A DNA stretch of 64,000 nt from Occallatibacter savannae (lineage in GTDB: Bacteria; Acidobacteriota; Terriglobia; Terriglobales; Acidobacteriaceae), in assembly GCF_003131205.1 (NCBI RefSeq), contig NZ_QFFY01000002.1:829016-893015 (forward strand), given 5' to 3'. Below are positions 1 through 64,000 of the stretch, one piece after another. The notes below the pieces were generated by a model that worked only from the letters and a program-made list of their open reading frames with translations, made no database searches and had not been told where the DNA came from. Positions within the stretch are counted from its first letter, which is position 1. The number at the start of each line of letters is the position of its first letter. Made by a program: the position numbers and the translations under genes.

Positions 1-1537
1 GGCGAAGGGACACAAGTTCGTCACGGAAACTGACACCGAGATCATTGCGCACCTGATTGAGGAGATCCAGAAAGAGGCGGAGAAGGACGGCGCGAAGATT
101 GCGCTGGAGGATGCGGTTCGCAAGGCGGTGAAGCGGCTGACGGGAGCATTTGCGCTGGGGATTCTGTCGTCGGCTGAGCCGGACAAGATTATTGCGGCGC
201 GGTCGGGGCCTCCCGTGGTGATTGGCGTGGGCGAGGGCGAATACTTCGTTGCCTCAGATGTGCCGGGGATTCTGCACCACACGCGGAATATCTATTTTCT
301 GGCTGATGGCGATATGGCGATCATCACGCTGGATGGCGTGAAGCTGACGGACTTCAACGGCAAGCCGATCGAGCGGCAGTTGCAGAGGATTCAGTGGGAT
401 CCGATTCAGGCAGAGAAGGGCGGCTACAAGCACTTCATGCTGAAGGAAATCTGGGAGCAGCCGCGGGCGATTCGCGATACGACGCTGGGGCGGGTGAGCC
501 TGGATTCGGGAAGCATTTTTCTGGGCGAGATGGAGATTGATGACGAGGAGCTGGCAGCGGCTTCGAGCATCAACATTGCGGCGTGCGGCACCAGCTGGCA
601 CTCGGCGCTTGCGGGCAAGTACATGATCGAACGGCTGGCGCGGTTGCCGGTGGATGTGGACTATGCCAGCGAGTATCGGTATCGAAATCCGATTCCGGAC
701 AGGAATGCGCTGGGGTTGCTGATTACGCAGTCGGGCGAGACGGCGGATACGCTGGCGGCGCAGCGCGAGATGAAGACGCTGGGTTCGAAGACGGTGGCGA
801 TCTGCAATGTGGTGGGGGCGATGGTGGCGCGCGAGGCGCACGGCGCGATCTACACGCATGCGGGGCCGGAGATCGGAGTGGCTTCGACGAAGGCGTTTAC
901 GGCGCAGTTGACGGCGCTGTTTCTGCTGGCGCTGAAGCTTGGGCAGCTGCGGGGGCGGTTGAATAAAGAACGATCGGTGGAGCTGATCGAGGAGCTGAGC
1001 CGTGTTCCGGCAAAGATTGAGGAAGTGCTGAAGAGCTGTTCGGGGCAATGCGAGCAGCTGGCGTCGAGCTTTGCGAATGCGCGGGACTTCTTGTACCTGG
1101 GGCGTGGCATTCATTTTCCGATTGCGCTGGAGGGTGCGCTGAAGCTGAAGGAGATTTCGTACATTCACGCGGAGGGGTATCCGGCGGGAGAGATGAAGCA
1201 CGGGCCGAATGCGCTGATCGACGAGACGCTGCCGGTGGTGGTGCTGGCGACACGGGACGAGGGTGATCCGGCGTCGAAGCTGCGGTATGAGAAGACGCTG
1301 TCAAATATTCAGGAAGTGACGGCGCGGTCGGGTCGGGTAATTGCGGTGGCGACGCAGGGCGATGAGACGATTGGCGGGCTGGTGGAGCAGGTGATTCATG
1401 TGCCGCCCGCGTTTGAGCTGCTGTCGCCGCTGATTGAGATTGTGCCGCTGCAGCTGCTGGCGTACTACATCGCTGTGCGGCGCGGGTGCGATGTGGATCA
1501 GCCACGCAATCTGGCGAAGTCGGTCACAGTGGAGTAG
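1..1537 (+). CDS. glmS: Glutamine--fructose-6-phosphate aminotransferase (isomerizing), 5' end outside the window
   Basis: Makes glucosamine-6-phosphate from fructose-6-phosphate and glutamine, the first committed step to UDP-GlcNAc for peptidoglycan and lipid A. The frame is open from base 2, so the gene starts upstream; about 511 residues are visible against about 610 in the family, and the N-terminal catalytic cysteine is missing from view. Seen in order: the end of the glutaminase domain ([13 protein letters not shown]), a first SIS domain ([13 protein letters not shown], then SQSGETADT), a second SIS domain ([14 protein letters not shown]) and the C-terminal [10 protein letters not shown] that closes the sugar site. 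The GTG at 128 is internal and not the start. A secreted-protein gene follows 51 bases downstream on the same strand. No glmS ribozyme can be judged because the leader is outside the window. Confidence 0.96.
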
Positions 1538-1588
1538 CCCGAAAGGGTTAGAGCGGTGGACACGGCGGATGGCTAGAATCGAGTTCTA

Positions 1589-2935
1589 ATGAGACGGGTG
1601 TGCGTGGGAGCGGGTCTGGCTGCGCTGCTGCTGGCGGCAGGCGCGGGCGAGTCGTATGGGCAGACGAACTTCAGCGTGCCGTCGATGCCGATGATTCCGG
1701 ATGCTCCGCATGGCGCGGGGCCGCCGAAGAAGTATATGGAGCACTTCCCGGAGCAGCCGAGCGTGCAGCCGGCGTACTCGATTCCGGTAAGCCCGCTGGG
1801 CTTCTCGATTCCGGGTACAAGTTATCTCCTCCGGCAGCAGCAGCTGGTGAGCCTGGATTTTCTCGATGAAGACCGGCTGCTCTTCAGCTTTCATGTTGCG
1901 TCCGGTTTGCGGGAGCGGAATGCGGAGACGGACCAGGAGGCGGCGCAGCGGATTCATGCTGTGGTGGTCGATGTTGCGACGGGCAAGGCCGGAGCCGAGG
2001 CAGACTGGGCGATGCCGGACCGCAGGCGCTATCTCTGGATGCTGAACGACGGGCATTTTCTGCTGCGGACTGCCGATGGCCTGGAAGAGGGCGATGCCGA
2101 GCTGAAGACCAAGGCGTATATGCATTGGCCAGGGCGGCTGATGTGGATCCAGATGGATCCGCTGCAGAAATATCTCACTGCGAACTCCGTTGAGCCGGGA
2201 TCGGAAGAGAAGGCGGAGGAAGCGGCGAAGACGCAGGGAGAGAAGCCTCTCGAGAGCGCGAAGCCTGCGGAGAAGAAGGATGTGTTGACCATCCGCACGG
2301 TGAAGCGCGACACCGGCGAGGTTGTGAAGACAACGCAGGCGCCGTGGACAGCGCAGACCTCGGACTTCCCGATGAACTCCGAGGGATACTTCATGAATAT
2401 GCGCGACAGCGGCGCGGTTTGGGTGATTCGGTACCAGGCGTTCGACGATTCGAAGGGCTGGAATGTCGTGGATACAAAATCTGTCTGCGTGCCGAAGAGT
2501 GCGTTTGTCACGGAGACGGAACTGCTGGTGAGCAGGTGCGATCCGCAGGATGGCTGGAAATTGGCGGCACTCAACACCACCTCAAAGAAGAATGAGTGGG
2601 AAGCGCATATCGGCAGCAACACGATGTGGCCTCTGCTGACGGCGGCGCGTAACGGATCGCGTGCGGCGCGCGAGACGCTGGTGCTGAGGCGCTCGGCGGA
2701 GAAGTACACCACGGGAGTAAAGATCGAAGACGTGCAGGGGCAGATGGTGCGCGTGTACGACACGGCAACCGGGAAGGTCGCGATGGAGGCTCCCATCAAG
2801 CCGGTCTACGACGGCGGCGGAAACGTGGCGGTGTCGCCGAGCGGCGAGCGCGTTGCGATTCTGAACGGGGACGCGATTCAGGTATACGAACTTGCTGCGC
2901 CGATGGTCACAGCAGGCGCGCGAAAAACAGAATAG
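1589..2935 (+). CDS. Exported hypothetical protein, propeller-like C-terminus
   Basis: Not recognised as a named family. The 448-residue product starts with a signal peptide (MRRVCVGAGLAALLLAAGAG, cleavage probably near SYGQ) and so is exported. The middle has a charged Glu/Lys/Ala-rich linker (about residues 205-235), and the C-terminal half has short beta-rich blade-like segments (VYDTATGKV, VAVSPSGERVAIL) of the kind seen in WD40/PQQ-like propellers. There is no clear Shine-Dalgarno before the ATG, but TAGAAT lies at 1574-1579, placed so that a transcript would start only 2-3 bases before the ATG; this could be a nearly leaderless message (inference). It sits between glmS and the tricorn-like protease on the same strand. 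Confidence 0.8.
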   Translation: MRRVCVGAGLAALLLAAGAGESYGQTNFSVPSMPMIPDAPHGAGPPKKYMEHFPEQPSVQPAYSIPVSPLGFSIPGTSYLLRQQQLVSLDFLDEDRLLFSFHVASGLRERNAETDQEAAQRIHAVVVDVATGKAGAEADWAMPDRRRYLWMLNDGHFLLRTADGLEEGDAELKTKAYMHWPGRLMWIQMDPLQKYLTANSVEPGSEEKAEEAAKTQGEKPLESAKPAEKKDVLTIRTVKRDTGEVVKTTQAPWTAQTSDFPMNSEGYFMNMRDSGAVWVIRYQAFDDSKGWNVVDTKSVCVPKSAFVTETELLVSRCDPQDGWKLAALNTTSKKNEWEAHIGSNTMWPLLTAARNGSRAARETLVLRRSAEKYTTGVKIEDVQGQMVRVYDTATGKVAMEAPIKPVYDGGGNVAVSPSGERVAILNGDAIQVYELAAPMVTAGARKTE

Positions 2936-3044
2936 CCGTAGTAAACTTCCCTCTCAGTCGTCCTCTTTTCAGCTTGAGTTTCCTGCGGTCTCTGCAGCGG
3001 GATCGCCTCACTCTCTCCGTTTGGTCAATCGCAAAGGAATGGGT

Positions 3045-6000
3045 ATGCAGAATGTGTTTGCAGTTCGCCGCGGTGTGCTGGCGGGTGCACTTGCTTTTGG
3101 AGTAGCAGTGTCGGCGCAGATTGTGGGAGCCCAGAGTGCCGGGAACCCTGCCACTCCGATGCACCGCGGGTATTACACGTATCCGGCTGTGCGCGGAGAG
3201 AACATCGTGTTCACGTCGGAGGGCGATCTGTGGGTCGTCGGCGTGCAAGGCGGGGTGGCGCGCAGGCTGACCTCGAACCCGGGAACGGAGTGGTCGGCAG
3301 TGTTGTCGGCCGATGGCAAGACGGTGGCGTTCAGTGCGGAGTTCGAGGGCCCGACCGAGGTGTACACGATGCCGGTGGAGGGCGGGATTCCGCAGCGGCG
3401 CACGTGGGACGGAGATTCGCGGCCCGCAGGTTTTGCGCCGGACGGGCGGCTGATGGTTGCGACGTCGCGGTATGCGACTCTGCCGGAGACGCAGCTGGTG
3501 CTGGTGAATGATGTGGGCGCGCGCGAAATTGTGCCGCTGGCGCAGGCAGCGCAGGGCGCGTATTCGCCTGAGGAGCACAATCTGTTTTTCACGCGCTGGT
3601 ACAAGCAGCCCAGCGAGACGAAGCGCTACAAGGGCGGAACGGCAGAGAGCATCTGGAAGTTCGACGGAAAAGGCGAAGCGGTGCCGCTGACCGGCGACTA
3701 TGAGGGCGCGTCGACGCAGCCGATGGTGTGGGAGAAGCGCGTGTACTTCCTCAGCGATCGTGACGGCGTGATGAATGTGTACTCGATGGATGAGGACGGC
3801 AAGGGCGTCAAGCAGGAGAGCCATCAAAAGGAATTCGATATCACGTCGGCGTCGCTGGATGGTGGGCGCATTGTGTACGCGAGCGGCGCGGACCTGTGGC
3901 TGTTGGATTTGAAGAGTGGGAAAGAGCAGGTGGTGCCGGTCACGCTGACCTCGGATTTTGAGCAGCTTCGCGAGCACTGGGTGAAGAAGCCTTCGGATTA
4001 TCTGACCGCAGTGCACATTGCGCCCGATGGAAACAGCGCGGTGTTCACGGCACGCGGCGAGGTGTTTACGCTGCCGCTGCGCAACGGACGCACCGTAAAG
4101 GTCGCGGCAAACTCGGCGGTGCGCTATCGCGAGGCGCGATTCCTGCCGGATGGGAAGAACATCCTTGCGGTGTCGACCGAGAGCGGGGAGACGGAGTTCT
4201 GGAAGTTCCCGGCAAACGGAGAAGGCAAGGCGGAGCAGTGGACAAACGATGCCAAGGTGCTGCGATGGGATGGGCTGGTTTCTCCCGACGGGAACTGGCT
4301 GGCGCACCACGACAAGGACGAGAAGCTGTGGCTCTTCGATGTGAAGGCGAAGAAGGAGAAGCTGATTGCGGAGTCGATGACTGGAGACTTCGCCGACCTG
4401 CAGTGGTCGCCCGACAGCAAGTGGCTGGCGTTTGTGCAGGCAGCGAACAACCAGTTCGCGCAGATCAAGGTGCTGAATGTCGGGTCGGGCGAGATCAAGG
4501 AGATTACGTCGGACCGCTATGACAGCATCAATCCCGTGTGGAGCGCGGATGGGAAGTGGATGTACTTCCTTTCGGACCGTGCGCTGAAGACGGTGGTGGA
4601 GTCGCCCTGGGGGCCGCGTCAGCCGGAGCCTTTCTTCGATCACCAGGTGAAGGTCTATCAGCTTGCCCTGGTGCCGGATCTGCGCTCGCCGTTCCTGCCG
4701 CCGGATGAACTGCATCCAGATGGCGATGCGGCAAAGGACGAGAAGAAGGACGACGACAAGTCGAAAGATGTGAAGAAGGACGATAAGAAGTCGCCTGATA
4801 TGGCGAAGAAGGCCGGCGAGAAAAAGCCTGACGAGAAGAAAGACGACAAAAAAGAGGAGAAGAAGCCGCCGGAGGTGAAGATCGACTTCGCAGAGTTGTC
4901 ATCACGACTGACGGAGGTGCCGGTGCCGGCGGGGAACTACGGCAACCTGCAAGCCACAGAGAAGCGGCTCTGCTGGCTCAGCGACGGCGACAATACGCAT
5001 CAGCATCTTGCGCTGCAGTGCGTGGATGTGGCGAACAAGGGCGACGAAGTCGATAACGTGATGGGCGACGTGAAGCAGTTTGAGATTTCGCAGAACCGGA
5101 AGAAGCTGCTGGTGCGCAAGGGAGATGAGTTCTTCATTCTTGATTCAGATGTGAAGCCCTCGGCGCTGGGCGATGCGAAGGCCTTGGCGAAACAGTCGAT
5201 CAACCTGTCGCGCTGGACGTTTTCGACCAAGCCGGTGGACGAGTATCGCGGGATATTTCTGGATGCGTGGCGGCTGGAGCGCGACTACTTCTACGACAAG
5301 AACATGCACGGGGTGGACTGGGCAGCGATGCGCGACCGCTACCTGCCGCTGGTGGATCGTGTGGCGAATCGCGACGAGCTGAATGGGGTCATTGCGCAGA
5401 TGGTCGGCGAGCTTTCGGCGCTGCACATCTTTGTGGTGGGTGGCGATCAGCGCAAGCCCGCGGACCAGATCGATCTGGCATCGCTCGGCGCGCGTCTGCG
5501 GCGCGATGAGAAGGCGGGCGGCTTCGTGGTGGAGCACGTGTATCTGCACGATCCCGATATGCCGGATATGGCTCCGCCGCTCGCAAGGCCTGAGTCGCTG
5601 GTCCGCGAGGGAGAAGTGATTGTCGCAATGGATGGGCAGGACCTGCTTGGGGTGACGGACGAGCGGGCGCTGCTGCGCGGCAAGGCTGGAACGCAGGTGT
5701 TGCTGAAGGTGAAGAATGCGGCGGGTACCACGCGCGAACTGCTGGTGACGCCGATGAGCGGGAGAGATGAGGCGCGTCTGCGGTACGCCGAGTGGGAGTA
5801 TTCGCGACGGACTCAGGTGGAGAAGGAGTCGAACAATACGGTCGGCTACGTTCACCTGCGCGCGATGGGCTCCGGCGATATCGACCAGTGGGCACGGGAG
5901 TTCTATCCCGTCTTCGATCGCCAGGGTCTGATCATCGACGTACGGCATAACAATGGCGGAAACATCGATTCGTGGCTGCTTTCGAAGTTGATGCGCAAGG

Positions 6001-6455
6001 CGTGGTTCTACTTCCAGCCGCGGGTGGGGAGCCCGTCGTGGAATATGCAGTATGCCTTCCGCGGACACATCGTGGTGCTCTGCGACCAATCGACGGCTTC
6101 CGATGGCGAGGCGTTCACCGAAGGGTTCAAGAGGCTCGGACTCGGCAAGGTGATCGGCATGCGGACATGGGGCGGCGAGGTGTGGCTGAGCTTCAGCAAT
6201 ACGCAGGCCGACAACGGAATCGCTTCCGCGGCGGAGATCGGCGTCTACGGGCCGGAAGGGAAATGGCTGATCGAGGGCCACGGAGCGGAGCCGGATATCG
6301 CCGTGGATGATCTGCCGCACGGAACCTATGCGGGGAACGATGAACAACTGAATGCGGCGCTGAAGTTGCTGCAGGAGGAGATCAAGGCCGATCCGCGGCC
6401 GGTGCCTCAGCATCCGGCGTATCCGAATAAGTCGTTCAAGGGCAGTGGTCAGTGA
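3045..6455 (+). CDS. Tricorn-like S41 family protease with beta-propeller and PDZ domains
   Basis: Large exported protease of 1136 residues. The N-terminus has a signal peptide (VLAGALAFGVAVSAQIVGAQ). About residues 45-560 hold PD40/WD40-like blades (FTSEGDLWVV, VAFSAEFEGPTEVY, LAFVQAANNQ), then a Lys/Asp-rich low-complexity linker (about 565-610), a tricorn C1-like region, a PDZ domain (about 820-910) and an S41 serine protease domain. The likely catalytic groups are present: His in SALHIF, Ser1019-Asp1020 in TASDGEAF, and the late Glu in GKWLIEGHGAEPDI. In archaeal tricorn the enzyme trims peptides from the proteasome; here the signal peptide points to the periplasm. Start chosen at 3045 because AAAGGA at 3033-3038 lies six bases before it; the longer frame reaches 2892 into the preceding gene. 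The stop codon lies inside a heptad repeat array. Confidence 0.9.
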   Translation: MQNVFAVRRGVLAGALAFGVAVSAQIVGAQSAGNPATPMHRGYYTYPAVRGENIVFTSEGDLWVVGVQGGVARRLTSNPGTEWSAVLSADGKTVAFSAEFEGPTEVYTMPVEGGIPQRRTWDGDSRPAGFAPDGRLMVATSRYATLPETQLVLVNDVGAREIVPLAQAAQGAYSPEEHNLFFTRWYKQPSETKRYKGGTAESIWKFDGKGEAVPLTGDYEGASTQPMVWEKRVYFLSDRDGVMNVYSMDEDGKGVKQESHQKEFDITSASLDGGRIVYASGADLWLLDLKSGKEQVVPVTLTSDFEQLREHWVKKPSDYLTAVHIAPDGNSAVFTARGEVFTLPLRNGRTVKVAANSAVRYREARFLPDGKNILAVSTESGETEFWKFPANGEGKAEQWTNDAKVLRWDGLVSPDGNWLAHHDKDEKLWLFDVKAKKEKLIAESMTGDFADLQWSPDSKWLAFVQAANNQFAQIKVLNVGSGEIKEITSDRYDSINPVWSADGKWMYFLSDRALKTVVESPWGPRQPEPFFDHQVKVYQLALVPDLRSPFLPPDELHPDGDAAKDEKKDDDKSKDVKKDDKKSPDMAKKAGEKKPDEKKDDKKEEKKPPEVKIDFAELSSRLTEVPVPAGNYGNLQATEKRLCWLSDGDNTHQHLALQCVDVANKGDEVDNVMGDVKQFEISQNRKKLLVRKGDEFFILDSDVKPSALGDAKALAKQSINLSRWTFSTKPVDEYRGIFLDAWRLERDYFYDKNMHGVDWAAMRDRYLPLVDRVANRDELNGVIAQMVGELSALHIFVVGGDQRKPADQIDLASLGARLRRDEKAGGFVVEHVYLHDPDMPDMAPPLARPESLVREGEVIVAMDGQDLLGVTDERALLRGKAGTQVLLKVKNAAGTTRELLVTPMSGRDEARLRYAEWEYSRRTQVEKESNNTVGYVHLRAMGSGDIDQWAREFYPVFDRQGLIIDVRHNNGGNIDSWLLSKLMRKAWFYFQPRVGSPSWNMQYAFRGHIVVLCDQSTASDGEAFTEGFKRLGLGKVIGMRTWGGEVWLSFSNTQADNGIASAAEIGVYGPEGKWLIEGHGAEPDIAVDDLPHGTYAGNDEQLNAALKLLQEEIKADPRPVPQHPAYPNKSFKGSGQ

Positions 6456-6479
6456 TCAGTTGTTAGTGGTAGTGATCAG
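6444..6479 (+). repeat. Heptad tandem array H1 (AGTGATC type)
   Basis: Units AGTGGTC, AGTGATC, AGTTGTT, AGTGGT (six bases), AGTGATC follow head to tail. The first units overlap the last codons and the TGA stop (6453-6455) of the tricorn-like protease gene, so the array begins in coding sequence and runs into the 3' untranslated region. It belongs to the family described in the findings. Confidence 0.75.
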
Positions 6480-6530
6480 ATTGTGCTCGGGGTCGTGGAT
6501 CGTTGTGATTCACGGCCCTTTTTCTTTTGG

Positions 6531-6719
6531 TCAGTTCTTTTCCCATTCGTGGCGGAGGCGCTCGGCGCAGGTCTGCGCGAGGGTCTGGATGACGTCTTCG
6601 GGAATGTTGCCTTTGTGCTGCGAGGCGTAGTCACCGGACCAGAGAAGGCCCATGCTCCCTTCAAGTTCGGTCGCTGGTCCACAAATGCGACGGACCAGGG
6701 GCACGCGGCATCCGAGTTC
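6531..6719 (-). pseudogene. Possible C-terminal gene remnant
   Basis: The reading frame on this strand gives about 60 residues that look like real protein (GSMGLLWSGDYASQHKGN, then IPEDVIQTLAQTCAERLR, ending HEWEKN). Further upstream in the frame the sequence stops looking like protein and runs through a copy of the dispersed palindromic repeat (6720-6761), which encodes the residues KSGCPMSPD. My reading is a decayed gene whose 5' part has been lost or replaced, with the repeat at the break. The family is not recognised. The rest of 6456-6959 holds heptad array H1 and nothing else I can name. Confidence 0.35.
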
Positions 6720-6761
6720 CTTGTCTCGCACGTCTCCAAAGTCGGGAGACATGGGGCACCC
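6720..6761 (+). repeat. Dispersed palindromic repeat, copy 1 (degenerate)
   Basis: GTCTCC (6732-6737), seven-base spacer, GGAGAC (6745-6750), then ATGGGGCACCC. The right half matches the copies at 7433 and 58580; the outer left arm has decayed (CAC where the others have CAT). Confidence 0.75.
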
Positions 6762-6959
6762 AGATTTGTGGGGATAAAGATGGAATGCGATGTTGTGGTG
6801 TGCGAAGTGGACGCTCTTTTTGTAGAGATGAGCTGGTTTTAGATCGGGTGCTTTGAGCAAAAACACGGGCTGCTGGATCAATCGGGCAGACAGGGATCGG
6901 CTCCATAGTTAAGGCTGATCAACCTTCGATCGAAATCAGAAAGAGAGAGTACTGAACAC

Positions 6960-7421
6960 ATGAACATCCGAGCCGCGGTTTCCCCCGCACTGAATCAATT
7001 GAGAGCGCGCTTCGCGTTCTTCGCAGGTGCAATCGTAGTCACTTTGGGCATGATGAATACGCAGAGCGCGCAAGCGCAGTATGCTTCGCAGGTGACGATT
7101 CCTTTCGCGTTTTCGGCGAATGACCAGGCCTTTGCTGCTGGAGAGTATCGCGTGTTTCGTGACGCAGACAACTATCTCCGCGTTGTGAGCACCGAGACGG
7201 GCATTCAAGCAGGCCTGCTGGTTCATACATCGCGCAGCCTTGAAATCAAGCCTAAGAACAGCCTGGTGTTTTTGCGCGATGAGCGTGGATTCCATCTGCT
7301 GTCGGTGCGATTTGCGCAGGGCATGTCGGGTGTGCAGACGGAACTCTCTGTGCAGCCGAAGCCGGAGCGAGAGATCGCGAAGGTGATGGATGACAGGACG
7401 ACGGAAGTTGGAATGAATTAG
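6960..7421 (+). CDS. Small exported hypothetical protein
   Basis: 153 residues with an N-terminal export signal (FAFFAGAIVVTLGMMNTQSA, then QAQ). The mature part begins with a pattern I associate with small exported proteins common in Acidobacteria: VTIPFAFSANDQAFAAGEYR, then beta-strand pairs (LRVVSTETGIQAG, NSLVFLRDERGFHLLSVR). No named function is known to me. The ATG follows AGAGAGAG by about ten bases, a weak ribosome binding site. It stands alone between a repeat-rich gap and a palindromic repeat, transcribed towards the convergent FG-GAP gene. Confidence 0.8.
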   Translation: MNIRAAVSPALNQLRARFAFFAGAIVVTLGMMNTQSAQAQYASQVTIPFAFSANDQAFAAGEYRVFRDADNYLRVVSTETGIQAGLLVHTSRSLEIKPKNSLVFLRDERGFHLLSVRFAQGMSGVQTELSVQPKPEREIAKVMDDRTTEVGMN

Positions 7422-7432
7422 CGAACGAGCCT

Positions 7433-7474
7433 ATGGGATCCCATGTCTCCAAAAGAAGGAGACATGGGGCACCC
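7433..7474 (+). repeat. Dispersed palindromic repeat, copy 2 (complete 42 bp)
   Basis: Arms CCCATGTCTCC (7440-7450) and GGAGACATGGG (7458-7468) form a perfect 11-bp stem with a seven-base loop, followed by GCACCC. The left edge ATGGGATCCCAT is itself a 12-bp palindrome. It lies between convergent genes ending at 7421 and 7486, where a hairpin could act on both messages. Confidence 0.9.
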
Positions 7475-7485
7475 AGACTTCCTGA

Positions 7486-9303
7486 TTAGGGAATTGGATT
7501 ATTTGTGGATTCGGTGATGGGGGTGATTTTGTCGAGCGGGGCGGCGGCGTGCTGGACGGTGCCGTCGGGCCAGTGGATCTCGACGTCGTCGATCTTGGTT
7601 GCCGAGCCGAGGCCGAAGTGGACGCGGGGGTCGTTGTTGGAGAGATAGCTGCCGCCACTGATGACGTCGCCGCGCTGCTTCACTCCTCCGGAGGTGACGT
7701 AGACGACGGTGCCTGTCGCGTCGCGCGGAGATTTGCCGCTGCCGGTGAGCTTCAGTTCGATCCAGTGATTCCTGTTGGGATCGACGTTGCGGAGAAGGAC
7801 GGGGTGGCCGTCCATCACGCTGAAGACCGCGTCGACTTTGCCGTCGTTGAAGAGATCGCCCACGGCCATGCCGCGCCCAGCGATGACGGCGGCGAGGCCA
7901 GTGCCTTCCACGGCAGGGACGTTCTCAAATGATTTGCCCTGGAGGTTGTGGAAGAGCATGGGACGTTCTTTCCAGCTGGTGCCCCAGTTGTATTTGTCGG
8001 CCTGCGGGTAGACGTGGCCGTCGGACATCATGAGGTCTTTCCAGCCGTCGTTGTCGTAGTCGAAGAAGGCATCGCCCCAACTGAGGAAGGGGACGGTGAC
8101 TTCGCCGAGACCGACGTGGTAGCTGACATCAGTGAAGTTGGCGTCGCCTTCGTTGCGGTAGAGGGGCTTGTAGTCGTCGGAGAAGGTGGTGTTGAAGACG
8201 TCGAGCATGCCTTTGTTCTGGGTGTCGCCGACGGCGATGCCCATAGACGCGGTTTCGCGGCCGGCTTCGTTCAGAGCGTAGCCTGAGGCGTAGCTGACGT
8301 CTTCGAAGGTGCCGTCGCCCTTGTTGATGTAGAGGTAGTTGGGCGTGGAGTCGTTGCCGACGAGCAGGTCGGGCTTGCCATCGTTATTGATATCGACGAA
8401 GACGGCGCCGAGACCGTAGTAGCCGGGCTTGTCGGCCACGCCTGCTTTGTCGCTTACATCAGTGAAGGTGCCGTCGCCGTTGTTATGGAAGAGATGGTCG
8501 GGCTCGCCTTTGAGGCCGCGCGGGCCGCAGGCGGTGGCTTCTCCGCGGAAGGTGCAGAAAGCGTTGCTGGAGCCGCCTTCGCCGCCTTTGGCGGGAGGAT
8601 TGTCCCAGTCCCAGTGGAGATAGCCGGCCACGAAGAGATCAGGTTTGCCGTCGCCGTCGTAATCGCCCCACGTGACGCCTGTTGACCAGTTGCCGAGCTG
8701 GACTCCGGCTTTGTCGGCGATGTCAGTGAAGGTGCCGTTCTTGTTGTTGTGGTAGAGGCGATTCTTGCCGAAGTTGGAGACGTAGAGGTCGGGGTAGCCG
8801 TCGTTGTCGTAGTCGGCTACGGCGCAGCCGAAACCCCAGCGGTCGTTCTGCACGCCGGCTTTGGCGGAGACGTCAGTAAATGTGCCGTCGTGGTTGTTGT
8901 GGAAGAGGGCCGCGTGGGGGGCCGGAGCTTTGCCGGCGAGGGCTTCGAGCGAGGAGCCGTTAACGAGATAGATGTCGAGCCAGCCGTCGTTGTCAAAGTC
9001 GAAGAGGCAGACGCCGGAGCCCTTGGTCTCGATGATGTAGTCCTTGGCGGGCGTGCCCATGTGGTGGGTCCACTTGTTGAGGCCGGCTTTTTCGGAGGTG
9101 TCCTGGAAGACGATGGGGCCGGATTTGACGAATCCGCCGGCGGTGATGACACGGTGCTCGGCGTCAAGCTGGACGGCGTGATTGGATTCGACGGTGTGGG
9201 CGGAGTCGAGGCCCTGTGTCGGCTTTTGCTGGGCCTGGATGAGGGGAAAAGTGGACGCCACAAGAAGGGCAGAGAGACTCAACGCACGGATTGCCGGGAA
9301 CAT
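7486..9303 (-). CDS. Exported FG-GAP repeat protein with ASPIC/UnbV domain (CRTAC1-like)
   Basis: 605 residues. A signal peptide (LSLSALLVASTFPLIQAQ) is followed by at least seven FG-GAP/VCBS repeats, seen as calcium-binding-like loops DFDNDGWLDIYLVN, DYDNDGYPDLYVSN, DYDGDGKPDLFVAG, DINNDGKPDLLVGN, DYDNDGWKDLMMSD and others, i.e. an integrin-alpha-like propeller. The C-terminus (about 520-590) is an ASPIC/UnbV domain (VHFGLGSATKIDDVEIHWPD). Proteins of this build are very common in Acidobacteria and Planctomycetes and are thought to be surface or secreted binding proteins; the ligand is unknown. It starts at ATG 9303, with heptad array H2 upstream of it and a palindromic repeat just past its stop. 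Confidence 0.9.
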   Translation of the reverse strand: MFPAIRALSLSALLVASTFPLIQAQQKPTQGLDSAHTVESNHAVQLDAEHRVITAGGFVKSGPIVFQDTSEKAGLNKWTHHMGTPAKDYIIETKGSGVCLFDFDNDGWLDIYLVNGSSLEALAGKAPAPHAALFHNNHDGTFTDVSAKAGVQNDRWGFGCAVADYDNDGYPDLYVSNFGKNRLYHNNKNGTFTDIADKAGVQLGNWSTGVTWGDYDGDGKPDLFVAGYLHWDWDNPPAKGGEGGSSNAFCTFRGEATACGPRGLKGEPDHLFHNNGDGTFTDVSDKAGVADKPGYYGLGAVFVDINNDGKPDLLVGNDSTPNYLYINKGDGTFEDVSYASGYALNEAGRETASMGIAVGDTQNKGMLDVFNTTFSDDYKPLYRNEGDANFTDVSYHVGLGEVTVPFLSWGDAFFDYDNDGWKDLMMSDGHVYPQADKYNWGTSWKERPMLFHNLQGKSFENVPAVEGTGLAAVIAGRGMAVGDLFNDGKVDAVFSVMDGHPVLLRNVDPNRNHWIELKLTGSGKSPRDATGTVVYVTSGGVKQRGDVISGGSYLSNNDPRVHFGLGSATKIDDVEIHWPDGTVQHAAAPLDKITPITESTNNPIP

Positions 9304-9381
9304 GGGGGAAGTATACGGGGCGGAAGGTGCGGTGGGCGATCAACCGAATGGAGGAGGGGACGAGGTGACAAGATTGCCGGT

Positions 9382-9465
9382 AGCTGGTAGCTGGTAGCCG
9401 GTAGCTTGCAGATTAGGGCTGATGGCTACGGGCTACAAGCTACCGGCTGAAGGCTATTGGCTGAC
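9382..9465 (+). repeat. Heptad tandem array H2 (RGCTNNN, twelve units)
   Basis: Twelve exact seven-base steps: AGCTGGT twice, AGCCGGT, AGCTTGC, AGATTAG, GGCTGAT, GGCTACG, GGCTACA, AGCTACC, GGCTGAA, GGCTATT, GGCTGAC. AGCCGGTAGCTTG (9396-9408) and its reverse complement (9436-9448) form a 13-bp inverted repeat within it. The array overlaps the last codons and stop (9454-9456) of the minus-strand lipoprotein gene. Confidence 0.85.
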
Positions 9466-10074
9466 GGGTGGTTCTTCGCCGGCGGGAGCGATGGGTTGAA
9501 CCACCCAGCCGCCGTTGCTGTCCTTGACGAGGGTGGCGGTGGCGGACTGGATGGAGGTGTCTTTGGAGATTTTGGGGAAGGCGCGGCGCGACTCGGGAGT
9601 GGTGGCCCATCCGGGGATGCCCTCGACCTCGTACTGGTACGTGACTTTGTACTCGGTTGGGTTGTTGGGATCGTTGGGGACGGCGCTGGAGACGGCGGTG
9701 ACGTTGAAGTGCCCGAAGCAGAAGTTGCCGTAGCCGGGCCGGCTGGCGTCGGGGGTCCAGATGCTGTGGCCCTTGTCGGAGAGGTCGTAGAGGTTGACCT
9801 GCTTGGAGCCGATGAGGAAGCGCTTCTTCTCTTCCGGCGCGCGGGCGAGAAGGCCAGCGTCGGTAAGGGCATCGAAGTCGCGGACGCGATCGTCCTTTGC
9901 GGGATCCGCCTCGGCGGGCATCTTGATGGGCTCGGGCCAGAGGCACTCGTGCTTGCCGGCGTAGGAGTTGTTGATGGCGGTCTTGAGCTGGGTGGTGTCG
10001 ATTTCTTTCTTGCAGGCGGTGGGCAGAACGGCGAGAGCGGCAAGAGCGAACAGGGATGCGAATTTCTGGCGCAT
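9454..10074 (-). CDS. Probable lipoprotein, hypothetical
   Basis: 206 residues starting MRQKFASLFALAALAVLPTAC, a signal peptide ending in a cysteine in lipobox position (the proline at -3 is not ideal, so lipidation is likely but not certain). The mature part has conserved-looking motifs (GKHECLWPEPIKMPAEAD, FDALTDAGLLAR) but no family I can name. Start at 10074 is set by AGAGGA eight bases upstream; a longer in-frame extension to 10167 is probably not translated. The last codons lie inside heptad array H2. Envelope-anchored protein of unknown role. Confidence 0.78.
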   Translation of the reverse strand: MRQKFASLFALAALAVLPTACKKEIDTTQLKTAINNSYAGKHECLWPEPIKMPAEADPAKDDRVRDFDALTDAGLLARAPEEKKRFLIGSKQVNLYDLSDKGHSIWTPDASRPGYGNFCFGHFNVTAVSSAVPNDPNNPTEYKVTYQYEVEGIPGWATTPESRRAFPKISKDTSIQSATATLVKDSNGGWVVQPIAPAGEEPPVSQ

Positions 10075-10185
10075 TCGATGGATCCTCTGAGGGTTGGATG
10101 CGGGGAGCGGAACTGGCGGAGTTGGCGCTGGGTGCTGTTCTGCGGAGCGCTGATGCGGAAAATTCAATCGAGACCATGGTACCGC

Positions 10186-10220
10186 AGCTATTCGCTGTTA
10201 GCTCTTAGCTGAAAGCGGGG
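10186..10220 (+). repeat. Heptad tandem array H3 (AGCTNTT type)
   Basis: AGCTATT, CGCTGTT, AGCTCTT, AGCTGAA, AGCGGGG in strict seven-base steps, followed by CACCAGG. It ends 25 bases from the stop codon of the minus-strand Rrf2 gene (10245). Confidence 0.7.
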
Positions 10221-10244
10221 CACCAGGTTAAGCGACGGCGCGGA

Positions 10245-10745
10245 TCAGGCGATGGGAAGCGATGAGGGTGCGGGTGGGGGGGCTGCTTTAACCGCGAGCG
10301 AGGAGACGGTGGCCGAGATGAGGACGTCGAACATGGCGCGCTGGGCGCGGACCCAGACGGGGTGAGCCGGGCAGGTGGATTTCCGCTCGCAGTCCTTGCC
10401 GCCATTGAGGCAGACGTTGAGACACACGGGCCCGTCGATCGCCTCGATGATCTGAAGGATGGTCGCCTCGCGCCCACGGGGAAGGATGGCGAAGCCGCCG
10501 AGTTTGCCGCGGCGCGAGGAGATGAGTCCGGCGTGAGCAAGGGACTGAAGGACTTTCGAAAGAAAGCTCTCGGGCGCGGCGGTGGCCAGGGCAATGTCGG
10601 GAAGGAGTACGCGGGTGTGGTCGGGCAGCGTGGCGAGGTGGATGAGGACGCGCACGGCGTAGTCGGACGCGCGCGTGAGCTGCATCGAGGAGTTGGCGGA
10701 GAGGCATCTCTCAGCAGCCGGATCTTTCGCGGGCAGCGATCCCAT
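10245..10745 (-). CDS. Rrf2 family transcriptional regulator
   Basis: Winged-helix repressor of the IscR/NsrR group. MQLTRASDYAVRVLIHLATL (from residue 21) is the usual Rrf2 beginning, and the wing and recognition part LPDIALATAAPESFLSKVLQ followed by LISSRRGKLGGFAI is clear. A cysteine cluster (CLNVCLNGGKDCERKSTC) matches the place where IscR and NsrR bind an iron-sulfur cluster, so a redox- or NO-sensing role is plausible. Two starts compete: 10745, preceded by GGGAG at good distance, gives a 20-residue extension; 10685 gives the family's normal length but has no visible ribosome site. I keep 10745. No iron-sulfur genes are adjacent; the target is unknown. Confidence 0.85.
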   Translation of the reverse strand: MGSLPAKDPAAERCLSANSSMQLTRASDYAVRVLIHLATLPDHTRVLLPDIALATAAPESFLSKVLQSLAHAGLISSRRGKLGGFAILPRGREATILQIIEAIDGPVCLNVCLNGGKDCERKSTCPAHPVWVRAQRAMFDVLISATVSSLAVKAAPPPAPSSLPIA

Positions 10746-10922
10746 GCGTTCTCCCGGGGCGGTGCATCTGGACCATTCGGGTCCAAATTCAACAATCGAG
10801 AGCAGGGTATCGGAGGAGTTCGCGACGGAATGTATCCGTCATCACAGGCTGATGTTTGGGGGTGTGTGCGCTATCGCGTTTCGAGGCCGCCGGGTGCTCG
10901 ATCTTCGAATGTCCAGAGATGC

Positions 10923-11291
10923 TCAGGGAAGGGCAGCACGGATTCCGAGCTCTTCTGCAACCTCGCCGAATCTTCGGTCTCGTGTCCAGATTCGGACGGA
11001 TTGATTGAAGAGCACAGAGGCAATCAGGTGAATGTCTGTGACGTCGATTCCACGCCTATGTAGCTTCCGCCGCTCAATCAGCTCAAGCAGCTCAGAGATC
11101 TCGGCGAGCGGCATCTGATGCAGCAGAGCCATGTCCTCGAGGAACCTCGCTCTGTTCGCGATCGAGCCCAGCGCCAACTCCAACGTGATGTAAGGATGGG
11201 TTACGACTTCGTCGTTCTCGAGCAGTTCCTTGAGCCTGGGCTCGGCCTTCCGCAGGTGATCGATCCACACGGAGGTATCGACAAGAATCAC
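10923..11291 (-). CDS. vapC: VapC family PIN-domain toxin (RNase)
   Basis: 122-residue PIN domain: MILVDTSVWIDHLR with the first acidic residue Asp5, a Glu in YITLELALG, an Asp pair in GIDVTDIHLIASV, and the last acidic site in RIWTRDRRFGEVAEE. These four acidic positions bind the metal used to cut RNA (often tRNA) in VapC toxins. Its ATG overlaps the stop of the upstream antitoxin gene (ATGA), the normal translational coupling of vapBC pairs. Activity should be held in check by the partner; loss of the partner would free the toxin. Confidence 0.92.
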   Translation of the reverse strand: MILVDTSVWIDHLRKAEPRLKELLENDEVVTHPYITLELALGSIANRARFLEDMALLHQMPLAEISELLELIERRKLHRRGIDVTDIHLIASVLFNQSVRIWTRDRRFGEVAEELGIRAALP

Positions 11292-11482
11292 AGCTTTACC
11301 CGCTTGCGCGGAGCTGCTTTTGCGTCTGGGTCCGTGCCGCCCAGGGTCGCAAGGCGGCGCGCCGCTTCCTGACGTACAAGTCTTGTCAGCGCCTCGCGGA
11401 TAAGAGCTGCCTTTTCCTTGATTCCCGTGTACTGCTCTGCCTTCTTGATCAAGTCGTCATCAAGCGCAATGGTGGTTCTCAT
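11288..11482 (-). CDS. vapB: VapB family antitoxin, ribbon-helix-helix
   Basis: 64 residues: MRTTIALDDDLIKKAEQYTG is a ribbon-helix-helix DNA-binding beginning, followed by KEKAALIREALTRLVRQEA and a basic C-terminal tail that would bind the toxin. Start at 11482 is supported by AGGGAG six bases upstream; the frame extends to 11512 but without support. It precedes and overlaps vapC by four bases. Such antitoxins usually repress their own operon. Confidence 0.88.
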   Translation of the reverse strand: MRTTIALDDDLIKKAEQYTGIKEKAALIREALTRLVRQEAARRLATLGGTDPDAKAAPRKRVKL

Positions 11483-11582
11483 CTCAGACTCCCTGTACAC
11501 GAATTTTAGCATTGTTCCGGTGCGAAAACTCGTGCCATAGCGTTCGCAAGGCCGGGCGTAAGACCTCCTGCGGCGGATGAGG

Positions 11583-11993
11583 TTAGCGGTAGATCGGAGA
11601 AGGAGGTGGCGGGATTGCGGCGCGTTCGGCGGCTTTGGGGTCGAGGCCCCATTGATTCGCGTAGGGTTCGCTGTCGAGCAGGGTGAAGACGAACAGGACG
11701 ATGCCGCCTACGAGCGGAACGAAAGCAATGAAGTACCACCAGCCGCTCTTGCCGATATCGTGCAGGCGCCGGATGGTGACGGCAAGCGCCGGGACGAACA
11801 GAACCAGACCGTAGGCGAACATCAGGAAGAAGGGGAACGTCGCCGGCTTGCGATCTTCAGAGAAGGCGATGGCGAAGAGCGCCAGGAAGATCATGACTAC
11901 GCCGTTGAAGAGATTGAAATACCAGTATTCTTTGCGCCGCGATCGGCCGCTCAAGTCGGTGGCGCGCTGCCAGGCGAGTACAAACCAGGACAT
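11583..11993 (-). CDS. DUF805 family inner-membrane protein
   Basis: 136 residues. The start MSWFVLAWQRATDLSGRSRR and the motif RRKEYWYFNLFN are typical of DUF805, as are TIRRLHDIGKSGWWYFIAFV and the late GxNQWG-like pattern (YANQWGLDP). Three to four membrane segments are visible. AGGAGA eight bases before 11993 fixes the start. The molecular role of DUF805 proteins is unknown. It is co-directional with the TPR gene upstream. Confidence 0.88.
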   Translation of the reverse strand: MSWFVLAWQRATDLSGRSRRKEYWYFNLFNGVVMIFLALFAIAFSEDRKPATFPFFLMFAYGLVLFVPALAVTIRRLHDIGKSGWWYFIAFVPLVGGIVLFVFTLLDSEPYANQWGLDPKAAERAAIPPPPSPIYR

Positions 11994-12054
11994 GTCGTTC
12001 GTCTCCTGAGATGGGCGAGTGTGCGCGAGTCGAAAAGAACCGTGGCGAGCCCCT

Positions 12055-12948
12055 TCAGCTCTTGCCGGCCGCGGCCAGGACACCTTTGGCATCCGCGGAA
12101 AATGGACCCTTCGGTTCCAATTGCAGATACTTTTGGTAAGCCTCGGCACACCCTGCCGGCAGTAACATTTTTCCGCTCTTCGAGTCCAGAGTGGCTTTGC
12201 CAACGAGCGCCTGCCCTTTGAAGTAGTAGTTTGCAGCGCGGCCGGGTTCAAGTGCGATGGCCTGCTCTGCTGCGGCAAGTTGGGCGTCGGGGTTCCCCGA
12301 CTGGAAGAAGACAACGGCTTCGTTGTGCCGATATTGAGCAGCCTGGGCTGGGAGGGCCTTCACAGCCGAATCGAAAGCGGCCTGGGACTCCGGGATCTTG
12401 CCTTCGTGGGCGTAGACTTCGCCGAGACTAGCCCAGGCGACACCCTGCACCTCGGGAGTGCGCGCTTCTCCAGTGGAGACGACCCCGCCGCTCGCAGTGT
12501 TGCGGGATGCGCGGGTGGCAGAGGCTGCGACGACACCCGGAGCATCCGGCTTCTGGTAGAAGTCATCGGAGTGCGCCCTCTTAAGGGATTCGGGATCGAT
12601 CCCGAGCGCCATCTTGAAGCTGTTCTCGGCGTCAGGGTATTTCTTGTCTCCGAGCTGAGCGAGTCCGAGCTCAAGCCAAGGCAGGATCAGATTGGGATTC
12701 TCGGTTGTGGTCTTTCCCATGAGGGCTTCGGAATCGGCATAGCGCTTTTCTGCCGTGGCCTTGCGTGCCTCGGCAATCGCGGCATTCACGGTCTCCGACT
12801 CTTTCTTGGTAACAATGCGATCGCCGGGCCTCATTTGTGGAGCGGGCGGCGGAGCAGGCGCTGGCAGTGGCGCGCCATTCTCCTGGGCTGAGATGCCCAT
12901 ACAGGCGCAGATAGATGCGAAGGCAAAAACGAGAATGGATCGGCCCAT
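12055..12948 (-). CDS. Exported TPR protein
   Basis: 297 residues with a signal peptide (ILVFAFASICACMGISAQ), a short proline/alanine-rich linker, then tetratricopeptide repeats (about 50-130 and 165-250: LILPWLELGLAQLGDKKYPD, VAWASLGEVYAHEGKIPES, EAVVFFQSGNPDAQLAAAEQ). TPR superhelices hold protein partners together; the partner is unknown. It lies 61 bases upstream of the DUF805 gene on the same strand. The 281 bases between 12949 and 13229 show nothing I can name. Confidence 0.82.
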   Translation of the reverse strand: MGRSILVFAFASICACMGISAQENGAPLPAPAPPPAPQMRPGDRIVTKKESETVNAAIAEARKATAEKRYADSEALMGKTTTENPNLILPWLELGLAQLGDKKYPDAENSFKMALGIDPESLKRAHSDDFYQKPDAPGVVAASATRASRNTASGGVVSTGEARTPEVQGVAWASLGEVYAHEGKIPESQAAFDSAVKALPAQAAQYRHNEAVVFFQSGNPDAQLAAAEQAIALEPGRAANYYFKGQALVGKATLDSKSGKMLLPAGCAEAYQKYLQLEPKGPFSADAKGVLAAAGKS

Positions 12949-13229
12949 CGATTAGCCTCGAAACAGCTCAGATGTGTACTTAGTTGCGCAATCATGATGC
13001 CGCAACAGCCGTGGTTGCGCAACCGCAATTGTGCCGCTTCAACCCAACCTCGGCTCGGTCAAAGATTTGCTCATTTCGCAGAAAGGGCGCGGAAGAGACG
13101 AAAGCCAAGAAAGAGAATCTCGGACTTGCGCGTGTGCGATGCACGCAATGCCAGAGATCGAGCGCACTTATCAGCCGAGTTGGGTTTGAGACTCGCAGCC
13201 TTCAATGGAGCTATGCGCCAGGTGCGACT

Positions 13230-14006
13230 TCAGCTTTGATCGGGGTACTGCTGCCGCAGCGCTTTAACCGCGGCGGCTGAATCCTCGAGGGGTTCGCGAT
13301 CCCGGTCCAGCAGAAAATTTGCGGCTTCAAGGGCACGCGCGGCGCGGTCTTCGTCCTTGAGCGCGCTGATCACCTCACTCACGGAGCGCGGATCTTTGCG
13401 GCGCGCGAGGCCGACGAGCGCCTCTTCGCGGACGTCTTCGTCTTCGTCGTTGAGATTCTTGAAGAGGGCTTCGCGAATCTTTGGCGAGTCGAAATTGCCC
13501 AGGCCGCCGAGTCCGAACGTGGCCCAGTCGCGCACTTCGCTGTCCTTGTCGCTCATGAGCTTGATGAGCGTGGAGACGGTGCGCTCATCGTCGGCGAAGC
13601 AGCCGAGGGTGAAGGCGAGACCGTAGCGGACATCGACGTCGGAGTGGTAGCTGAAGGGAAGAATCTGGGGAATGATCGACGGGTTCTCGAGGTGGCCGAA
13701 GGCCGTGACGATGGCGCTGAGGGCGACGGGGTCGGTTTCGGTGTCGAGCATGCCGGCCAGGATGGTAAACGATTCGCCTGCGAAAAGGGTGGTCTGGTTT
13801 TCGGCGGTGTGGCCGAACTGCGCGAGGACTTCTGCGCCGCGCGCTCGTTTCAGCGGCTCGGTGGAACGGCACCAGGCGACGGCTTTGTCGAAGACCTCGC
13901 GCGAGCCGGTGGCGCGCAGGGAGTGGATGGCATCCCAGGCTTTGTTGTCGTCGTAGTCGCCTCTTAGTGTTTGCGCGAAGAGCTCGTCGATGGTCGCGGC
14001 CGGCAT
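13230..14006 (-). CDS. HEAT-repeat protein
   Basis: 258 residues, all alpha, with HEAT/PBS-lyase-like repeats about 31 residues long: LSAIVTAFGHLENPSIIPQI, VRYGLAFTLGCFADDERTVS, VRDWATFGLGGLGNFDSPKI, VREEALVGLARRKDPRSVSE. Such repeats are scaffolds, and in phycobilin lyases hold a chromophore; there is no sign of phycobilin genes here. Start taken at 14006 (MPAATIDELFAQTLRG); an upstream ATG at 14072 would overlap the divergent gene at 14071. Divergently arranged with the ABM-like gene. Confidence 0.85.
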   Translation of the reverse strand: MPAATIDELFAQTLRGDYDDNKAWDAIHSLRATGSREVFDKAVAWCRSTEPLKRARGAEVLAQFGHTAENQTTLFAGESFTILAGMLDTETDPVALSAIVTAFGHLENPSIIPQILPFSYHSDVDVRYGLAFTLGCFADDERTVSTLIKLMSDKDSEVRDWATFGLGGLGNFDSPKIREALFKNLNDEDEDVREEALVGLARRKDPRSVSEVISALKDEDRAARALEAANFLLDRDREPLEDSAAAVKALRQQYPDQS

Positions 14007-14070
14007 GGATGCCAGTGTAGCTCCGGACAGGGAGGGGTGCGCTACGATGGAGGAGAAATCGAGGGGATGC

Positions 14071-14367
14071 ATGTTTGTTGTGGTGTGGCAGTTTGAGATT
14101 GCCGAGGAGAAGGTGGCTGCATTTGAAGCGGCGTACGGTCCGGAGGGGAACTGGGCACAGCTGTTCCGGAGTTCACCGGAGTATCACGGCACAGAGCTGC
14201 TGCGGGACGCGTACATTAGCGGGTCGTACCTGACGATCGACCGCTGGAAAAGCGAAGAGGCATTTCGAGCCTTCCGCAAAGATCACGACGCGGCGTATGA
14301 GGAACTGGATCGAGCCTGCGACGCGCTGACTCAGAAGGAGACACGGGTCGGGGCGTATACGGTTTAG
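14071..14367 (+). CDS. Small dimeric alpha/beta-barrel (ABM-like) protein
   Basis: 98 residues, MFVVVWQFEIAEEKVAAFEA. The pattern of strand, helix (EKVAAFEAAYGPEGNWAQLF), strand (YHGTELLRDA) and SYLTIDRWKSEEAFRAFRKD fits the antibiotic-biosynthesis-monooxygenase-like ferredoxin barrel, members of which are heme-degrading or quinol monooxygenases or simple stress proteins. I cannot assign a substrate. GAGGGG lies four to five bases upstream; an ATG at 14047 is a possible longer start. Heptad array H4 starts two bases after the stop codon. Confidence 0.78.
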   Translation: MFVVVWQFEIAEEKVAAFEAAYGPEGNWAQLFRSSPEYHGTELLRDAYISGSYLTIDRWKSEEAFRAFRKDHDAAYEELDRACDALTQKETRVGAYTV

Positions 14368-14368
14368 T

Positions 14369-14479
14369 AGCCGGTAGCCGGTAGCCGGTAGCCGGTAGCC
14401 GGTCGCCGGTAGCCACTTGCCAGTAGCCAACAGCGGTAGCCAGTTGCCGGTCGCTAGTAGTTAGCAGCTTGTAGCTGGG
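14369..14479 (+). repeat. Heptad tandem array H4 (AGCCGGT type, sixteen units)
   Basis: Five perfect AGCCGGT units in a row (14369-14403), then CGCCGGT, AGCCACT, TGCCAGT, AGCCAAC, AGCGGT (six bases), AGCCAGT, TGCCGGT, CGCTAGT, AGTTAGC, AGCTTGT, AGCTGGG. It starts right behind the TAG stop at 14365-14367. It makes up the first third of the gap before recA; the remainder, 14480-14687, holds the recA leader. Confidence 0.9.
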
Positions 14480-14687
14480 CTAGTTCCAACATCGGTTTTG
14501 TACCGGGTTTTCCTCTGGATTCGTGATGACGGATACAGGGGTGCCGTTCTGTTCACCTTTTCTTCGCTTTTTCGATATCATTGGGATGTAACAAACTGCT
14601 AGAATCCGTTCGAAATCAACTAGCCGACGCGTGTTTTTGCCATCCCAACGAGGCGCGCAGGGCGAGTATTTATAGAGGAGAAGCACC

Positions 14688-15764
14688 ATGCCGGTCGCCG
14701 ATGAGCGCTCTAAAGCCGTTGAATTAGCCCTGAGCCAGATTGAGAAGCAGTTCGGGAAGGGGTCCATTGTCCGCCTCGGATCGCGGGAGGCTCTGGTTCC
14801 CATCTCTGTGGTCTCGACGGGGTCGATCAGTTTTGACGGCGCGCTCGGTGTGGGCGGCGTGCCGCGGGGCCGCGTCATCGAGATCTTCGGGCCGGAGTCG
14901 TCGGGCAAGACGACTATCACGCTGCAGATCATCGCGGAGGCGCAGAAGAACGGCGGCCTGGCGGCGTTTGTGGACGCCGAGCATGCGCTCGATCCTGCGT
15001 ACGCGAAGAAGCTGGGCGTGGATGTCGACAACCTGCTGGTCTCGCAGCCGGATTCGGGCGAACAGGCGCTTGAGATCACGGAGGCGCTGGTGCGCTCGGG
15101 CGCAATCGACGTGCTGGTGGTGGACTCTGTGGCTGCCCTGGTGCCGAAGGCCGAACTCGACGGCGAGATGGGCGATTCGCACGTGGGATTGCAGGCACGG
15201 CTGATGTCGCAGGCGCTGCGCAAGCTGACCGGCACAGTTTCGAAGTCGCGGACCTGCCTGATCTTTATTAATCAAATTCGCGAAAAGATCGGCGTGATGT
15301 TCGGCAATCCGGAGACGACAACGGGTGGTCGCGCGCTGAAGTTCTACTCTTCCGTCCGAGTCGACATCCGCAGAATCGCAGCCATTAAGGAAGGCGATTC
15401 GGTTGTCGGTAATCGCACCAAGGTAAAGATTGTGAAGAACAAGGTGGCGGCGCCGTTCCGCGAGGCTGAGTTCGACATCCTTTACGGTGAAGGCATCAGC
15501 CGCGAAGGCGACGTGCTGGACCTGGCGGTGGCGCACAACATCGTGGAGAAGTCAGGCGCGTGGTACAGCTACTCCGGCGAGCGCATCGGCCAAGGCCGCG
15601 AGAATACGCGCAATTTCCTGAAGGAGAATCGCGACATCTTCGCCAGGATGGATGGCGAGGTGCGGAAGAAGCTTGGGATTGGGGCAGCGGCGAAAGCCGA
15701 GGTGCCCGAGGTTCCAGCGACGGGCCATGCCGAGGCGAAAGAGGCGGTGAAAGCGCGGCGGTAG
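14688..15764 (+). CDS. recA: Recombinase RecA
   Basis: 358 residues, full length for the family. RecA forms ATP-dependent filaments on single-stranded DNA for strand exchange and stimulates LexA self-cleavage. Visible: N-terminal [14 protein letters not shown], Walker [10 protein letters not shown] (about residues 66-74), the MAW-like [18 protein letters not shown], Walker [21 protein letters not shown], loop L2 region [20 protein letters not shown] and [24 protein letters not shown] at 14674-14680 lies seven bases before the ATG. TAGAAT at 14602 could be a -10 element but I see no good -35. No recX follows; the downstream gene is a broken membrane phosphatase. Confidence 0.98.
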
Positions 15765-15877
15765 GAACGGATCCGGATCGAAACTCGTACAACCTGACAG
15801 GTCGGCAGCGTAGGCCGGTTCGTCTTCTGAAGCGTGAGACGGGACGGTCGGGCCGTGCTCTAATTTCATTGACACGC

Positions 15878-17386
15878 ATGCGAGTGAATCGACGAGCAGC
15901 GGGACAGCTCTTTTGGCGAGCGGTTCTCTGCTCGTTTTTGCTTGCCGGTTTCTTCGCGGCTGGTTCACCGGCGCAGCAAGCGGCCGCGAAGCAGAATAGT
16001 GCGCCGAGCGTGCCGGCATCCGACGCGAAAACGCAAAATCCCCTTGCCGGTCTGCACGGGGCCGTGAACCTGGACGGCCAGTGGAGGTTTCGCGCCGGGG
16101 ATGACCCGTCCTGGGCCGATCCAGCAATGGATGACTCAAGCTGGCAGCCGGTGAATCTCAGCCAGTCGCTCGCCGAGCAGGGATTCGACACGTACACGGG
16201 ATACGCCTGGTACCGGCTGAAGCTCCAGCCGGCGCAGTTGGCTCAGTTCAGCAGCATGACTGGCGGACAGGCGCTGGCTCTGCTGGTGACCGGCAACTCG
16301 GTGGGGCAATTTTCGGCGTTCGTGAACGGCTATGAGATCGGCCATACGCGCGGCCTGACGGACTCTCCGACGGAGTACGAATCCGCCCCGCTGCTTCTTG
16401 CTTTCCCTACGGTAAATCCGGGGCCCGTGGTGATTGCGGTGAGAACGTGGACCGGGCCGAAGGTGACGGTGAGCCGCGGCATTCTGCAGCGGGTCGAGAT
16501 CGGCGGTGCGACCGATCTGGCCGAGCGGCAATCGATGGCGATCGGCCAGCAATGGAACAGGCTGGCGACCTTCGGGCTGGTGCTGGCGTTCCTGTTTCTC
16601 TGCGTTGCCGTGCTGGGCGGCGCGCTCTATCTCGCGCAGGTGGGGCACAGCGAGTACATGTGGCTCGCGATCCTGTGCGTGGCGGCGGCGACCGAGCGGA
16701 TCATCCATGTGATCTTTGGGCTCGGCGTGATGTCCTTGCGGGCCTTCTCGATATCGAGCAGTTTTGCCGGATTCATCTTCATGGCGATCACGCTGGAATT
16801 TGTTCTGCGGTTTACCGAGAGCAAATCGAAGCGCGTCGTGAGGGCGTTGCAGATTCTGGCGCTCGTTGTGCCGTTTCTGCAGTTCCTGCCATGGGATGCG
16901 TTCACGACGGCGGTGTGGCTGATTGCGGAAGGCGTGTTCTGCATTGCGGTGACGGCGCTTCTGTACCGGTCATGGAGGAGAGGGCGGGGCGATGCCGGCG
17001 CGATGCTGGTGCCGTTCTTTCTGGCGGCGGCAACCGACCTGATCACGATGGCTCTTTCACTGGCGGCGAGCCGGAACTGGATTGCGCAGAAGTTTGGCGC
17101 ACCGGTGTTTCACGTCGGGCCGATTGAGTACAACATCGGCAATCTCTCAGACCTGATCTTTCTGAGCAGCCTGATTGCGGTGATCCTGTACCGGTTCGTG
17201 CACATCAGCCAGGAGGAGCAGAAGTCGGCCGCGGAGATATCGGCCGCAAAGAGCGTGCAGGCGCTGTTGATCCCGACGCAGCTGCCGTCGAACGAGAACT
17301 ACATGCTGGAGAGCGCGTATCTGCCGGTGCATGGGGTGGGCGGCGACTTCTTCCAGGTGCTGCCGCTGAAGGACGATCGCTGCTGA
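15878..17386 (+). CDS. 7TM sensor / SpoIIE-type phosphatase, upstream part of a frameshifted gene
   Basis: Upstream 502 residues of a protein whose second half continues in another frame at 17392. N-terminal signal/anchor (FWRAVLCSFLLAGFFAAGSP), a periplasmic jelly-roll-like domain (GQWRFRAGDDPSWADPAMDD), about seven membrane helices (16550-17190), a short cytoplasmic linker (EEQKSAAEISAAKSVQALLI) and the start of the PP2C/SpoIIE domain (VGGDFFQVLPL) before a TGA at 17384-17386. The intact paralogue at 44687-46657 reads GGDFFQILP then IGDVSGKGL without a break. Adding one base near 17375 restores the frame (D-G-S-L-L-I-V-V-G-D). So this is either a real loss-of-function mutation or a sequence error. 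Start 15878 is the first ATG before the signal; there is no clear ribosome site. Confidence 0.8.
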   Translation: MRVNRRAAGQLFWRAVLCSFLLAGFFAAGSPAQQAAAKQNSAPSVPASDAKTQNPLAGLHGAVNLDGQWRFRAGDDPSWADPAMDDSSWQPVNLSQSLAEQGFDTYTGYAWYRLKLQPAQLAQFSSMTGGQALALLVTGNSVGQFSAFVNGYEIGHTRGLTDSPTEYESAPLLLAFPTVNPGPVVIAVRTWTGPKVTVSRGILQRVEIGGATDLAERQSMAIGQQWNRLATFGLVLAFLFLCVAVLGGALYLAQVGHSEYMWLAILCVAAATERIIHVIFGLGVMSLRAFSISSSFAGFIFMAITLEFVLRFTESKSKRVVRALQILALVVPFLQFLPWDAFTTAVWLIAEGVFCIAVTALLYRSWRRGRGDAGAMLVPFFLAAATDLITMALSLAASRNWIAQKFGAPVFHVGPIEYNIGNLSDLIFLSSLIAVILYRFVHISQEEQKSAAEISAAKSVQALLIPTQLPSNENYMLESAYLPVHGVGGDFFQVLPLKDDRC

Positions 17387-17391
17387 TCGTT

Positions 17392-17964
17392 GTGGGCGAT
17401 GTGAGCGGCAAGGGGCTGCAGGCGGCCATGAACTCGAGCACGCTGGTAGGAGCGCTGCGCAATGAGCTTTCGCACGATCCGGCGACGGTGCTGAAGCACC
17501 TGAATCACGTGTTGATCGGCGCAGTGGCGTCGCCGGGAACGGCGGTGAAGGAGCTGGATTGCGCGCCGTGCTATGCGACGTGCCTTTGCGCGCGCGTGTA
17601 TCCCGACGGCACGGTGACGATTGCGAATGCGGGGCATCTGAGTCCGTATCGCGACGGACGCGAAGTGGCGCTGATGCCGAGCCTGCCGCTGGGCGTGATC
17701 GCGGAAGCGGAGTACGAGGCGACGACGTTTCAGCTGAACCGCGGAGACCGGCTGGTGTTTCTGTCCGATGGCGTGGTTGAGGCGCAGAACGATCAGGGCG
17801 AGCTTTTTGGGTTTGAGCGGACGCAGCAGGTGGCGAATGAATCGGCGCGGTACATTGCGCAAACGGCCAAGCACTTCGGGCAGACGGACGATATCACGGT
17901 GCTGTCGTTGTATCTGGCTTCAAAGGCGGCGCAGCCGAGCAGGGAAGAGCTGGTGTACCGGTAG
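17392..17964 (+). CDS. SpoIIE/PP2C phosphatase domain, downstream part of the frameshifted gene
   Basis: About 190 residues forming the rest of the PP2C-type phosphatase: GDVSGKGLQAAM (metal-binding Asp), YATCLCARVYPDGTVTIANA with AGHLSPYRDG, LPLGVIAEAEYEAT, LVFLSDGVVEAQNDQGE and HFGQTDDITVLSL, which together give the metal ligands. The frame is open upstream to about 17365 and would join the preceding 7TM part with a one-base insertion. By itself the GTG at 17392 has no ribosome site, so it is unlikely to be a separate gene. Such phosphatases normally dephosphorylate anti-sigma-factor antagonists in partner-switching systems; no antagonist or anti-sigma gene is adjacent. Confidence 0.75.
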   Translation: MGDVSGKGLQAAMNSSTLVGALRNELSHDPATVLKHLNHVLIGAVASPGTAVKELDCAPCYATCLCARVYPDGTVTIANAGHLSPYRDGREVALMPSLPLGVIAEAEYEATTFQLNRGDRLVFLSDGVVEAQNDQGELFGFERTQQVANESARYIAQTAKHFGQTDDITVLSLYLASKAAQPSREELVYR

Positions 17965-17967
17965 AGC

Positions 17968-18002
17968 AGTGTTCAGTGGTCAGGGATCAGTGATCAGACA
18001 TC
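17968..18002 (+). repeat. Heptad tandem array H5 (AGTGATC type)
   Basis: AGTGTTC, AGTGGTC, AGGGATC, AGTGATC, AGACATC, five exact seven-base steps starting three bases after the TAG stop of the phosphatase part and ending 28 bases from the stop of the convergent GAF gene. Confidence 0.75.
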
Positions 18003-18030
18003 GCAGCGGTTGCTGACCCGATCGTCTGGC

Positions 18031-18534
18031 CTATTTCTCTGTTTTATCCAGTTCTTCCTGCAGAAGAGCGGCCACGGCGTCGGCGGCGAACTCCATGTAC
18101 GGGGCGGCGAAGCGCTGGTCCTCGCTGGGTTCGCCGTATCCCATCACAAAGGTGCCGATCGGCTGCTGATCGCGGCCATAGACGGGACGGGATTGGAGCG
18201 ACTTGATGCCGTGTTCGAGGCACGTAGCGATAAAGGCCTCGCTGAAACGGCTTTCGTGCGTGAGGTCATGCGAGGTGATGACTTCCTTGCCATCCATAGC
18301 CGCAGTGCAGCAGCCGATATAGGGTGGCCCCATGGGCAGATCGGTGAGGGTGGCCTGAAAGGTTGCGGGTAGGCTGGGAAAAACGGCCCGTTCGAGCTTT
18401 GCGTGGTCGGGGCTGGCGATGCAGACCCCGGTTCTCGAGCCCTGGGCCAGCGCTTCCACCCTCCTGCAGAGCTCGGCGAGCGCGATATCGAGGGGCGCGT
18501 CACCGGGCTGGGAGAAATCGAACTTTTCCTCCAT
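18031..18534 (-). CDS. Stand-alone GAF domain protein
   Basis: 167 residues made of one GAF domain: LAELCRRVEALAQGSRTGVC, PMGPPYIGCCTAAMDGKEVI, then SHDLTHESRFSEAFIATCLE and HGIKSLQSRPVYGRDQQPIG, with the closing helix DAVAALLQEELDK. GAF domains bind small ligands or sense redox state; the neighbouring cysteines CC (in IGCCTAA) could matter but this is speculation. GGAGG six bases before 18534 fixes the start. It is convergent with the broken phosphatase gene, and no output domain or partner is adjacent, so its signalling role is unknown. Confidence 0.88.
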   Translation of the reverse strand: MEEKFDFSQPGDAPLDIALAELCRRVEALAQGSRTGVCIASPDHAKLERAVFPSLPATFQATLTDLPMGPPYIGCCTAAMDGKEVITSHDLTHESRFSEAFIATCLEHGIKSLQSRPVYGRDQQPIGTFVMGYGEPSEDQRFAAPYMEFAADAVAALLQEELDKTEK

Positions 18535-18849
18535 CTGAAACCTCCATGACAGAACAGATCATGATTCTTAAGGGAAATCACAGAACCCAGAAGTTGTCCG
18601 TTGAGTGCGGCGCAAGTCTCCTGAATCTAAGGACTTTAGATGCCTTCAGGAACCGAAGCGGTTCAACTCTTCCGCGCAGGCCGCCTGCGAGTGCAACATC
18701 GTGTGAACCTGCATTGGCGCGGGTTTGAGGCGCTTTCCCACAGAATCGGGCTCCTTTCCACAGCCAGGCGGAGTTGCAGGATAGGGGAGTCGTTGGTATT
18801 CTCAGTAAGTCGCGAAACGGTGCTAAGAACAAGGCCAATCGCGAGTTGC

Positions 18850-19261
18850 ACTGAAGAGTAGCCTGTGTTACTCTTAAAAAGTTGCAGATGTAGCAGTGGA
18901 GCCTCCCGGTGGTCCCTTTAGCGCGAAAGCGCTGGTAGATGAAGGACCTGCCCGATAAGGGAAGTGGGAAGCCGGTTCGTAGGGTTAGATAGAGGTAGCG
19001 GATACCGCGCCCCTGACCCCTGTAGGGAATCCCGCAGAGAACAAACCCATTGCAAGACCCAGAAGGCGAGTCCTTCTGTGCGCGCGAAATGCGCGGGGCG
19101 ATTAAGTCGCTGGTCGTTCTTTGAGAATTGGCGCTTGTGCGAATGGATCGTGACTGAGTCCTTTAGGACCCAGTGCGACAGCAAAGGACGAAGGCAAAAC
19201 CTTCGATTCTGGCGAGCATTCAGGCAGGTGTTTACGCAAAAGATTCTGTAAGAATCGTTGC
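18850..19261 (+). other. Long leader upstream of the rRNA operon with strong local secondary structure
   Basis: The stretch 18535-19577 has no protein gene. Within it, AGCGC-GAAA-GCGCT is a perfect tetraloop hairpin (about 18920-18933) enclosed by GTCC...GGAC, and AGAGTA/TACTCT pair just before it. TCTTTGAGAA at 19118-19127 looks like a boxA antitermination site of rRNA leaders. The block could be a far-upstream part of the pre-rRNA leader or a separate small RNA; I could not match it to tmRNA, RNase P, SRP or 6S RNA. Confidence 0.4.
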
Positions 19262-19290
19262 TTGACACGGTAGCCGAAGTTCGATAGTTT
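19262..19290 (+). promoter_or_regulatory. Candidate rRNA operon promoter
   Basis: TTGACA at 19262-19267, a 17-base spacer, and TAGTTT at 19285-19290. The -35 is perfect and the spacing ideal; the -10 matches TATAAT at three of six bases. It is about 290 bases before the 16S start, and a second boxA-like TCTTTGACAA (19427-19436) lies between, as expected for an antiterminated rrn transcript. Confidence 0.5.
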
Positions 19291-19577
19291 TAAAAAGTTC
19301 GCGCAAAAACGGTTGAGATTGCAGTGAAGTGCAGATCAGCCAGGCGCACCAAGTTCGAGGACAACCCTGACGTCACAGTCCGGGCCTCGATCCAAGCGAC
19401 TCCGCTCAGGCGGTCAGTCATAAGGATCTTTGACAATAAGGTTGAACGTGCCAGTCGTGAGAAGACGATCAGGTTTGGCTTGATCATTCTCACAAGGTAA
19501 GTAAGACGTCCTGCGCAGTGATGCGCGGACGAGTCGATCCTTCTCTGACCTCCGTCGGAGAGGACGACAACTAGGTT

Positions 19578-21078
<1,501 letters not shown>

Positions 21079-21348
21079 TAAAAGAGAAACGATGGCGCGC
21101 TTATTCCTTCCGCGATGGCGGAGTCACCTCGGGTGATCGGATAAGTTCCCATCCATTCTGTTGTGCTGATTAGTTGGCAGAGCAGAAAATACGATACAAG
21201 CCTTCTTTTACCGATCGCATTTTCGCGATGGTCATGAGCGGCGTAGCTGCTCAGCATGTTCAACCTTTGTCCTCGAAACCCATTTAGAAAGCACTGAATG
21301 AGATTTGGGCGAGCCGCCGGCTTTTCTCGGCGGGGGAGCGCGCAACGC

Positions 21349-21425
<77 letters not shown>

Positions 21426-21432
21426 CTTTGCA

Positions 21433-21505
21433 AGCTGTCAGCCTTCAGCTCTCAGCTTTCAGAGCAGTTCTCCTGATAGCTGACGGCTACGAGCTGAAAG
21501 CTTTT
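21433..21505 (+). repeat. Heptad tandem array H6 inside the tRNA-Ile/tRNA-Ala spacer
   Basis: AGCTGTC, AGCCTTC, AGCTCTC, AGCTTTC, AGAGCAG (21433-21467), a ten-base break, then AGCTGAC, GGCTACG, AGCTGAA, AGCTTTT (21478-21505). The second half is close to the reverse complement of the first, so the spacer could fold into a long imperfect hairpin between the two tRNAs. It is the only array not next to a protein stop codon. Confidence 0.8.
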
Positions 21506-21507
21506 GT

Positions 21508-21583
21508 GGGGCTGTAGCTCAGCTGGGAGAGCACCTGCTTTGCAAGCAGGGGGTCACCGGTTCGATCCCGGTCAGCTCCACCA
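21508..21583 (+). tRNA. tRNA-Ala (anticodon TGC)
   Basis: Acceptor GGGGCTG pairs with CAGCTCC (one G-T), then ACCA encoded. D-arm TAGCTCAGCTGGGAGAGC, anticodon TGC at 21541-21543 in the loop CTTTGCAAG, T-arm CCGGTTCGATCCCGG. Second tRNA of the rRNA spacer. Confidence 0.97.
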
Positions 21584-22014
21584 AATCAGTCATTCGGCTG
21601 CGTCCAGATCGAAGCCTCGATCATCTACTGATAGAGACTTCAATCTGGAAGCAGGCTGCGATCTTCGGATTGGCAGCAGGTTTCATCAGCCTCAGGGCTG
21701 GCCCTTCTCGGCGAAAGAGAGGGTTTGGATGTTTGACAACGAAATTGATTGGGTAACGCACTTGGAAAGCTGCGTGTCCGCCGTGAGGCGCACAGGTCAG
21801 CAGCAAAAGTTTCCAAGGGCGTATACATACAAGGCCGAGCACAAGCATTGAATCAGCGATGATTCAGGCAAGTGTTCAAGTAAGAAGAGTGTCTTTAGGA
21901 GTTGCAGCCCGAACGCATGTGAATGCGGTTGTGGTTGCTCTCAAGGCGAATAACTGGGACTAACTTGAGGCAGGACTGAAGCGATTCAGCTCCCTGCGCT
22001 GGAGTTAATTCTAT
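21584..22014 (+). other. Transcribed spacer between tRNA-Ala and 23S rRNA
   Basis: About 430 bases without a gene. At its end, 21994-22022 is almost perfectly complementary to 24926-24953 beyond the 23S 3' end (about 28 base pairs with one bulged T), the long stem expected to be cut by RNase III to release pre-23S. No boxB or other element was identified with confidence. Confidence 0.7.
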
Positions 22015-24934
<2,920 letters not shown>

Positions 24935-25133
24935 TAGAATTAACTCCGCGCAGTACAGGTTGTTCGCGGATACTCTTCAGACAAAGCCTTGTACGGCTCA
25001 ATCAATTTCGTGTCAATCAGCTCAAAGGCTGAGCAAAGTTTTAGCGCTGGCATGCTGTAGAACACCCCGCCCCGGACAGAACAAGCCGGGTGCAGTAAGC
25101 TGCGGGAAACCACCCGCCAGGCGCTACCAACCT

Positions 25134-25250
<117 letters not shown>

Positions 25251-25262
25251 TTAATTCGAATG

Positions 25263-25297
25263 AAACGCCCTGCCAAATCGGCAGGGCGTTTTTGTTT
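25263..25297 (+). terminator. Rho-independent terminator of the rRNA operon
   Basis: Stem AAACGCCCTGCC (25263-25274), loop AAATC, stem GGCAGGGCGTTT (25280-25291) with a T-rich tail (TTTTTGTTTG). A 12-bp GC-rich hairpin directly behind 5S is strong evidence for the operon end. Confidence 0.93.
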
Positions 25298-25329
25298 GTG
25301 GCTGAGTCTTCGTCCGAACCGACGATCCC

Positions 25330-25362
25330 TGGTCCCAAATCTGCGAGGGACCATGGGCACCC
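25330..25362 (+). repeat. Dispersed palindromic repeat, copy 3 (divergent arms)
   Basis: TGGTCCC (25330-25336), ten-base loop, GGGACCA (25347-25353) then TGGGCACCC. The stem bases differ from copies 1, 2 and 4 but remain complementary, and the ATGGGCACCC tail is kept. Compensatory change in the stem suggests the folded form matters. It ends four bases before the stop of the minus-strand gene at 25366. Confidence 0.65.
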
Positions 25363-25365
25363 GAT

Positions 25366-26562
25366 TCATTGTGAAAGCTTGCATTCAAAAGCCCAGCCGC
25401 CGTTGTACTCGGTTACGGCGACCAGAAGTTGGTTATCGCCTGGATTCAGGTGGATGGGCACCTGGTCATTGAGCCCGAAGACGCCGAGCGCGTCGTCACT
25501 GCGATAGCCGAGCGCGTTCTTGCCCGAGAAAACCTGCTTCCCATTCAGATAAACGACGATGTCATCGCTGTATCCGATCGTGAGTATCTTGTCTGCGGCG
25601 CTGCCCGAAGCGACGTGGGCGCGGGCGAAGACGACTTTCGCGCCCTTGACGCGGCCCTTTTGCATCTCCTCACGAGGCGGCATGGGAAATATAGCTGGGC
25701 TGGTGCGGTAGCGGTTGATCAGAACGAATCCGGGATCCTCAGCCTGGACTCTGTCCCATTGTGAGATGGACGTCGGGTAAGTCGTCGCATCCACGTCGGC
25801 AGCGTCAAACGCAGCAGAGAGCTCCCAATGCGAAATAACTCCGGCCTCTTGGAAAGGCGGCAAGTCAGCAAGCTGTGTCCTGTCCGGCGCGGGAGTGTAG
25901 CTCAGATTGCTGAAATAAGCGCCGCCGCCGAGACCCCACAGTCCAATGGCTCCCTCGCTGTCTCCTCGGCGAAGATTGGTGACTGTCATTGCGGGATCCG
26001 GGCTGTTGTTCATGAAGACCACGCAGGTGCGGCCGCTGACCACTAACTTGATATGGAACCACTGGTCTTTAGGAAAATGCGCGCTGGCTTTTTCGTGGTT
26101 CGTGTTGAGCAGCTGCCAGATTGCGTCTCCATTCAGACGCGGGGTGTACTGCATGGCTTCGAGTGTGTCGGTGAGGCCCGGCCGGATATACACCATCTCG
26201 AGATTTGCGTCAGATTCTGTGCGGAAGGCGATCCCGGCGAAGAGGGCGTTGGGCTTGGTTGCGATGTCTACGTCGATGATTCCGTCGCGCATCTTCGAGT
26301 CCTTCACGTTGAGAAGGCCTGACGGAAGGTCGACGGCCTCACGACCGAGATGCTCTACGAATTGTGGGCTGGTTGCGGAACTGCCGTTGGGAGTTGACAG
26401 CACAAAGCTCTCCGGCGCCATGGGAACTTGAATGGGCTGGCTCGGAGATGCGCTAAGCGAGAGTGTTGCGAAGCTGAATGCAAGCAGGGTAGCGAGGTTC
26501 AGTCCGCGCTGAAGCGCGATGGTTGCGTACCGCGCCGAGAGAGTGCGGGGGAGGGCGTGCAT
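25366..26562 (-). CDS. Exported hypothetical protein with concanavalin-like fold
   Basis: 398 residues. Signal peptide (LATLLAFSFATLSLSASPSQ) and then a region resembling LamG/DUF1080-type sandwich domains: MRDGIIDVDIATKPNALFAG, IAFRTESDANLEMVYIRPG, QWFHIKLVVSGRTCVVFMNN. The second half has a jelly-roll-like end (ADKILTIGYSDDIVVYLNGK, FGLNDQVPIHLNPGDNQLLV) that could bind carbohydrate. No catalytic residues are identified. AGGAG lies 11 bases before the ATG. It is convergent with the rRNA operon. Confidence 0.75.
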   Translation of the reverse strand: MHALPRTLSARYATIALQRGLNLATLLAFSFATLSLSASPSQPIQVPMAPESFVLSTPNGSSATSPQFVEHLGREAVDLPSGLLNVKDSKMRDGIIDVDIATKPNALFAGIAFRTESDANLEMVYIRPGLTDTLEAMQYTPRLNGDAIWQLLNTNHEKASAHFPKDQWFHIKLVVSGRTCVVFMNNSPDPAMTVTNLRRGDSEGAIGLWGLGGGAYFSNLSYTPAPDRTQLADLPPFQEAGVISHWELSAAFDAADVDATTYPTSISQWDRVQAEDPGFVLINRYRTSPAIFPMPPREEMQKGRVKGAKVVFARAHVASGSAADKILTIGYSDDIVVYLNGKQVFSGKNALGYRSDDALGVFGLNDQVPIHLNPGDNQLLVAVTEYNGGWAFECKLSQ

Positions 26563-26820
26563 GTCGTACTTTTCTCCTGGGGAATGGGGAAGTCCTCGCC
26601 CGTGGGACGAGGGAGTGAGATGAAGTTACCAAGCGCGAGCAAGCCGGCGAAGCCGGATGTTTCATTCCGGCTTGTAAGCATGCTCGCGCGGACTCCTGCC
26701 CGATTCCCCTCATCGCGATGACGCTGTGATGGAGCGTGGTAAAACCATGATCAGTGCGCCGGCCGCGTGTACTTCAATGAGATTGGAATCCGTGGTGCGG
26801 GTGGTGCATCGAAAGGGTGA

Positions 26821-28152
26821 ATGCTTAATCGTCTCGTTCATTACGCAGTCTTCATTTTGCTATTGATGTTCTCTTTGTTTGGCCGTGGGCAGCAACAGCC
26901 TGCGCACTCCATGGGTGGGATGGACTCGGGCAAAGATCAAGGCATGATGCGGCTGATGGGCGAGATGCATCCGAAGACGTTCGTGCAAGCGATCGAGCAT
27001 CATGCTTCTTCAGGCACGAGCGCGGAGCCGAATTCGACGCCGGTGCCAATGGTGATGAGCATGAAAGGCGTGTGGATGCTGATGTTCCACGCAAACGCCT
27101 TTGTGCTGGACACGCAGCAGTCGAGCCAGCGCGGCGGGGACAAGCTTTTCTCCACCAACTGGTTCATGCCGATGGCCGAGCGCGAGCTGGGTCCGGGCCA
27201 GCTGACAGTGCGCGGAATGTTCAGCCTGGAGCCGGCGACCGTCACATCAGAGCGCTATCCGCTGCTCTTTCAGCAGGGCGAAACGGCCTATGGGATTCCA
27301 ATTGCCGACGGGCAGCATCCGCATGATTTCTTCATGGAGCTGGCGGCGATCTATGACCTGCATCTCGGCAAAGATCAGCTGCTGAGTATCTATGCGGCGC
27401 CGATCGGAGATCCGGCAATCGGGCCGACAGCTTACCCGCACCGTGCTTCGGCTTCGGAGAATCCAGTGGGGACGCTGGGTCATCATCAGCAGGATTCGAC
27501 CCACATTGCCAACGATGTAATCACGATCGGCTACACGAAGGGCATCGTCCGCGTCGAGGCGGGCGGATTTCACGGGCGCGAGCCGGATGAGCACCGCTGG
27601 AACATCGATCAGGGCAAAATCGATTCATGGGCGACGCGGCTCACTGTGCAGCCTGGGCAAAACTGGAGCGGGCAGGTATCGTATGCGCGCATCAAGAGCC
27701 CGGAGGCGCTGTTTCCGGATGAGGACCAGGCGCGTACGACGGCTTCCGTGATGTACAACCGTCCGGTTGCGCATGGGAATTGGGCGAACACGCTGCTGTG
27801 GGGACGGACGCGGTCGCTGGCGGATGATGCCAGAGAAAACAGCTACCTGCTCGAGTCGACACTTCGGTTCAGGGATCGCAACTATGCGTGGACGCGGATC
27901 GAGAATGCGGGGCGGACGAATGAGCTGTTGCTGGGAGAGCAGCCGCTACCTGCGGAATTTCACGAAGAGCCGTTAACGCATGTCCAGGCGTATACGGCTG
28001 GATACGATCGCGAGGTCTCGCGCTGGCGCGGATTGTCCACCGCGCTTGGGGCTCAGGTCACGGCGTATGGAGTCGGCAAGCCGCTGCAGGCGGTGTATGG
28101 ATCGGATCCGGCGGGGGTGTCGGTGTTTGTCAGGTTGCGACCGGGATCATAG
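26821..28152 (+). CDS. Probable outer-membrane protein, Met/His-rich N-terminus
   Basis: 443 residues. A signal sequence (FILLLMFSLFGRGQQQ) is followed by a methionine- and histidine-rich stretch (MGGMDSGKDQGMMRLMGEMH) of a kind often seen in copper- or silver-handling proteins; that is suggestive only. The rest is beta-rich with alternating aromatic strands (YAWTRIENAGRTNELLL, WRGLSTALGAQVTAYGVG) fitting a beta-barrel porin. No named family recognised. AAAGGG is only three bases before the ATG. No copper-export genes are adjacent. Confidence 0.72.
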   Translation: MLNRLVHYAVFILLLMFSLFGRGQQQPAHSMGGMDSGKDQGMMRLMGEMHPKTFVQAIEHHASSGTSAEPNSTPVPMVMSMKGVWMLMFHANAFVLDTQQSSQRGGDKLFSTNWFMPMAERELGPGQLTVRGMFSLEPATVTSERYPLLFQQGETAYGIPIADGQHPHDFFMELAAIYDLHLGKDQLLSIYAAPIGDPAIGPTAYPHRASASENPVGTLGHHQQDSTHIANDVITIGYTKGIVRVEAGGFHGREPDEHRWNIDQGKIDSWATRLTVQPGQNWSGQVSYARIKSPEALFPDEDQARTTASVMYNRPVAHGNWANTLLWGRTRSLADDARENSYLLESTLRFRDRNYAWTRIENAGRTNELLLGEQPLPAEFHEEPLTHVQAYTAGYDREVSRWRGLSTALGAQVTAYGVGKPLQAVYGSDPAGVSVFVRLRPGS

Positions 28153-28188
28153 CTCGATAAGCGCCGAGAGTCTTCGTTGTCTCAACAG

Positions 28189-28530
28189 TCATTCGATTGG
28201 GTTGATCTGATCCTCGACGAATTCTCCCTTCTCGTCGCGTGCCCAAGCGGTTCCGAACGGCTTGTCTAACAGCGGAACGATGTCGGGGTCGTAGTTGGCG
28301 ATTGTGTTGACGTTGTACATCCCCAAGTTCCGCGGGTCGTCTACGTAATCCTGCGGCTCGTCGCCGGAAAAGAAGTTCCAGCCGCTGTCAGAAGGATCCT
28401 GACTTTTCTCGCGATACATATAGCCGACACGCATTCCGTCCACGGTGATGCGATCACTTGCGATACACGACCCGCGCGCTGTGACTAGAGTTTGTATCTG
28501 GTCCGCACTCAGCTTGTACTGTTTCTTCAC
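28189..28530 (-). CDS. DUF2185 / Imm33-like protein
   Basis: 113 residues. VTARGSCIASDRITVDGMRV, then GYMYREKSQDPSDSGWNFFS, GDEPQDYVDDPRNLGMYNVN and TIANYDPDIVPLLDKPFGTA match the DUF2185 (Imm33) family, which occurs as an immunity protein beside polymorphic toxins and also as a solitary gene. No toxin, Rhs or contact-dependent inhibition gene is near, so this is an orphan copy. It is 15 bases downstream of the ADOP permease gene end and on the same strand, so it may be a read-through passenger. Confidence 0.82.
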   Translation of the reverse strand: MKKQYKLSADQIQTLVTARGSCIASDRITVDGMRVGYMYREKSQDPSDSGWNFFSGDEPQDYVDDPRNLGMYNVNTIANYDPDIVPLLDKPFGTAWARDEKGEFVEDQINPIE

Positions 28531-28545
28531 CGAACCATTCTCTCA

Positions 28546-31044
28546 CTAGTTTTCGCGCATCATGGTGGCAATCTGGATTCTGGAAGCCCTTCGTGCTGGA
28601 ATCAACGTAGCCGCGACGCCCGCAACAAGCACTACGCAAATCGACCCGGCCAATGTCAGCGCATCCGTAGCGGACACCCCAAACAGGAGCGATTTCAGCC
28701 ACCGGCTCAGTGCAAGTCCGAAGGCTGTACCGATCGCGATGCCGATGAGCGTGAGGCGAAGGCCGTCGGTGACGACGAGCATGAACACTTTCTCGACGCT
28801 GCAGCCGAGGGCCATGCGGATCGCCATCTCACCGGCGCGCTGGACGGTGGCGTAGGCCATCACGCCGTACACTCCGACGGCTGCAATGAGTAGCGCGATT
28901 CCAGCAAACACGACGAGCAGCAGAGTGCGGAAGCGCGGCTGCGAGAAGTTCTGCGCGACGTTGTCTTCCATCGTTCGGATTTTCACGACGGGCTGATTGG
29001 GATTGACGCGATGCACGGTGGCGCGGAGGTCGGGAATTAGCGCGCGCGGATCCACCTCGGTGCGGAGAACGACGGACATGGTGCGCACGGGGAGTACTTC
29101 GTTGGCCTGGCGGTAGGGAACGTAGAACTCGGTGGGCATGTCGGCCACGAGCGACTGCTTCACATTACCGACCACGCCGACAATCATCATCCACGGTACG
29201 TCGTTCTCCGGTGTTGCGCCGATCTGCATCTTCTTGCCGATGGGGTTCTGGTTTGGAAAGTATGTCTTTGCCATCGCCTCGTTGATGACGACGATGGGCG
29301 GCATGTTCTCGCGATCGGTGGTCTCGATCCAGCGGCCCTGCAGCAGGGGGATCCGCAGCGTCTGAAAGTATTCAGCGCTCACGGTCCGGTAGTTGGCCAT
29401 GATGTATTCAGAGCCGTTGCGCGGCGGGCGGCCCTGGATGTTGAAGTGAATCACGGAGCCTTGTCCGCTGACGGGGAGCACGGAAGCCGCAGCCACGGAG
29501 CGCACGCCCGGCAGCGAGTGCAGTTCGCGCAGCGTGTTCTCGTAGAAGTCCATGTTGCGGTGGGCGTCGGCAGGCACAGGGGAGGGCGGCGGAACCTGAA
29601 GGTCGGCGACCAGGATGTGATCGTCGGAAAAGCCGAGGCTCACCGCCGAGAGCCGATTGAGACTGCGCACGAAGAGTCCTGCGCCCATCAGCAGCAGAAG
29701 CGCCAGCGAGATTTCGGAGACGACGAGAATGTTACGCAATGCGCGAGCCTGCCGGCCGACTCCGGCTCGTTCCGATTCATTCAAGATTGAACGCAGATCC
29801 GATATGCGGACGTGCCCCGCCGGAGCCACGCCGAAGAACACTCCGGCGCAAATCGAAAGCAGCGCGGTGAAGAGCAGCACGTGCATGTCGATGCGGACAT
29901 CGGCGTTCGGCGGCAGCGAGGTTCCCGCCAGCCGAATCAAAGAAGGCAAAAGCGCATAGGCCAGAGCGACGCCCGCGACTGCTCCCATCAGCGACAGCAA
30001 AAGCCCTTCAAGGATGAGCTGGCGGATGATCTGCCAGTCCGATGCACCGAGTGAGATACGGATAGACAACTCGCGCCTTCGCGCCGTCGCGCGCGTGAGC
30101 ATCAGGTTGGCGATGTTGCCACACGCGATCAGCAACACGAAGATGACGGCTCCGAGAAGCGTCAGCAGGGCAGGCCGCGACTGGCTCACGAGCTGCTCGT
30201 GCATGAGGTTCACGACGGCATCGATCGCGATGTTGTCGTTGGGATATTTCTCATACAGCCGGTGCGCGATGGTGCTCATCTCGGCGCGAGCCTGCGCGAG
30301 CGTCACGTTTTGCTTGAGCCGCGCGATGGCAAAGATGCCCGGATGCCACGAGCGATCGTCGGGCAGTTTTGCGGCCCACGGCCCCATCGCGATCACCACG
30401 TCCGGCGTCTGCTGCAGGAGTTCGTAGCCCTTGGGCATGATCCCGACGATTGTGTAGCTCTGGCGATCGAGGGTGATGGATTTTCCCAGCACGTCCGTCG
30501 AGCCCGAGTACTTGCGCTGCCACAAGTTGTATCCAAGCAGCGCGACGGCTGAAGACGAGGGCTGATCGTCGGAAGGGCTGATGCCGCGGCCGGCGGCAAC
30601 ATTCACGCCGAGCAGATGCAGCAGGTTGCCGCTGATCATTTCGCTCGGCACCTGCTCGGGCTCGCCATTGCCGGTCAGCGCCATGGTGAAGACACGTGCC
30701 GCACCAAATTCTTCAAACGACGTGCTCTGCGTCTCCCAGTCCCTGAGGTTCTGCCACGATACGGAAAGGCTGGGGAACTGCTTTGCGCGCTCGTTCACCA
30801 TCACGATCCGATCGGCGTCGCGGAAGCCGAGCGGGCGCAGCAGCACCGAGTAGAAAACGCTGAAGATCGCGGTGTTCGACCCGATGCCGAGCGCGAGCGT
30901 GAGAATCGCAACGGCGGCAAAGACTTTGGCGCGGCGCAACTGGCGAAGAGAGAACTGCAGATCTCGAAGCAGGCTCAAGGTTGTGACCTCGCTGGCAGGT
31001 GCTCGATGGCGCTCGGGGGTGTGCGCCTCCGGCAAGTCTCTCAT
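28546..31044 (-). CDS. ADOP-type duplicated FtsX/MacB permease
   Basis: 832 residues. Two halves each with a periplasmic MacB core and an FtsX domain: first helices AKVFAAVAILTLALGIGSNT, AIFSVFYSVLLRPLGF; FtsX 1 at about 290-400 (LLTLLGAVIFVLLIACGNIA, NLMLTRATARRRELSIRISL); FtsX 2 at the C-terminus (IALLIAAVGVYGVMAYATVQ, RAGEMAIRMALG). This is the acidobacterial 'duplicated orphan permease' build, related to MacB-type ABC exporters but with no ATPase gene nearby. Unlike the other two copies, it lacks the N-terminal cytoplasmic helix domain and a padR gene. The start is uncertain: no ribosome site precedes 31044. Confidence 0.88.
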   Translation of the reverse strand: MRDLPEAHTPERHRAPASEVTTLSLLRDLQFSLRQLRRAKVFAAVAILTLALGIGSNTAIFSVFYSVLLRPLGFRDADRIVMVNERAKQFPSLSVSWQNLRDWETQSTSFEEFGAARVFTMALTGNGEPEQVPSEMISGNLLHLLGVNVAAGRGISPSDDQPSSSAVALLGYNLWQRKYSGSTDVLGKSITLDRQSYTIVGIMPKGYELLQQTPDVVIAMGPWAAKLPDDRSWHPGIFAIARLKQNVTLAQARAEMSTIAHRLYEKYPNDNIAIDAVVNLMHEQLVSQSRPALLTLLGAVIFVLLIACGNIANLMLTRATARRRELSIRISLGASDWQIIRQLILEGLLLSLMGAVAGVALAYALLPSLIRLAGTSLPPNADVRIDMHVLLFTALLSICAGVFFGVAPAGHVRISDLRSILNESERAGVGRQARALRNILVVSEISLALLLLMGAGLFVRSLNRLSAVSLGFSDDHILVADLQVPPPSPVPADAHRNMDFYENTLRELHSLPGVRSVAAASVLPVSGQGSVIHFNIQGRPPRNGSEYIMANYRTVSAEYFQTLRIPLLQGRWIETTDRENMPPIVVINEAMAKTYFPNQNPIGKKMQIGATPENDVPWMMIVGVVGNVKQSLVADMPTEFYVPYRQANEVLPVRTMSVVLRTEVDPRALIPDLRATVHRVNPNQPVVKIRTMEDNVAQNFSQPRFRTLLLVVFAGIALLIAAVGVYGVMAYATVQRAGEMAIRMALGCSVEKVFMLVVTDGLRLTLIGIAIGTAFGLALSRWLKSLLFGVSATDALTLAGSICVVLVAGVAATLIPARRASRIQIATMMREN

Positions 31045-31136
31045 ACGCAGAGGGGATCAGGGGATCTTTTGGGATGAGATGAAGCTTGACTGAGGCGCGC
31101 TGCAGCGGGTCACTGCCGCCACCGGGTCGAAACTTT

Positions 31137-31142
31137 TATACT
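31137..31142 (+). promoter_or_regulatory. Candidate -10 element for a leaderless transcript
   Basis: TATACT (five of six to consensus) ends seven bases before the ATG at 31150, so transcription would start at or within a base of the start codon. No Shine-Dalgarno is present. There is no matching -35 at the usual distance, which lowers confidence. Confidence 0.35.
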
Positions 31143-31149
31143 GCCGATC

Positions 31150-33051
31150 ATGCGTGCTCACGTTATCCCGGGACTACTTCTCTGCATGGCGGCCGTTCCA
31201 GCGATTCTTGCTCAAGAACCACACGTACAAAAAACGACGTCTTCCACTGAGGCCAGGGACTTCATCGACAAAACCAATGCGGAGCTTCTGAAGCTTTCGG
31301 CGCAGACATCCCGGGCCGCATGGACCGCGGAGACGGACATCACCGGAGACACGGAATCGACCACTGCTCTGTTGAACCAGCAATTCACGGCGCGCATGCT
31401 GGCGCTCGCGGCAGAGAGCCATCGCTGGGACAAACTGAAGGCCGAGCTGCCGCCGGACCTTCAGCGGCAAATGAAGCTGCTGCAGCTGGGAACGCCGGCA
31501 GCCCCGAAGGAGCCGAATCTGCTGGAGGAGCAGACGCAGCTTGCGGCTCAGCTCACCGGCATGTACGGCAAAGGCAAGTATTGTCCGCAGCAAGGCAAGT
31601 GCCTCGGCATCGATGCGGTCTCGAACATCATGGCGCATTCGCGCGACCCCGAAGAGCTGACCCGGCTATGGGTCGGCTGGCACGCAGTGGGGGCGCCGAT
31701 GCGCAACAAGTACGCGCGCTTTATCGAGCTGCAGAATGTCGGCGCCAAAGAACTGGGCTATCACGATACCGGCGAGCTGTGGCGTGCGGGATACGATATG
31801 ACTCCGGCACAGTTCTCGGCGGAGGTGGACCGTGCGTGGGCGCAGCTCGAGCCGCTCTATCGCGAGCTGCACAAGTACGTGCGGAGCCGGCTCATCGCAA
31901 AGTACGGCAAGGCGGCAGAGCGGTCCGATGGCATGATTCCGGCGCAGCTGCTGGGCAACATGTGGGCGCAGGAGTGGGGCAACATCTACGACATCGTTGC
32001 GCCCACAGATCCGAAGCTCGCGCAGTTCAAGCCGGTCGATCTTGAGGCGGCGCTGAAGCAGCAAATCGCGGAGAAAGATCCGGCAGCAGCGCCGGCATTC
32101 AAAGAAGGTGTCGACCTTACGTCCGACACGGGCCATGCGGCCAGCCTGGCTGCCGGTCGCGCCATGGTGCGCTACGGAGAGGACTTCTTCAAATCGCTTG
32201 GCTTCGCGCCGCTGCCTGCGACATTCTGGGAACGGTCGCAGTTTGTTCACCCGCGCGATCGCGAGGTGGTGTGCCACGCGTCGGCGTGGGACGTGGACAA
32301 CGCCGAAGATCTGCGCGTGAAGATGTGCATCGAGGTCAACGCCGACTACTTCACCACGGTACATCACGAGCTGGGACACAACTTCTACCAGCGGGCCTAC
32401 AACAAGCAGCCGTTCCTTTTCCGCAACGGCGCGAACGACGGATTCCACGAGGCGATCGGCGATGCAATTGCACTATCGATCACGCCGGCGTATCTGAAAA
32501 ACCTGGGACTGACCGACACTGAGCCGCCGGCCGACGCAGACATCCCGCTGCAGCTGCGCACAGCCCTGGACAAAGTTGCCTTTCTGCCGTTTGCGCTGGC
32601 GCTGGACAAGTGGCGATGGGAAGTCTTCTCCGGCGAGATCAAGCCGGGTGATTACAACAAGGCATGGTGGACGCTAAGGGAGAAGTACCAGGGCGTGGCT
32701 CCGCCCGTCGAGAGGACCGAGGCCGACTTCGACGCCGGCGCAAAGAATCATGTGCCAACCAACGTCCCGTACGCGCGGTACTTCCTCGCGCGGATCTACC
32801 AGTTCCAGTTCTACAAGGCCATGTGCGACGCGAGCGGATACAAGGGGCCGCTGAACCGGTGCAGCTTCTACGGCTCGAAAGCCGCAGGTGACAAGCTCAA
32901 CCAGATGCTCGAGGCCGGGCAGTCGAAGCCGTGGCAGGAGACGCTGAAGGCGATGACCGGCACCGATCATCTCGACGCGCAGCCGATGCTCGACTACTTT
33001 GCTCCGCTCTATCAGTGGTTGAAAGAGCAGAACGCGAAAGGTACACGCTGA
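31150..33051 (+). CDS. M2 family dipeptidyl carboxypeptidase (ACE-like)
   Basis: 633 residues, a zinc metallopeptidase that removes dipeptides from peptide C-termini. Signal peptide (GLLLCMAAVPAILAQ) places it in the periplasm. The zinc site is complete: HELGH at residues 406-410 and the third ligand Glu434 in GFHEAIGD, 28 residues from the first His exactly as in human ACE. Other M2 signatures: MWAQEWGNIYDIV, FHEAIGDAIALSITPAYL, LPFALALDKWRWEVF and YQFQFYKAMC. Most of the protein is alpha-helical. It is divergent from the ADOP gene. An inverted repeat TCGCGATGA/TCATCGCGA (33053-33084) just after the stop may help termination. Confidence 0.95.
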   Translation: MRAHVIPGLLLCMAAVPAILAQEPHVQKTTSSTEARDFIDKTNAELLKLSAQTSRAAWTAETDITGDTESTTALLNQQFTARMLALAAESHRWDKLKAELPPDLQRQMKLLQLGTPAAPKEPNLLEEQTQLAAQLTGMYGKGKYCPQQGKCLGIDAVSNIMAHSRDPEELTRLWVGWHAVGAPMRNKYARFIELQNVGAKELGYHDTGELWRAGYDMTPAQFSAEVDRAWAQLEPLYRELHKYVRSRLIAKYGKAAERSDGMIPAQLLGNMWAQEWGNIYDIVAPTDPKLAQFKPVDLEAALKQQIAEKDPAAAPAFKEGVDLTSDTGHAASLAAGRAMVRYGEDFFKSLGFAPLPATFWERSQFVHPRDREVVCHASAWDVDNAEDLRVKMCIEVNADYFTTVHHELGHNFYQRAYNKQPFLFRNGANDGFHEAIGDAIALSITPAYLKNLGLTDTEPPADADIPLQLRTALDKVAFLPFALALDKWRWEVFSGEIKPGDYNKAWWTLREKYQGVAPPVERTEADFDAGAKNHVPTNVPYARYFLARIYQFQFYKAMCDASGYKGPLNRCSFYGSKAAGDKLNQMLEAGQSKPWQETLKAMTGTDHLDAQPMLDYFAPLYQWLKEQNAKGTR

Positions 33052-33145
33052 ATCGCGATGAAGACAACGTTCCGCTCATCGCGAAGATGCCCGCGATACA
33101 CGGGGCACAGCTTCGCGATGAACGGGACTGGTAATGGCGTGGGAG

Positions 33146-33418
33146 TTACAGCTCGGCTGAGCGGTTGCCGGTGATCAGGCGCAGAATGACGGTGAGCAGC
33201 ACAGCGCCGATGACCGCTATAACGATGCTGATGATGAGCCCGTGCTCGCCGACGCCACCCATGCCCATGTGGCTTGAGAGAAATCCGCCGACCAGCGCGC
33301 CGACGAGTCCAACGATCATGTCCATGAAGAAGCCGAATCCGGACCCCTTCATGAGCTTTCCTGTGAGCCAGCCTGCGATAACCCCGATGATGATCCAGGC
33401 AATCAATCCATGACCCAT
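33146..33418 (-). CDS. GlsB/YeaQ/YmgE family stress-response membrane protein
   Basis: 90 residues with three membrane helices and glycine-rich motifs typical of transglycosylase-associated (GlsB-like) proteins: IIIGVIAGWLTGKLMKGSGF, MIVGLVGALVGGFL, IISIVIAVIGAVLLTVIL. AAGGAGGAAC upstream of 33418 is a strong ribosome site. Members are induced by stress; the molecular action is unknown. Confidence 0.92.
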   Translation of the reverse strand: MGHGLIAWIIIGVIAGWLTGKLMKGSGFGFFMDMIVGLVGALVGGFLSSHMGMGGVGEHGLIISIVIAVIGAVLLTVILRLITGNRSAEL

Positions 33419-33631
33419 ATTCTTGTTCCTCCTTGGTTGATGGGATTGTGAAACAGATTGGAATAGTGGACCGTTTGGGGGATGAGTTTGACGTCAGTCC
33501 TTCTGCAGCAAGGGAGCATACACCGCAAACCCAGCAAACGACTACACTTTTCTCCGAGTTCCGTACAGCAGCAAGTAAGATGCGGATTCGCCCGCCCGCG
33601 TAGAGGTCACAGCTCGTAACATTTCTCGCCG

Positions 33632-33690
33632 CTCTCCTTGACGGCCTAGGAGAGTGCGTGTAGGCTTCTTTCCTAGACAGTCAAGGAGAG
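33632..33690 (+). promoter_or_regulatory. Inverted repeat before padR, candidate operator
   Basis: CTCTCCTTGAC (33632-33642) and GTCAAGGAGAG (33680-33690) are a perfect 11-bp inverted repeat 37 bases apart. The left arm contains TTGACG, which with TAGGCT at 33661-33666 (17-base spacer) would make a promoter; the right arm contains the AAGGAG ribosome site of padR. Binding of a dimer to both arms, or pairing in RNA, could shut off the operon. Confidence 0.5.
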
Positions 33691-33696
33691 AAGCCC

Positions 33697-34053
33697 GTGG
33701 TCGCTAAACCGGAAGAGAAACAGACAGAACTGCTGCAGGGCACGCTCGACTTGCTGATCTTGAAGGCCGTGTCGCTGGGGCCGCTGCATGGCTACGGAGT
33801 CCTGCTGCGCATCCAGCAGATATCGGGCGAAGAGCTGATCGTCCAGCAGGGCTCTCTCTACCCCGCGCTTTACCGGCTCGAGCATCAGGGCGCCATCGCA
33901 AGCGAGTGGGGCGATAGTGAAAACAACCGGCGCGCCAAGTACTACCGGCTGACCACGGCCGGGAAGAAGCGTCTGGACGCCGAAACCGAGAAGTGGAATC
34001 GCATGGCCGGCATCATCGCCGGAATCCTCAGCGCGACGCCGGGGAGCCTATGA
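33697..34053 (+). CDS. PadR family transcriptional regulator
   Basis: 118 residues: LLQGTLDLLILKAVSLGPLH, GYGVLLRIQQISGEELIVQQ, GSLYPALYRLEHQGAIASEW and NNRRAKYYRLTTAGKKRL form the PadR winged helix. GTG start, with AAGGAG eight bases upstream. The stop overlaps the ATG of the ADOP permease (ATGA), so the two are translationally coupled; padR-ADOP pairs are a common acidobacterial arrangement. It most likely represses its own operon and responds to an unknown small molecule. Confidence 0.94.
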   Translation: MVAKPEEKQTELLQGTLDLLILKAVSLGPLHGYGVLLRIQQISGEELIVQQGSLYPALYRLEHQGAIASEWGDSENNRRAKYYRLTTAGKKRLDAETEKWNRMAGIIAGILSATPGSL

Positions 34054-36812
34054 GCGGGCAAAGCTGGGCGAGCCGTAAGGCGGCAGAGTTGAGCTCCTGG
34101 CTTAAGGCCGTGACGCAGCGCAGACGCGTGGAGCAGGAGATGGACGCCGAACTTGAGTTTCATCTCGAGGCGGTCACGGCGGATCTGATCCGGGCAGGGA
34201 AGTCGCCGCAGGAAGCCGCGAGACAGGCTCGCATCGCACTCGGCACCGCGCTTACGCACAAGGAGGGGATGCGGACCTCGCTGGGACTGCGCTGGTTCGA
34301 CGAGCTCGGAGCTGACCTACGCTACGCGACCCGCATGCTCCGCAAGAGCCCCGGGTTCACGGCAATCGCCGCCGGCTCGCTGGCTCTGGCGATCGGGGCA
34401 AATACGGCGATCTTCTCGGTTGCCAAAGTGCTCTTGTACGACCGCCTGCAGATTCCGAATGCCGAGCAGCTGAAGATGTTGCGCTGGATCGGCGACGACA
34501 AGGTCATCGCGCACCACTCGTGGGGAGATTTCGATACCTTGCCGGACCGCTCGCAGACGAGCAGCGTGTTTCCCTTCCCCATCTTCCGCGAGATGAGCCT
34601 GCACCCCGCCGGCATGGAGAGTCTTGCCGGTTTCAAGGAAGACGGTATGAACGCCACCGTGCGCGGAACGGCGCGGCGCGTGACGGTCGCGGAGGTGACA
34701 GGAAACTACTACGACACACTCGGGGTCCGCCCGCAGCTGGGCAGGGCGATTCAGCTCGCTGATGAAACCAGTTCGGAATCGGGCAACGTGGCAGTCATCA
34801 GCGATGGGTTGTGGAGCCGCGAGTTCGGCCGCTCGCCGGATGCGCTTGGCCAGACCATCACTCTGAACCAGGCGAAGCTGACGATTGTCGGTGTGAATCC
34901 CGCGCACTTCACGGGCGCCAAGAACGTGCTGGAATCTCCGGACCTCTTCGTGCCCATCAGCTTGGAGCCTCTGCTGACCGTGCAGAGAGAAAAGAGCTCC
35001 GATCTCGTCAACCCCGATTTCTGGTGGCTGAATATTGTAGGCCGCGTAAAGCCCGGCATCCCGGAAACCGAAGCCCAGCAAGGCCTCGGCGTGCAGTTTG
35101 AGGCGGTGGTTCGGGCGCTGGCCACCGTCAAGCAGGGCGACACGATTCCCCGCCTTCAACTCGTGGATGGCAGCCGCGGCCTGCACTGGGCAGACCGCAT
35201 GTTCAAGAAGCCCATGATGGTGTTGCTCGGTCTCACGGGGCTGGTTCTGCTGCTTGCCTGCGCAAACGTAGCAAATCTTTTGCTGGCGCGCGGAGCCCAC
35301 CGGCAGCGCGAGATGAGCGTGCGCATGGCGCTGGGAGCTGCGCGTGCGCGCGTGGCTCGGCAGTTGCTCACTGAGAGCCTGCTACTGGCTTTGCTGGGCG
35401 GCTGCGGCGGCTTGCTGCTGGGCTATGTGGGCCGCAATGTCCTTCCGCGCCTGCTGACGAATTCGTGGGAAGACTTCAACATCCGCGTTCCGTTCGATTG
35501 GGCGGTGTTTGCCTGCACAGCGCTCATCATTCTGGCGACCGGAATTCTCTTCGGACTGGCGCCGGCTCTGTTCGCAGCAAGAACAGAGGTCTCGAGCAGT
35601 CTCAAGGAATCGGCCCAGACCACGACCCGCCGCAGACGCGGCCTCAGCGGTAAGGCCCTCGTAGGGCTGCAGATTGCGCTTTCGACCATGCTGGTGATCG
35701 GTGCCGGCCTCTTTCTGCGCACGCTGACGGCGCTCGACTCGCAGGATGTCGGCTTCAACACGGACCACCTGGTGCTCTTCGACGTCAGTCCCCCCGCAGC
35801 CCGCTACCCGGCCGGAAAAGATGTGGCGCTGCACCAGCAGCTCGAGGCCAGAATGGCAGGTTTGCCCGGCGTGGCGCATGTAACGCCGTCAGCTACGGCC
35901 TATCTTGCGGGTTCCATGAGCAACTCCGATTTTCTGCCCGAGGGCGAGAAGGTCGTGAAAAACAAATTTACGGCGGAGGACTTCAACACCGTTGGCAACG
36001 ACTTCTTCCCCACGCTGGGAATCAACATCATCGCTGGAAGAGGCTTCAACGCGCAGGACACGGCGACATCGCCCAAGGTTGCCATTATCAATCAGGCGCT
36101 GGCGAAGAAGCGATTTCCGGGCGTAAATCCGATCGGCCGGATGTTCCGCGCAGACCGCGACGACACACAGCTGATCAGAATCGTCGGCATCTGTTCGGAC
36201 ACCTACTACTACACGCTGCGCGACAGCCCGCCCGCGCAGTTCTTCGTCCCCTATGTGCAGCAGAAGGAAGTGCACGGGATGACGTACCAGATGCGCACGT
36301 CGCTGAGCACTGCTGCCCTGGCGCCAGTTCTGCGAAACGTGGTTCAGGCAGTCGATCGCGATCTGCCCGTGACCGATCTTCGCACGCAGCGTGAGCAGAT
36401 CGCGGCAACGCTGTCGATCGAGCGCGCGCTCGCCGCGCTCACATCCGGATTTGGAGTGCTGGCGCTGTCGCTGGCATGCGTGGGCATCTATGGCATCATG
36501 GCCTACTCGGTGGCGCAGCGGAGAAATGAGATCGGCATCCGCCTTGCCCTCGGTGCGCAGCCCTCGCAGGTGCGCTCGATGGTGCTGCGCGAGAGCACCG
36601 GCCTGACGGTGGCCGGCGTTGCTGTGGGGCTGGCCGGAGCGCTGGCCTGCACAAAGCTGGTGCGATCGATGCTCTATGGCGTAAGCCCAGACGATCCGAC
36701 GACGATCGTTGTCGGAGCCGCCGTGCTCCTTGCGGTAGCCATCGTTGCCACGTGGATTCCCGCACGACGCGCGGCGGGCGTGCAGCCGATGGATGCGTTG
36801 AGACACGAGTAG
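34050..36812 (+). CDS. ADOP-type duplicated FtsX/MacB permease
   Basis: 920 residues. N-terminal cytoplasmic helical domain (about 1-85: RRRVEQEMDAELEFHLEAVT, QEAARQARIALG), then the first MacB core and FtsX domain (GFTAIAAGSLALAIGANTAI; LLGLTGLVLLLACANVANLL, about 395-510) and a second set ending in LALSLACVGIYGIMAYSVAQ and RRNEIGIRLALGAQP. Start at 34050 is fixed by GGGAG and the four-base overlap with padR. Probable role: export or lipoprotein/peptide efflux in the inner membrane; no ATPase partner is visible. Heptad array H7 begins four bases after the stop. Confidence 0.93.
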   Translation: MSGQSWASRKAAELSSWLKAVTQRRRVEQEMDAELEFHLEAVTADLIRAGKSPQEAARQARIALGTALTHKEGMRTSLGLRWFDELGADLRYATRMLRKSPGFTAIAAGSLALAIGANTAIFSVAKVLLYDRLQIPNAEQLKMLRWIGDDKVIAHHSWGDFDTLPDRSQTSSVFPFPIFREMSLHPAGMESLAGFKEDGMNATVRGTARRVTVAEVTGNYYDTLGVRPQLGRAIQLADETSSESGNVAVISDGLWSREFGRSPDALGQTITLNQAKLTIVGVNPAHFTGAKNVLESPDLFVPISLEPLLTVQREKSSDLVNPDFWWLNIVGRVKPGIPETEAQQGLGVQFEAVVRALATVKQGDTIPRLQLVDGSRGLHWADRMFKKPMMVLLGLTGLVLLLACANVANLLLARGAHRQREMSVRMALGAARARVARQLLTESLLLALLGGCGGLLLGYVGRNVLPRLLTNSWEDFNIRVPFDWAVFACTALIILATGILFGLAPALFAARTEVSSSLKESAQTTTRRRRGLSGKALVGLQIALSTMLVIGAGLFLRTLTALDSQDVGFNTDHLVLFDVSPPAARYPAGKDVALHQQLEARMAGLPGVAHVTPSATAYLAGSMSNSDFLPEGEKVVKNKFTAEDFNTVGNDFFPTLGINIIAGRGFNAQDTATSPKVAIINQALAKKRFPGVNPIGRMFRADRDDTQLIRIVGICSDTYYYTLRDSPPAQFFVPYVQQKEVHGMTYQMRTSLSTAALAPVLRNVVQAVDRDLPVTDLRTQREQIAATLSIERALAALTSGFGVLALSLACVGIYGIMAYSVAQRRNEIGIRLALGAQPSQVRSMVLRESTGLTVAGVAVGLAGALACTKLVRSMLYGVSPDDPTTIVVGAAVLLAVAIVATWIPARRAAGVQPMDALRHE

Positions 36813-36815
36813 AGC

Positions 36816-36857
36816 AGGGAACAGGGACTAGGGACCAGGGACTAGAAATCAGCGACG
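36816..36857 (+). repeat. Heptad tandem array H7 (AGGGACY type)
   Basis: AGGGAAC, AGGGACT, AGGGACC, AGGGACT, AGAAATC, AGCGACG: six exact seven-base steps beginning four bases after the TAG stop of the ADOP gene. Confidence 0.8.
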
Positions 36858-36992
36858 GATGCGGGGCCGCCGAGGCCAGTTGCAAGTTTCTCCGGATGTT
36901 CTTATCGTGGCGGGTGGGGCAGACAAGGTGCGAGCTGAACGCTACGCATCGTGACCGCCTCAATATCCACCACTGAACTTCCGGAGAGAACC

Positions 36993-38129
36993 ATGCGTGC
37001 GCGACCTCTGATTGCCCTTGCTTTCGGGCTGGCTTTACCGGCACTTTCAACACTTGCTCAGGCGCCGGCTTCCCCGGCAACTCAAGTTCCCGCCACGCTG
37101 AAGGACGCTTTTCACGGCGCATTCTATGTGGGCGTCGCCGTCAATTCCGCCCAGATCACGGGAGCGGACGCGCAGGGCGACGAACTGATCGTGCAGCAGT
37201 TCGACTCCATCACGCCTGAGAACGTAATGAAGTGGGCGCTGATTCATCCCCGGCCCGATGCGTACGACTTCACGCTAGCTGACAAGTACGTCGAGTTCGG
37301 CCAGCAGCACCACATGTTCATCGTGGGTCACAATCTCTGCTGGCATTCGCAGACGCCGGCTTGGGTGTTCAAGGATGAAAAAGGAAATCCAATGACGCGC
37401 GACGCGCTGCTCGATCGGCTGCACGATCACATCAAAACGGTCGTCGGCCGCTACAAGGGCAAAGTCCAGAGCTGGGATGTGGTGAACGAAGCTCTCAACG
37501 AAGACGGCACGATGCGCCAGTCACCGTGGGAGAAAATCATCGGCGACGACTACGTGATCAAGGCGTTCCAGTGGGCCCACGAAGCTGATCCGGATGCGCA
37601 GTTGAACTACAACGACTACAACATGGAGAGCGCTGCCAAGCGCAAAGGCGCAATCGAGTTGGTGAAGAAGATCAAGGCCGCAGGAGTGCCAGTTGCCGTC
37701 GTCGGCAGCCAGGCGCATCTGCATCTCTCCGGCAGTGCAGCGGATGAAGAAGCTGCCATTGAGGAGTTTTCGGCCGCGGGAGTGAAGGTTGCGATCACCG
37801 AGCTCGATATCGACGTGCTGCCCTCGACCTGGAACCACACCGCCGACGTAGGCGCCAAGGTTGAGGAGAAGCCCAACCTGAATCCGTACGCGAACGGCTT
37901 GCCCGATGATGTTCAGCAGCAACTGACGAAGCGCTATGCCGACCTCTTCGCCGTGTTCTGGAAGCACCGCGACGTAGTCAATCGCGTCACTTTCTGGGGC
38001 ACAACCGACAAGGGCTCGTGGCTCAACAACTGGCCCGTCCGCGGCAGGACATCCTACCCGCTGCTCTTCGATCGCGATGGCAAGCCGAAGCCGGCGTTCT
38101 ATGCCGTTCTGAAGGCTGCGCAGCAATGA
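36993..38129 (+). CDS. Endo-1,4-beta-xylanase, glycoside hydrolase family 10
   Basis: 378 residues. Exported by a signal peptide (LIALAFGLALPALSTLAQA); hydrolyses the beta-1,4 backbone of xylan with retention. GH10 marks are clear: FDSITPENVMKWALIHPRPD, HNLCWHSQTPAWVF, the acid/base Glu166 in WDVVNEA, and the nucleophile Glu270 in ITELDID, with the closing NRVTFWGTTDKGSWLN. A single catalytic domain of normal length with no carbohydrate-binding module. Start at 36993, since GGAGAG lies four bases upstream. There are no other xylan genes nearby, so it is a solitary plant-polymer enzyme. Confidence 0.96.
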   Translation: MRARPLIALAFGLALPALSTLAQAPASPATQVPATLKDAFHGAFYVGVAVNSAQITGADAQGDELIVQQFDSITPENVMKWALIHPRPDAYDFTLADKYVEFGQQHHMFIVGHNLCWHSQTPAWVFKDEKGNPMTRDALLDRLHDHIKTVVGRYKGKVQSWDVVNEALNEDGTMRQSPWEKIIGDDYVIKAFQWAHEADPDAQLNYNDYNMESAAKRKGAIELVKKIKAAGVPVAVVGSQAHLHLSGSAADEEAAIEEFSAAGVKVAITELDIDVLPSTWNHTADVGAKVEEKPNLNPYANGLPDDVQQQLTKRYADLFAVFWKHRDVVNRVTFWGTTDKGSWLNNWPVRGRTSYPLLFDRDGKPKPAFYAVLKAAQQ

Positions 38130-38134
38130 AATGA

Positions 38135-38178
38135 GCCCGTAGAGGCCGGATCTGATCCGCCTCTACGGGCCCTCTTTC
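38135..38178 (+). terminator. Hairpin terminator between convergent genes
   Basis: GCCCGTAGAG (38135-38144) pairs with CTCTACGGGC (38161-38170), with further pairing inside (CGGATC/GATCCG), followed by CCTCTTTC. It lies between the xylanase stop and the convergent FG-GAP gene stop, and may serve both. Confidence 0.8.
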
Positions 38179-38192
38179 GCACCAAGAGGGTT

Positions 38193-40004
38193 CTAGTTAA
38201 CACTCGCGTACACTGTGCTTTCCCACTTCGTGCCTGCCGTATTCACAGCGTAGACATCGAAGCGATGCTTGCCCGTGCCAAGTGCGATCGACGTGCTGAA
38301 AGACTTGCTCGTCGTCTCGCTGTACTTCTTCACGCCATCCACCCACACTTCCATGCGCGCCAGCGTACCCGTGATGGTTGCGGCAGCCTGCACCGCAACC
38401 GGCGATCCCACTGTCGATCCATTTGCCGGCTTGCAAACGTGAACTCCTGCCGATGAAGGAGCCGAGCAGGTTGAGCTGGTCCCGACAGAGAAGCCGAAGT
38501 CAGTGCGCTGCAGACGGTTGTCAATGTCGGCTGCGTAGTAGGTTCCTGTGTGGTGTCCAGTAGGAAGGGTGGTGCTGAGGTTGAAGAAGGCGTAGTGATC
38601 GCCCCAGTCGTTCCGCTGCTCCCCGATCTTCTTGCCATCGACCCAGAGTTCGAGCTTGCGGATTTTGCCGAACGAGGCTGCGGTCGCGTGGAAAGCCACG
38701 GATGTAGACGAGCCGGTGATGGTGCATGCGTTGATGCCCTGGCCCTTGGCCGGGTAGGAACAGCCGTTCGTGAAGGTTCCGGAAGTGCCATTCAGATCAG
38801 TCACAAGCGAGATCGGCGTCCCCGAGTTGTTCTGGGAGATCCAGGCGACATCGGGCTTGGTGTCGCGATTGAAGTCGCCCGCCAGGAAGGCAACTTGATC
38901 GGCTCCAGCACCAACCGGGGGCAGCAGTGTTTCCACCGAGAACGTTCCCGGCGAGTTATTGCCAAGGAACAACACCATCGCGTTCTGCCCATTATCCAGG
39001 CCGAGCGCCGCGAGATCAGCTGCGCCGTCGCCGTTGAAGTCAGCGATCACGGGAATGCCCAGCCCCGAAGATGTCGGCGGCAATCCGGAGCTCATGGTGT
39101 GCAGAGCGAATGTCCGGCTGCTGCTTCCATACAAGGTAATGAGCTGCGGGGTGCCTCCGCTCTGGCTGAGACCAAAGATGTCTGTCTTTCCGTCATTGTT
39201 CAAATCGCCGGTATTGAAAACGAACACGTACCCTGAAGAGCTATACGGCGTGCTGTCGGCGAAGTTTCCAGCTCCGTCGCCATACTCCACGTGCAGCGTG
39301 CCTGCCGTGCACCCACCCTGGTTGCACACGGTGCTTTCGCTAAAGGCATAGTCCGCTTTACCGTCTGCGTCGAAGTCGCCGAGCCGCAGCGACCAGCCTG
39401 GGCCATGATCCGCGGGTGCGTTATAGATGTTCTTTGCCGTGCCAAACTGACCGCTGCCTGCACCGGGGATCAACACGATATAGTTCACGCCGGCAGTTGG
39501 GCCGTTCACAGCGGTGATAAGGTCCAGCTTGCCATCCCGGTTGAAGTCGGCAACTAACAACTCCTCGGCCTCGAAGTGCGCGCCTGCGAGGTTGATACTT
39601 TCAAACACAGGCGATTGGAAGCTGCCATCCCCATTTCCAGCAAAGTACGCGATCTGGCTGGTTCCGGAGAGTTCTGCAATCAGGTCGATCTTCCCGTCAC
39701 CGTTGAAGTCACCATAAGCGACGGGAGTGTTGGCCTGGTTGTACGGCGACGAAAAGTGAAAAGAGTAGCCAGGCTTGAACGTCCCGTCTCCGTTTGAGAT
39801 ATAGGTGTTGAATCCGGCTGAACCTGTTTCGCCGATGAGGTCGGGGATGCCGTCGTTGTTCAGATCCACCGAATAGGCGTTGTAGAAGTAAGTCGCAGAG
39901 GTGGACGTGGACTTCAGATTGAATGTGGCTTGGTTCTGGGCAAAGCACGGCAGAGCTAGCGAAGCCGCGCACACGAGCATTGCACTCGCGGTGCGTTTAC
40001 ACAT
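38193..40004 (-). CDS. Exported FG-GAP/VCBS repeat protein with two Ig-like C-terminal repeats
   Basis: 603 residues. Signal peptide (SAMLVCAASLALPCFAQ), then seven or more FG-GAP/VCBS repeats (DLNNDGIPDLIGETG, DFNGDGKIDLIAELS, DFNRDGKLDLITAVN, DFDADGKADYAFSES, DLNNDGKTDIFGLSQ, DFNGDGAADLAALGL), predicting a seven-bladed propeller. The C-terminal 200 residues hold two related beta modules, one with KIRKLELWVDGKKIGE and one with LARMEVWVDGVKKYSE. Start 40004 is set by AGGAG five bases upstream; the frame extends to 40088 without support. Probably a secreted adhesion or binding protein; ligand unknown. Confidence 0.88.
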   Translation of the reverse strand: MCKRTASAMLVCAASLALPCFAQNQATFNLKSTSTSATYFYNAYSVDLNNDGIPDLIGETGSAGFNTYISNGDGTFKPGYSFHFSSPYNQANTPVAYGDFNGDGKIDLIAELSGTSQIAYFAGNGDGSFQSPVFESINLAGAHFEAEELLVADFNRDGKLDLITAVNGPTAGVNYIVLIPGAGSGQFGTAKNIYNAPADHGPGWSLRLGDFDADGKADYAFSESTVCNQGGCTAGTLHVEYGDGAGNFADSTPYSSSGYVFVFNTGDLNNDGKTDIFGLSQSGGTPQLITLYGSSSRTFALHTMSSGLPPTSSGLGIPVIADFNGDGAADLAALGLDNGQNAMVLFLGNNSPGTFSVETLLPPVGAGADQVAFLAGDFNRDTKPDVAWISQNNSGTPISLVTDLNGTSGTFTNGCSYPAKGQGINACTITGSSTSVAFHATAASFGKIRKLELWVDGKKIGEQRNDWGDHYAFFNLSTTLPTGHHTGTYYAADIDNRLQRTDFGFSVGTSSTCSAPSSAGVHVCKPANGSTVGSPVAVQAAATITGTLARMEVWVDGVKKYSETTSKSFSTSIALGTGKHRFDVYAVNTAGTKWESTVYASVN

Positions 40005-40232
40005 AACAACTCCTGGGCATGCAGGCGAAGATCTGGGGAATCCTGCATAGGAAGTTGGAATGAACCGTCTTCGGAGGAGGTTGCTCACCCCAGGTGGGTT
40101 TGGTGGCTGATGAACGAATCGTAATCCCGCATTGAAAGATGTCCGGAGCGCAAAGGTAAATCGCTTTGCGCCGCTTCCGAACGTAAGATCAATCTCGTCA
40201 GCGATCTGAGAGCCGGACTGATGCCGCGCGAA

Positions 40233-42896
40233 TCACTCCACGCGCAACGCGGCCATGGGATTCACACGCGTCGCCCGAAGCGCCGGAACCCACACCGCCA
40301 TCAACGCTGCAATCGCCAGCACCACCGGCGTCGCAATGAACGACAGCGGGTCGAGCGGCTTCACGCCGAACAAGAAACCGGCGAGGAAGCGCGTCAGCCA
40401 GAATGCTCCCGCACCGCCGATCACGAGTCCAATCAGCGTGAGCGTCATGCCTTGCCGGATCACCATGTTGCGCAGGTTCGATGTCTGCGCTCCGAGAGCC
40501 ATGCGTACGCCGAGTTCCTGCGTCCGCTGTTGCACGGAGTAGGACATGACGCCGTAGACTCCGATGGCCGCCATCAGCAACCCGGCAAAGCCGAACACCG
40601 AGAGCAGCAGCATATTCAACCGCTGCTGCGCAATGTTTGTCGCTTCCAATTCCTCCATGGTGCGGATGTGAGCGATCGGCAGTCCTCCGCTTGCCTCACG
40701 CAGTGCCGTACTGATCGCGGTCGTCAGTGTGCGCGGATCCGGCTCACTGCGCACGAACCAATACAGAGGGGCCACGCGCGAATTCAGCGCCGTTTCAGCA
40801 TCCGGCATCTGCGCGAGCGGGATATACATCATCGGTGTTGGATCTTGGTTGGGGCCATTGTCATGCGTGTTGCCCACAATGCCAATGACCTGTCGCGGAC
40901 CTTCAGCGAAGGCCGGACCCGCACCTGCGCCGATCAGGATACGATCCTTCAGCGGATCGCCGCCCGGCCAGAAGTGTTTCGCGAACGCATCATTGATCAC
41001 TACGACGAGTGGAGCAGCGGCCGTGTCCTGCCGGGTAAATGTGCGGCCGCCCATCAACGGAATCTTCAGCGTGTTGAAGTAGCCATAGGAGATGGAGCAG
41101 AACCCCGCGCCGCCCGAAGAGGTCGATCCTCCTTTTGGCCGGCCCACCACATCGAAGCTCATCCCAAAGCCGCCGGCCATCGGCAGGCAATTGCTCACGC
41201 CCGCGTCAATCACGCCGGGCACAGCATGGAGCCGGTCCGCGCCCTGTTGAACGACCTGCGCAACCGGCGCGGTCGTCTGGAATCGTTCGCCACTGATCGA
41301 CATCGACATGCTCATCACGTTGTGCATGGCAAAGCCGGGGTCGACACCCTGCAGATTCATAAACGTGCGGATCAGTAGCGCGGCACCGGTTGCGAGCACA
41401 ACCGTGAGCGCCACCTCGGCAATCACCAGCGCCATGCGCAGCTTGCCGTTGCGCACGCCAAAGCTCGCGTGATTGCTGTTCTCGTTCAGCGCACCGGCCA
41501 GGTTCGCGCGCGATGCCGTGATGGCGGGAATCAGCCCGAAGATCAGCCCCGTCAGAATCGAAATCCCAAGCGTGAAGAGCAGGATGTTGAGGTCGGGCTT
41601 GATCGCCGCGCCGTCTTCCCCGATGCGTGGAATATCGCCGGGGTTGATGCGCAGCAGCATGCGGACACCCGCGAATCCGAGGCCGAGTCCGATCAGGCCA
41701 CCGGTAAGCGAAAGCGCCAGGCTCTCAACAAGAAGCTGACGGATGATCTGCCCGCGTCCTGCGCCCAGCGCGGCGCGTGTTGCAAACTCGCGCTTGCGCG
41801 CCGCGGCTCGCGCAAGCAGAAGGTTGGCGACATTCGCGCATGCGATCAACAGGACGAACGCCACCGCTCCCCACAGCACCAGCAGACGCGAGCGCGTATC
41901 GCCAATCATCTCAGCCTGCAGCGAACGAACACCGAACGAGCCGCCCGGCGGAAGCGTTTCATTGCCATACATTCTGCGAAACTGCTCTGCAACGAGTTGC
42001 ATCTGCGCATTCGCCTGCGGGATCGTCACGCCAGGCTTGAGCCGTCCCACAGCGGTGAAGAAGAACACCATGTCTTTCGAGTTCAGGTCGAACTGATACG
42101 GCACCCAGAGGTCTGCCGGCGTATCGGTGACAAAGTTAGGGCCGATGACGCCGATAACGGTATACGGCTGACCGTCGAGTTGAATTGCGGTTCCCACGAT
42201 GTTCGGGTTTGCGCCGTACCGGCTCTTCCACAAGGCGTTGCTCAGTACCACCACGTGTCCGCCGTTGGGGCTGTCTTCTTCCTGAGTGAAGGTTCGGCCG
42301 AGCGCGACAGGCGCTCCGAACATCGCAAAGTACTGCGAAGAAACGTGCAGCCCCTGCACCTGCTCTGGATGATCGCCGCCGGTGATGTTGAGCCCCGCGC
42401 CGCCGAAATCAAGCGCGGCCACCTGCTGGAAGATGCTGCTCTGCTGGCGCCACAGATTGAATCGCGGAATGCTCGCTCCCGGAAACGCGCCGCGCGGCCC
42501 CGTGTTAACCAGTGAAACCAGTTGCTGCGGATCGGGATACGTCAGCGGCTTCAGCAGCACCGCATCGATCACAGAGAACACCGCCGTGTTCACGCCGATG
42601 CCGACCGCAATTACGAGCACGGCGATGAAAGTGAACGCCGGAGTCTTCCGCAGAGACCGCAGCGCGAAAGAGAAGTCCTGCCGCAGCCCTTCGACGAACG
42701 GAAACGTGTGATAGCTCCATTCGCGCTCGCGCACCGTGCGCCGATTGCCGAACCGCAGATTCGCTTGACGCCGCGCCTCTTCCGGTGAGAGACCGCGCGC
42801 GAGGTTCGCGTCTTCTTCATGCCGGATGTGTGCTTCGATCTCCTCGGCGAAGTCGTCATCTCTCCGCTTGCGATCTGAAAAGCGCTTCATGTTCAT
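40233..42896 (-). CDS. ADOP-type duplicated FtsX/MacB permease
   Basis: 887 residues with the same plan as the copy at 34050: N-terminal cytoplasmic helices (DDDFAEEIEAHIRHEEDANL, EEARRQANLRFGN), first MacB/FtsX half (FTFIAVLVIAVGIGVNTAVF; LLVLWGAVAFVLLIACANVA) and second half (NMLLLSVFGFAGLLMAAIGV, YGVMSYSVQQRTQELGVRMA). AGAGGA seven bases before 42896 supports that start; a second ATG is two codons in. It is 56 bases downstream of a padR gene on the same strand and probably in one operon with it. Function inferred to be efflux or envelope transport; no ATPase partner is seen. Confidence 0.93.
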   Translation of the reverse strand: MNMKRFSDRKRRDDDFAEEIEAHIRHEEDANLARGLSPEEARRQANLRFGNRRTVREREWSYHTFPFVEGLRQDFSFALRSLRKTPAFTFIAVLVIAVGIGVNTAVFSVIDAVLLKPLTYPDPQQLVSLVNTGPRGAFPGASIPRFNLWRQQSSIFQQVAALDFGGAGLNITGGDHPEQVQGLHVSSQYFAMFGAPVALGRTFTQEEDSPNGGHVVVLSNALWKSRYGANPNIVGTAIQLDGQPYTVIGVIGPNFVTDTPADLWVPYQFDLNSKDMVFFFTAVGRLKPGVTIPQANAQMQLVAEQFRRMYGNETLPPGGSFGVRSLQAEMIGDTRSRLLVLWGAVAFVLLIACANVANLLLARAAARKREFATRAALGAGRGQIIRQLLVESLALSLTGGLIGLGLGFAGVRMLLRINPGDIPRIGEDGAAIKPDLNILLFTLGISILTGLIFGLIPAITASRANLAGALNENSNHASFGVRNGKLRMALVIAEVALTVVLATGAALLIRTFMNLQGVDPGFAMHNVMSMSMSISGERFQTTAPVAQVVQQGADRLHAVPGVIDAGVSNCLPMAGGFGMSFDVVGRPKGGSTSSGGAGFCSISYGYFNTLKIPLMGGRTFTRQDTAAAPLVVVINDAFAKHFWPGGDPLKDRILIGAGAGPAFAEGPRQVIGIVGNTHDNGPNQDPTPMMYIPLAQMPDAETALNSRVAPLYWFVRSEPDPRTLTTAISTALREASGGLPIAHIRTMEELEATNIAQQRLNMLLLSVFGFAGLLMAAIGVYGVMSYSVQQRTQELGVRMALGAQTSNLRNMVIRQGMTLTLIGLVIGGAGAFWLTRFLAGFLFGVKPLDPLSFIATPVVLAIAALMAVWVPALRATRVNPMAALRVE

Positions 42897-42952
42897 CGGC
42901 GTTTCCTCTCTGCTTGTTTTCAGCGGGCCGTTCTCTTCAGCGGTCGACTCAG

Positions 42953-43303
42953 CTACTCCGGCAATTCACCCAGGATGAGCCCGATCGCCCGCGTCATCTT
43001 CCGCCAGCGGTCGGTCGCGGCGTTCAGTTCCTTCCGGCCTCTATTCGTCAGGCGGTAGAACTTCGCCTTGCGGTTGTTCTCGCTCACGCCCCACTCCGAC
43101 GAAACCCAGCCGCGGTCCTCGAGGCGATGCAGCGCCGGATAGAGCGATCCCTGTTCAACATCGAGCGCATTTTCTGAGGTGCTTTCAATGGTCTGCGCGA
43201 TGGTGTGTCCGTGAGCCGGTCCCAAGATCAGCGTGCGCAGGATCAGCATGTCCAGCGTGCCCTGCAGCACGTCTCCAGCTTCCGGCGGTCGTTTCGAAAT
43301 CAT
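42953..43303 (-). CDS. PadR family transcriptional regulator
   Basis: 116 residues: VLQGTLDMLILRTLILGPAH, GHTIAQTIESTSENALDVEQ, GSLYPALHRLEDRGWVSSEW and NNRKAKFYRLTNRGRKEL. About half of its residues look the same as in the PadR at 33697, so the two padR-ADOP modules probably arose from one ancestor. GGAGAG lies five bases before the ATG, inside a duplicated upstream sequence (43311-43365). Likely repressor of the following permease. Confidence 0.94.
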   Translation of the reverse strand: MISKRPPEAGDVLQGTLDMLILRTLILGPAHGHTIAQTIESTSENALDVEQGSLYPALHRLEDRGWVSSEWGVSENNRKAKFYRLTNRGRKELNAATDRWRKMTRAIGLILGELPE

Positions 43304-43310
43304 GAGTGCT

Positions 43311-43365
43311 CTCCACTCGAATGACTATGGGAAAAGAGTCTACTCCACTCGAATGGCTATGGGAA
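43311..43365 (-). promoter_or_regulatory. Tandem 23-bp direct repeat before padR, candidate operator/promoter duplication
   Basis: The sequence beginning CTCCACTCGAATG at 43311-43333 is repeated at 43343-43365 with one mismatch (ACTATGG against GCTATGG), 32 bases apart, i.e. about three helical turns. Read on the minus strand each copy contains CATTCGAGTGGAG; the copy nearest the gene supplies its ribosome site. It could be a pair of PadR sites on one face of the DNA. Confidence 0.5.
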
Positions 43366-43376
43366 GAGGGAAAAGC

Positions 43377-43424
43377 AGGGAACAAGAGAACAAGGCGACG
43401 AGGGGACAAGAGAACAAGGGAGGG
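43377..43424 (+). repeat. Short tandem array H8 (AGGGACA type, irregular)
   Basis: Units AGGGAAC, AAGAGAAC, AAGGCGACG, AGGGGAC, AAGAGAAC, AAGGGAGG of seven to nine bases. A 21-base block spanning its middle recurs exactly in array H9 at about 63378. It lies 20 bases from the stop of the histidine kinase gene. Confidence 0.65.
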
Positions 43425-43444
43425 AAGTGCCCTTCTTCCTCGCT

Positions 43445-44518
43445 TCAGATTTGGGGCGGCTTCTGCGGCATGGGAAACGTGCACGTCACCGCCGTGCCCT
43501 GTCGCTTGCCGGATTTGATCTCCAGAGTCCCGCCGATGATTCTCGCCCGGTTCTCCATCGTGTAGCGCCCGAAGCCGTCCACAACGCCCTGGGGCTCGAA
43601 GCCCACACCGTCATCGCTGACGACGAGCATCCCGCAGCCATCGTTCGAACTGAGGCTGATGGAGATCGCAGAAGGCCTGGCATGCCGCAGCGCGTTGTTC
43701 AGCGCTTCCTGTGCGATGTAGTAGAGGTGGTACGCCACTTCCTGATCCTTGATCGACACCGGCGTCCGGCACTCAAACCGGCACTCCAGCTGCGCCATCA
43801 TCGAGATGTCCTCGGCTGCACGAGAAAGAGCAATCTGCAGGCCGTCATCCTCCGTAAGCACGGGAGCCATGCCGCGAGCCAACTCCCGGGTTCGCTGAAT
43901 TGCTTCGCTGATCAGCGAGACAATCTTGCGCGCCTCCGCGGTTTCGGGCCGGTGTTCTTTGTCCAATCTGCCCTCAAGGTACTTCGACATCAGGCCGATG
44001 CCGGTTAGGCGCTGCCCCAGGTCGTCGTGCAGATCCTGTCCGATGCGGCGTTGTTCCCGCGCGCTGATGTCGAGCATCGCCCGCTCCAGGCGCTGCCGCT
44101 CCTGAACCTCCTCGGCGAGTTTAGCGTTGGCCAGGCGCAACTGCGCCGGGCTGGGTATGGCCACGGCCTTGGGTATGAGCCAGATCAACAGAACCGCCGT
44201 TGCCGCCGAAGCCACAGCCGTAATCGCCTTGATAATGCCTGCCAGCCGGTACGCCGGGTGCCAGATGGTCCACACCTCCATCAGGTGCGTGGTGCCGCAA
44301 CCGAAAATGAATACCCCGAACATGAAAAAGATCCAGTGGAACGGAACGTCCGGCCGCTTCTTCACAAAGATCGCCAGCGCAAGCGGAATCATGTAGTAGG
44401 AGATCGTAATTGCCGAGTCGGCAATCGCATTCAGCCAGAGCACCTCGGGCGCCCACCTGTAGCAGAAGCCGTGAGGCATGAAGTCCTGTGAGAACAGATG
44501 CACGAAGAAATTCCACAT
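43445..44518 (-). CDS. Sensor histidine kinase with ethylene-receptor-like membrane domain
   Basis: 357 residues. The N-terminal 115 residues form three to four membrane helices resembling plant/cyanobacterial ethylene receptors: Asp34, Tyr41, Pro45, Ile71, Cys74 and His78 have the same spacing as Asp25, Tyr32, Pro36, Ile62, Cys65 and His69 of Arabidopsis ETR1, including the Cys/His pair that holds copper. After a coiled segment (about 125-150) comes a HisKA_3 dimerization domain with phospho-acceptor His164 (GQDLHDDLGQRLTG) and a HATPase domain (YYIAQEALNNALRHA, SDDGVGFEP). The last glycine box is unusual (GFGRYTMENRA where GLxxMxER is normal). NarL-type response regulators are the usual partners; none is adjacent. 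Start 44518 begins right at the conserved part (MWNFFVHLF), with GGAG ten bases upstream. It lies 168 bases downstream of the 7TM/SpoIIE gene, same strand. Confidence 0.92.
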   Translation of the reverse strand: MWNFFVHLFSQDFMPHGFCYRWAPEVLWLNAIADSAITISYYMIPLALAIFVKKRPDVPFHWIFFMFGVFIFGCGTTHLMEVWTIWHPAYRLAGIIKAITAVASAATAVLLIWLIPKAVAIPSPAQLRLANAKLAEEVQERQRLERAMLDISAREQRRIGQDLHDDLGQRLTGIGLMSKYLEGRLDKEHRPETAEARKIVSLISEAIQRTRELARGMAPVLTEDDGLQIALSRAAEDISMMAQLECRFECRTPVSIKDQEVAYHLYYIAQEALNNALRHARPSAISISLSSNDGCGMLVVSDDGVGFEPQGVVDGFGRYTMENRARIIGGTLEIKSGKRQGTAVTCTFPMPQKPPQI

Positions 44519-44686
44519 ACGTTGCGAGCTCCGTAGCGGCCCAGTTTCCCAACAGGTTCTATGAAGTTTTCCGGAAGGGGCGAACAAATAATGATCTCGG
44601 AGGCAAAAGGATTGCAAGTATCAAATCAGGTATCTCTGACGGGAGGGGCGCAATGCGGCGTTCAGAACGTGCTTGATCGCTAAGCA

Positions 44687-46657
44687 TCAGGCCGGAACAG
44701 CGACAGGCTGCAGATCGAGCGTCAGCACCGTGATGTCGTCTTCCTGCCCAAACCGCCGGGCCGCCTCGGCGATTCGTTCCGCTGCTTCGGTTGACAGCGC
44801 GCATGCGCGTTCAAATCCCATGAGTTCGCCGCTGGCATCGCGAGCCTCGACTACGCCGTCCGTCAACAGAGTGAGCCGCTGGTCGGCATGCAGGGTGACG
44901 GTCAGCTCGGGATACTTCGACTCCGCGGAGAGCCCAAGAGGCAGCCCGTTGTCTGTCGCGAGCTCGCGGCCGTCGAGATATGGAGCGAGATGGCCGGCGT
45001 TCGCCACCGTGAGGGTTCCGTCGGCATCCACGCGCAGTGCGAGGCAGGTAGTGAATCCCCCACCGCTGCGGCCGAGCACGCAGCCATTCATGGCGGCCAA
45101 TATCTCGCCCGGGCTCTGCGTGTACTGCACCAGAGTTCGCACCGTTCCCACCAGCAGCGAAACTGTCATCGCAGCCGGCAGTCCCTTTCCGCTCACATCG
45201 CCGATTACGGCCAGCACTCCGCCATTGTTTGCAGGCAGGATCTGGAAAAAGTCTCCACCGACCTCGCCTGCAGGGATGTAGCAGCTCTGGATTGCAAAGC
45301 CGGGAATCCGAGGTGCTTGTTCCGGAATGAGGATCTGCTGCACGATTCGTGCAGCCTGAAGTTCACCGGCAAGATGTTCTTCGTGCCGTCGCGTCCGCGT
45401 GAATCGGCCGACAAGGATCGCGAGCATCGCCGAAAGAAAGATGACATCGATGAACGGGCGCGCGCTGAGATTGAAGAATCGGGTCGCACTCATCGAGCCG
45501 TGTGTCAGGCCAAGAGCAAACATCTCGAAGGTCACGATTCCGGCGAGGTTTACGCCTTCCACCAGCAGCGTGGGACCGAGCAGAAGACGCGCGTCAGGAA
45601 CTCCCTCGAAAGCTTTGACAGTAACGAGGATGAGGACCCAAATGATTGGAGGCACCAGGGTAGAGAAGTTGCAGGCACTCACCTGTGTCTGCGTGAAGAT
45701 CCCCATCATGGCGAGCAGGAATGGCAGGGGCCTCGTCAAGGAGACGAAGGCGGAAACCCAGAACAACCAGTTCTTGCGGCCGTGCAGAAGGTGAATATAG
45801 AACGCGAGAAAGGCGAGCGTTCCGGCGCCCTCCGCTGCAGCCCGCGAGATCTCGCGGAAGTCGATATTGATCGTTCCAAAATTCCCGGCGCAGGCCAGGG
45901 CCTCGATATACGTCTTGAAGAGCAGCCAGACTCCGAACCACAAGTACTCGCGCTCGCGCCGATGCTGCCACGCAAATCCCAGCGCAAAGATGGCCCCGAG
46001 AAAACAAAGCAGCGCGGAAAACAGCGGCGGAGCCCAGCTCCAGGGATCGCCCGGGAAATCCGCAACGCGCATGCGGTCGATGGCTGCTGCGCCTCCGATG
46101 TAGCCCGCACTCTGCGGCCCTCCTCCGTAGTAATGCGCCCAGTACGGCCAGTGCCACACGCGGATCGCAATCAGTATCGTGCTTGCCTGAGATTGAGCGG
46201 TCGCGGGCAGCCGATAAACGGGAGGTCGCCCCGTCTGCAGGTTGCGCCGTGGCGGCATTCCGCCAAAGCCGCCCAGCAAGCGGCCATCGGCATAGACTTC
46301 ATAGCTGGTCAGGAATCTCGGGAAGTAAAGAGCCAGGGGAGCTGACCCGGCTGGGATCTTCACTCTGAAGCGATACCAGCCGAAGCCGCTCATCTTGGGA
46401 TAGCCCTGCGAACTCCAGCCACGATCTGACCGAAGCAGCGGCCATGAGGAGTCGTCGAATGCAGGGTCGGCCCAGTGCGGATCGTCGCCGGGATGAAAGC
46501 GCCACAGTCCGTCCAGCTCCGCGATCGGCAGGCGGTCCTTCGCGAGGTCAAAAGCCTGCGCACGGACAGCTTCTGCACCACTCACGCACAGCATGGCGAG
46601 CAAAAGCAGAAAGTGGATCAGGGCCTTGCGGGGAAGCATTGTGAGGAATGGTGTCAC
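44687..46657 (-). CDS. 7TM sensor fused to SpoIIE/PP2C phosphatase
   Basis: 656 residues; intact paralogue of the broken gene at 15878-17964. Signal peptide (LIHFLLLLAMLCVSGAEAV), periplasmic jelly-roll-like domain (LDGLWRFHPGDDPHWADPAF, GFGWYRFRVKIPAG, about 45-190), seven membrane helices (about 205-410), a short linker (HLAGELQAARIVQQILIPEQ) and a PP2C/SpoIIE domain (about 430-650) with GGDFFQILP, GDVSGKGLPAAM, AGHLAPYLDG, LLTDGVVEARDASGE and FGQEDDITVLTL. It should dephosphorylate a cytoplasmic serine/threonine-phosphorylated anti-anti-sigma protein in response to a periplasmic signal. No partner genes adjoin it, but the histidine kinase gene follows on the same strand. A start at 46639 is also possible. 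Confidence 0.92.
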   Translation of the reverse strand: MTPFLTMLPRKALIHFLLLLAMLCVSGAEAVRAQAFDLAKDRLPIAELDGLWRFHPGDDPHWADPAFDDSSWPLLRSDRGWSSQGYPKMSGFGWYRFRVKIPAGSAPLALYFPRFLTSYEVYADGRLLGGFGGMPPRRNLQTGRPPVYRLPATAQSQASTILIAIRVWHWPYWAHYYGGGPQSAGYIGGAAAIDRMRVADFPGDPWSWAPPLFSALLCFLGAIFALGFAWQHRREREYLWFGVWLLFKTYIEALACAGNFGTINIDFREISRAAAEGAGTLAFLAFYIHLLHGRKNWLFWVSAFVSLTRPLPFLLAMMGIFTQTQVSACNFSTLVPPIIWVLILVTVKAFEGVPDARLLLGPTLLVEGVNLAGIVTFEMFALGLTHGSMSATRFFNLSARPFIDVIFLSAMLAILVGRFTRTRRHEEHLAGELQAARIVQQILIPEQAPRIPGFAIQSCYIPAGEVGGDFFQILPANNGGVLAVIGDVSGKGLPAAMTVSLLVGTVRTLVQYTQSPGEILAAMNGCVLGRSGGGFTTCLALRVDADGTLTVANAGHLAPYLDGRELATDNGLPLGLSAESKYPELTVTLHADQRLTLLTDGVVEARDASGELMGFERACALSTEAAERIAEAARRFGQEDDITVLTLDLQPVAVPA

Positions 46658-46801
46658 AGTCGGCGCTGGAGAGACAACAGATCTGCTATCGCCTTGATGT
46701 GAGCAGACACGACGCTTCGAAAATCGATTGACATATTCAATCAGGGCGAGTGATATTCATCGCAATCCCTAGAAGTTTCTGAATAAACCAGAGAGGTCAC
46801 T

Positions 46802-47521
46802 ATGAGGATCTTTGCAGGCGCTGTCTTTGCGCTCAGCACCTTATCTCTGCTGGGGCAATCTGACCATCCTTCCGTGCCAAAACCGATTCTGACGGGATGG
46901 TATCGGACCGGTAACGACCCAAAACAGGTGTACCAGCTCTCGCGCGACACCTCCACCAAACACGGAGGTACGTCAAGCCTGAGCATCAAGTGCGAGACAT
47001 GCAGCGCCGAGAAGCCGCCCAGTGACGCGAGTGAGACCCAGATCTCCTTTGGCTCGATCATCCAGCAGATCAAGGCAGATCACTATCGTGGAAAGCGGAT
47101 TCGCTTTGCTGCGTATCTCAAGACGGACGATGTGGGAGGCGGAGGAGCAGGATTATAATTTCGCGTTGACGGTCCGGACTTTCATCCGGTGGCCTTCGAC
47201 AACATGTCTGAACCTGATCGAATGGTCCGCGGCACAACTGGCTGGAAACAGTACAGCCTAGTCCTTGATGTGCCGGTAGATGCGCAGACACTTTCCTACG
47301 GAGCATTGCTGCTCAGCCGCGGCCAGGTCTGGATTGACGATGCAACGTTCGAAGAAGTGGGCAAGGACGTACCCGAGTCCGCCGATCAATCAGCGATCAG
47401 GCAGGGTATCGATGCGGAGTTCGCGAAACTCCCGCCAGAGGTGAAAGCGAGCGTCATCGAGAACGGAAAAAGAGGGATGGCAATGAGTGCACTTGATCCG
47501 GCGAATCTGGAATTTGAATAG
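46802..47521 (+). pseudogene. Exported hypothetical gene interrupted by an in-frame TAA
   Basis: Two stretches of protein (46802-47158 and 47159-47521) lie in the same frame and are split only by TAA at 47156-47158. Read through, they give a signal peptide (IFAGAVFALSTLSLLGQ) and a continuous beta domain: YRGKRIRFAAYLKTDDVGGG, then FRVDGPDFHPVAFDNM, GTTGWKQYSLVLDVPVDA, GALLLSRGQVWIDDATFEEV. This matches a domain I have seen in acidobacterial and Bacteroidetes proteins where the residue at the stop is usually Trp or another aromatic, so one base change can explain the break. AGAGAGG before the ATG supports the start. Divergent from the SpoIIE gene. Confidence 0.7.
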
Positions 47522-47562
47522 GAGCATTGGCAACATCTATTGCGAGAGCCTCTCCGCTCCCT

Positions 47563-47952
47563 TCAGCCCGTCGCCTCAACCCCGACCGGCAGTGCAGGCA
47601 ATCCGCCCAGCTGCTTCCCTTCAGCAACGATCGCATCGAGATGCGCCACCGTTTCCTCCACTGAGACGGTGTACATTTCGCGGGCCGCGTCGTAGCCCTC
47701 TTCGATGAGCTGCTTGAGGTGGCGGCCGGCGATCTGGACGGCGATGCGGTCCGTGATGACCTTGCCGGAGCGCTTCTTCTGCTCCACCCAAGCGGTGCAG
47801 GGCAGAGCGATCCACATAGGCCGGCCGTTCACATCGAAGCGGATGTCGACGGCGTCGGCGTGGCGGGTGGCGATGGCCACAATGTTTGCTCTCCACTGGC
47901 AGTGGAGGTCCTCGCCGGTCCAGCGGTCGGTCACGTGGAAGTCTTCGTACAT
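47563..47952 (-). CDS. Conserved-looking hypothetical protein
   Basis: 129 residues beginning MYEDFHVTDRWTGEDLHCQW, soluble, without signal or membrane segment. Mixed alpha/beta with a C-terminal helical half (VQIAGRHLKQLIEEGYDAAR). The WTGEDLHCQWRANIVAIATR and RPMWIALPCTAWVEQKKRSG stretches look conserved but I do not recognise the family. Convergent with the pseudogene at 46802 and divergent from the gene at 48126. Confidence 0.7.
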   Translation of the reverse strand: MYEDFHVTDRWTGEDLHCQWRANIVAIATRHADAVDIRFDVNGRPMWIALPCTAWVEQKKRSGKVITDRIAVQIAGRHLKQLIEEGYDAAREMYTVSVEETVAHLDAIVAEGKQLGGLPALPVGVEATG

Positions 47953-48125
47953 GGATTTAGCCTATCGTCTCTGCGGTTTAAGGGGCAAGGATGAGGGTCA
48001 CACCGGGCCCGCATTCGGTGGACTGCATTCTTCGCCCACTGTTAGACTAGTAGGGTTGCATTGGCTGTGCCCCGCCCTGGTCGGACTCGCCTGCAAGTTG
48101 ATCGTAGAGAAGGACAAACAAACAA

Positions 48126-48833
48126 GTGGATACACAAACGCGTCATGCCTTGAAGGGCGATAAATTTGCCCAGGCCACCAAAACCAGCGTCACCTGGCTC
48201 AGCGGACATCGCAGCAACGTGGTGCGTTGGGCCATCGGCGCCGCCGTGGTCTTGGTTGTAGGAATTGGATTTTTGGTTTTCTGGAACGTGCAGCAGGGCG
48301 GGGCGGAGCAGGCCCTTGGTCAGGCACTCGACATCTACACGGCGCCCCTGGCCTTGCCGGGCGGTCCCGCCGAGCCGGGAACCTACGCCACGGTTGCCGA
48401 TCGCGCCAAGGCGGCGAATGCGCAGTTCAAGGCAGTTGCGGACAAGTATGGCTGGCTGACGGAAGGCTCCAAGGCCCGCTACTTCCAGGGCGTCACCGAG
48501 CAGGAACTGGGGCAGACCTCGGCGGCAGAGGGCGACCTGAAGAAGGTGGCCGACTCGTGGAACCGGAACCTCGCGAATCTTGCCAAGGTGGCGCTGGCCT
48601 CTATCTACCGTCAGACGGGCCGCGATCAGCAGGCCATCGACCTCTATAACGAAATTATCGCCAAGCCCTCGCAGACCGTGAGCGCTGGAGTGGCGCAGCT
48701 CGACCTTGCCGATCTCTATGACGCCACCGGCAAGCAGGGGCAGGCAAAAGCCTTGTGGGCCAAGATCAAGGATTCGGACAAGGAAGGCGCCGCCGGATCC
48801 ATCGCCGCGCAGAAGCTGGCGGGCAACAAGTAG
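48126..48833 (+). CDS. Membrane-anchored TPR protein (YfgM-like)
   Basis: 235 residues with a GTG start. One membrane helix (VVRWAIGAAVVLVVGIGFLVF, split here as WAIGAAVVLVVGIGFLVF, about 34-53) is followed by a periplasmic TPR domain (SKARYFQGVTEQELGQTSAA, NLAKVALASIYRQTGRDQQA, VAQLDLADLYDATGKQGQAK). This is the plan of YfgM/TPR_21 proteins, which in E. coli attach to the SecYEG translocon and assist periplasmic folding; the assignment to that role here is inference. AAGGA lies 12 bases before the start. A terminator follows at 48871. Confidence 0.82.
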   Translation: MDTQTRHALKGDKFAQATKTSVTWLSGHRSNVVRWAIGAAVVLVVGIGFLVFWNVQQGGAEQALGQALDIYTAPLALPGGPAEPGTYATVADRAKAANAQFKAVADKYGWLTEGSKARYFQGVTEQELGQTSAAEGDLKKVADSWNRNLANLAKVALASIYRQTGRDQQAIDLYNEIIAKPSQTVSAGVAQLDLADLYDATGKQGQAKALWAKIKDSDKEGAAGSIAAQKLAGNK

Positions 48834-48870
48834 TTAGCCCGGTTGCCGTCTACGGCGGTTTGGTTCAGAG

Positions 48871-48900
48871 CGGCGGTCTGGGAGTCCAGATCGCCGTTTT
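48871..48900 (+). terminator. Rho-independent terminator after the TPR gene
   Basis: CGGCGGTCTGG (48871-48881) pairs with CCAGATCGCCG (48886-48896) with one G-T pair, followed by TTTT. Confidence 0.82.
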
Positions 48901-48943
48901 GCTGATGTGAGCATTTTCTTGCCTGTCTGCGTCTGGTGTTTGT

Positions 48944-49537
48944 ATGAGCGCCAGCCAGACACTAGTTCCAGGTTGGATGGAGATCGTCGAGAGCTCTGTG
49001 CATGACGCAGCTCGCCAGCACGCGGACGAAGCAGCACTGGCGGCGCTGGTCGACCAGTATGCCAGCACGCTCTATCGCGTAGCCTTCTCTGTCTCACGCA
49101 ACCAGCAGGATGCGGAAGATGCCGTGCAGGAGGCGTTTCTGCGCGTCTTGCGCCATCGCGAGACGCTGGGCGAAATCCGCGACCACCGCGTGTGGCTGGT
49201 GCGCATCGTCTGGAACATCGTGCTCGACCGCAAGCGCCGCGCCAAGACACGCCCCGAAACCGACGACATCGCCGACCTGGCGCGCGTGCTGCCCGCTACG
49301 GGTTTGACCGCGGAACAGAGAGCCGCCGCATTGCAACACCATGCAAGGGTGCTCGCGTGCGTTGAACAGCTCCCGTCGCGCGAGCGCGAGGTCATGCTGC
49401 TCTCGGCCTTCGAGGAACTCTCCAGCGTGGAGATCGCCGCAGTGCTCGGCGTTACGGAGTCCAGCGTGCGCTCGCGGCTCTTTCGCGCCAGAAATCAGAT
49501 GGCCGAGCTGCTCCAGCACAAGAGGAGTACACCATGA
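48944..49537 (+). CDS. ECF (RpoE-type) RNA polymerase sigma factor
   Basis: 197 residues. Region 2 (about 30-95): ALVDQYASTLYRVAFSVSRN, QQDAEDAVQEAFLRVLRHRE, VWLVRIVWNIVLDRKRR; region 4 (about 130-190): VLACVEQLPSREREVMLLSA, FEELSSVEIAAVLGVTESSV, RSRLFRARNQMAELL. There is no region 1 or 3, as in ECF sigma factors. It directs RNA polymerase to a small stress regulon. The stop overlaps the ATG of the next gene (ATGA), whose product is a membrane protein and the natural candidate for its anti-sigma factor. No clear ribosome site before 48944; the Met at 48977 is an alternative. Confidence 0.93.
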   Translation: MSASQTLVPGWMEIVESSVHDAARQHADEAALAALVDQYASTLYRVAFSVSRNQQDAEDAVQEAFLRVLRHRETLGEIRDHRVWLVRIVWNIVLDRKRRAKTRPETDDIADLARVLPATGLTAEQRAAALQHHARVLACVEQLPSREREVMLLSAFEELSSVEIAAVLGVTESSVRSRLFRARNQMAELLQHKRSTP

Positions 49538-50028
49538 GTTCAGAATCTCACTTTGACCGAAGTGCCGGCGCTCTTTCAGCAGATGACACCTTGCGGATGA
49601 TTGCCGCCCTGCCGGCGCCCGCCGGACTGGAAGATCGCGTCAAGGCCGGACTGCGCTCCGCGCCAAATAAGGCCACCGTTATCGCCTGGCCGTTTGCGCC
49701 GGCCGATGGCTGGATGCGCAGTGCGGGAGCGCGCGCTGCCGCTGCTGCCGCAATCGTGCTGGCGATAGCGGGCGGAGGATGGGGCGTCTACTCGCATATC
49801 CAGATCGCGCCAGTGCCTGCCGCTTTCGTTCAGCCGGAACTGCCGAACAGCGCCGGAAGGTTCAGCACCGCAGGAGCCATGCACGTTCCACAGACGGTCG
49901 AGGGACCGGTCATCGCCGCTCCGGTAGTGGAGAAGCATGTTCAGGAACCCGCGAAGCAGCAGCCCGTAGCGAAGAAGAAGGCAAAGGCGCACACGAGCGA
50001 GCCTGCATCTGCAGATCAGTCCAGGTGA
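49534..50028 (+). CDS. Single-pass membrane protein, candidate anti-sigma factor
   Basis: 164 residues, four-base overlap with the sigma gene. The N-terminal 60 residues are cytoplasmic (DDTLRMIAALPAPAGLEDRV, KAGLRSAPNK), then one membrane helix (AAAAAAIVLAIAGGGWGVYS, about 68-88) and a proline/lysine-rich periplasmic tail. The layout and coupling suggest it restrains the sigma factor, but no zinc-binding ZAS motif (HxxxCxxC) is present, so this is inference from position only. Confidence 0.72.
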   Translation: MSSESHFDRSAGALSADDTLRMIAALPAPAGLEDRVKAGLRSAPNKATVIAWPFAPADGWMRSAGARAAAAAAIVLAIAGGGWGVYSHIQIAPVPAAFVQPELPNSAGRFSTAGAMHVPQTVEGPVIAAPVVEKHVQEPAKQQPVAKKKAKAHTSEPASADQSR

Positions 50029-50046
50029 CTCCCGGCGGATCTCTGC

Positions 50047-50391
50047 TTATTCGTCCTTCATAATCGACCGGATCAGCATTCCCAGAATTGCCAGCACGAC
50101 GGCGGCCCAGAACGCCGGCACCCATCCATAGACCGTCAGTCCGGTCACCATCTTCGACGCCAGCAGAATCATCGACGCGTTGATGACAATCAGGAAAAGT
50201 CCAAAGGTCAGGATCGCGAATGGGAATGTGATCACCTTCATCAGGAACCCAAGCGTCGCGTTCAAAATGCCGATGGCCAGCGCCGCAATCAGGGCCGAGT
50301 GAACATCGTTCACATAGAAGCCGGGCACGAAGTTGGCCGTGATCATCAGTGCGATGGCACTCAGCAGCCAGTGGATGAGCGCTCGAAACAT
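50047..50391 (-). CDS. Phage-holin-4-like (YvlD family) membrane protein
   Basis: 114 residues with four membrane helices: FRALIHWLLSAIALMITANF, ALIAALAIGILNATLGFLMK, ITFPFAILTFGLFLIVINAS and YGWVPAFWAAVVLAILGMLI. The FPFxxLTFGLFLxVINA motif is typical of the PF04020 family (YvlD/'phage holin family'), found widely in chromosomes and not a sign of prophage. Function unknown. Convergent with the sigma/anti-sigma pair. Confidence 0.9.
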   Translation of the reverse strand: MFRALIHWLLSAIALMITANFVPGFYVNDVHSALIAALAIGILNATLGFLMKVITFPFAILTFGLFLIVINASMILLASKMVTGLTVYGWVPAFWAAVVLAILGMLIRSIMKDE

Positions 50392-50577
50392 CCTGGGTTC
50401 TTCTCCCGATGCGGCGGTTGGAGTGGGTGGTCTCTACCCTTATTGGTAAGCCATCATAACCCGCCCCGCAATGTCCCGGTCGCGTTTTTATGCGACCATT
50501 CTAGTAAGTAACAACAGGGTACCTTCTTTAGTACGTGTAACTTCGCGACTCAGTGTCACCAAGGGCCAATCTCGTTC

Positions 50578-51426
50578 ATGCACGGTTGTAATCGTCTCCT
50601 CCGGATCGTCGTCAGCCTCGCCTGCGCGCTGTCGCTCAAGAACGCGGCATGCCAGCAGCCCCTGCCGGACATCCGCGACCTGATGCGCGAAGTGCAGGAG
50701 CACCAGAGAAAGCTCGACCAGATCCGCGAAAACTACACCTACACCTCCTACCAGGTTGTGCAGGACGTGGATGCCAACGGCCAGGTGAAGAAGACCGAGT
50801 CGTCGGAGTTCGAGGACTTCTTCGTGAATGGCCACGTGATCGAGCGCAAAGTGAAGAGCAACGACAAGCCGCTTGATGAGAACGCCCAGCGCAAGGAGAC
50901 CGAACGCGTGACCAAGCTGGTCGAAAAAGCCGAGAAGACCCCGCGCGACAAGCCCCTCGACGGGCCCAGCATCACCGTAGGCCGCTTGCTCGAAATCATG
51001 GACGTGCGCAACGCGCGGCGCGAGCTCTACCGCGGCGATCCCACCATCGTCTTCGACTTCGTCGGCCGCAAAGACGCAAAGACTCACGGTTTCGCCGAGG
51101 ACGCCTCGAAGAAGCTGCAGGGCACGCTCTGGGTCAACGAAGCAGACCGGCAGGTGGCGCATCTCGAGGTCAGCTTTACTGACAACTTCCGCATGATCGG
51201 CGGACTCGTCGCCACGGTGCAGAAGGGCTCGAATTTCCGCTTCGACCAGAACAAGGTCAACGGCGAGATATGGCTGCCGACCGGAGCCGAAGGAACGGTG
51301 CAGGCCCGCGTGCTGCTGCTCAAGAGTCTCCGCCAGCGCTTTCGCGAGCGCTGCTACGACTACAAGCGCTTCAAAGTCGAGGCTCAGCCGCAAAAGGACA
51401 CGAAGATCGGAGTAGAAAAGAAGTAA
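50578..51426 (+). CDS. Exported hypothetical protein, LolA-like beta fold possible
   Basis: 282 residues. Signal peptide (LLRIVVSLACALSLKNAACQ), then a helical part (IRDLMREVQEHQRKLDQIRE) and a beta-rich body (YTYTSYQVVQDVDANGQVKK, GTLWVNEADRQVAHLEVSFT, LVATVQKGSNFRFDQNKVNG, EIWLPTGAEGTVQARVLLLK). The repeated long strands with 'GTLWVNEADRQV' resemble outer-membrane lipoprotein-sorting-like (LolA/LolB) half-barrels; I hold this loosely. It ends in TAATG overlapping the next small gene. Confidence 0.75.
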   Translation: MHGCNRLLRIVVSLACALSLKNAACQQPLPDIRDLMREVQEHQRKLDQIRENYTYTSYQVVQDVDANGQVKKTESSEFEDFFVNGHVIERKVKSNDKPLDENAQRKETERVTKLVEKAEKTPRDKPLDGPSITVGRLLEIMDVRNARRELYRGDPTIVFDFVGRKDAKTHGFAEDASKKLQGTLWVNEADRQVAHLEVSFTDNFRMIGGLVATVQKGSNFRFDQNKVNGEIWLPTGAEGTVQARVLLLKSLRQRFRERCYDYKRFKVEAQPQKDTKIGVEKK

Positions 51427-51710
51427 TGTTCGCGCGAAAGCTCACCGTCATGCGAGTCGATGCGGGGGGGGTTAGTCACCCTTGTCTCCTGAAGTGGATC
51501 GACAACTTCGCCATGCGCAACTTCACCAACGACGCAATCTTCGACGACACACTTCCTGTGGCCGATGGCCTCATGGAGGCCGGTCACCGCGTTCCCCTCG
51601 ACCGCCTTCAGCCCGCCATGGAAGACTGGTTCCGGCGCAAGGGGTATATCAAGCCTGAAGAGAAGATGCAGATCATCGAAGAATCCGCTTGGCCTCGTTG
51701 TGCGCGTTGA
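51426..51710 (+). CDS. Small hypothetical protein, possibly a gene fragment
   Basis: 94 residues. Its ATG shares the last A of the upstream stop (TAATG), which suggests translational coupling. NDAIFDDTLPVADGLMEAGH followed by RVPLDRLQPAMEDWFRRKGY looks like genuine protein, whereas the first 20 residues cross a run of nine G (about 51463-51471) and look odd, so the 5' part may be shifted or decayed. Family not recognised. Bases 51711-51844 show nothing further. Confidence 0.45.
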   Translation: MFARKLTVMRVDAGGVSHPCLLKWIDNFAMRNFTNDAIFDDTLPVADGLMEAGHRVPLDRLQPAMEDWFRRKGYIKPEEKMQIIEESAWPRCAR

Positions 51711-51844
51711 GGTCGTCAGAACGTTGCTGCCAGAACTGCCTCTCGTAGGCTGTGTTGAGCTAGCGTGACGATTTCGGTTTCTGCTCCTGAATTTGCTGGA
51801 GGAATAAGGATCAGATTAACCGGCGGCGGAATTAGCTCGCTTAC

Positions 51845-52831
51845 CTAGGAACGGCGTGCGATGAATCTGCGACCTGCCTGCCGAAATGGCTGCTCAATCA
51901 GGTAGTAGGAGACCAGCGCTGAACCGACGAGAAGCACAGGCCAAGCGGGGCCAGCGGTCGAGCGGAGAAAAAGACCCTGCCACAGGTATATCGAATAAGA
52001 CCACGCTCCCATGATTTTCAAGGGAGCACACTCAAGTGCACGACTGACCAGCAGTTGCGGCTTGATAGATGTCGCACCAAGCATAACCGCTATGGCAACC
52101 GATTCGTGTAGCGGAATGATTTCATGAAAACAGAGCGTATCAAGCGCGAAGACTATCAGTGCGAGCCAGAATGCCGGGCGTGCCCACCGCTCCATCCGCG
52201 CATAAAAAGCCTTGTCAGCAACAACGATTGCTAGTACGCATCCGATCAACAACCCATCGGCGCGTATCTCTGTATGCATGTAGCCGGTATAGAAGTTTGA
52301 GTAGTAGTTCCAGTTGAGTATCCGAAAGATCGCGATAGAGATTATCAACGACACGGCGATAATGGAGGCGCGGCATCGGCCAGCCGTCGCCAGAATAGCA
52401 GGCCAAAAGAGATAGAACTGCTCTTCGATCGATAGCGACCAAAAATGCGCTGTGTAGGTATTGACGCTTGTTTGACCTAGATAATTCCGGAACACAAGCA
52501 GGCAGCCGAAGATATCAAAGTCTCGGAAGTCTCCATTGGTCAGTCGCAGGAGGCAGACTATCAGAAGAAAAGTGGTGGCCGCTGGCATGATACGGAAGAG
52601 ACGTCGCACGTAGAACGTTTTGAGATCAATGTGCTCCTCCGCGAGCAAATGTGAGGTGATCAAGTATCCGGAAAGCACGAAGAATCCCTGCACCCCATGT
52701 TGTCCCAAATCCAGCCACGGCAACGCGGGGATTCGCAGGTAAAAAGTTTGATAATGGTCAATAAGGACCATCAGTATGGCGATCCCGCGCCAGCCATCTA
52801 GCGAGATGATTCTCTGATCCTGATCTATCAT
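51845..52831 (-). CDS. Acyltransferase 3 family (OafA/YrhL-like) membrane protein
   Basis: 328 residues with about ten membrane helices. The start RIISLDGWRGIAILMVLIDH carries the family's catalytic-type His (VLIDHY), followed by GVQGFFVLSGYLITSHLL, the juxtamembrane FYVRRLFRIMPA and HFWSLSIEEQFYLFWP. Members move O-acetyl or other acyl groups onto lipopolysaccharide, peptidoglycan or exopolysaccharide. There is no other glycan gene cluster nearby. The stretch is visibly richer in A+T than its neighbours (codons such as ATA, AGT, TTA), which suggests later acquisition. Confidence 0.93.
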   Translation of the reverse strand: MIDQDQRIISLDGWRGIAILMVLIDHYQTFYLRIPALPWLDLGQHGVQGFFVLSGYLITSHLLAEEHIDLKTFYVRRLFRIMPAATTFLLIVCLLRLTNGDFRDFDIFGCLLVFRNYLGQTSVNTYTAHFWSLSIEEQFYLFWPAILATAGRCRASIIAVSLIISIAIFRILNWNYYSNFYTGYMHTEIRADGLLIGCVLAIVVADKAFYARMERWARPAFWLALIVFALDTLCFHEIIPLHESVAIAVMLGATSIKPQLLVSRALECAPLKIMGAWSYSIYLWQGLFLRSTAGPAWPVLLVGSALVSYYLIEQPFRQAGRRFIARRS

Positions 52832-53171
52832 CGGCGACCCGCAGACAGAATCTCAAAATTAAGCTGCCGAAGCGAAAGCTCAGTATCCCCCAAAAGGCTC
52901 ATGACTGGGTTTGTGGCGTGCTGAGTTAGACCTCATCCGGTAACTCGAAATGAGGATCTCGCCAGTAGATCGCCGTTTGGACTTGCTGCTCAGATGTATA
53001 CGGCGCAGATTTTAAGCTCCTGGACCCACGGTTCTTTGCGTTCGCCGGTGGCGACCTTCGGTCGACGGAATGACATTCTGAATCAGCGGGCGCACGTGCA
53101 ACAGCTCAAAATCGTCGAGTCCCCGAGGATGCTTTCCCCCTGCGTTTCAACTCGTCACCTGCGCGTCACCC
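52832..53171. other. Gene-free interval
   Basis: 340 bases between the start of the acyltransferase gene and the stop of the lysozyme gene. It should hold the acyltransferase promoter. No repeat, RNA or convincing open frame is seen; the 123-codon frame at 52994-53365 overlaps the lysozyme gene and has a composition unlike protein. Confidence 0.5.
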
Positions 53172-53627
53172 TCAAGCGGCTTTGGTTGCCGCGCCACCCG
53201 GGCACCACCGCCGAAACTCCGCTTCCCGCCGCAGCTTCAGCGCCGCCAGTTCACGCGAGCCCGCGTGATCCCAGACCAGCAACTGCCACGCCGCATCGTC
53301 GTATCTGCCAGAGTTCAGATACCGGAGCAGCGTCGACGATGCCAGGCGCCCGGCTCCAAGATTGAACACGAAATCCACCAGCGCATCGAACTGCCCCTGG
53401 CTCAGGGGCACCCGGACGAGTCGGCTTACGGCCCCTTCGGCGATTGCAACGTCGGCAGCCAGGATCGACTCCGCCTGAGCCATCGTGATGCCCGCCGGGT
53501 ACGACTCGGCCCCGGTGAGCCGGTGGCCATAGCCGATGGTCCTGAAGCCGGCAACGTCCGAGTAAACCCGATCCCGGAATCCCTCGGACTTCTTGAGCAG
53601 TTCCAGTCCTGCAGCGCTGAGGTGCAT
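53172..53627 (-). CDS. Lysozyme, glycoside hydrolase family 24 (phage endolysin type)
   Basis: 151 residues, no signal peptide. MHLSAAGLELLKKSEGFRDR carries the catalytic Glu15, followed by VYSDVAGFRTIGYGH with Asp24 and Thr30 in the positions of the T4-lysozyme triad. VPLSQGQFDALVDFVFNLGA and LKLRREAEFRRWCPG are typical of phage endolysins, which cut peptidoglycan. No holin, spanin, tail or integrase gene is near, so this is a single phage-derived gene kept on its own or a relic. How it would leave the cytoplasm is not clear. Confidence 0.93.
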   Translation of the reverse strand: MHLSAAGLELLKKSEGFRDRVYSDVAGFRTIGYGHRLTGAESYPAGITMAQAESILAADVAIAEGAVSRLVRVPLSQGQFDALVDFVFNLGAGRLASSTLLRYLNSGRYDDAAWQLLVWDHAGSRELAALKLRREAEFRRWCPGGAATKAA

Positions 53628-53741
53628 AGTCTTTCTCCCAAACAGAACGGCCGCTCGCCCGCATTTCCGGTTGGAAACGCCTGGCGAACGGCCTATAGTT
53701 CCAAGTTAGCAGCTTGGGCGAATTAGACTGCAAAACGCCGG

Positions 53742-54287
53742 CTAATTTTTTCTGGAACCCGCAGCCGCCGCAGTTTTGCCTGTAAGTTGCTCAAAATCAA
53801 CGAGCAGTTTGGTCAGAGCCTCATCGAAATTGCGGTCGTGAGTTCTTTGCAGAGCGGCAACTCCGATTGACTCGTTCAGCGTCCAAAGAATGTAGTGGGT
53901 TTTTTCGTCGTAAATCGTAAGGCGAAACTCCGGCAGCGGGTCTGACGCTCCCTTCTGCTTATCGGCATTGGTCGGGCCAGCCGGGGCTATCAACCGCAGT
54001 TCCAGTACCAGTTCCGCATCAGACGGATCGGAAACCACCTCGTATCGTCCCGCTTGTCCGGCGGCTTTCAGAGCTGAATAGAACTGGGTATACGCCCGGT
54101 CGGGATTGCCGCTGAAGGGTTTTGGAAACAGTCCTCTCTCCGCACCTGCGTTGGAAAGAAAGAGCTTAGTGGCCGAACGGATCGCTGGAGGCACTCCAGC
54201 CGGATCCTGCGCCTTGGCAACGTTGTTCGACAGGGCCACCGGGCCGAGCGCCGCCAGGAGGACGAAGCCAATGGATTTCAATGACAT
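53742..54287 (-). CDS. Exported hypothetical protein
   Basis: 181 residues beginning with a signal peptide (SIGFVLLAALGPVALSNNVA, then KAQ). The body, with AELVLELRLIAPAG, LPEFRLTIYDEKTHYILWTL and DEALTKLLVDFEQL, looks like a small alpha/beta domain; no family recognised. The ATG at 54287 is preceded by GGAAGG five bases away; the longer frame to 54500 is not needed. Codirectional with the lysozyme gene, about 115 bases upstream of it. Confidence 0.75.
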   Translation of the reverse strand: MSLKSIGFVLLAALGPVALSNNVAKAQDPAGVPPAIRSATKLFLSNAGAERGLFPKPFSGNPDRAYTQFYSALKAAGQAGRYEVVSDPSDAELVLELRLIAPAGPTNADKQKGASDPLPEFRLTIYDEKTHYILWTLNESIGVAALQRTHDRNFDEALTKLLVDFEQLTGKTAAAAGSRKN

Positions 54288-54659
54288 ACAAGCCTTCCCG
54301 ATTTGCTGCACTGCAATGACGGCGCGTACCGGGCAAAAGTTCCTTTCCGACCTGGAGTTTGTCGTGGTACTCTTTGCCGCTACGGGGATTCCCGCGCGTA
54401 CCCGGCGCATTGCCAGGGCGCGATTGACACTGGCCATCGAGTGGTCGGAAGAAGGCAAGAAGACGATTCTGCACCAGGATTTGGGCAGAGATCGCCGCAA
54501 CCCTGAATTGCGTTCCTAGAGGCTTGGACTTCCGTACCGTATTACGGGTTCTTTGACCTCGTTTTTGCCTGGATCTCGTTGACTTCATTGGAGGATACCG
54601 CCCCCGCAGCAGCCGCCGGAAGCCCCGGTTTCTGCTACCCCGGCTGGTAAACTTAAACA
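54288..54659. other. Gene-free interval between divergent genes
   Basis: 372 bases between the exported-protein gene (minus) and rlpA (plus). It must hold promoters in both directions. A 137-codon plus-strand frame (54106-54519) runs mostly antisense to the exported-protein gene and has no ribosome site, so I do not call it. Confidence 0.5.
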
Positions 54660-55193
54660 ATGCTCAAACGACCAGAAGCAACCAACATGATCCCCAAAAA
54701 GCCGCTGCCGTTATGGCTGCTGATTGGGACCTCTTGCGTGGCATTGGCCGGGATGTTGTGTACGCTTCCCGCCCGGACAGTGCAGGCGGATGCTGGAGTG
54801 CCACGGCCCGCAGCAGCAACTTCCCCCGCGGTGGTCGCCAACGCGACGCCGCAGATGAGCGCCCCCGCTCCGAAGCCGCATTCGAAACTCCTCAAGGGAA
54901 TCGCCTCCTGGTACGGCGATCAGTTCGACGGCAAGAAGACGGCCAGCGGCGAAGAGTTCAGTCAGGACGAGATGACCGCATGCCATCCCACGCTTCCCTT
55001 CGGCAGCGAGGTGCGCGTTGTCAACCTGCGCAACCACAAGTCGGTTGTGGTCCGTATCACCGATCGCGCTGAGCTGGTCAAAGGGCGGGTCATCGACCTG
55101 TCGCACGCCGCGGCCGAAAAGCTGAGCATGACCAAGGCCGGCGTAGCACGCGTTTCGATCGAAGTACTGTCGATCGGCCATCCGGGCGTTTAG
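54660..55193 (+). CDS. RlpA-like septal ring lytic transglycosylase family protein
   Basis: 177 residues. N-terminal membrane/signal segment (PLPLWLLIGTSCVALAGMLC), an alanine/proline linker, then a double-psi beta-barrel: KGIASWYGDQFDGKKTASGE, MTACHPTLPFGSEVRVVNLR, SVVVRITDRAELVKGRVIDL, SHAAAEKLSMTKAGVARVSI. RlpA proteins bind or cleave naked glycan strands at the division septum. No SPOR domain is present, so it is the short form. There is no lipobox cysteine at a clear cleavage site. Start may be 54660 or 54687; neither has a good ribosome site. Confidence 0.92.
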   Translation: MLKRPEATNMIPKKPLPLWLLIGTSCVALAGMLCTLPARTVQADAGVPRPAAATSPAVVANATPQMSAPAPKPHSKLLKGIASWYGDQFDGKKTASGEEFSQDEMTACHPTLPFGSEVRVVNLRNHKSVVVRITDRAELVKGRVIDLSHAAAEKLSMTKAGVARVSIEVLSIGHPGV

Positions 55194-55218
55194 AAACACC
55201 AAATCAGAGGGGTGGAAC

Positions 55219-55246
55219 GAGGGCCGGCCCGGTTGGGTCGGCCCTC
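55219..55246 (+). terminator. Hairpin between rlpA and the convergent response regulator gene
   Basis: GAGGGCCGGCCC (55219-55230) pairs with GGGTCGGCCCTC (55235-55246) with one mismatch, followed by GGCGTTT. It lies 26 bases after the rlpA stop and six bases from the response regulator stop, and could end both transcripts. Confidence 0.72.
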
Positions 55247-55251
55247 GGCGT

Positions 55252-55656
55252 TTAGGGCTGACCGTCCGCTTGCGACAGCATCGCCTGCATGCGCTCGAGC
55301 AGCTCCGTCGGGTGGACCGGCTTTGGGAACACATCGAACCTCCGGCACTTCGACTGAATCTCGCGGCGAAGTTCCTGCAGGTCGGCCTGGCCAGAGATGA
55401 GCAGGACCCTGCAATGGGGCAGATGCTCGCAGACCTGGATCGCAGCATCGATTCCGGAGAGCCCCGGCATGTAGACATCGCTGAGCAGAAGGTCCGGAGA
55501 CCACTCGACGGCTTTTTCTACCGCAGCGATCCCGTTGTAGACGACCCTCACATCGTAGCCGGCCCCGGTTAGAATCAGCTTGAGCGTGTCAGCAATGGTT
55601 TTTTCATCGTCCGCAACCAGGACGCGTGGTTTTTCACCGGAACGGAAGGCGCACAT
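55252..55656 (-). CDS. Single-domain response regulator
   Basis: 134 residues, receiver domain only: VLVADDEKTIADTLKLILTG with the acidic pair, phospho-acceptor Asp in LLLSDVYMPGLSGIDA, Ser/Thr switch in VLLISGQADL and Lys in FDVFPKPVHP. No DNA-binding output, so it acts by protein contact (CheY-like) or as a phosphate relay. The Lys loop has PKPVHP, as in CheY-like receivers of complex kinases. No kinase gene adjoins it; the ethylene-receptor-like kinase 11 kb away would normally need a NarL-type partner. Divergent from the ArsR gene. Confidence 0.92.
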   Translation of the reverse strand: MCAFRSGEKPRVLVADDEKTIADTLKLILTGAGYDVRVVYNGIAAVEKAVEWSPDLLLSDVYMPGLSGIDAAIQVCEHLPHCRVLLISGQADLQELRREIQSKCRRFDVFPKPVHPTELLERMQAMLSQADGQP

Positions 55657-55682
55657 TTCGACAGCAGGACCTGGGGGAAGGA

Positions 55683-55702
55683 ATATGCGAATCTTCGAAT
55701 AT
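55683..55702 (+). promoter_or_regulatory. Candidate ArsR-family operator
   Basis: ATATGCGAA (55683-55691), TC, TTCGAATAT (55694-55702): a palindrome matching at eight of nine positions, centred 20 bases before the arsR ATG. The AT-edged, dyad form is typical of sites bound by ArsR-type winged-helix dimers and suggests autoregulation, perhaps also of the divergent response regulator gene. Confidence 0.6.
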
Positions 55703-55712
55703 ACTAACGCAC

Positions 55713-56039
55713 ATGCCTGACTCCCTGCGCCAGTTCAAAGCCGAGGTGTTTCAAGCTCTGGGAAATCCCACGCGCATCGCCCTGGTGGACGAGTTGCGGG
55801 ATGGCGAGTTGACCGTGGGAGTCCTGGCCGAGCGGCTTGACGCTGAGCAATCAAACATCTCGCAGCACCTGGCGGTCTTGCGCGCGCGGCAGATCGTGAC
55901 CACGCGGAAGGTCGCAAATCAGGTGTTCTACTCGGTGCGGGATCCGCTGCTCTGGAAGATGCTCGACGTCATGCGCAGTTACTTCGAGAAGCAGGTGGGC
56001 GAGTCGGTTCGCATCCTCGAAAAGCAGGCTGCGAAGTAG
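55713..56039 (+). CDS. ArsR family transcriptional regulator
   Basis: 108 residues: FQALGNPTRIALVDELRDGE, LTVGVLAERLDAEQSNISQH and LAVLRARQIVTTRKVANQVF form the ArsR winged helix-turn-helix. No metal-binding cysteine box (ELCVCDL type) is present, so it is not a classical arsenic or zinc sensor. Start at 55713 sits at the beginning of the conserved part. The following gene encodes a DUF2306 membrane protein, which it may control. Confidence 0.93.
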   Translation: MPDSLRQFKAEVFQALGNPTRIALVDELRDGELTVGVLAERLDAEQSNISQHLAVLRARQIVTTRKVANQVFYSVRDPLLWKMLDVMRSYFEKQVGESVRILEKQAAK

Positions 56040-56154
56040 TCGAGGCCCGCCTTTCCTCCAACTACCTTCTTACTCGCCCGCTCTTCCCTTCGCGCAGTGC
56101 AAAGATTTGTAAATCCGGTGGACAGCGACTTCGGCGGGACCTACTGTCAACGCT

Positions 56155-56874
56155 ATGAAGGCCGCAGCAGAATACTCGTCGGATGTTCAAACGCCAGAGC
56201 AGACAAGGAGCACTGCTGAGAGCCGTCCTGCGCGCACCTTCGCTGCGTATCCGGGCTGGTTGAAGGCTGGCTTCTGCGTTTGTGTTGTGATCGCGGTGGC
56301 AGTCGTGATCCGGCGGATGATCGTGCTCTCAAGTGTTTCTTCCGTCGGCGGACCGCCCGAGATGAGCAATCTCGACGCTTGGTTCAAGTCCCACGCCGTC
56401 CTTACCTGGGTTCACATCACGGCCGCGCTGGCGTTCGTACTCCTACTTCCTATCATCTTCAGGCTGAGGCCGGAGAAGGCCGGCACTCTGCAGAGTGCCT
56501 TCTTCGTTCTCGGCGCGATCACCGGCGCGACTGCCTACGGCATGAGCCGCTACGCCGTGGGAGGATGGCTCGAGCGCTCCGCGGTGCTGGTCTTCGACAC
56601 GCTCTTCCTGCTCTCGCTGGCCAAAGCCTATCAGCGATGGCGCGAAGGCGACGCAATCGGCCGCCGCATATGGATGACCCGAGCCGTAGCCGTTCTGCTG
56701 GGAATCGCTTCCACGCGTCCGGTAATGGCCGTCTTCTTTGCAACGGAGCGCCTCACGCACCTCACGACGAGCCAGTTCTTCGGCATCGCATTCTGGATCG
56801 GCTTCTCGATCAACACCATCGTCATCGAACTGTGGCTGCGATCCGTAATCAAGCGGTCAAATGTGCTGTCATAA
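56155..56874 (+). CDS. DUF2306-like membrane protein
   Basis: 239 residues. After a 35-residue soluble leader come about seven membrane helices: AGFCVCVVIAVAVVIRRMIV, HAVLTWVHITAALAFVLLLP, TLQSAFFVLGAITGATAYGM, ERSAVLVFDTLFLLSLAKAY, WMTRAVAVLLGIASTRPVMA. The HxxxH-like spacing and the R-R-I-W-M-x-R-A motif (GRRIWMTRAVA) are typical of DUF2306 proteins, whose function is unknown (a heme or quinone link has been proposed from fold similarity). The ATG is 116 bases after the arsR stop, same strand. Confidence 0.82.
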   Translation: MKAAAEYSSDVQTPEQTRSTAESRPARTFAAYPGWLKAGFCVCVVIAVAVVIRRMIVLSSVSSVGGPPEMSNLDAWFKSHAVLTWVHITAALAFVLLLPIIFRLRPEKAGTLQSAFFVLGAITGATAYGMSRYAVGGWLERSAVLVFDTLFLLSLAKAYQRWREGDAIGRRIWMTRAVAVLLGIASTRPVMAVFFATERLTHLTTSQFFGIAFWIGFSINTIVIELWLRSVIKRSNVLS

Positions 56875-56894
56875 TCCCGCTGAGGCGGGCCCGG

Positions 56895-57326
56895 CTACTT
56901 CGCGGGTTTAGCGGCCAGCTGCGCAATCGGCAGCATCTTCAGATTCGGCCACTCGGTCGGGATGGGTTCAAACCTGGCGTTCGGCCACTCGGTAGGAATC
57001 GGAATCGGTCTCGCCATTCCGCTGGGCAGTAGAGCCTGCATGTTGTTCCGCGCACTCATGGCGAATACCCGCGGGTCCAGGCATGGAGGCTTGAAATGCC
57101 AGCTTGCATCTGGCTTGGCGGCCTCCTTCCGATCAGCACTACAGGGCTGCGCCTGAAAGGGAACGCTTCGGGTGTTCAGGCCGCTCTCCAGGCTGAATAG
57201 CGGCTCAACGAGGGTTGATGGGAGGCCGGACTCGTTTTGCGCGGCTGCGGTCGTAATGGCAGGCGACTGGCAGAATGCGGTCAACGCGATGCATTGCGAG
57301 AAAGCGGAGAGAACGATGCGTCTCAT
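56895..57326 (-). CDS. Exported hypothetical protein with a tandem IPTEWPN repeat
   Basis: 143 residues with a short signal peptide (MRRIVLSAFSQCIALTAFCQ). Low structure is likely: proline-rich, with the unit PIPTEWPN repeated twice, eight bases of coding spacer between them (PIPIPTEWPNARF, EPIPTEWPNLKM). No family recognised. The composition is protein-like and the frame fits the gap, but without homology I am not certain it is a gene. Confidence 0.5.
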   Translation of the reverse strand: MRRIVLSAFSQCIALTAFCQSPAITTAAAQNESGLPSTLVEPLFSLESGLNTRSVPFQAQPCSADRKEAAKPDASWHFKPPCLDPRVFAMSARNNMQALLPSGMARPIPIPTEWPNARFEPIPTEWPNLKMLPIAQLAAKPAK

Positions 57327-57659
57327 GGGTTGCCGCTCCTATGGCCGATCATTCGACGCTCGCAAGTATAGCAACGTAATCGCCGCGAATCCTGAAAACA
57401 CAGGAGGTGCGAGCAGGATCACTCGATGCAAATGAGGTAATCGAAATGCGCCCCGGCCTGGTAGTGATCGTAATCACCTGCTTGTGACGCATTCCCGGAC
57501 AGTGGTTGCGGCGGAGCAAAGTGCCGCAAGGAATTTCGGCCATCCTTGATGCACGAGTCTTTGAATCCGCCGCACTTATTCACCCCCGCCCCGAAGTCGT
57601 CACTAGAGAATGCGCAGCGGGCGTGTTAAGGTGTCCCCGTCGGAAGGGAAATCTGGGCC
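57327..57659. other. Gene-free interval
   Basis: 333 bases between the minus-strand hypothetical gene and the plus-strand PilZ gene, so divergent promoters are expected. No repeat, hairpin or open frame worth reporting is seen. Confidence 0.5.
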
Positions 57660-58574
57660 ATGAGTGTCGAATCCAATTCGACTAAGCCGGGGTCTGCGAA
57701 AGCCAGGCTGCGGATTTGGAATCAGACAGAGGGCACCGTGGTCACGCCCGAGGTCGTGGAGATCGACACCTCCCGCGAGACCTTCGCCGTCGTCGCCCAG
57801 AGGCTCAAAGACATCGCAAGCGGCGGCATCTGGCTGAACCCCTACCGCGGCATTCCCCGCGTCAGCTTCATGCCTGAGCTCGACATCGTCTATCTCGACG
57901 AGCACTTCGAAGTGCTGCGCTGCATCGAGGGCTACCGGCAGGCGACGATGGACTTGCCGGAGATCTTCGCGAAAAGCGCCATCGTACTTCCGGCCGGTCG
58001 CCTGAGCGCGGCGCGCATTCAGTTTGAGGACAAGCTCGAGATACGCGACGTCGTCACCGGCGTGCGCAAGCGCTGGAAGGCTGCCGATTCCGGGGACTCC
58101 GACCAGAAGAGCGCAAGCGGCGAACACGGCCACCTCCGGGATGAGCTCGCCGGCGGTCTCCGAAATCTCTTCGGAGGGCTATTCGGGAGCAAAAAGCAAG
58201 AGCCAAGATCCCCATCGTCCGATCGCCGCAGCGGAAAGCGTCACGTCATCCCCGGATCGGTGGCCTACTTTTCCATCGGCAGTCCTCGTGCACAGGAGGT
58301 AAGCAACATCAGCACCGATGGCTTCTATGTGCGTACCGAGGATCGATGGACAGAGGGAACGAGCCTGCTGGTCGGGTTACAAATCACCAATCCGGTGAGC
58401 CACGAGGTGGAGGCGATGATCTCCGTGCAGTCGAAGGTGGTGCGAACGGGGCCGGACGGTGTTGGATTCGTCTACGACGACGAGCCGGCGCATCGCAACC
58501 CAATGCTCGGGGTAAAAAATCCGGAACAGCTCGTGCAGCTGCAAAAATTCATGCAGAGAATTCAACGAGGGTGA
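57660..58574 (+). CDS. PilZ domain protein with an N-terminal DUF192-like domain
   Basis: 304 residues, no signal. The first 125 residues resemble DUF192: GIWLNPYRGIPRVSFMPELD, IVYLDEHFEVLRCIEGY and KSAIVLPAGRLSAARIQFED. After a flexible linker comes a PilZ domain (about 185-290): the c-di-GMP-binding type start DRRSGKRHVIPGSVAYFSIG, then VSNISTDGFYVRTEDRW. The first arginine motif is RRSGKR, close to the RxxxR needed for c-di-GMP, and the second motif is SNISTDG, close to D/NxSxxG. So the nucleotide site looks intact. Effector target unknown. A palindromic repeat begins six bases after the stop. Confidence 0.86.
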   Translation: MSVESNSTKPGSAKARLRIWNQTEGTVVTPEVVEIDTSRETFAVVAQRLKDIASGGIWLNPYRGIPRVSFMPELDIVYLDEHFEVLRCIEGYRQATMDLPEIFAKSAIVLPAGRLSAARIQFEDKLEIRDVVTGVRKRWKAADSGDSDQKSASGEHGHLRDELAGGLRNLFGGLFGSKKQEPRSPSSDRRSGKRHVIPGSVAYFSIGSPRAQEVSNISTDGFYVRTEDRWTEGTSLLVGLQITNPVSHEVEAMISVQSKVVRTGPDGVGFVYDDEPAHRNPMLGVKNPEQLVQLQKFMQRIQRG

Positions 58575-58579
58575 TACAG

Positions 58580-58621
58580 ATGGGCTCCCATGTCTCCAAC
58601 GACAGGAGACATGGGGCACCC
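58580..58621 (+). repeat. Dispersed palindromic repeat, copy 4 (complete 42 bp)
   Basis: Arms CCCATGTCTCC (58587-58597) and GGAGACATGGG (58605-58615) with a seven-base loop, then GCACCC. It matches copy 2 (7433-7474) at 37 of 42 positions over exactly the same length, the differences lying at position 6 and in the loop. It lies between convergent genes ending at 58574 and 58631. Confidence 0.92.
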
Positions 58622-58630
58622 GGGCAGTCA

Positions 58631-59797
58631 TTAGTTTGTGGCTCGAACGATCAGCGAGTCAGCATTCGGAATTGAGTGAGGCGATCCCGGCGCCTGCGAT
58701 ACTCCGCTCGTCGTCACCGTAAATACATAAAGCTTGCCCTTGCCGATGTTGGATCGCGTCACCGCGTACAGGTGGTTGCTGTGATCCCAATAGAGCGCAT
58801 CAACCGGCACGCCTGTCAGCAGTGTCTTCGCGAAGGTCACCGGGTTGGCGCCGTGGTAGTGGAAGATATCAAGCCCATTGGAGCCGGCCACCGCCAGCAG
58901 CTTGCCCGATGGGTCCATACGCATGACGCGGGCTCCCGAACGAGTGTGCGGCATGTTGCTGTAGGTGCTCGTGGTGGTCAGGTTGCCGGTTGTGGTCGCG
59001 CTGTACGTGGCAATAGCAGGCGGACCGTAGGGGTCTCCGAAGATATCCAGTTCCTGCTCAAGAACGGCGAGATGATTAGTGGGATCTGTGGCGATTGTCA
59101 GAGGGCAGTATTCATCTGACGAGTTCTTGGGTGTGATCGCCGCGTTGCTGGAATGGATGACGTGCAACGTGCCGTCCGAGGCGCGGCTGAAATCGCTGAT
59201 GAACCCGACTGATTCATGGTCGAATCCTGTGCAAACCGGCGAGTAAGCAAAGAGGTTATTGCCGAGGAAGTCCAGTTCCTGCCCTCCGAGGAAGACTTCG
59301 TCGGAGGTCGCCTTGTAGGTGAGCTTGCCCGTGGTGCTGCCGATCGCGTAGGTCTGTAAGCTGAAGCCCATGCAATCGCCGTCGGCGATCGGGTTATAGA
59401 GATTGCGTCCGGAGTGGTCGACCTTGAGCGGTCCAATGCCGCCGCAGAAGTTGCTGGCGTGAGACGCAGCATCCACAGTACCCACAAGCTGCGGCGCACC
59501 GGTTGAGCTGATCCAGTAGCTGTCGATCTGCGTTCCGCTCAGCCCGAAGAGATAGTGGCTGTTATCCCACAGGTCGTTGATGTCGTAGTTGAACGGAGCT
59601 CCGGTCACGCGATACAGGCTGCCGTCGGCGCGTGCGCCGTAGGCGTAAAGATCGTGTTTGGTGCTGGTGTTCGGACTGACGAGATTGGAGACGTAGACAT
59701 ACGCCACGTGAGTGGTCTGTGCGATTGCGGGCAAGGGCGAAACGACAACGCCTGCAGCCAGAACGGTTGCGCAGGCGAGCAAGGTGTTACGCAGCAT
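58631..59797 (-). CDS. Exported beta-propeller protein
   Basis: 388 residues. Signal peptide (LLACATVLAAGVVVSPLPAI, then AQ), then repeated blade-like segments (AYVYVSNLVSPNTSTKHDLY, YGARADGSLYRVTGAPFNYD, TYAIGSTTGKLTYKATSDEV, VMRMDPSGKLLAVAGSNGLD, GKLYVFTVTTSGVSQAPGSP), as in YncE/6-phosphogluconolactonase-like seven-bladed propellers. No catalytic residues were assigned. AAGGAG six bases before the ATG fixes the start at 59797. It is separate from the M1-like gene upstream by a hairpin at 59942. Confidence 0.85.
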   Translation of the reverse strand: MLRNTLLACATVLAAGVVVSPLPAIAQTTHVAYVYVSNLVSPNTSTKHDLYAYGARADGSLYRVTGAPFNYDINDLWDNSHYLFGLSGTQIDSYWISSTGAPQLVGTVDAASHASNFCGGIGPLKVDHSGRNLYNPIADGDCMGFSLQTYAIGSTTGKLTYKATSDEVFLGGQELDFLGNNLFAYSPVCTGFDHESVGFISDFSRASDGTLHVIHSSNAAITPKNSSDEYCPLTIATDPTNHLAVLEQELDIFGDPYGPPAIATYSATTTGNLTTTSTYSNMPHTRSGARVMRMDPSGKLLAVAGSNGLDIFHYHGANPVTFAKTLLTGVPVDALYWDHSNHLYAVTRSNIGKGKLYVFTVTTSGVSQAPGSPHSIPNADSLIVRATN

Positions 59798-59941
59798 GAG
59801 GAACTCCTTTTGATCAACTTTCCTGACCAATGAAGATGCCGCTCATGGCTGTTCGGGTTTGAATCGCAGCAGATAGAAAGAGGAGGAATGTTGCCAACCG
59901 CGCAATTACGGGGACGGAATGGACTGCTTCCCAAAAGCAGA

Positions 59942-59971
59942 AGCCCAGAGCTCGCGCCCTGGGCTGTTTTT
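59942..59971 (-). terminator. Hairpin after the M1-like gene
   Basis: AGCCCAG (59942-59948) pairs with CTGGGCT (59959-59965). On the minus strand, behind the M1-like gene, it is followed after five bases by CTTTT; on the plus strand it has a cleaner T run (GTTTTT) but no gene runs into it from that side. Confidence 0.55.
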
Positions 59972-59996
59972 GAATCGTAGAAGTTCCGCTTCGAGG

Positions 59997-62018
59997 TTAT
60001 TGTCCGGCTTCAGGAATCTTGTAAGGCTTCGACAGCCATTGGCGCGCTTCGTTCACCGCCCCTTGTGTGTTGTCGTTGGTCTGCACTGCCAGGCGATACT
60101 CCTGCACCGCGCGATCGCGCTGGCCGGTGAGGTCAAAAATCTTGCCGATGGCGATGTGGCTCCACACTTCCGTCCACCGCGGCTCGCCATCGCCGCGCAA
60201 CGCATCGCGATACGCATTTACGGCAGCCTGGTAGTTGCGCTGCGTGAAGAGCACCTCGCCGATGCGGTAGCTGGCCAGCGAACTCTGCGAGTTGGCCTGC
60301 AGCGCCTTCTGGTACTCGGCCAGCGCACCGACCAGATCGTTCTGCGCGACCAACTGCTGTCCCTTCAGGATGGCGATGCGCACCTGCAGATCGGGCGAAG
60401 ACTTCAGAACCCAGTCGCCGGGATCGATGGAGATGCGGCGCGGCCTTCCGAAGGTGTCCACCGTGTACTGCGAGTCGGTGCCGACGACGTCGACCTTCTG
60501 GTCCACGGTCTTGCCGTCCGTCTCTACCCGCAGATTGACCGGCATGTTGAAGAGATCGAGATCCTGATTGATCTGCCCGATCGTCCGGAATCCCTTGTTA
60601 TTCCCCAGCCGGTATACCGAGTACTTGTTCGTGAAGGTAGGCGCCCCAGTGCCGTCGACCCATTGCGAGAAGAATGGAGTGAGCTGCTGCTGGCTCTGCG
60701 CTTCGGCCACCTTGTAGAAGTCCGTCGCGCGAATGCCCTTGTCCGTGTACTGGCTCAATGCAGCTTTCAGAACGGTGCTGAAAGCCTTGTCGCCGATCTC
60801 GCCGCGCAGCATGTGGAAGATCTCCGCGCCCTTCTCCAGAGTCATCGATTGAAATTCCGGCGAGAAGGGGCTCAGGCGCGACACGCTCGACAGCGGAATG
60901 GTGTCGTAGGCCAGAGCTCCGGCCGAGACATCCTGCAGCGCGGTCTTCAGCGCGGTCTTTCCGTTCTCGTCCTCGATATACATCAGCTCGCCGTAGCGCG
61001 ACATGCCGTTGGTGATCCACGCATCATTCAGCGTCTTGGGGCTGACCTCGCTACCCCACCAGAGATGGGCCATGGTGTTCGCCAGCAGGCGGACGCCGGA
61101 TTTATCTCCAGTCCGCGAGCCCATGATCGCAGTGAGCTCCGGCGCGTACATCGCCGGCAGCGTATCGTCTGGAAGCTCGACGACGTTCACCCGGCCGCTC
61201 TCCAGCGCTCCGAACTTATCGGTGAAAAACGCAAACTGGCGGCTCGCAGTCTGCGCCAGCTGGTTTCCCGCAGCCTGGTGGCTCACCGTCAGGTAGACGT
61301 TGGGGCTGCCCATCCCGGCGGAGACCGGACCAACGAACCGTCCCGCGATAATGGTTCCCGGGAAGCCCGGCTTGTTCCAGTTGAAGTCGTACTCGTCGCC
61401 CGGCTTGCCGTCGGCGAGCTTCACCGTCTTCGGCTGGCCTTGAGCACCGCTCCCGAAGACCTTCATCCCCTGCGGCACGCGCATGTGAATCTCGGCCGTG
61501 AAGCGGTCGGTCATGAAGCCCGTCGTCGGGAACCAGCGCGCCGGATAGAGCAAGTACGTGATCGGCTCCTGGATCGCCGCCAGCTTCAGCCCTTCCACCG
61601 GGCCGTCTTCGTTGCCGGTGATCACTCCCTCATAGTCGAAGGTCCAGTGCATCGGCTGGTCGGCCACGGGCGGGGTCGCCGGGGTCACCCGGATGGTTCC
61701 ATCCGCGGAGCGCTCGCCGGTGAGGACCTTGCCCTTGTCGTCGGTGATTTTGTTCACCTTCAGCGCGGGGTGGAAGCCGAAGCTCACCATCTCCGCGTTT
61801 TCAGGCGCAGTCAGGGTAAGGGCGGCCTTGGCCGTCAGCTTGTGGGTAGCCGTGTCGATCTCGGCGTCGATCACGTAGGCGCTGATGTTGAGGGTGGGCC
61901 GCTCGGGCCGAGCCGTTGGCTGCGCGGCTAAAGAGGCCGCCGCAAGAATGGGCAGGATGGCCGAAAAGGCCAGCCTGCGGAGCGAACATTTCCGATTCAT
62001 TTCAATCATTAGACGCAT
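59997..62018 (-). CDS. M1 aminopeptidase-like protein without catalytic residues, with C-terminal TPR
   Basis: 673 residues. Signal peptide (LAFSAILPILAAASLAAQ), then the M1 N-terminal beta domain (LNISAYVIDAEIDTATHKLT) and the peptidase-like helical domain. Where active M1 enzymes have HExxH followed by W-x-G, this protein reads LLANTMAHLWWGSEV: the first His and the Glu are Asn and Thr. The distal zinc-ligand site NEG reads TNG (AWITNGMSRY). So it should not bind zinc or cut peptides. The last 110 residues form TPR repeats (AEYQKALQANSQSSLASYRI, YQAAVNAYRDALRGDGE). Probably a periplasmic binding or scaffold protein. It starts 46 bases after the lpxB stop on the same strand. Confidence 0.87.
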   Translation of the reverse strand: MRLMIEMNRKCSLRRLAFSAILPILAAASLAAQPTARPERPTLNISAYVIDAEIDTATHKLTAKAALTLTAPENAEMVSFGFHPALKVNKITDDKGKVLTGERSADGTIRVTPATPPVADQPMHWTFDYEGVITGNEDGPVEGLKLAAIQEPITYLLYPARWFPTTGFMTDRFTAEIHMRVPQGMKVFGSGAQGQPKTVKLADGKPGDEYDFNWNKPGFPGTIIAGRFVGPVSAGMGSPNVYLTVSHQAAGNQLAQTASRQFAFFTDKFGALESGRVNVVELPDDTLPAMYAPELTAIMGSRTGDKSGVRLLANTMAHLWWGSEVSPKTLNDAWITNGMSRYGELMYIEDENGKTALKTALQDVSAGALAYDTIPLSSVSRLSPFSPEFQSMTLEKGAEIFHMLRGEIGDKAFSTVLKAALSQYTDKGIRATDFYKVAEAQSQQQLTPFFSQWVDGTGAPTFTNKYSVYRLGNNKGFRTIGQINQDLDLFNMPVNLRVETDGKTVDQKVDVVGTDSQYTVDTFGRPRRISIDPGDWVLKSSPDLQVRIAILKGQQLVAQNDLVGALAEYQKALQANSQSSLASYRIGEVLFTQRNYQAAVNAYRDALRGDGEPRWTEVWSHIAIGKIFDLTGQRDRAVQEYRLAVQTNDNTQGAVNEARQWLSKPYKIPEAGQ

Positions 62019-62064
62019 GGCTATTCCCGTCGCGACATAGCTTTAGATGGCAAATGCAGCTTCA

Positions 62065-63300
62065 TCATGATTCCACAGGCGCCGGCACCGGGGAACCGAG
62101 CTGCTTGAGAGTGATGGCGGCCACCCGGCTGATCGCAGTTTCCGTTTCGACCCCGAACCCGACTGGGGCGATCGTGAGCAGGTCGCGAATCCTGGCCAGC
62201 TCCATCTTCATGGACTCCCGAACTGCTCCTTCCGGTAGCAGCGGCTCGATCTGCCGGACGATGTTGCCGGCCGTAAATGCGTTTTGAATCAGCTCCGGAA
62301 CCACCATCTTCCCGGCGATCAGGTTGGGCATGGCCACGAAAGGCACCTTCACGATACGCCGCGCGATCTCGTAGGTCAGCTTCGAAACCCGGTACACGGC
62401 AATGAACGGATTGCCCAGCAGGGCAGCTTCCACCGTCGCCGTTCCGCTGGCCACCACCGAAGCCCGCGCGTGATACAGCGCGCCACGTGCGTCGTCCACC
62501 GTGTGGACGGGCAAACCCTCGCCGTGGTGCCTCACCAGCGCCGCAAGCATCTTTCGCTGGGATGCATTCAGAGTAGGTGCAAGAGGGATGACGAACTCGA
62601 ATTCCTTCCGCGAACCCGCCGCCCGCGGTCCGCGCAGCGACAGAATCCGCGCCGCCGCCAGCATCTGCGGCAGGTTATCGCCGATCTCCTTGGGGCGGCT
62701 GCCCGGCAGCAGGGCGATCCACGAGCGCTCAGGATTCAGGCCGGCTTCGCGCGCAAAGCGTTCGCGCGTAATCTCCGGCGTCGACAGGTCCGCCAGCGGA
62801 TGCCCGACAAACGTCACTTCCACCCCGTGCTCGCGGTAAAACGGCTCCTCGAACGGAAAGATCACCAGCATCTTGCTGACGTACTTCTGCACCAGCTTGA
62901 TGCGGTGTTTTTTCCAAGCCCAGAGCTGCGGGCTCACAAAGAAGATCACCGGAATTCCAAGCCGGTGAAACTCCTCCGCTAGCTTGAAATGGATATCGGG
63001 AAAGTCGATCAGAATGGCGATATCCGGCCGGTGCTGGCGGATGGAGGCCTTCAGCTTGCGGAACTCCCGGTAAATCCGCGGCAGGTGCCGAACCACCTCG
63101 GTGATGCCCATGACCGCCACATCTTCTGACCGGACGATCCGCTTCAGTCCGGCCTGCACCATGCGCGGCCCGCCCATGCCGAGGAACGTGGCATCGCGTC
63201 CTGACAGCGCAAGCTGGTTGCGCAGCTCGTCGATCAGGAGTGCGCCATAGTGCTCGCCACTGGCCTCGCCGGCGGAGATAAAGATGGAGGGATCAGACAT
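62065..63300 (-). CDS. lpxB: Lipid-A-disaccharide synthase
   Basis: 411 residues. Joins UDP-2,3-diacylglucosamine with lipid X to make the lipid A disaccharide at the inner face of the cytoplasmic membrane. FISAGEASGEHYGALLIDEL, GMGGPRMVQAGLKRIVRSED, VAVMGITEVVRHLPRIYREF, DIAILIDFPDIHFKLAEEF, FFVSPQLWAWKKHRIKLV and VTFVGHPLADL are all LpxB marks, and VVASGTATVEAALLGNPFIA lies in the GT-B donor site. Its presence shows the organism makes lipid A. No lpxA, lpxD or fabZ adjoin; the next gene downstream is the M1-like protein. Confidence 0.96.
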   Translation of the reverse strand: MSDPSIFISAGEASGEHYGALLIDELRNQLALSGRDATFLGMGGPRMVQAGLKRIVRSEDVAVMGITEVVRHLPRIYREFRKLKASIRQHRPDIAILIDFPDIHFKLAEEFHRLGIPVIFFVSPQLWAWKKHRIKLVQKYVSKMLVIFPFEEPFYREHGVEVTFVGHPLADLSTPEITRERFAREAGLNPERSWIALLPGSRPKEIGDNLPQMLAAARILSLRGPRAAGSRKEFEFVIPLAPTLNASQRKMLAALVRHHGEGLPVHTVDDARGALYHARASVVASGTATVEAALLGNPFIAVYRVSKLTYEIARRIVKVPFVAMPNLIAGKMVVPELIQNAFTAGNIVRQIEPLLPEGAVRESMKMELARIRDLLTIAPVGFGVETETAISRVAAITLKQLGSPVPAPVES

Positions 63301-63372
63301 TCATGCCCCGGTCCGCGCTCTTTGACTTCAATGATATAGGGCGGAAAACGGCAGAGCAGGCAACAGGACGGC

Positions 63373-63430
63373 AGGGACAAGGCGACGAGGGGACAAGGGA
63401 CAAAGGGACCGAGGGACAAAGGGACAGAGG
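63373..63430 (+). repeat. Short tandem array H9 (AGGGACA type)
   Basis: Units AGGGACA, AGGCGACG, AGGGGACA, AGGGACA, AAGGGACCG, AGGGACA, AAGGGAC, AGAGGGAG, of seven to nine bases. A 21-base block is shared exactly with array H8 at about 43391. It lies in the 248-base gap between lpxB and the SnoaL-like gene. Confidence 0.7.
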
Positions 63431-63470
63431 GAGATACTCATCACCAACGATGAGACAGGCTGATCCTCTC

Positions 63471-63540
63471 AGCTAAGAGCTAAGAGCTAAGAGCTAAGAG
63501 CTAAGAGCCAAGAGCCAAGAGCCAGGAGCCAACAGCTAAT
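63471..63540 (+). repeat. Heptad tandem array H10 (AGCTAAG type, ten units)
   Basis: AGCTAAG five times, AGCCAAG twice, AGCCAGG, AGCCAAC, AGCTAAT, all exact seven-base steps. It ends nine bases before the stop of the minus-strand gene at 63549. Confidence 0.9.
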
Positions 63541-63548
63541 CCTGGCCC

Positions 63549-63986
63549 CTACGCCGCTCCCACCTGTAACTCCGCGCTCGCCTTCAGCCGGTGAACCAGC
63601 CCTTCCAGCTCCATGTAGTTCCTGCCGTCCTGGATCTGCCCGTCACGCACCACCAGGTAAGAGCAGCCCTCGAGCGCGACCTTCTGCAGGGTAGGCGCAA
63701 AGCCAAGCGCGTCGCCCAGATGCGTCATGTGGGCCACCCAGGTTACGGCGACGCGGTCGTCCTCGCACACGATATCGTGCACCGTGACATGCAGATCGGG
63801 AAACGCCGCGATGAACGAGCGGTGGATCTCCTTGAACTTCTCCGGGCCCACCAGCACCGCGTCCGCTTGCGGAAACCCGTAGGCCTTGCCGCCCGGGGCG
63901 AACATCTCGTCGATGGCTTCCTCGCGCTGTTTGTTCCAGACCTCTTCGAACCAGCGGTGGACAAGTTCACGATTGGCTGTGGACAT
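63549..63986 (-). CDS. SnoaL-like (NTF2 fold) ester-cyclase family protein
   Basis: 145 residues: NRELVHRWFEEVWNKQREEA, IDEMFAPGGKAYGFPQADAV, HRSFIAAFPDLHVTVHDIVC and DDRVAVTWVAHMTHLGDALG are typical of SnoaL-like polyketide-cyclase/ester-cyclase proteins, small cone-shaped NTF2-fold domains. Most have no known substrate, and this one has no polyketide genes nearby, so I do not claim cyclase activity. GGGGG six bases before the ATG supports the start. The 3' end is followed directly by heptad array H10. Confidence 0.88.
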   Translation of the reverse strand: MSTANRELVHRWFEEVWNKQREEAIDEMFAPGGKAYGFPQADAVLVGPEKFKEIHRSFIAAFPDLHVTVHDIVCEDDRVAVTWVAHMTHLGDALGFAPTLQKVALEGCSYLVVRDGQIQDGRNYMELEGLVHRLKASAELQVGAA

Positions 63987-64000
63987 GAGAGACCCCCGTG

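Follow-up and report, generated by a model that had tools for sequence, protein, structure and literature searches.

The 64,000 nucleotide stretch of the Occallatibacter savannae genome analysed here (the window) encodes a sensor histidine kinase whose membrane part resembles the ethylene-binding domain of the plant receptor ETR1. This raises the question of whether an acidobacterium carries an ethylene receptor and, if so, where the signal goes. Few bacteria have been shown to sense ethylene (PMC11819568; PMC6682694). A reading of the window made from the sequence only had stated that cyanobacterial ethylene receptors are known, and this is so: the domain of SynEtr1 (slr1212) of Synechocystis binds ethylene (PMC6682694), as does that of AzoEtr1 of Azospirillum brasilense (PMC11819568). 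The literature searched, which was partly available, yielded no account of an acidobacterial ethylene receptor; an earlier mention may exist, e.g. in reviews of nonplant receptors.

The gene and its parts are as follows.

43445-44518, minus strand: whole gene, sensor histidine kinase with ETR1_N membrane domain, HisKA_3 and HATPase_c; 357 aa, ATG at 44518

44462-44476, minus strand: P-H-G-F-C motif, residues 15-19 (H16, C19), just ahead of helix 1 (alignment)

44159-44449, minus strand: putative ethylene-binding domain, residues 24-120, three predicted membrane helices (Pfam ETR1_N and AlphaFold2)

44384-44419, minus strand: helix-1 putative binding residues D34, Y41, I44 and P45 (alignment to ETR1 and bacterial members)

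44285-44308, minus strand: helix-2 putative binding residue I71 and putative Cu(I) ligands C74 and H78 (alignment)

43862-44056, minus strand: HisKA_3 dimerisation/phosphoacceptor domain, residues 155-219, H164 in QDLHDDLGQ (Pfam)

43466-43729, minus strand: HATPase_c ATP-binding domain, residues 264-351, with intact N-box and G1 box and a changed G2 box (Pfam and alignment of relatives)

The coordinates that the sequence-only reading gave for the histidine kinase are correct, and the strand can now be added: the frame 44518-43445 is open on the minus strand, and the plus strand is interrupted by stops. A longer start, TTG at 44617, is present in the list of open reading frames. The SZAS-3 orthologue, which is 81% identical, has an in-frame stop one codon ahead of the aligned ATG, and therefore ATG 44518 is the likely start and TTG 44617 an unlikely one. 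A promoter scan of 42900-44800 gave 0 sites, and no terminator-like sites were seen on the minus strand there.

Pfam ETR1_N (PF25487) matches residues 26-120 with 128.1 bits (E=1.6e-37; curated cut-off 27), which is the outcome of the profile search proposed earlier as a check on the membrane domain. The match is far above chance, the profile matching 0 of 14 control genomes. The kinase follows, with HisKA_3 at residues 155-219 (46.6 bits, H164 present) and HATPase_c at residues 264-351 (42.5 bits), and the suggestion of a HisKA_3-type kinase part unlike that of the plant receptors is thus confirmed. Plant receptors carry GAF and a HisKA-type kinase. Pfam finds neither GAF nor HisKA in the window kinase up to E=0.1, so that the plant-type (ETR1/ERS) layout is absent, and it finds no PAS domain.

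All of the residues associated with ethylene binding are present. In the ETR1 sequence as we take it to be, with self-consistent numbering, D25, Y32, P36, I62, C65 and H69 stand at the window residue numbers minus 9, a constant offset, and the claim that D34, Y41, P45, I71, C74 and H78 have the ETR1 spacings is borne out by the alignment. The further claim of a full residue set needs an amendment: the residues are there, but the list of six had omitted I44, the counterpart of Ile35 of ETR1, and the published set has seven members. In the alignment all seven positions (D34, Y41, I44, P45, I71, C74 and H78) are kept, and K97 aligns with K91 of ETR1. The spacing from the His to the Lys over the loop between helices 2 and 3 is 19 in the window protein vs 22 in ETR1. 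Ethylene binding in ETR1 needs seven residues, and roles are given for C65, D25, H69 and K91, in the available text of PMC11819568.

Such completeness is not common among relatives. Searching with the Pfam profile alone gave 30 acidobacterial domains, the window domain included; both copper ligands are kept in 21 of them and D34 in 19. Only six of the 30 keep all seven residues, two of these being the window protein and its SZAS-3 orthologue, and therefore complete conservation in the window protein is informative. C74 and H78 are invariant in alignments of 49 and 78 rows, whose rows were collected by conserved patterns, so that intact members are over-represented. The orthologue retains K97 as well as the seven residues. 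Its identity to the window protein is 80.6% over 351 codons, with a dN/dS of 0.087 overall and of 0.076, 0.043 and 0.128 in the membrane, phosphoacceptor and ATP domains, respectively; these values are rough, as dS is 1.2-1.8 and near saturation. Purifying constraint on both the membrane and kinase parts argues against a decaying gene.

The AlphaFold2 model (49-row alignment; mean pLDDT 85.5, pTM 0.51) has three N-terminal helices at residues 24-54, 61-86 and 90-120 (block pLDDT 82-96) and a single long helix, 124-187, that leads from the membrane part into the kinase; residues 13-17 have a pLDDT below 50. The sequence-only reading had expected the binding residues to face one site. By helical wheel, a weak stand-in for distances in a model, D34, Y41 and P45 span no more than 40 degrees, I71, C74 and H78 no more than 60, and I44 sits 60 degrees outside the D34/Y41/P45 arc. 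The expectation thus passes weakly, with the two clusters in its favour and I44 off the arc. A PDB sequence search with the membrane domain gave no match; the structure of the ETR1 domain is described as elucidated (PMC10452086). A PDB fold comparison from residue 128 on paired the kinase part with VraS (Z 19.9) and DesK (Z about 16-17.5, with several DesK rows of large rmsd). The predicted model thus resembles these solved structures in its HisKA_3-type core fold (Z about 16-20), and the sensor parts differ.

Just ahead of helix 1 is the P-H-G-F-C motif, of a type (PHGxC) common to many bacterial members of the ethylene-domain family. Plant receptors have two N-terminal Cys at the place of this motif, and cyanobacterial receptors have a single N-terminal Cys (PMC6682694); the available text of that paper holds no mention of the His of PHGxC. 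A first table of the joint loss of motif and copper ligands (120/1/0/5, 126 usable of 134 rows) was set aside as biased by motif-based collection, because the contig scan had used the pattern DF[MV]PHG[FH]C and a similar motif had been in the frame filter for L115-L141. Counts were recomputed on the profile-found acidobacterial rows. L019, L032, L035 (the same gene as L027) and L114 were removed before the counts, and L134 was lost at the filter. Among the 24 usable of the 30 rows, PHGxC is intact in 19 of 19 with both copper ligands and not intact in 5 of 5 missing at least one ligand, mostly the His (table 19/0/0/5); the rows in both tables are phylogenetically related and not independent, and a Fisher value on them is therefore no true probability. 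L015 and L018, which belong to the six rows excluded for gaps, keep the Cys and His ligands with no aligned motif, and this speaks against a strict rule of joint loss. Perhaps PHGxC has a role in copper handling or as a dimer link.

The ethylene-type domain is not unique to the window genome, which itself has two such domains by profile search. Profile searches found it in 100 of 398 genomes at the family level (93 above the Pfam cut-off), in 7 of 80 at the genus level (6 above) and in 18 of 396 in a sample of the phylum (17 above), counts in which several of the weakest matches appear spurious or degenerate. When named genomes were scanned with a pattern, 134 relatives came up and the best 80 were retained; the relatives come from records titled Acidobacteria, Cyanobacteria, Proteobacteria, Bacteroidetes/Bacteroidota, Verrucomicrobia and others. 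A tree of 125 rows and 135 columns, which left out 10 degenerate or short rows (L014-L018, L022, L025, L026, L137 and L139), resolves few forks. In it the window domain joins that of SZAS-3 (100/100) and then with a Bryobacterales protein (88/83), and falls outside a 22-row acidobacterial clade (100/97); Acidobacteriota require 11 changes on the tree.

It is the HisKA_3 output on an ethylene-type domain that is unusual. Among 78 ethylene-domain proteins scanned, 64 have HisKA and two, the window protein and L108, have HisKA_3; the 78 are the window protein and 77 of 80 loci, with L035 (the orthologue), L114 (a fragment) and L105 (unknown residues) left out. The SZAS-3 orthologue is a third case. 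When the window kinase part was compared by phmmer with 138 ethylene-domain proteins, it scored 502 bits with itself, 372 with the orthologue (twice, as L027 and L035), 78 with L108 and less than 28 with the others, a set in which proteins from short loci were cut and some kinases thus unseen. The L108 kinase gene (L108:74-1863, Terriglobia MAG SRVP_6) overlaps a LuxR-type regulator gene, which counts in favour of a LuxR-type partner for the window kinase; the first part of its ethylene-type domain (PHGxC and the D25 position) lies outside the open frame.

Closer relatives of the kinase core are found elsewhere. In a search of 60 family genomes with the core alone, eight had matches at E<=1e-25; besides the window kinase, five matches are 46-52% identical and the other four 29-35%. 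The close relatives are longer kinases with PAS domains, as read from open frames; two of six (C9 of the window genome and the G468 member) were confirmed by Pfam as PAS plus HisKA_3. In an alignment, the window core is 46-51% identical to six acidobacterial PAS-type HisKA_3 kinases vs 29% to L108, and the phosphoacceptor stretch is nearly identical between the window kinase and the PAS-type relatives. These similarities support a derivation of the core from an acidobacterial PAS-PAS-HisKA_3 line, and the difference in identity makes it most likely that HisKA_3 cores were gained separately by the window protein and by L108. The kinases of this line that are paired with a LuxR regulator (the C9 pair, L152, and the G468 pair, L166) share the 46-51% identical core, including SAREQRRIGQDLHD, and differ in having PAS inputs where the window protein has a membrane ethylene-type domain.

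By family, the window protein belongs to a type of bacterial receptor that is already known, and its rare output makes it a variant of that type. It resembles AzoEtr1, as far as that protein is described in the available text, in the N-terminal bacterial domain, the seven residues and the ligand spacing (D34, C74, H78 and K97 vs D35, C75, H79 and K98). It differs in having HisKA_3 and no PAS or adjacent regulator, whereas AzoEtr1 has PAS before the kinase and an overlapping regulator gene. With SynEtr1 it shares an ethylene-binding-type domain joined to a kinase, and the cyanobacteriochrome light domain reported for SynEtr1 sets the two apart. The likeness to plant ETR1/ERS1 lies in the three-helix Cu(I)/ethylene-type domain (predicted in the window protein) with an identical residue set.

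Where the signal might go is suggested by the other HisKA_3 kinases of the genome. Of five HisKA_3 matches, four have a same-strand receiver-domain match within 500 bases, and the window kinase is the fifth, without one. The PAS-type paralogue C9 is directly followed by a LuxR-type regulator gene (G000:C9:165982-166674). At E<=1e-50, five of the 80 genus genomes have this regulator, including both genomes that have the ethylene-HisKA_3 protein, a co-occurrence with a chance of 0.003 if genomes are taken as independent and kinship is ignored; the two genomes are possibly sister species, and kinship may account for it. The PAS kinase adjoins the regulator in three of the five regulator-bearing genomes (three inspected). 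The C9 paralogue is the obvious kinase of the adjoining regulator, which counts against a partnership with the window kinase. We infer, weakly, that the window kinase probably signals to the C9 LuxR-type regulator. A single-domain response regulator of 134 aa is encoded 11 kb away, at 55252-55656 on the minus strand, the nearest among the receivers listed, and could be the partner instead.

The same regulator type is also found near hydrogenase genes. A [NiFe]-hydrogenase large-subunit match lies less than 2 kb from the C9-type regulator gene in G468 and G442 of the genus and in G502 of the family; for G442 (contig C297) the analysis covered the positions of the regulator and the hydrogenase match. 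The pair of PAS-type HisKA_3 kinase and LuxR-type regulator sits within a [NiFe]-hydrogenase gene cluster in G468 (L166:600-7452, with Pfam matches to both the small and large subunits), and such a pair is in or beside a cluster in G502 (L153:3765-8588). It is a candidate hydrogenase control pair. No such linkage was seen in the window genome or in SZAS-3, where the regulator and the hydrogenase matches lie on different contigs.

The reading that we favour, with a probability of roughly 0.68, is that a Cu(I)/ethylene-type input was swapped onto the acidobacterial PAS-HisKA_3 line, with output via the C9 LuxR regulator. The three-helix membrane domain would hold Cu(I) through C74 and H78 and bind ethylene on the Cu(I), as the complete conservation suggests, and ethylene binding would make the attached HisKA_3 kinase more or less active. 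An ethylene input would thus stand in for the PAS inputs of the line. Without an adjacent regulator, the most likely target would be the LuxR-type regulator beside the C9 paralogue, and the output transcriptional. That the domain binds ethylene is likely, given the conservation of all seven residues and the precedents of SynEtr1 and AzoEtr1, and copper binding would follow on the same grounds. A more elaborate version is doubtful. In it, the kinase line that received the domain is one with some relatives in [NiFe]-hydrogenase clusters, the domain now passes ethylene information to the LuxR regulator of that line, and PHGxC is a second metal-handling site (for copper loading or a dimer link), present or absent together with the copper ligands.

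One alternative is a sensor of Cu(I) or another small ligand, in which the binding residues are kept as builders of the copper site and ethylene is not the signal. The frequent loss of D34 or P45 in acidobacterial relatives that keep C74 and H78, as in the counts given above and in the Asn/Cys subfamily that holds the second copy of the window genome (L002), fits a copper site used beyond ethylene. The window protein, however, keeps all seven residues and K97, as do ethylene-binding receptors (PMC11819568, available text), and none of the seven neighbouring proteins scanned matches a Pfam family of copper resistance or copper transport, so that a copper sensor seems unlikely here. We give equally little weight to a kinase that is inactive or mainly a phosphatase owing to a degenerate G2 box, and that dimerises with or antagonises the PAS-type paralogue. 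The altered last glycine box pointed out in the sequence-only reading is real: the window kinase has GFGRYTM, where the PAS-type relatives mostly have G-M-G-L/M-H-I/L-M (e.g. GMGLHIM) and vary among themselves, and the SZAS-3 copy is without the first Gly. The HD-LGQ motif, which in the HisKA_3 class is associated with phosphatase activity, is retained as HDDLGQ. Yet one of the six PAS-type relatives (G477) has Arg at the same G2 position, and thus the altered box is no proof of a dead kinase. H164, the N-box (EALNNALRH), the G1 box (DDGVGF) and the GT-V last strand are all intact, and an omega of about 0.13 points to purifying selection on the ATP domain.

Far less probable than either is a receptor for plant ethylene linked to plant-wall degradation through a nearby xylanase. 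A GH10 xylanase is indeed encoded at 36951-38129 (Pfam), as the sequence-only reading had remarked, and a polygalacturonase-type glycan hydrolase-like ORF, seen by eye, comes after the C9 regulator in the same genome. The distance of 6 kb given earlier is 5.3 kb; three genes separate the two, and the xylanase is encoded on the other strand from the kinase. In the 10 kb surrounding the kinase gene of SZAS-3, the one orthologue found, the neighbours are different and no xylanase-like ORF was seen, and other ORFs follow the SZAS-3 regulator (by eye). The tie to wall degradation was therefore rejected. The choice of plant ethylene as the signal was a guess that finds no support in this analysis; soil ethylene has microbial sources too. 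According to a review seen in part, root-released ethylene lowered acidobacterial abundance in the peanut rhizosphere (PMC8629125), which is neutral on sensing.

A SpoIIE-type phosphatase gene (44687-46657) lies upstream of the kinase gene on the same strand, and a PadR gene (42953-43303, padR_acidobact match) and an ADOP permease lie downstream. The SZAS-3 locus (L035) has moaC-like and mtgA-like ORFs (by eye), the kinase gene coming after the latter; no neighbour shared with the window was seen in its 10 kb, and thus genomic context gives no function. Both ethylene-domain genes of the window genome adjoin PadR and an ADOP-type permease (the second at L034:7616-10882, permease by eye). This link was treated as chance or weak, as the genome holds 26 PadR matches above cut-off and a PadR motif scan of the SZAS-3 orthologue locus found none; one further locus, L029, has the motif.

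Since about a quarter of the sampled family genomes (93 of 398) carry the domain, some copies not intact, soil acidobacteria may be a large and little-studied group of ethylene responders. Being small and without PAS or GAF, the window protein would lend itself to asking whether ethylene binding is enough by itself to drive a kinase and transcription.

Two departures from the binding set were seen in relatives. A second subfamily in the same bacterial family (L034, L013, L020 and L028-L031) has Asn at the D25 position and keeps the copper ligands, with Cys at the P36 position in six rows and Ala in one. It includes the second copy of the window genome (L002; L034:6347-7480, G000:C10), which is attached to a HisKA kinase. 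By the rules derived from ETR1, members of this subfamily should not be expected to bind ethylene normally. In L011:1411-2400, an ethylene-type domain (ETR1_N, 84.7 bits) is fused directly to a GGDEF diguanylate cyclase (159.2 bits), and this fusion keeps the D, Y, C and H residues and has Phe at the P36 position.
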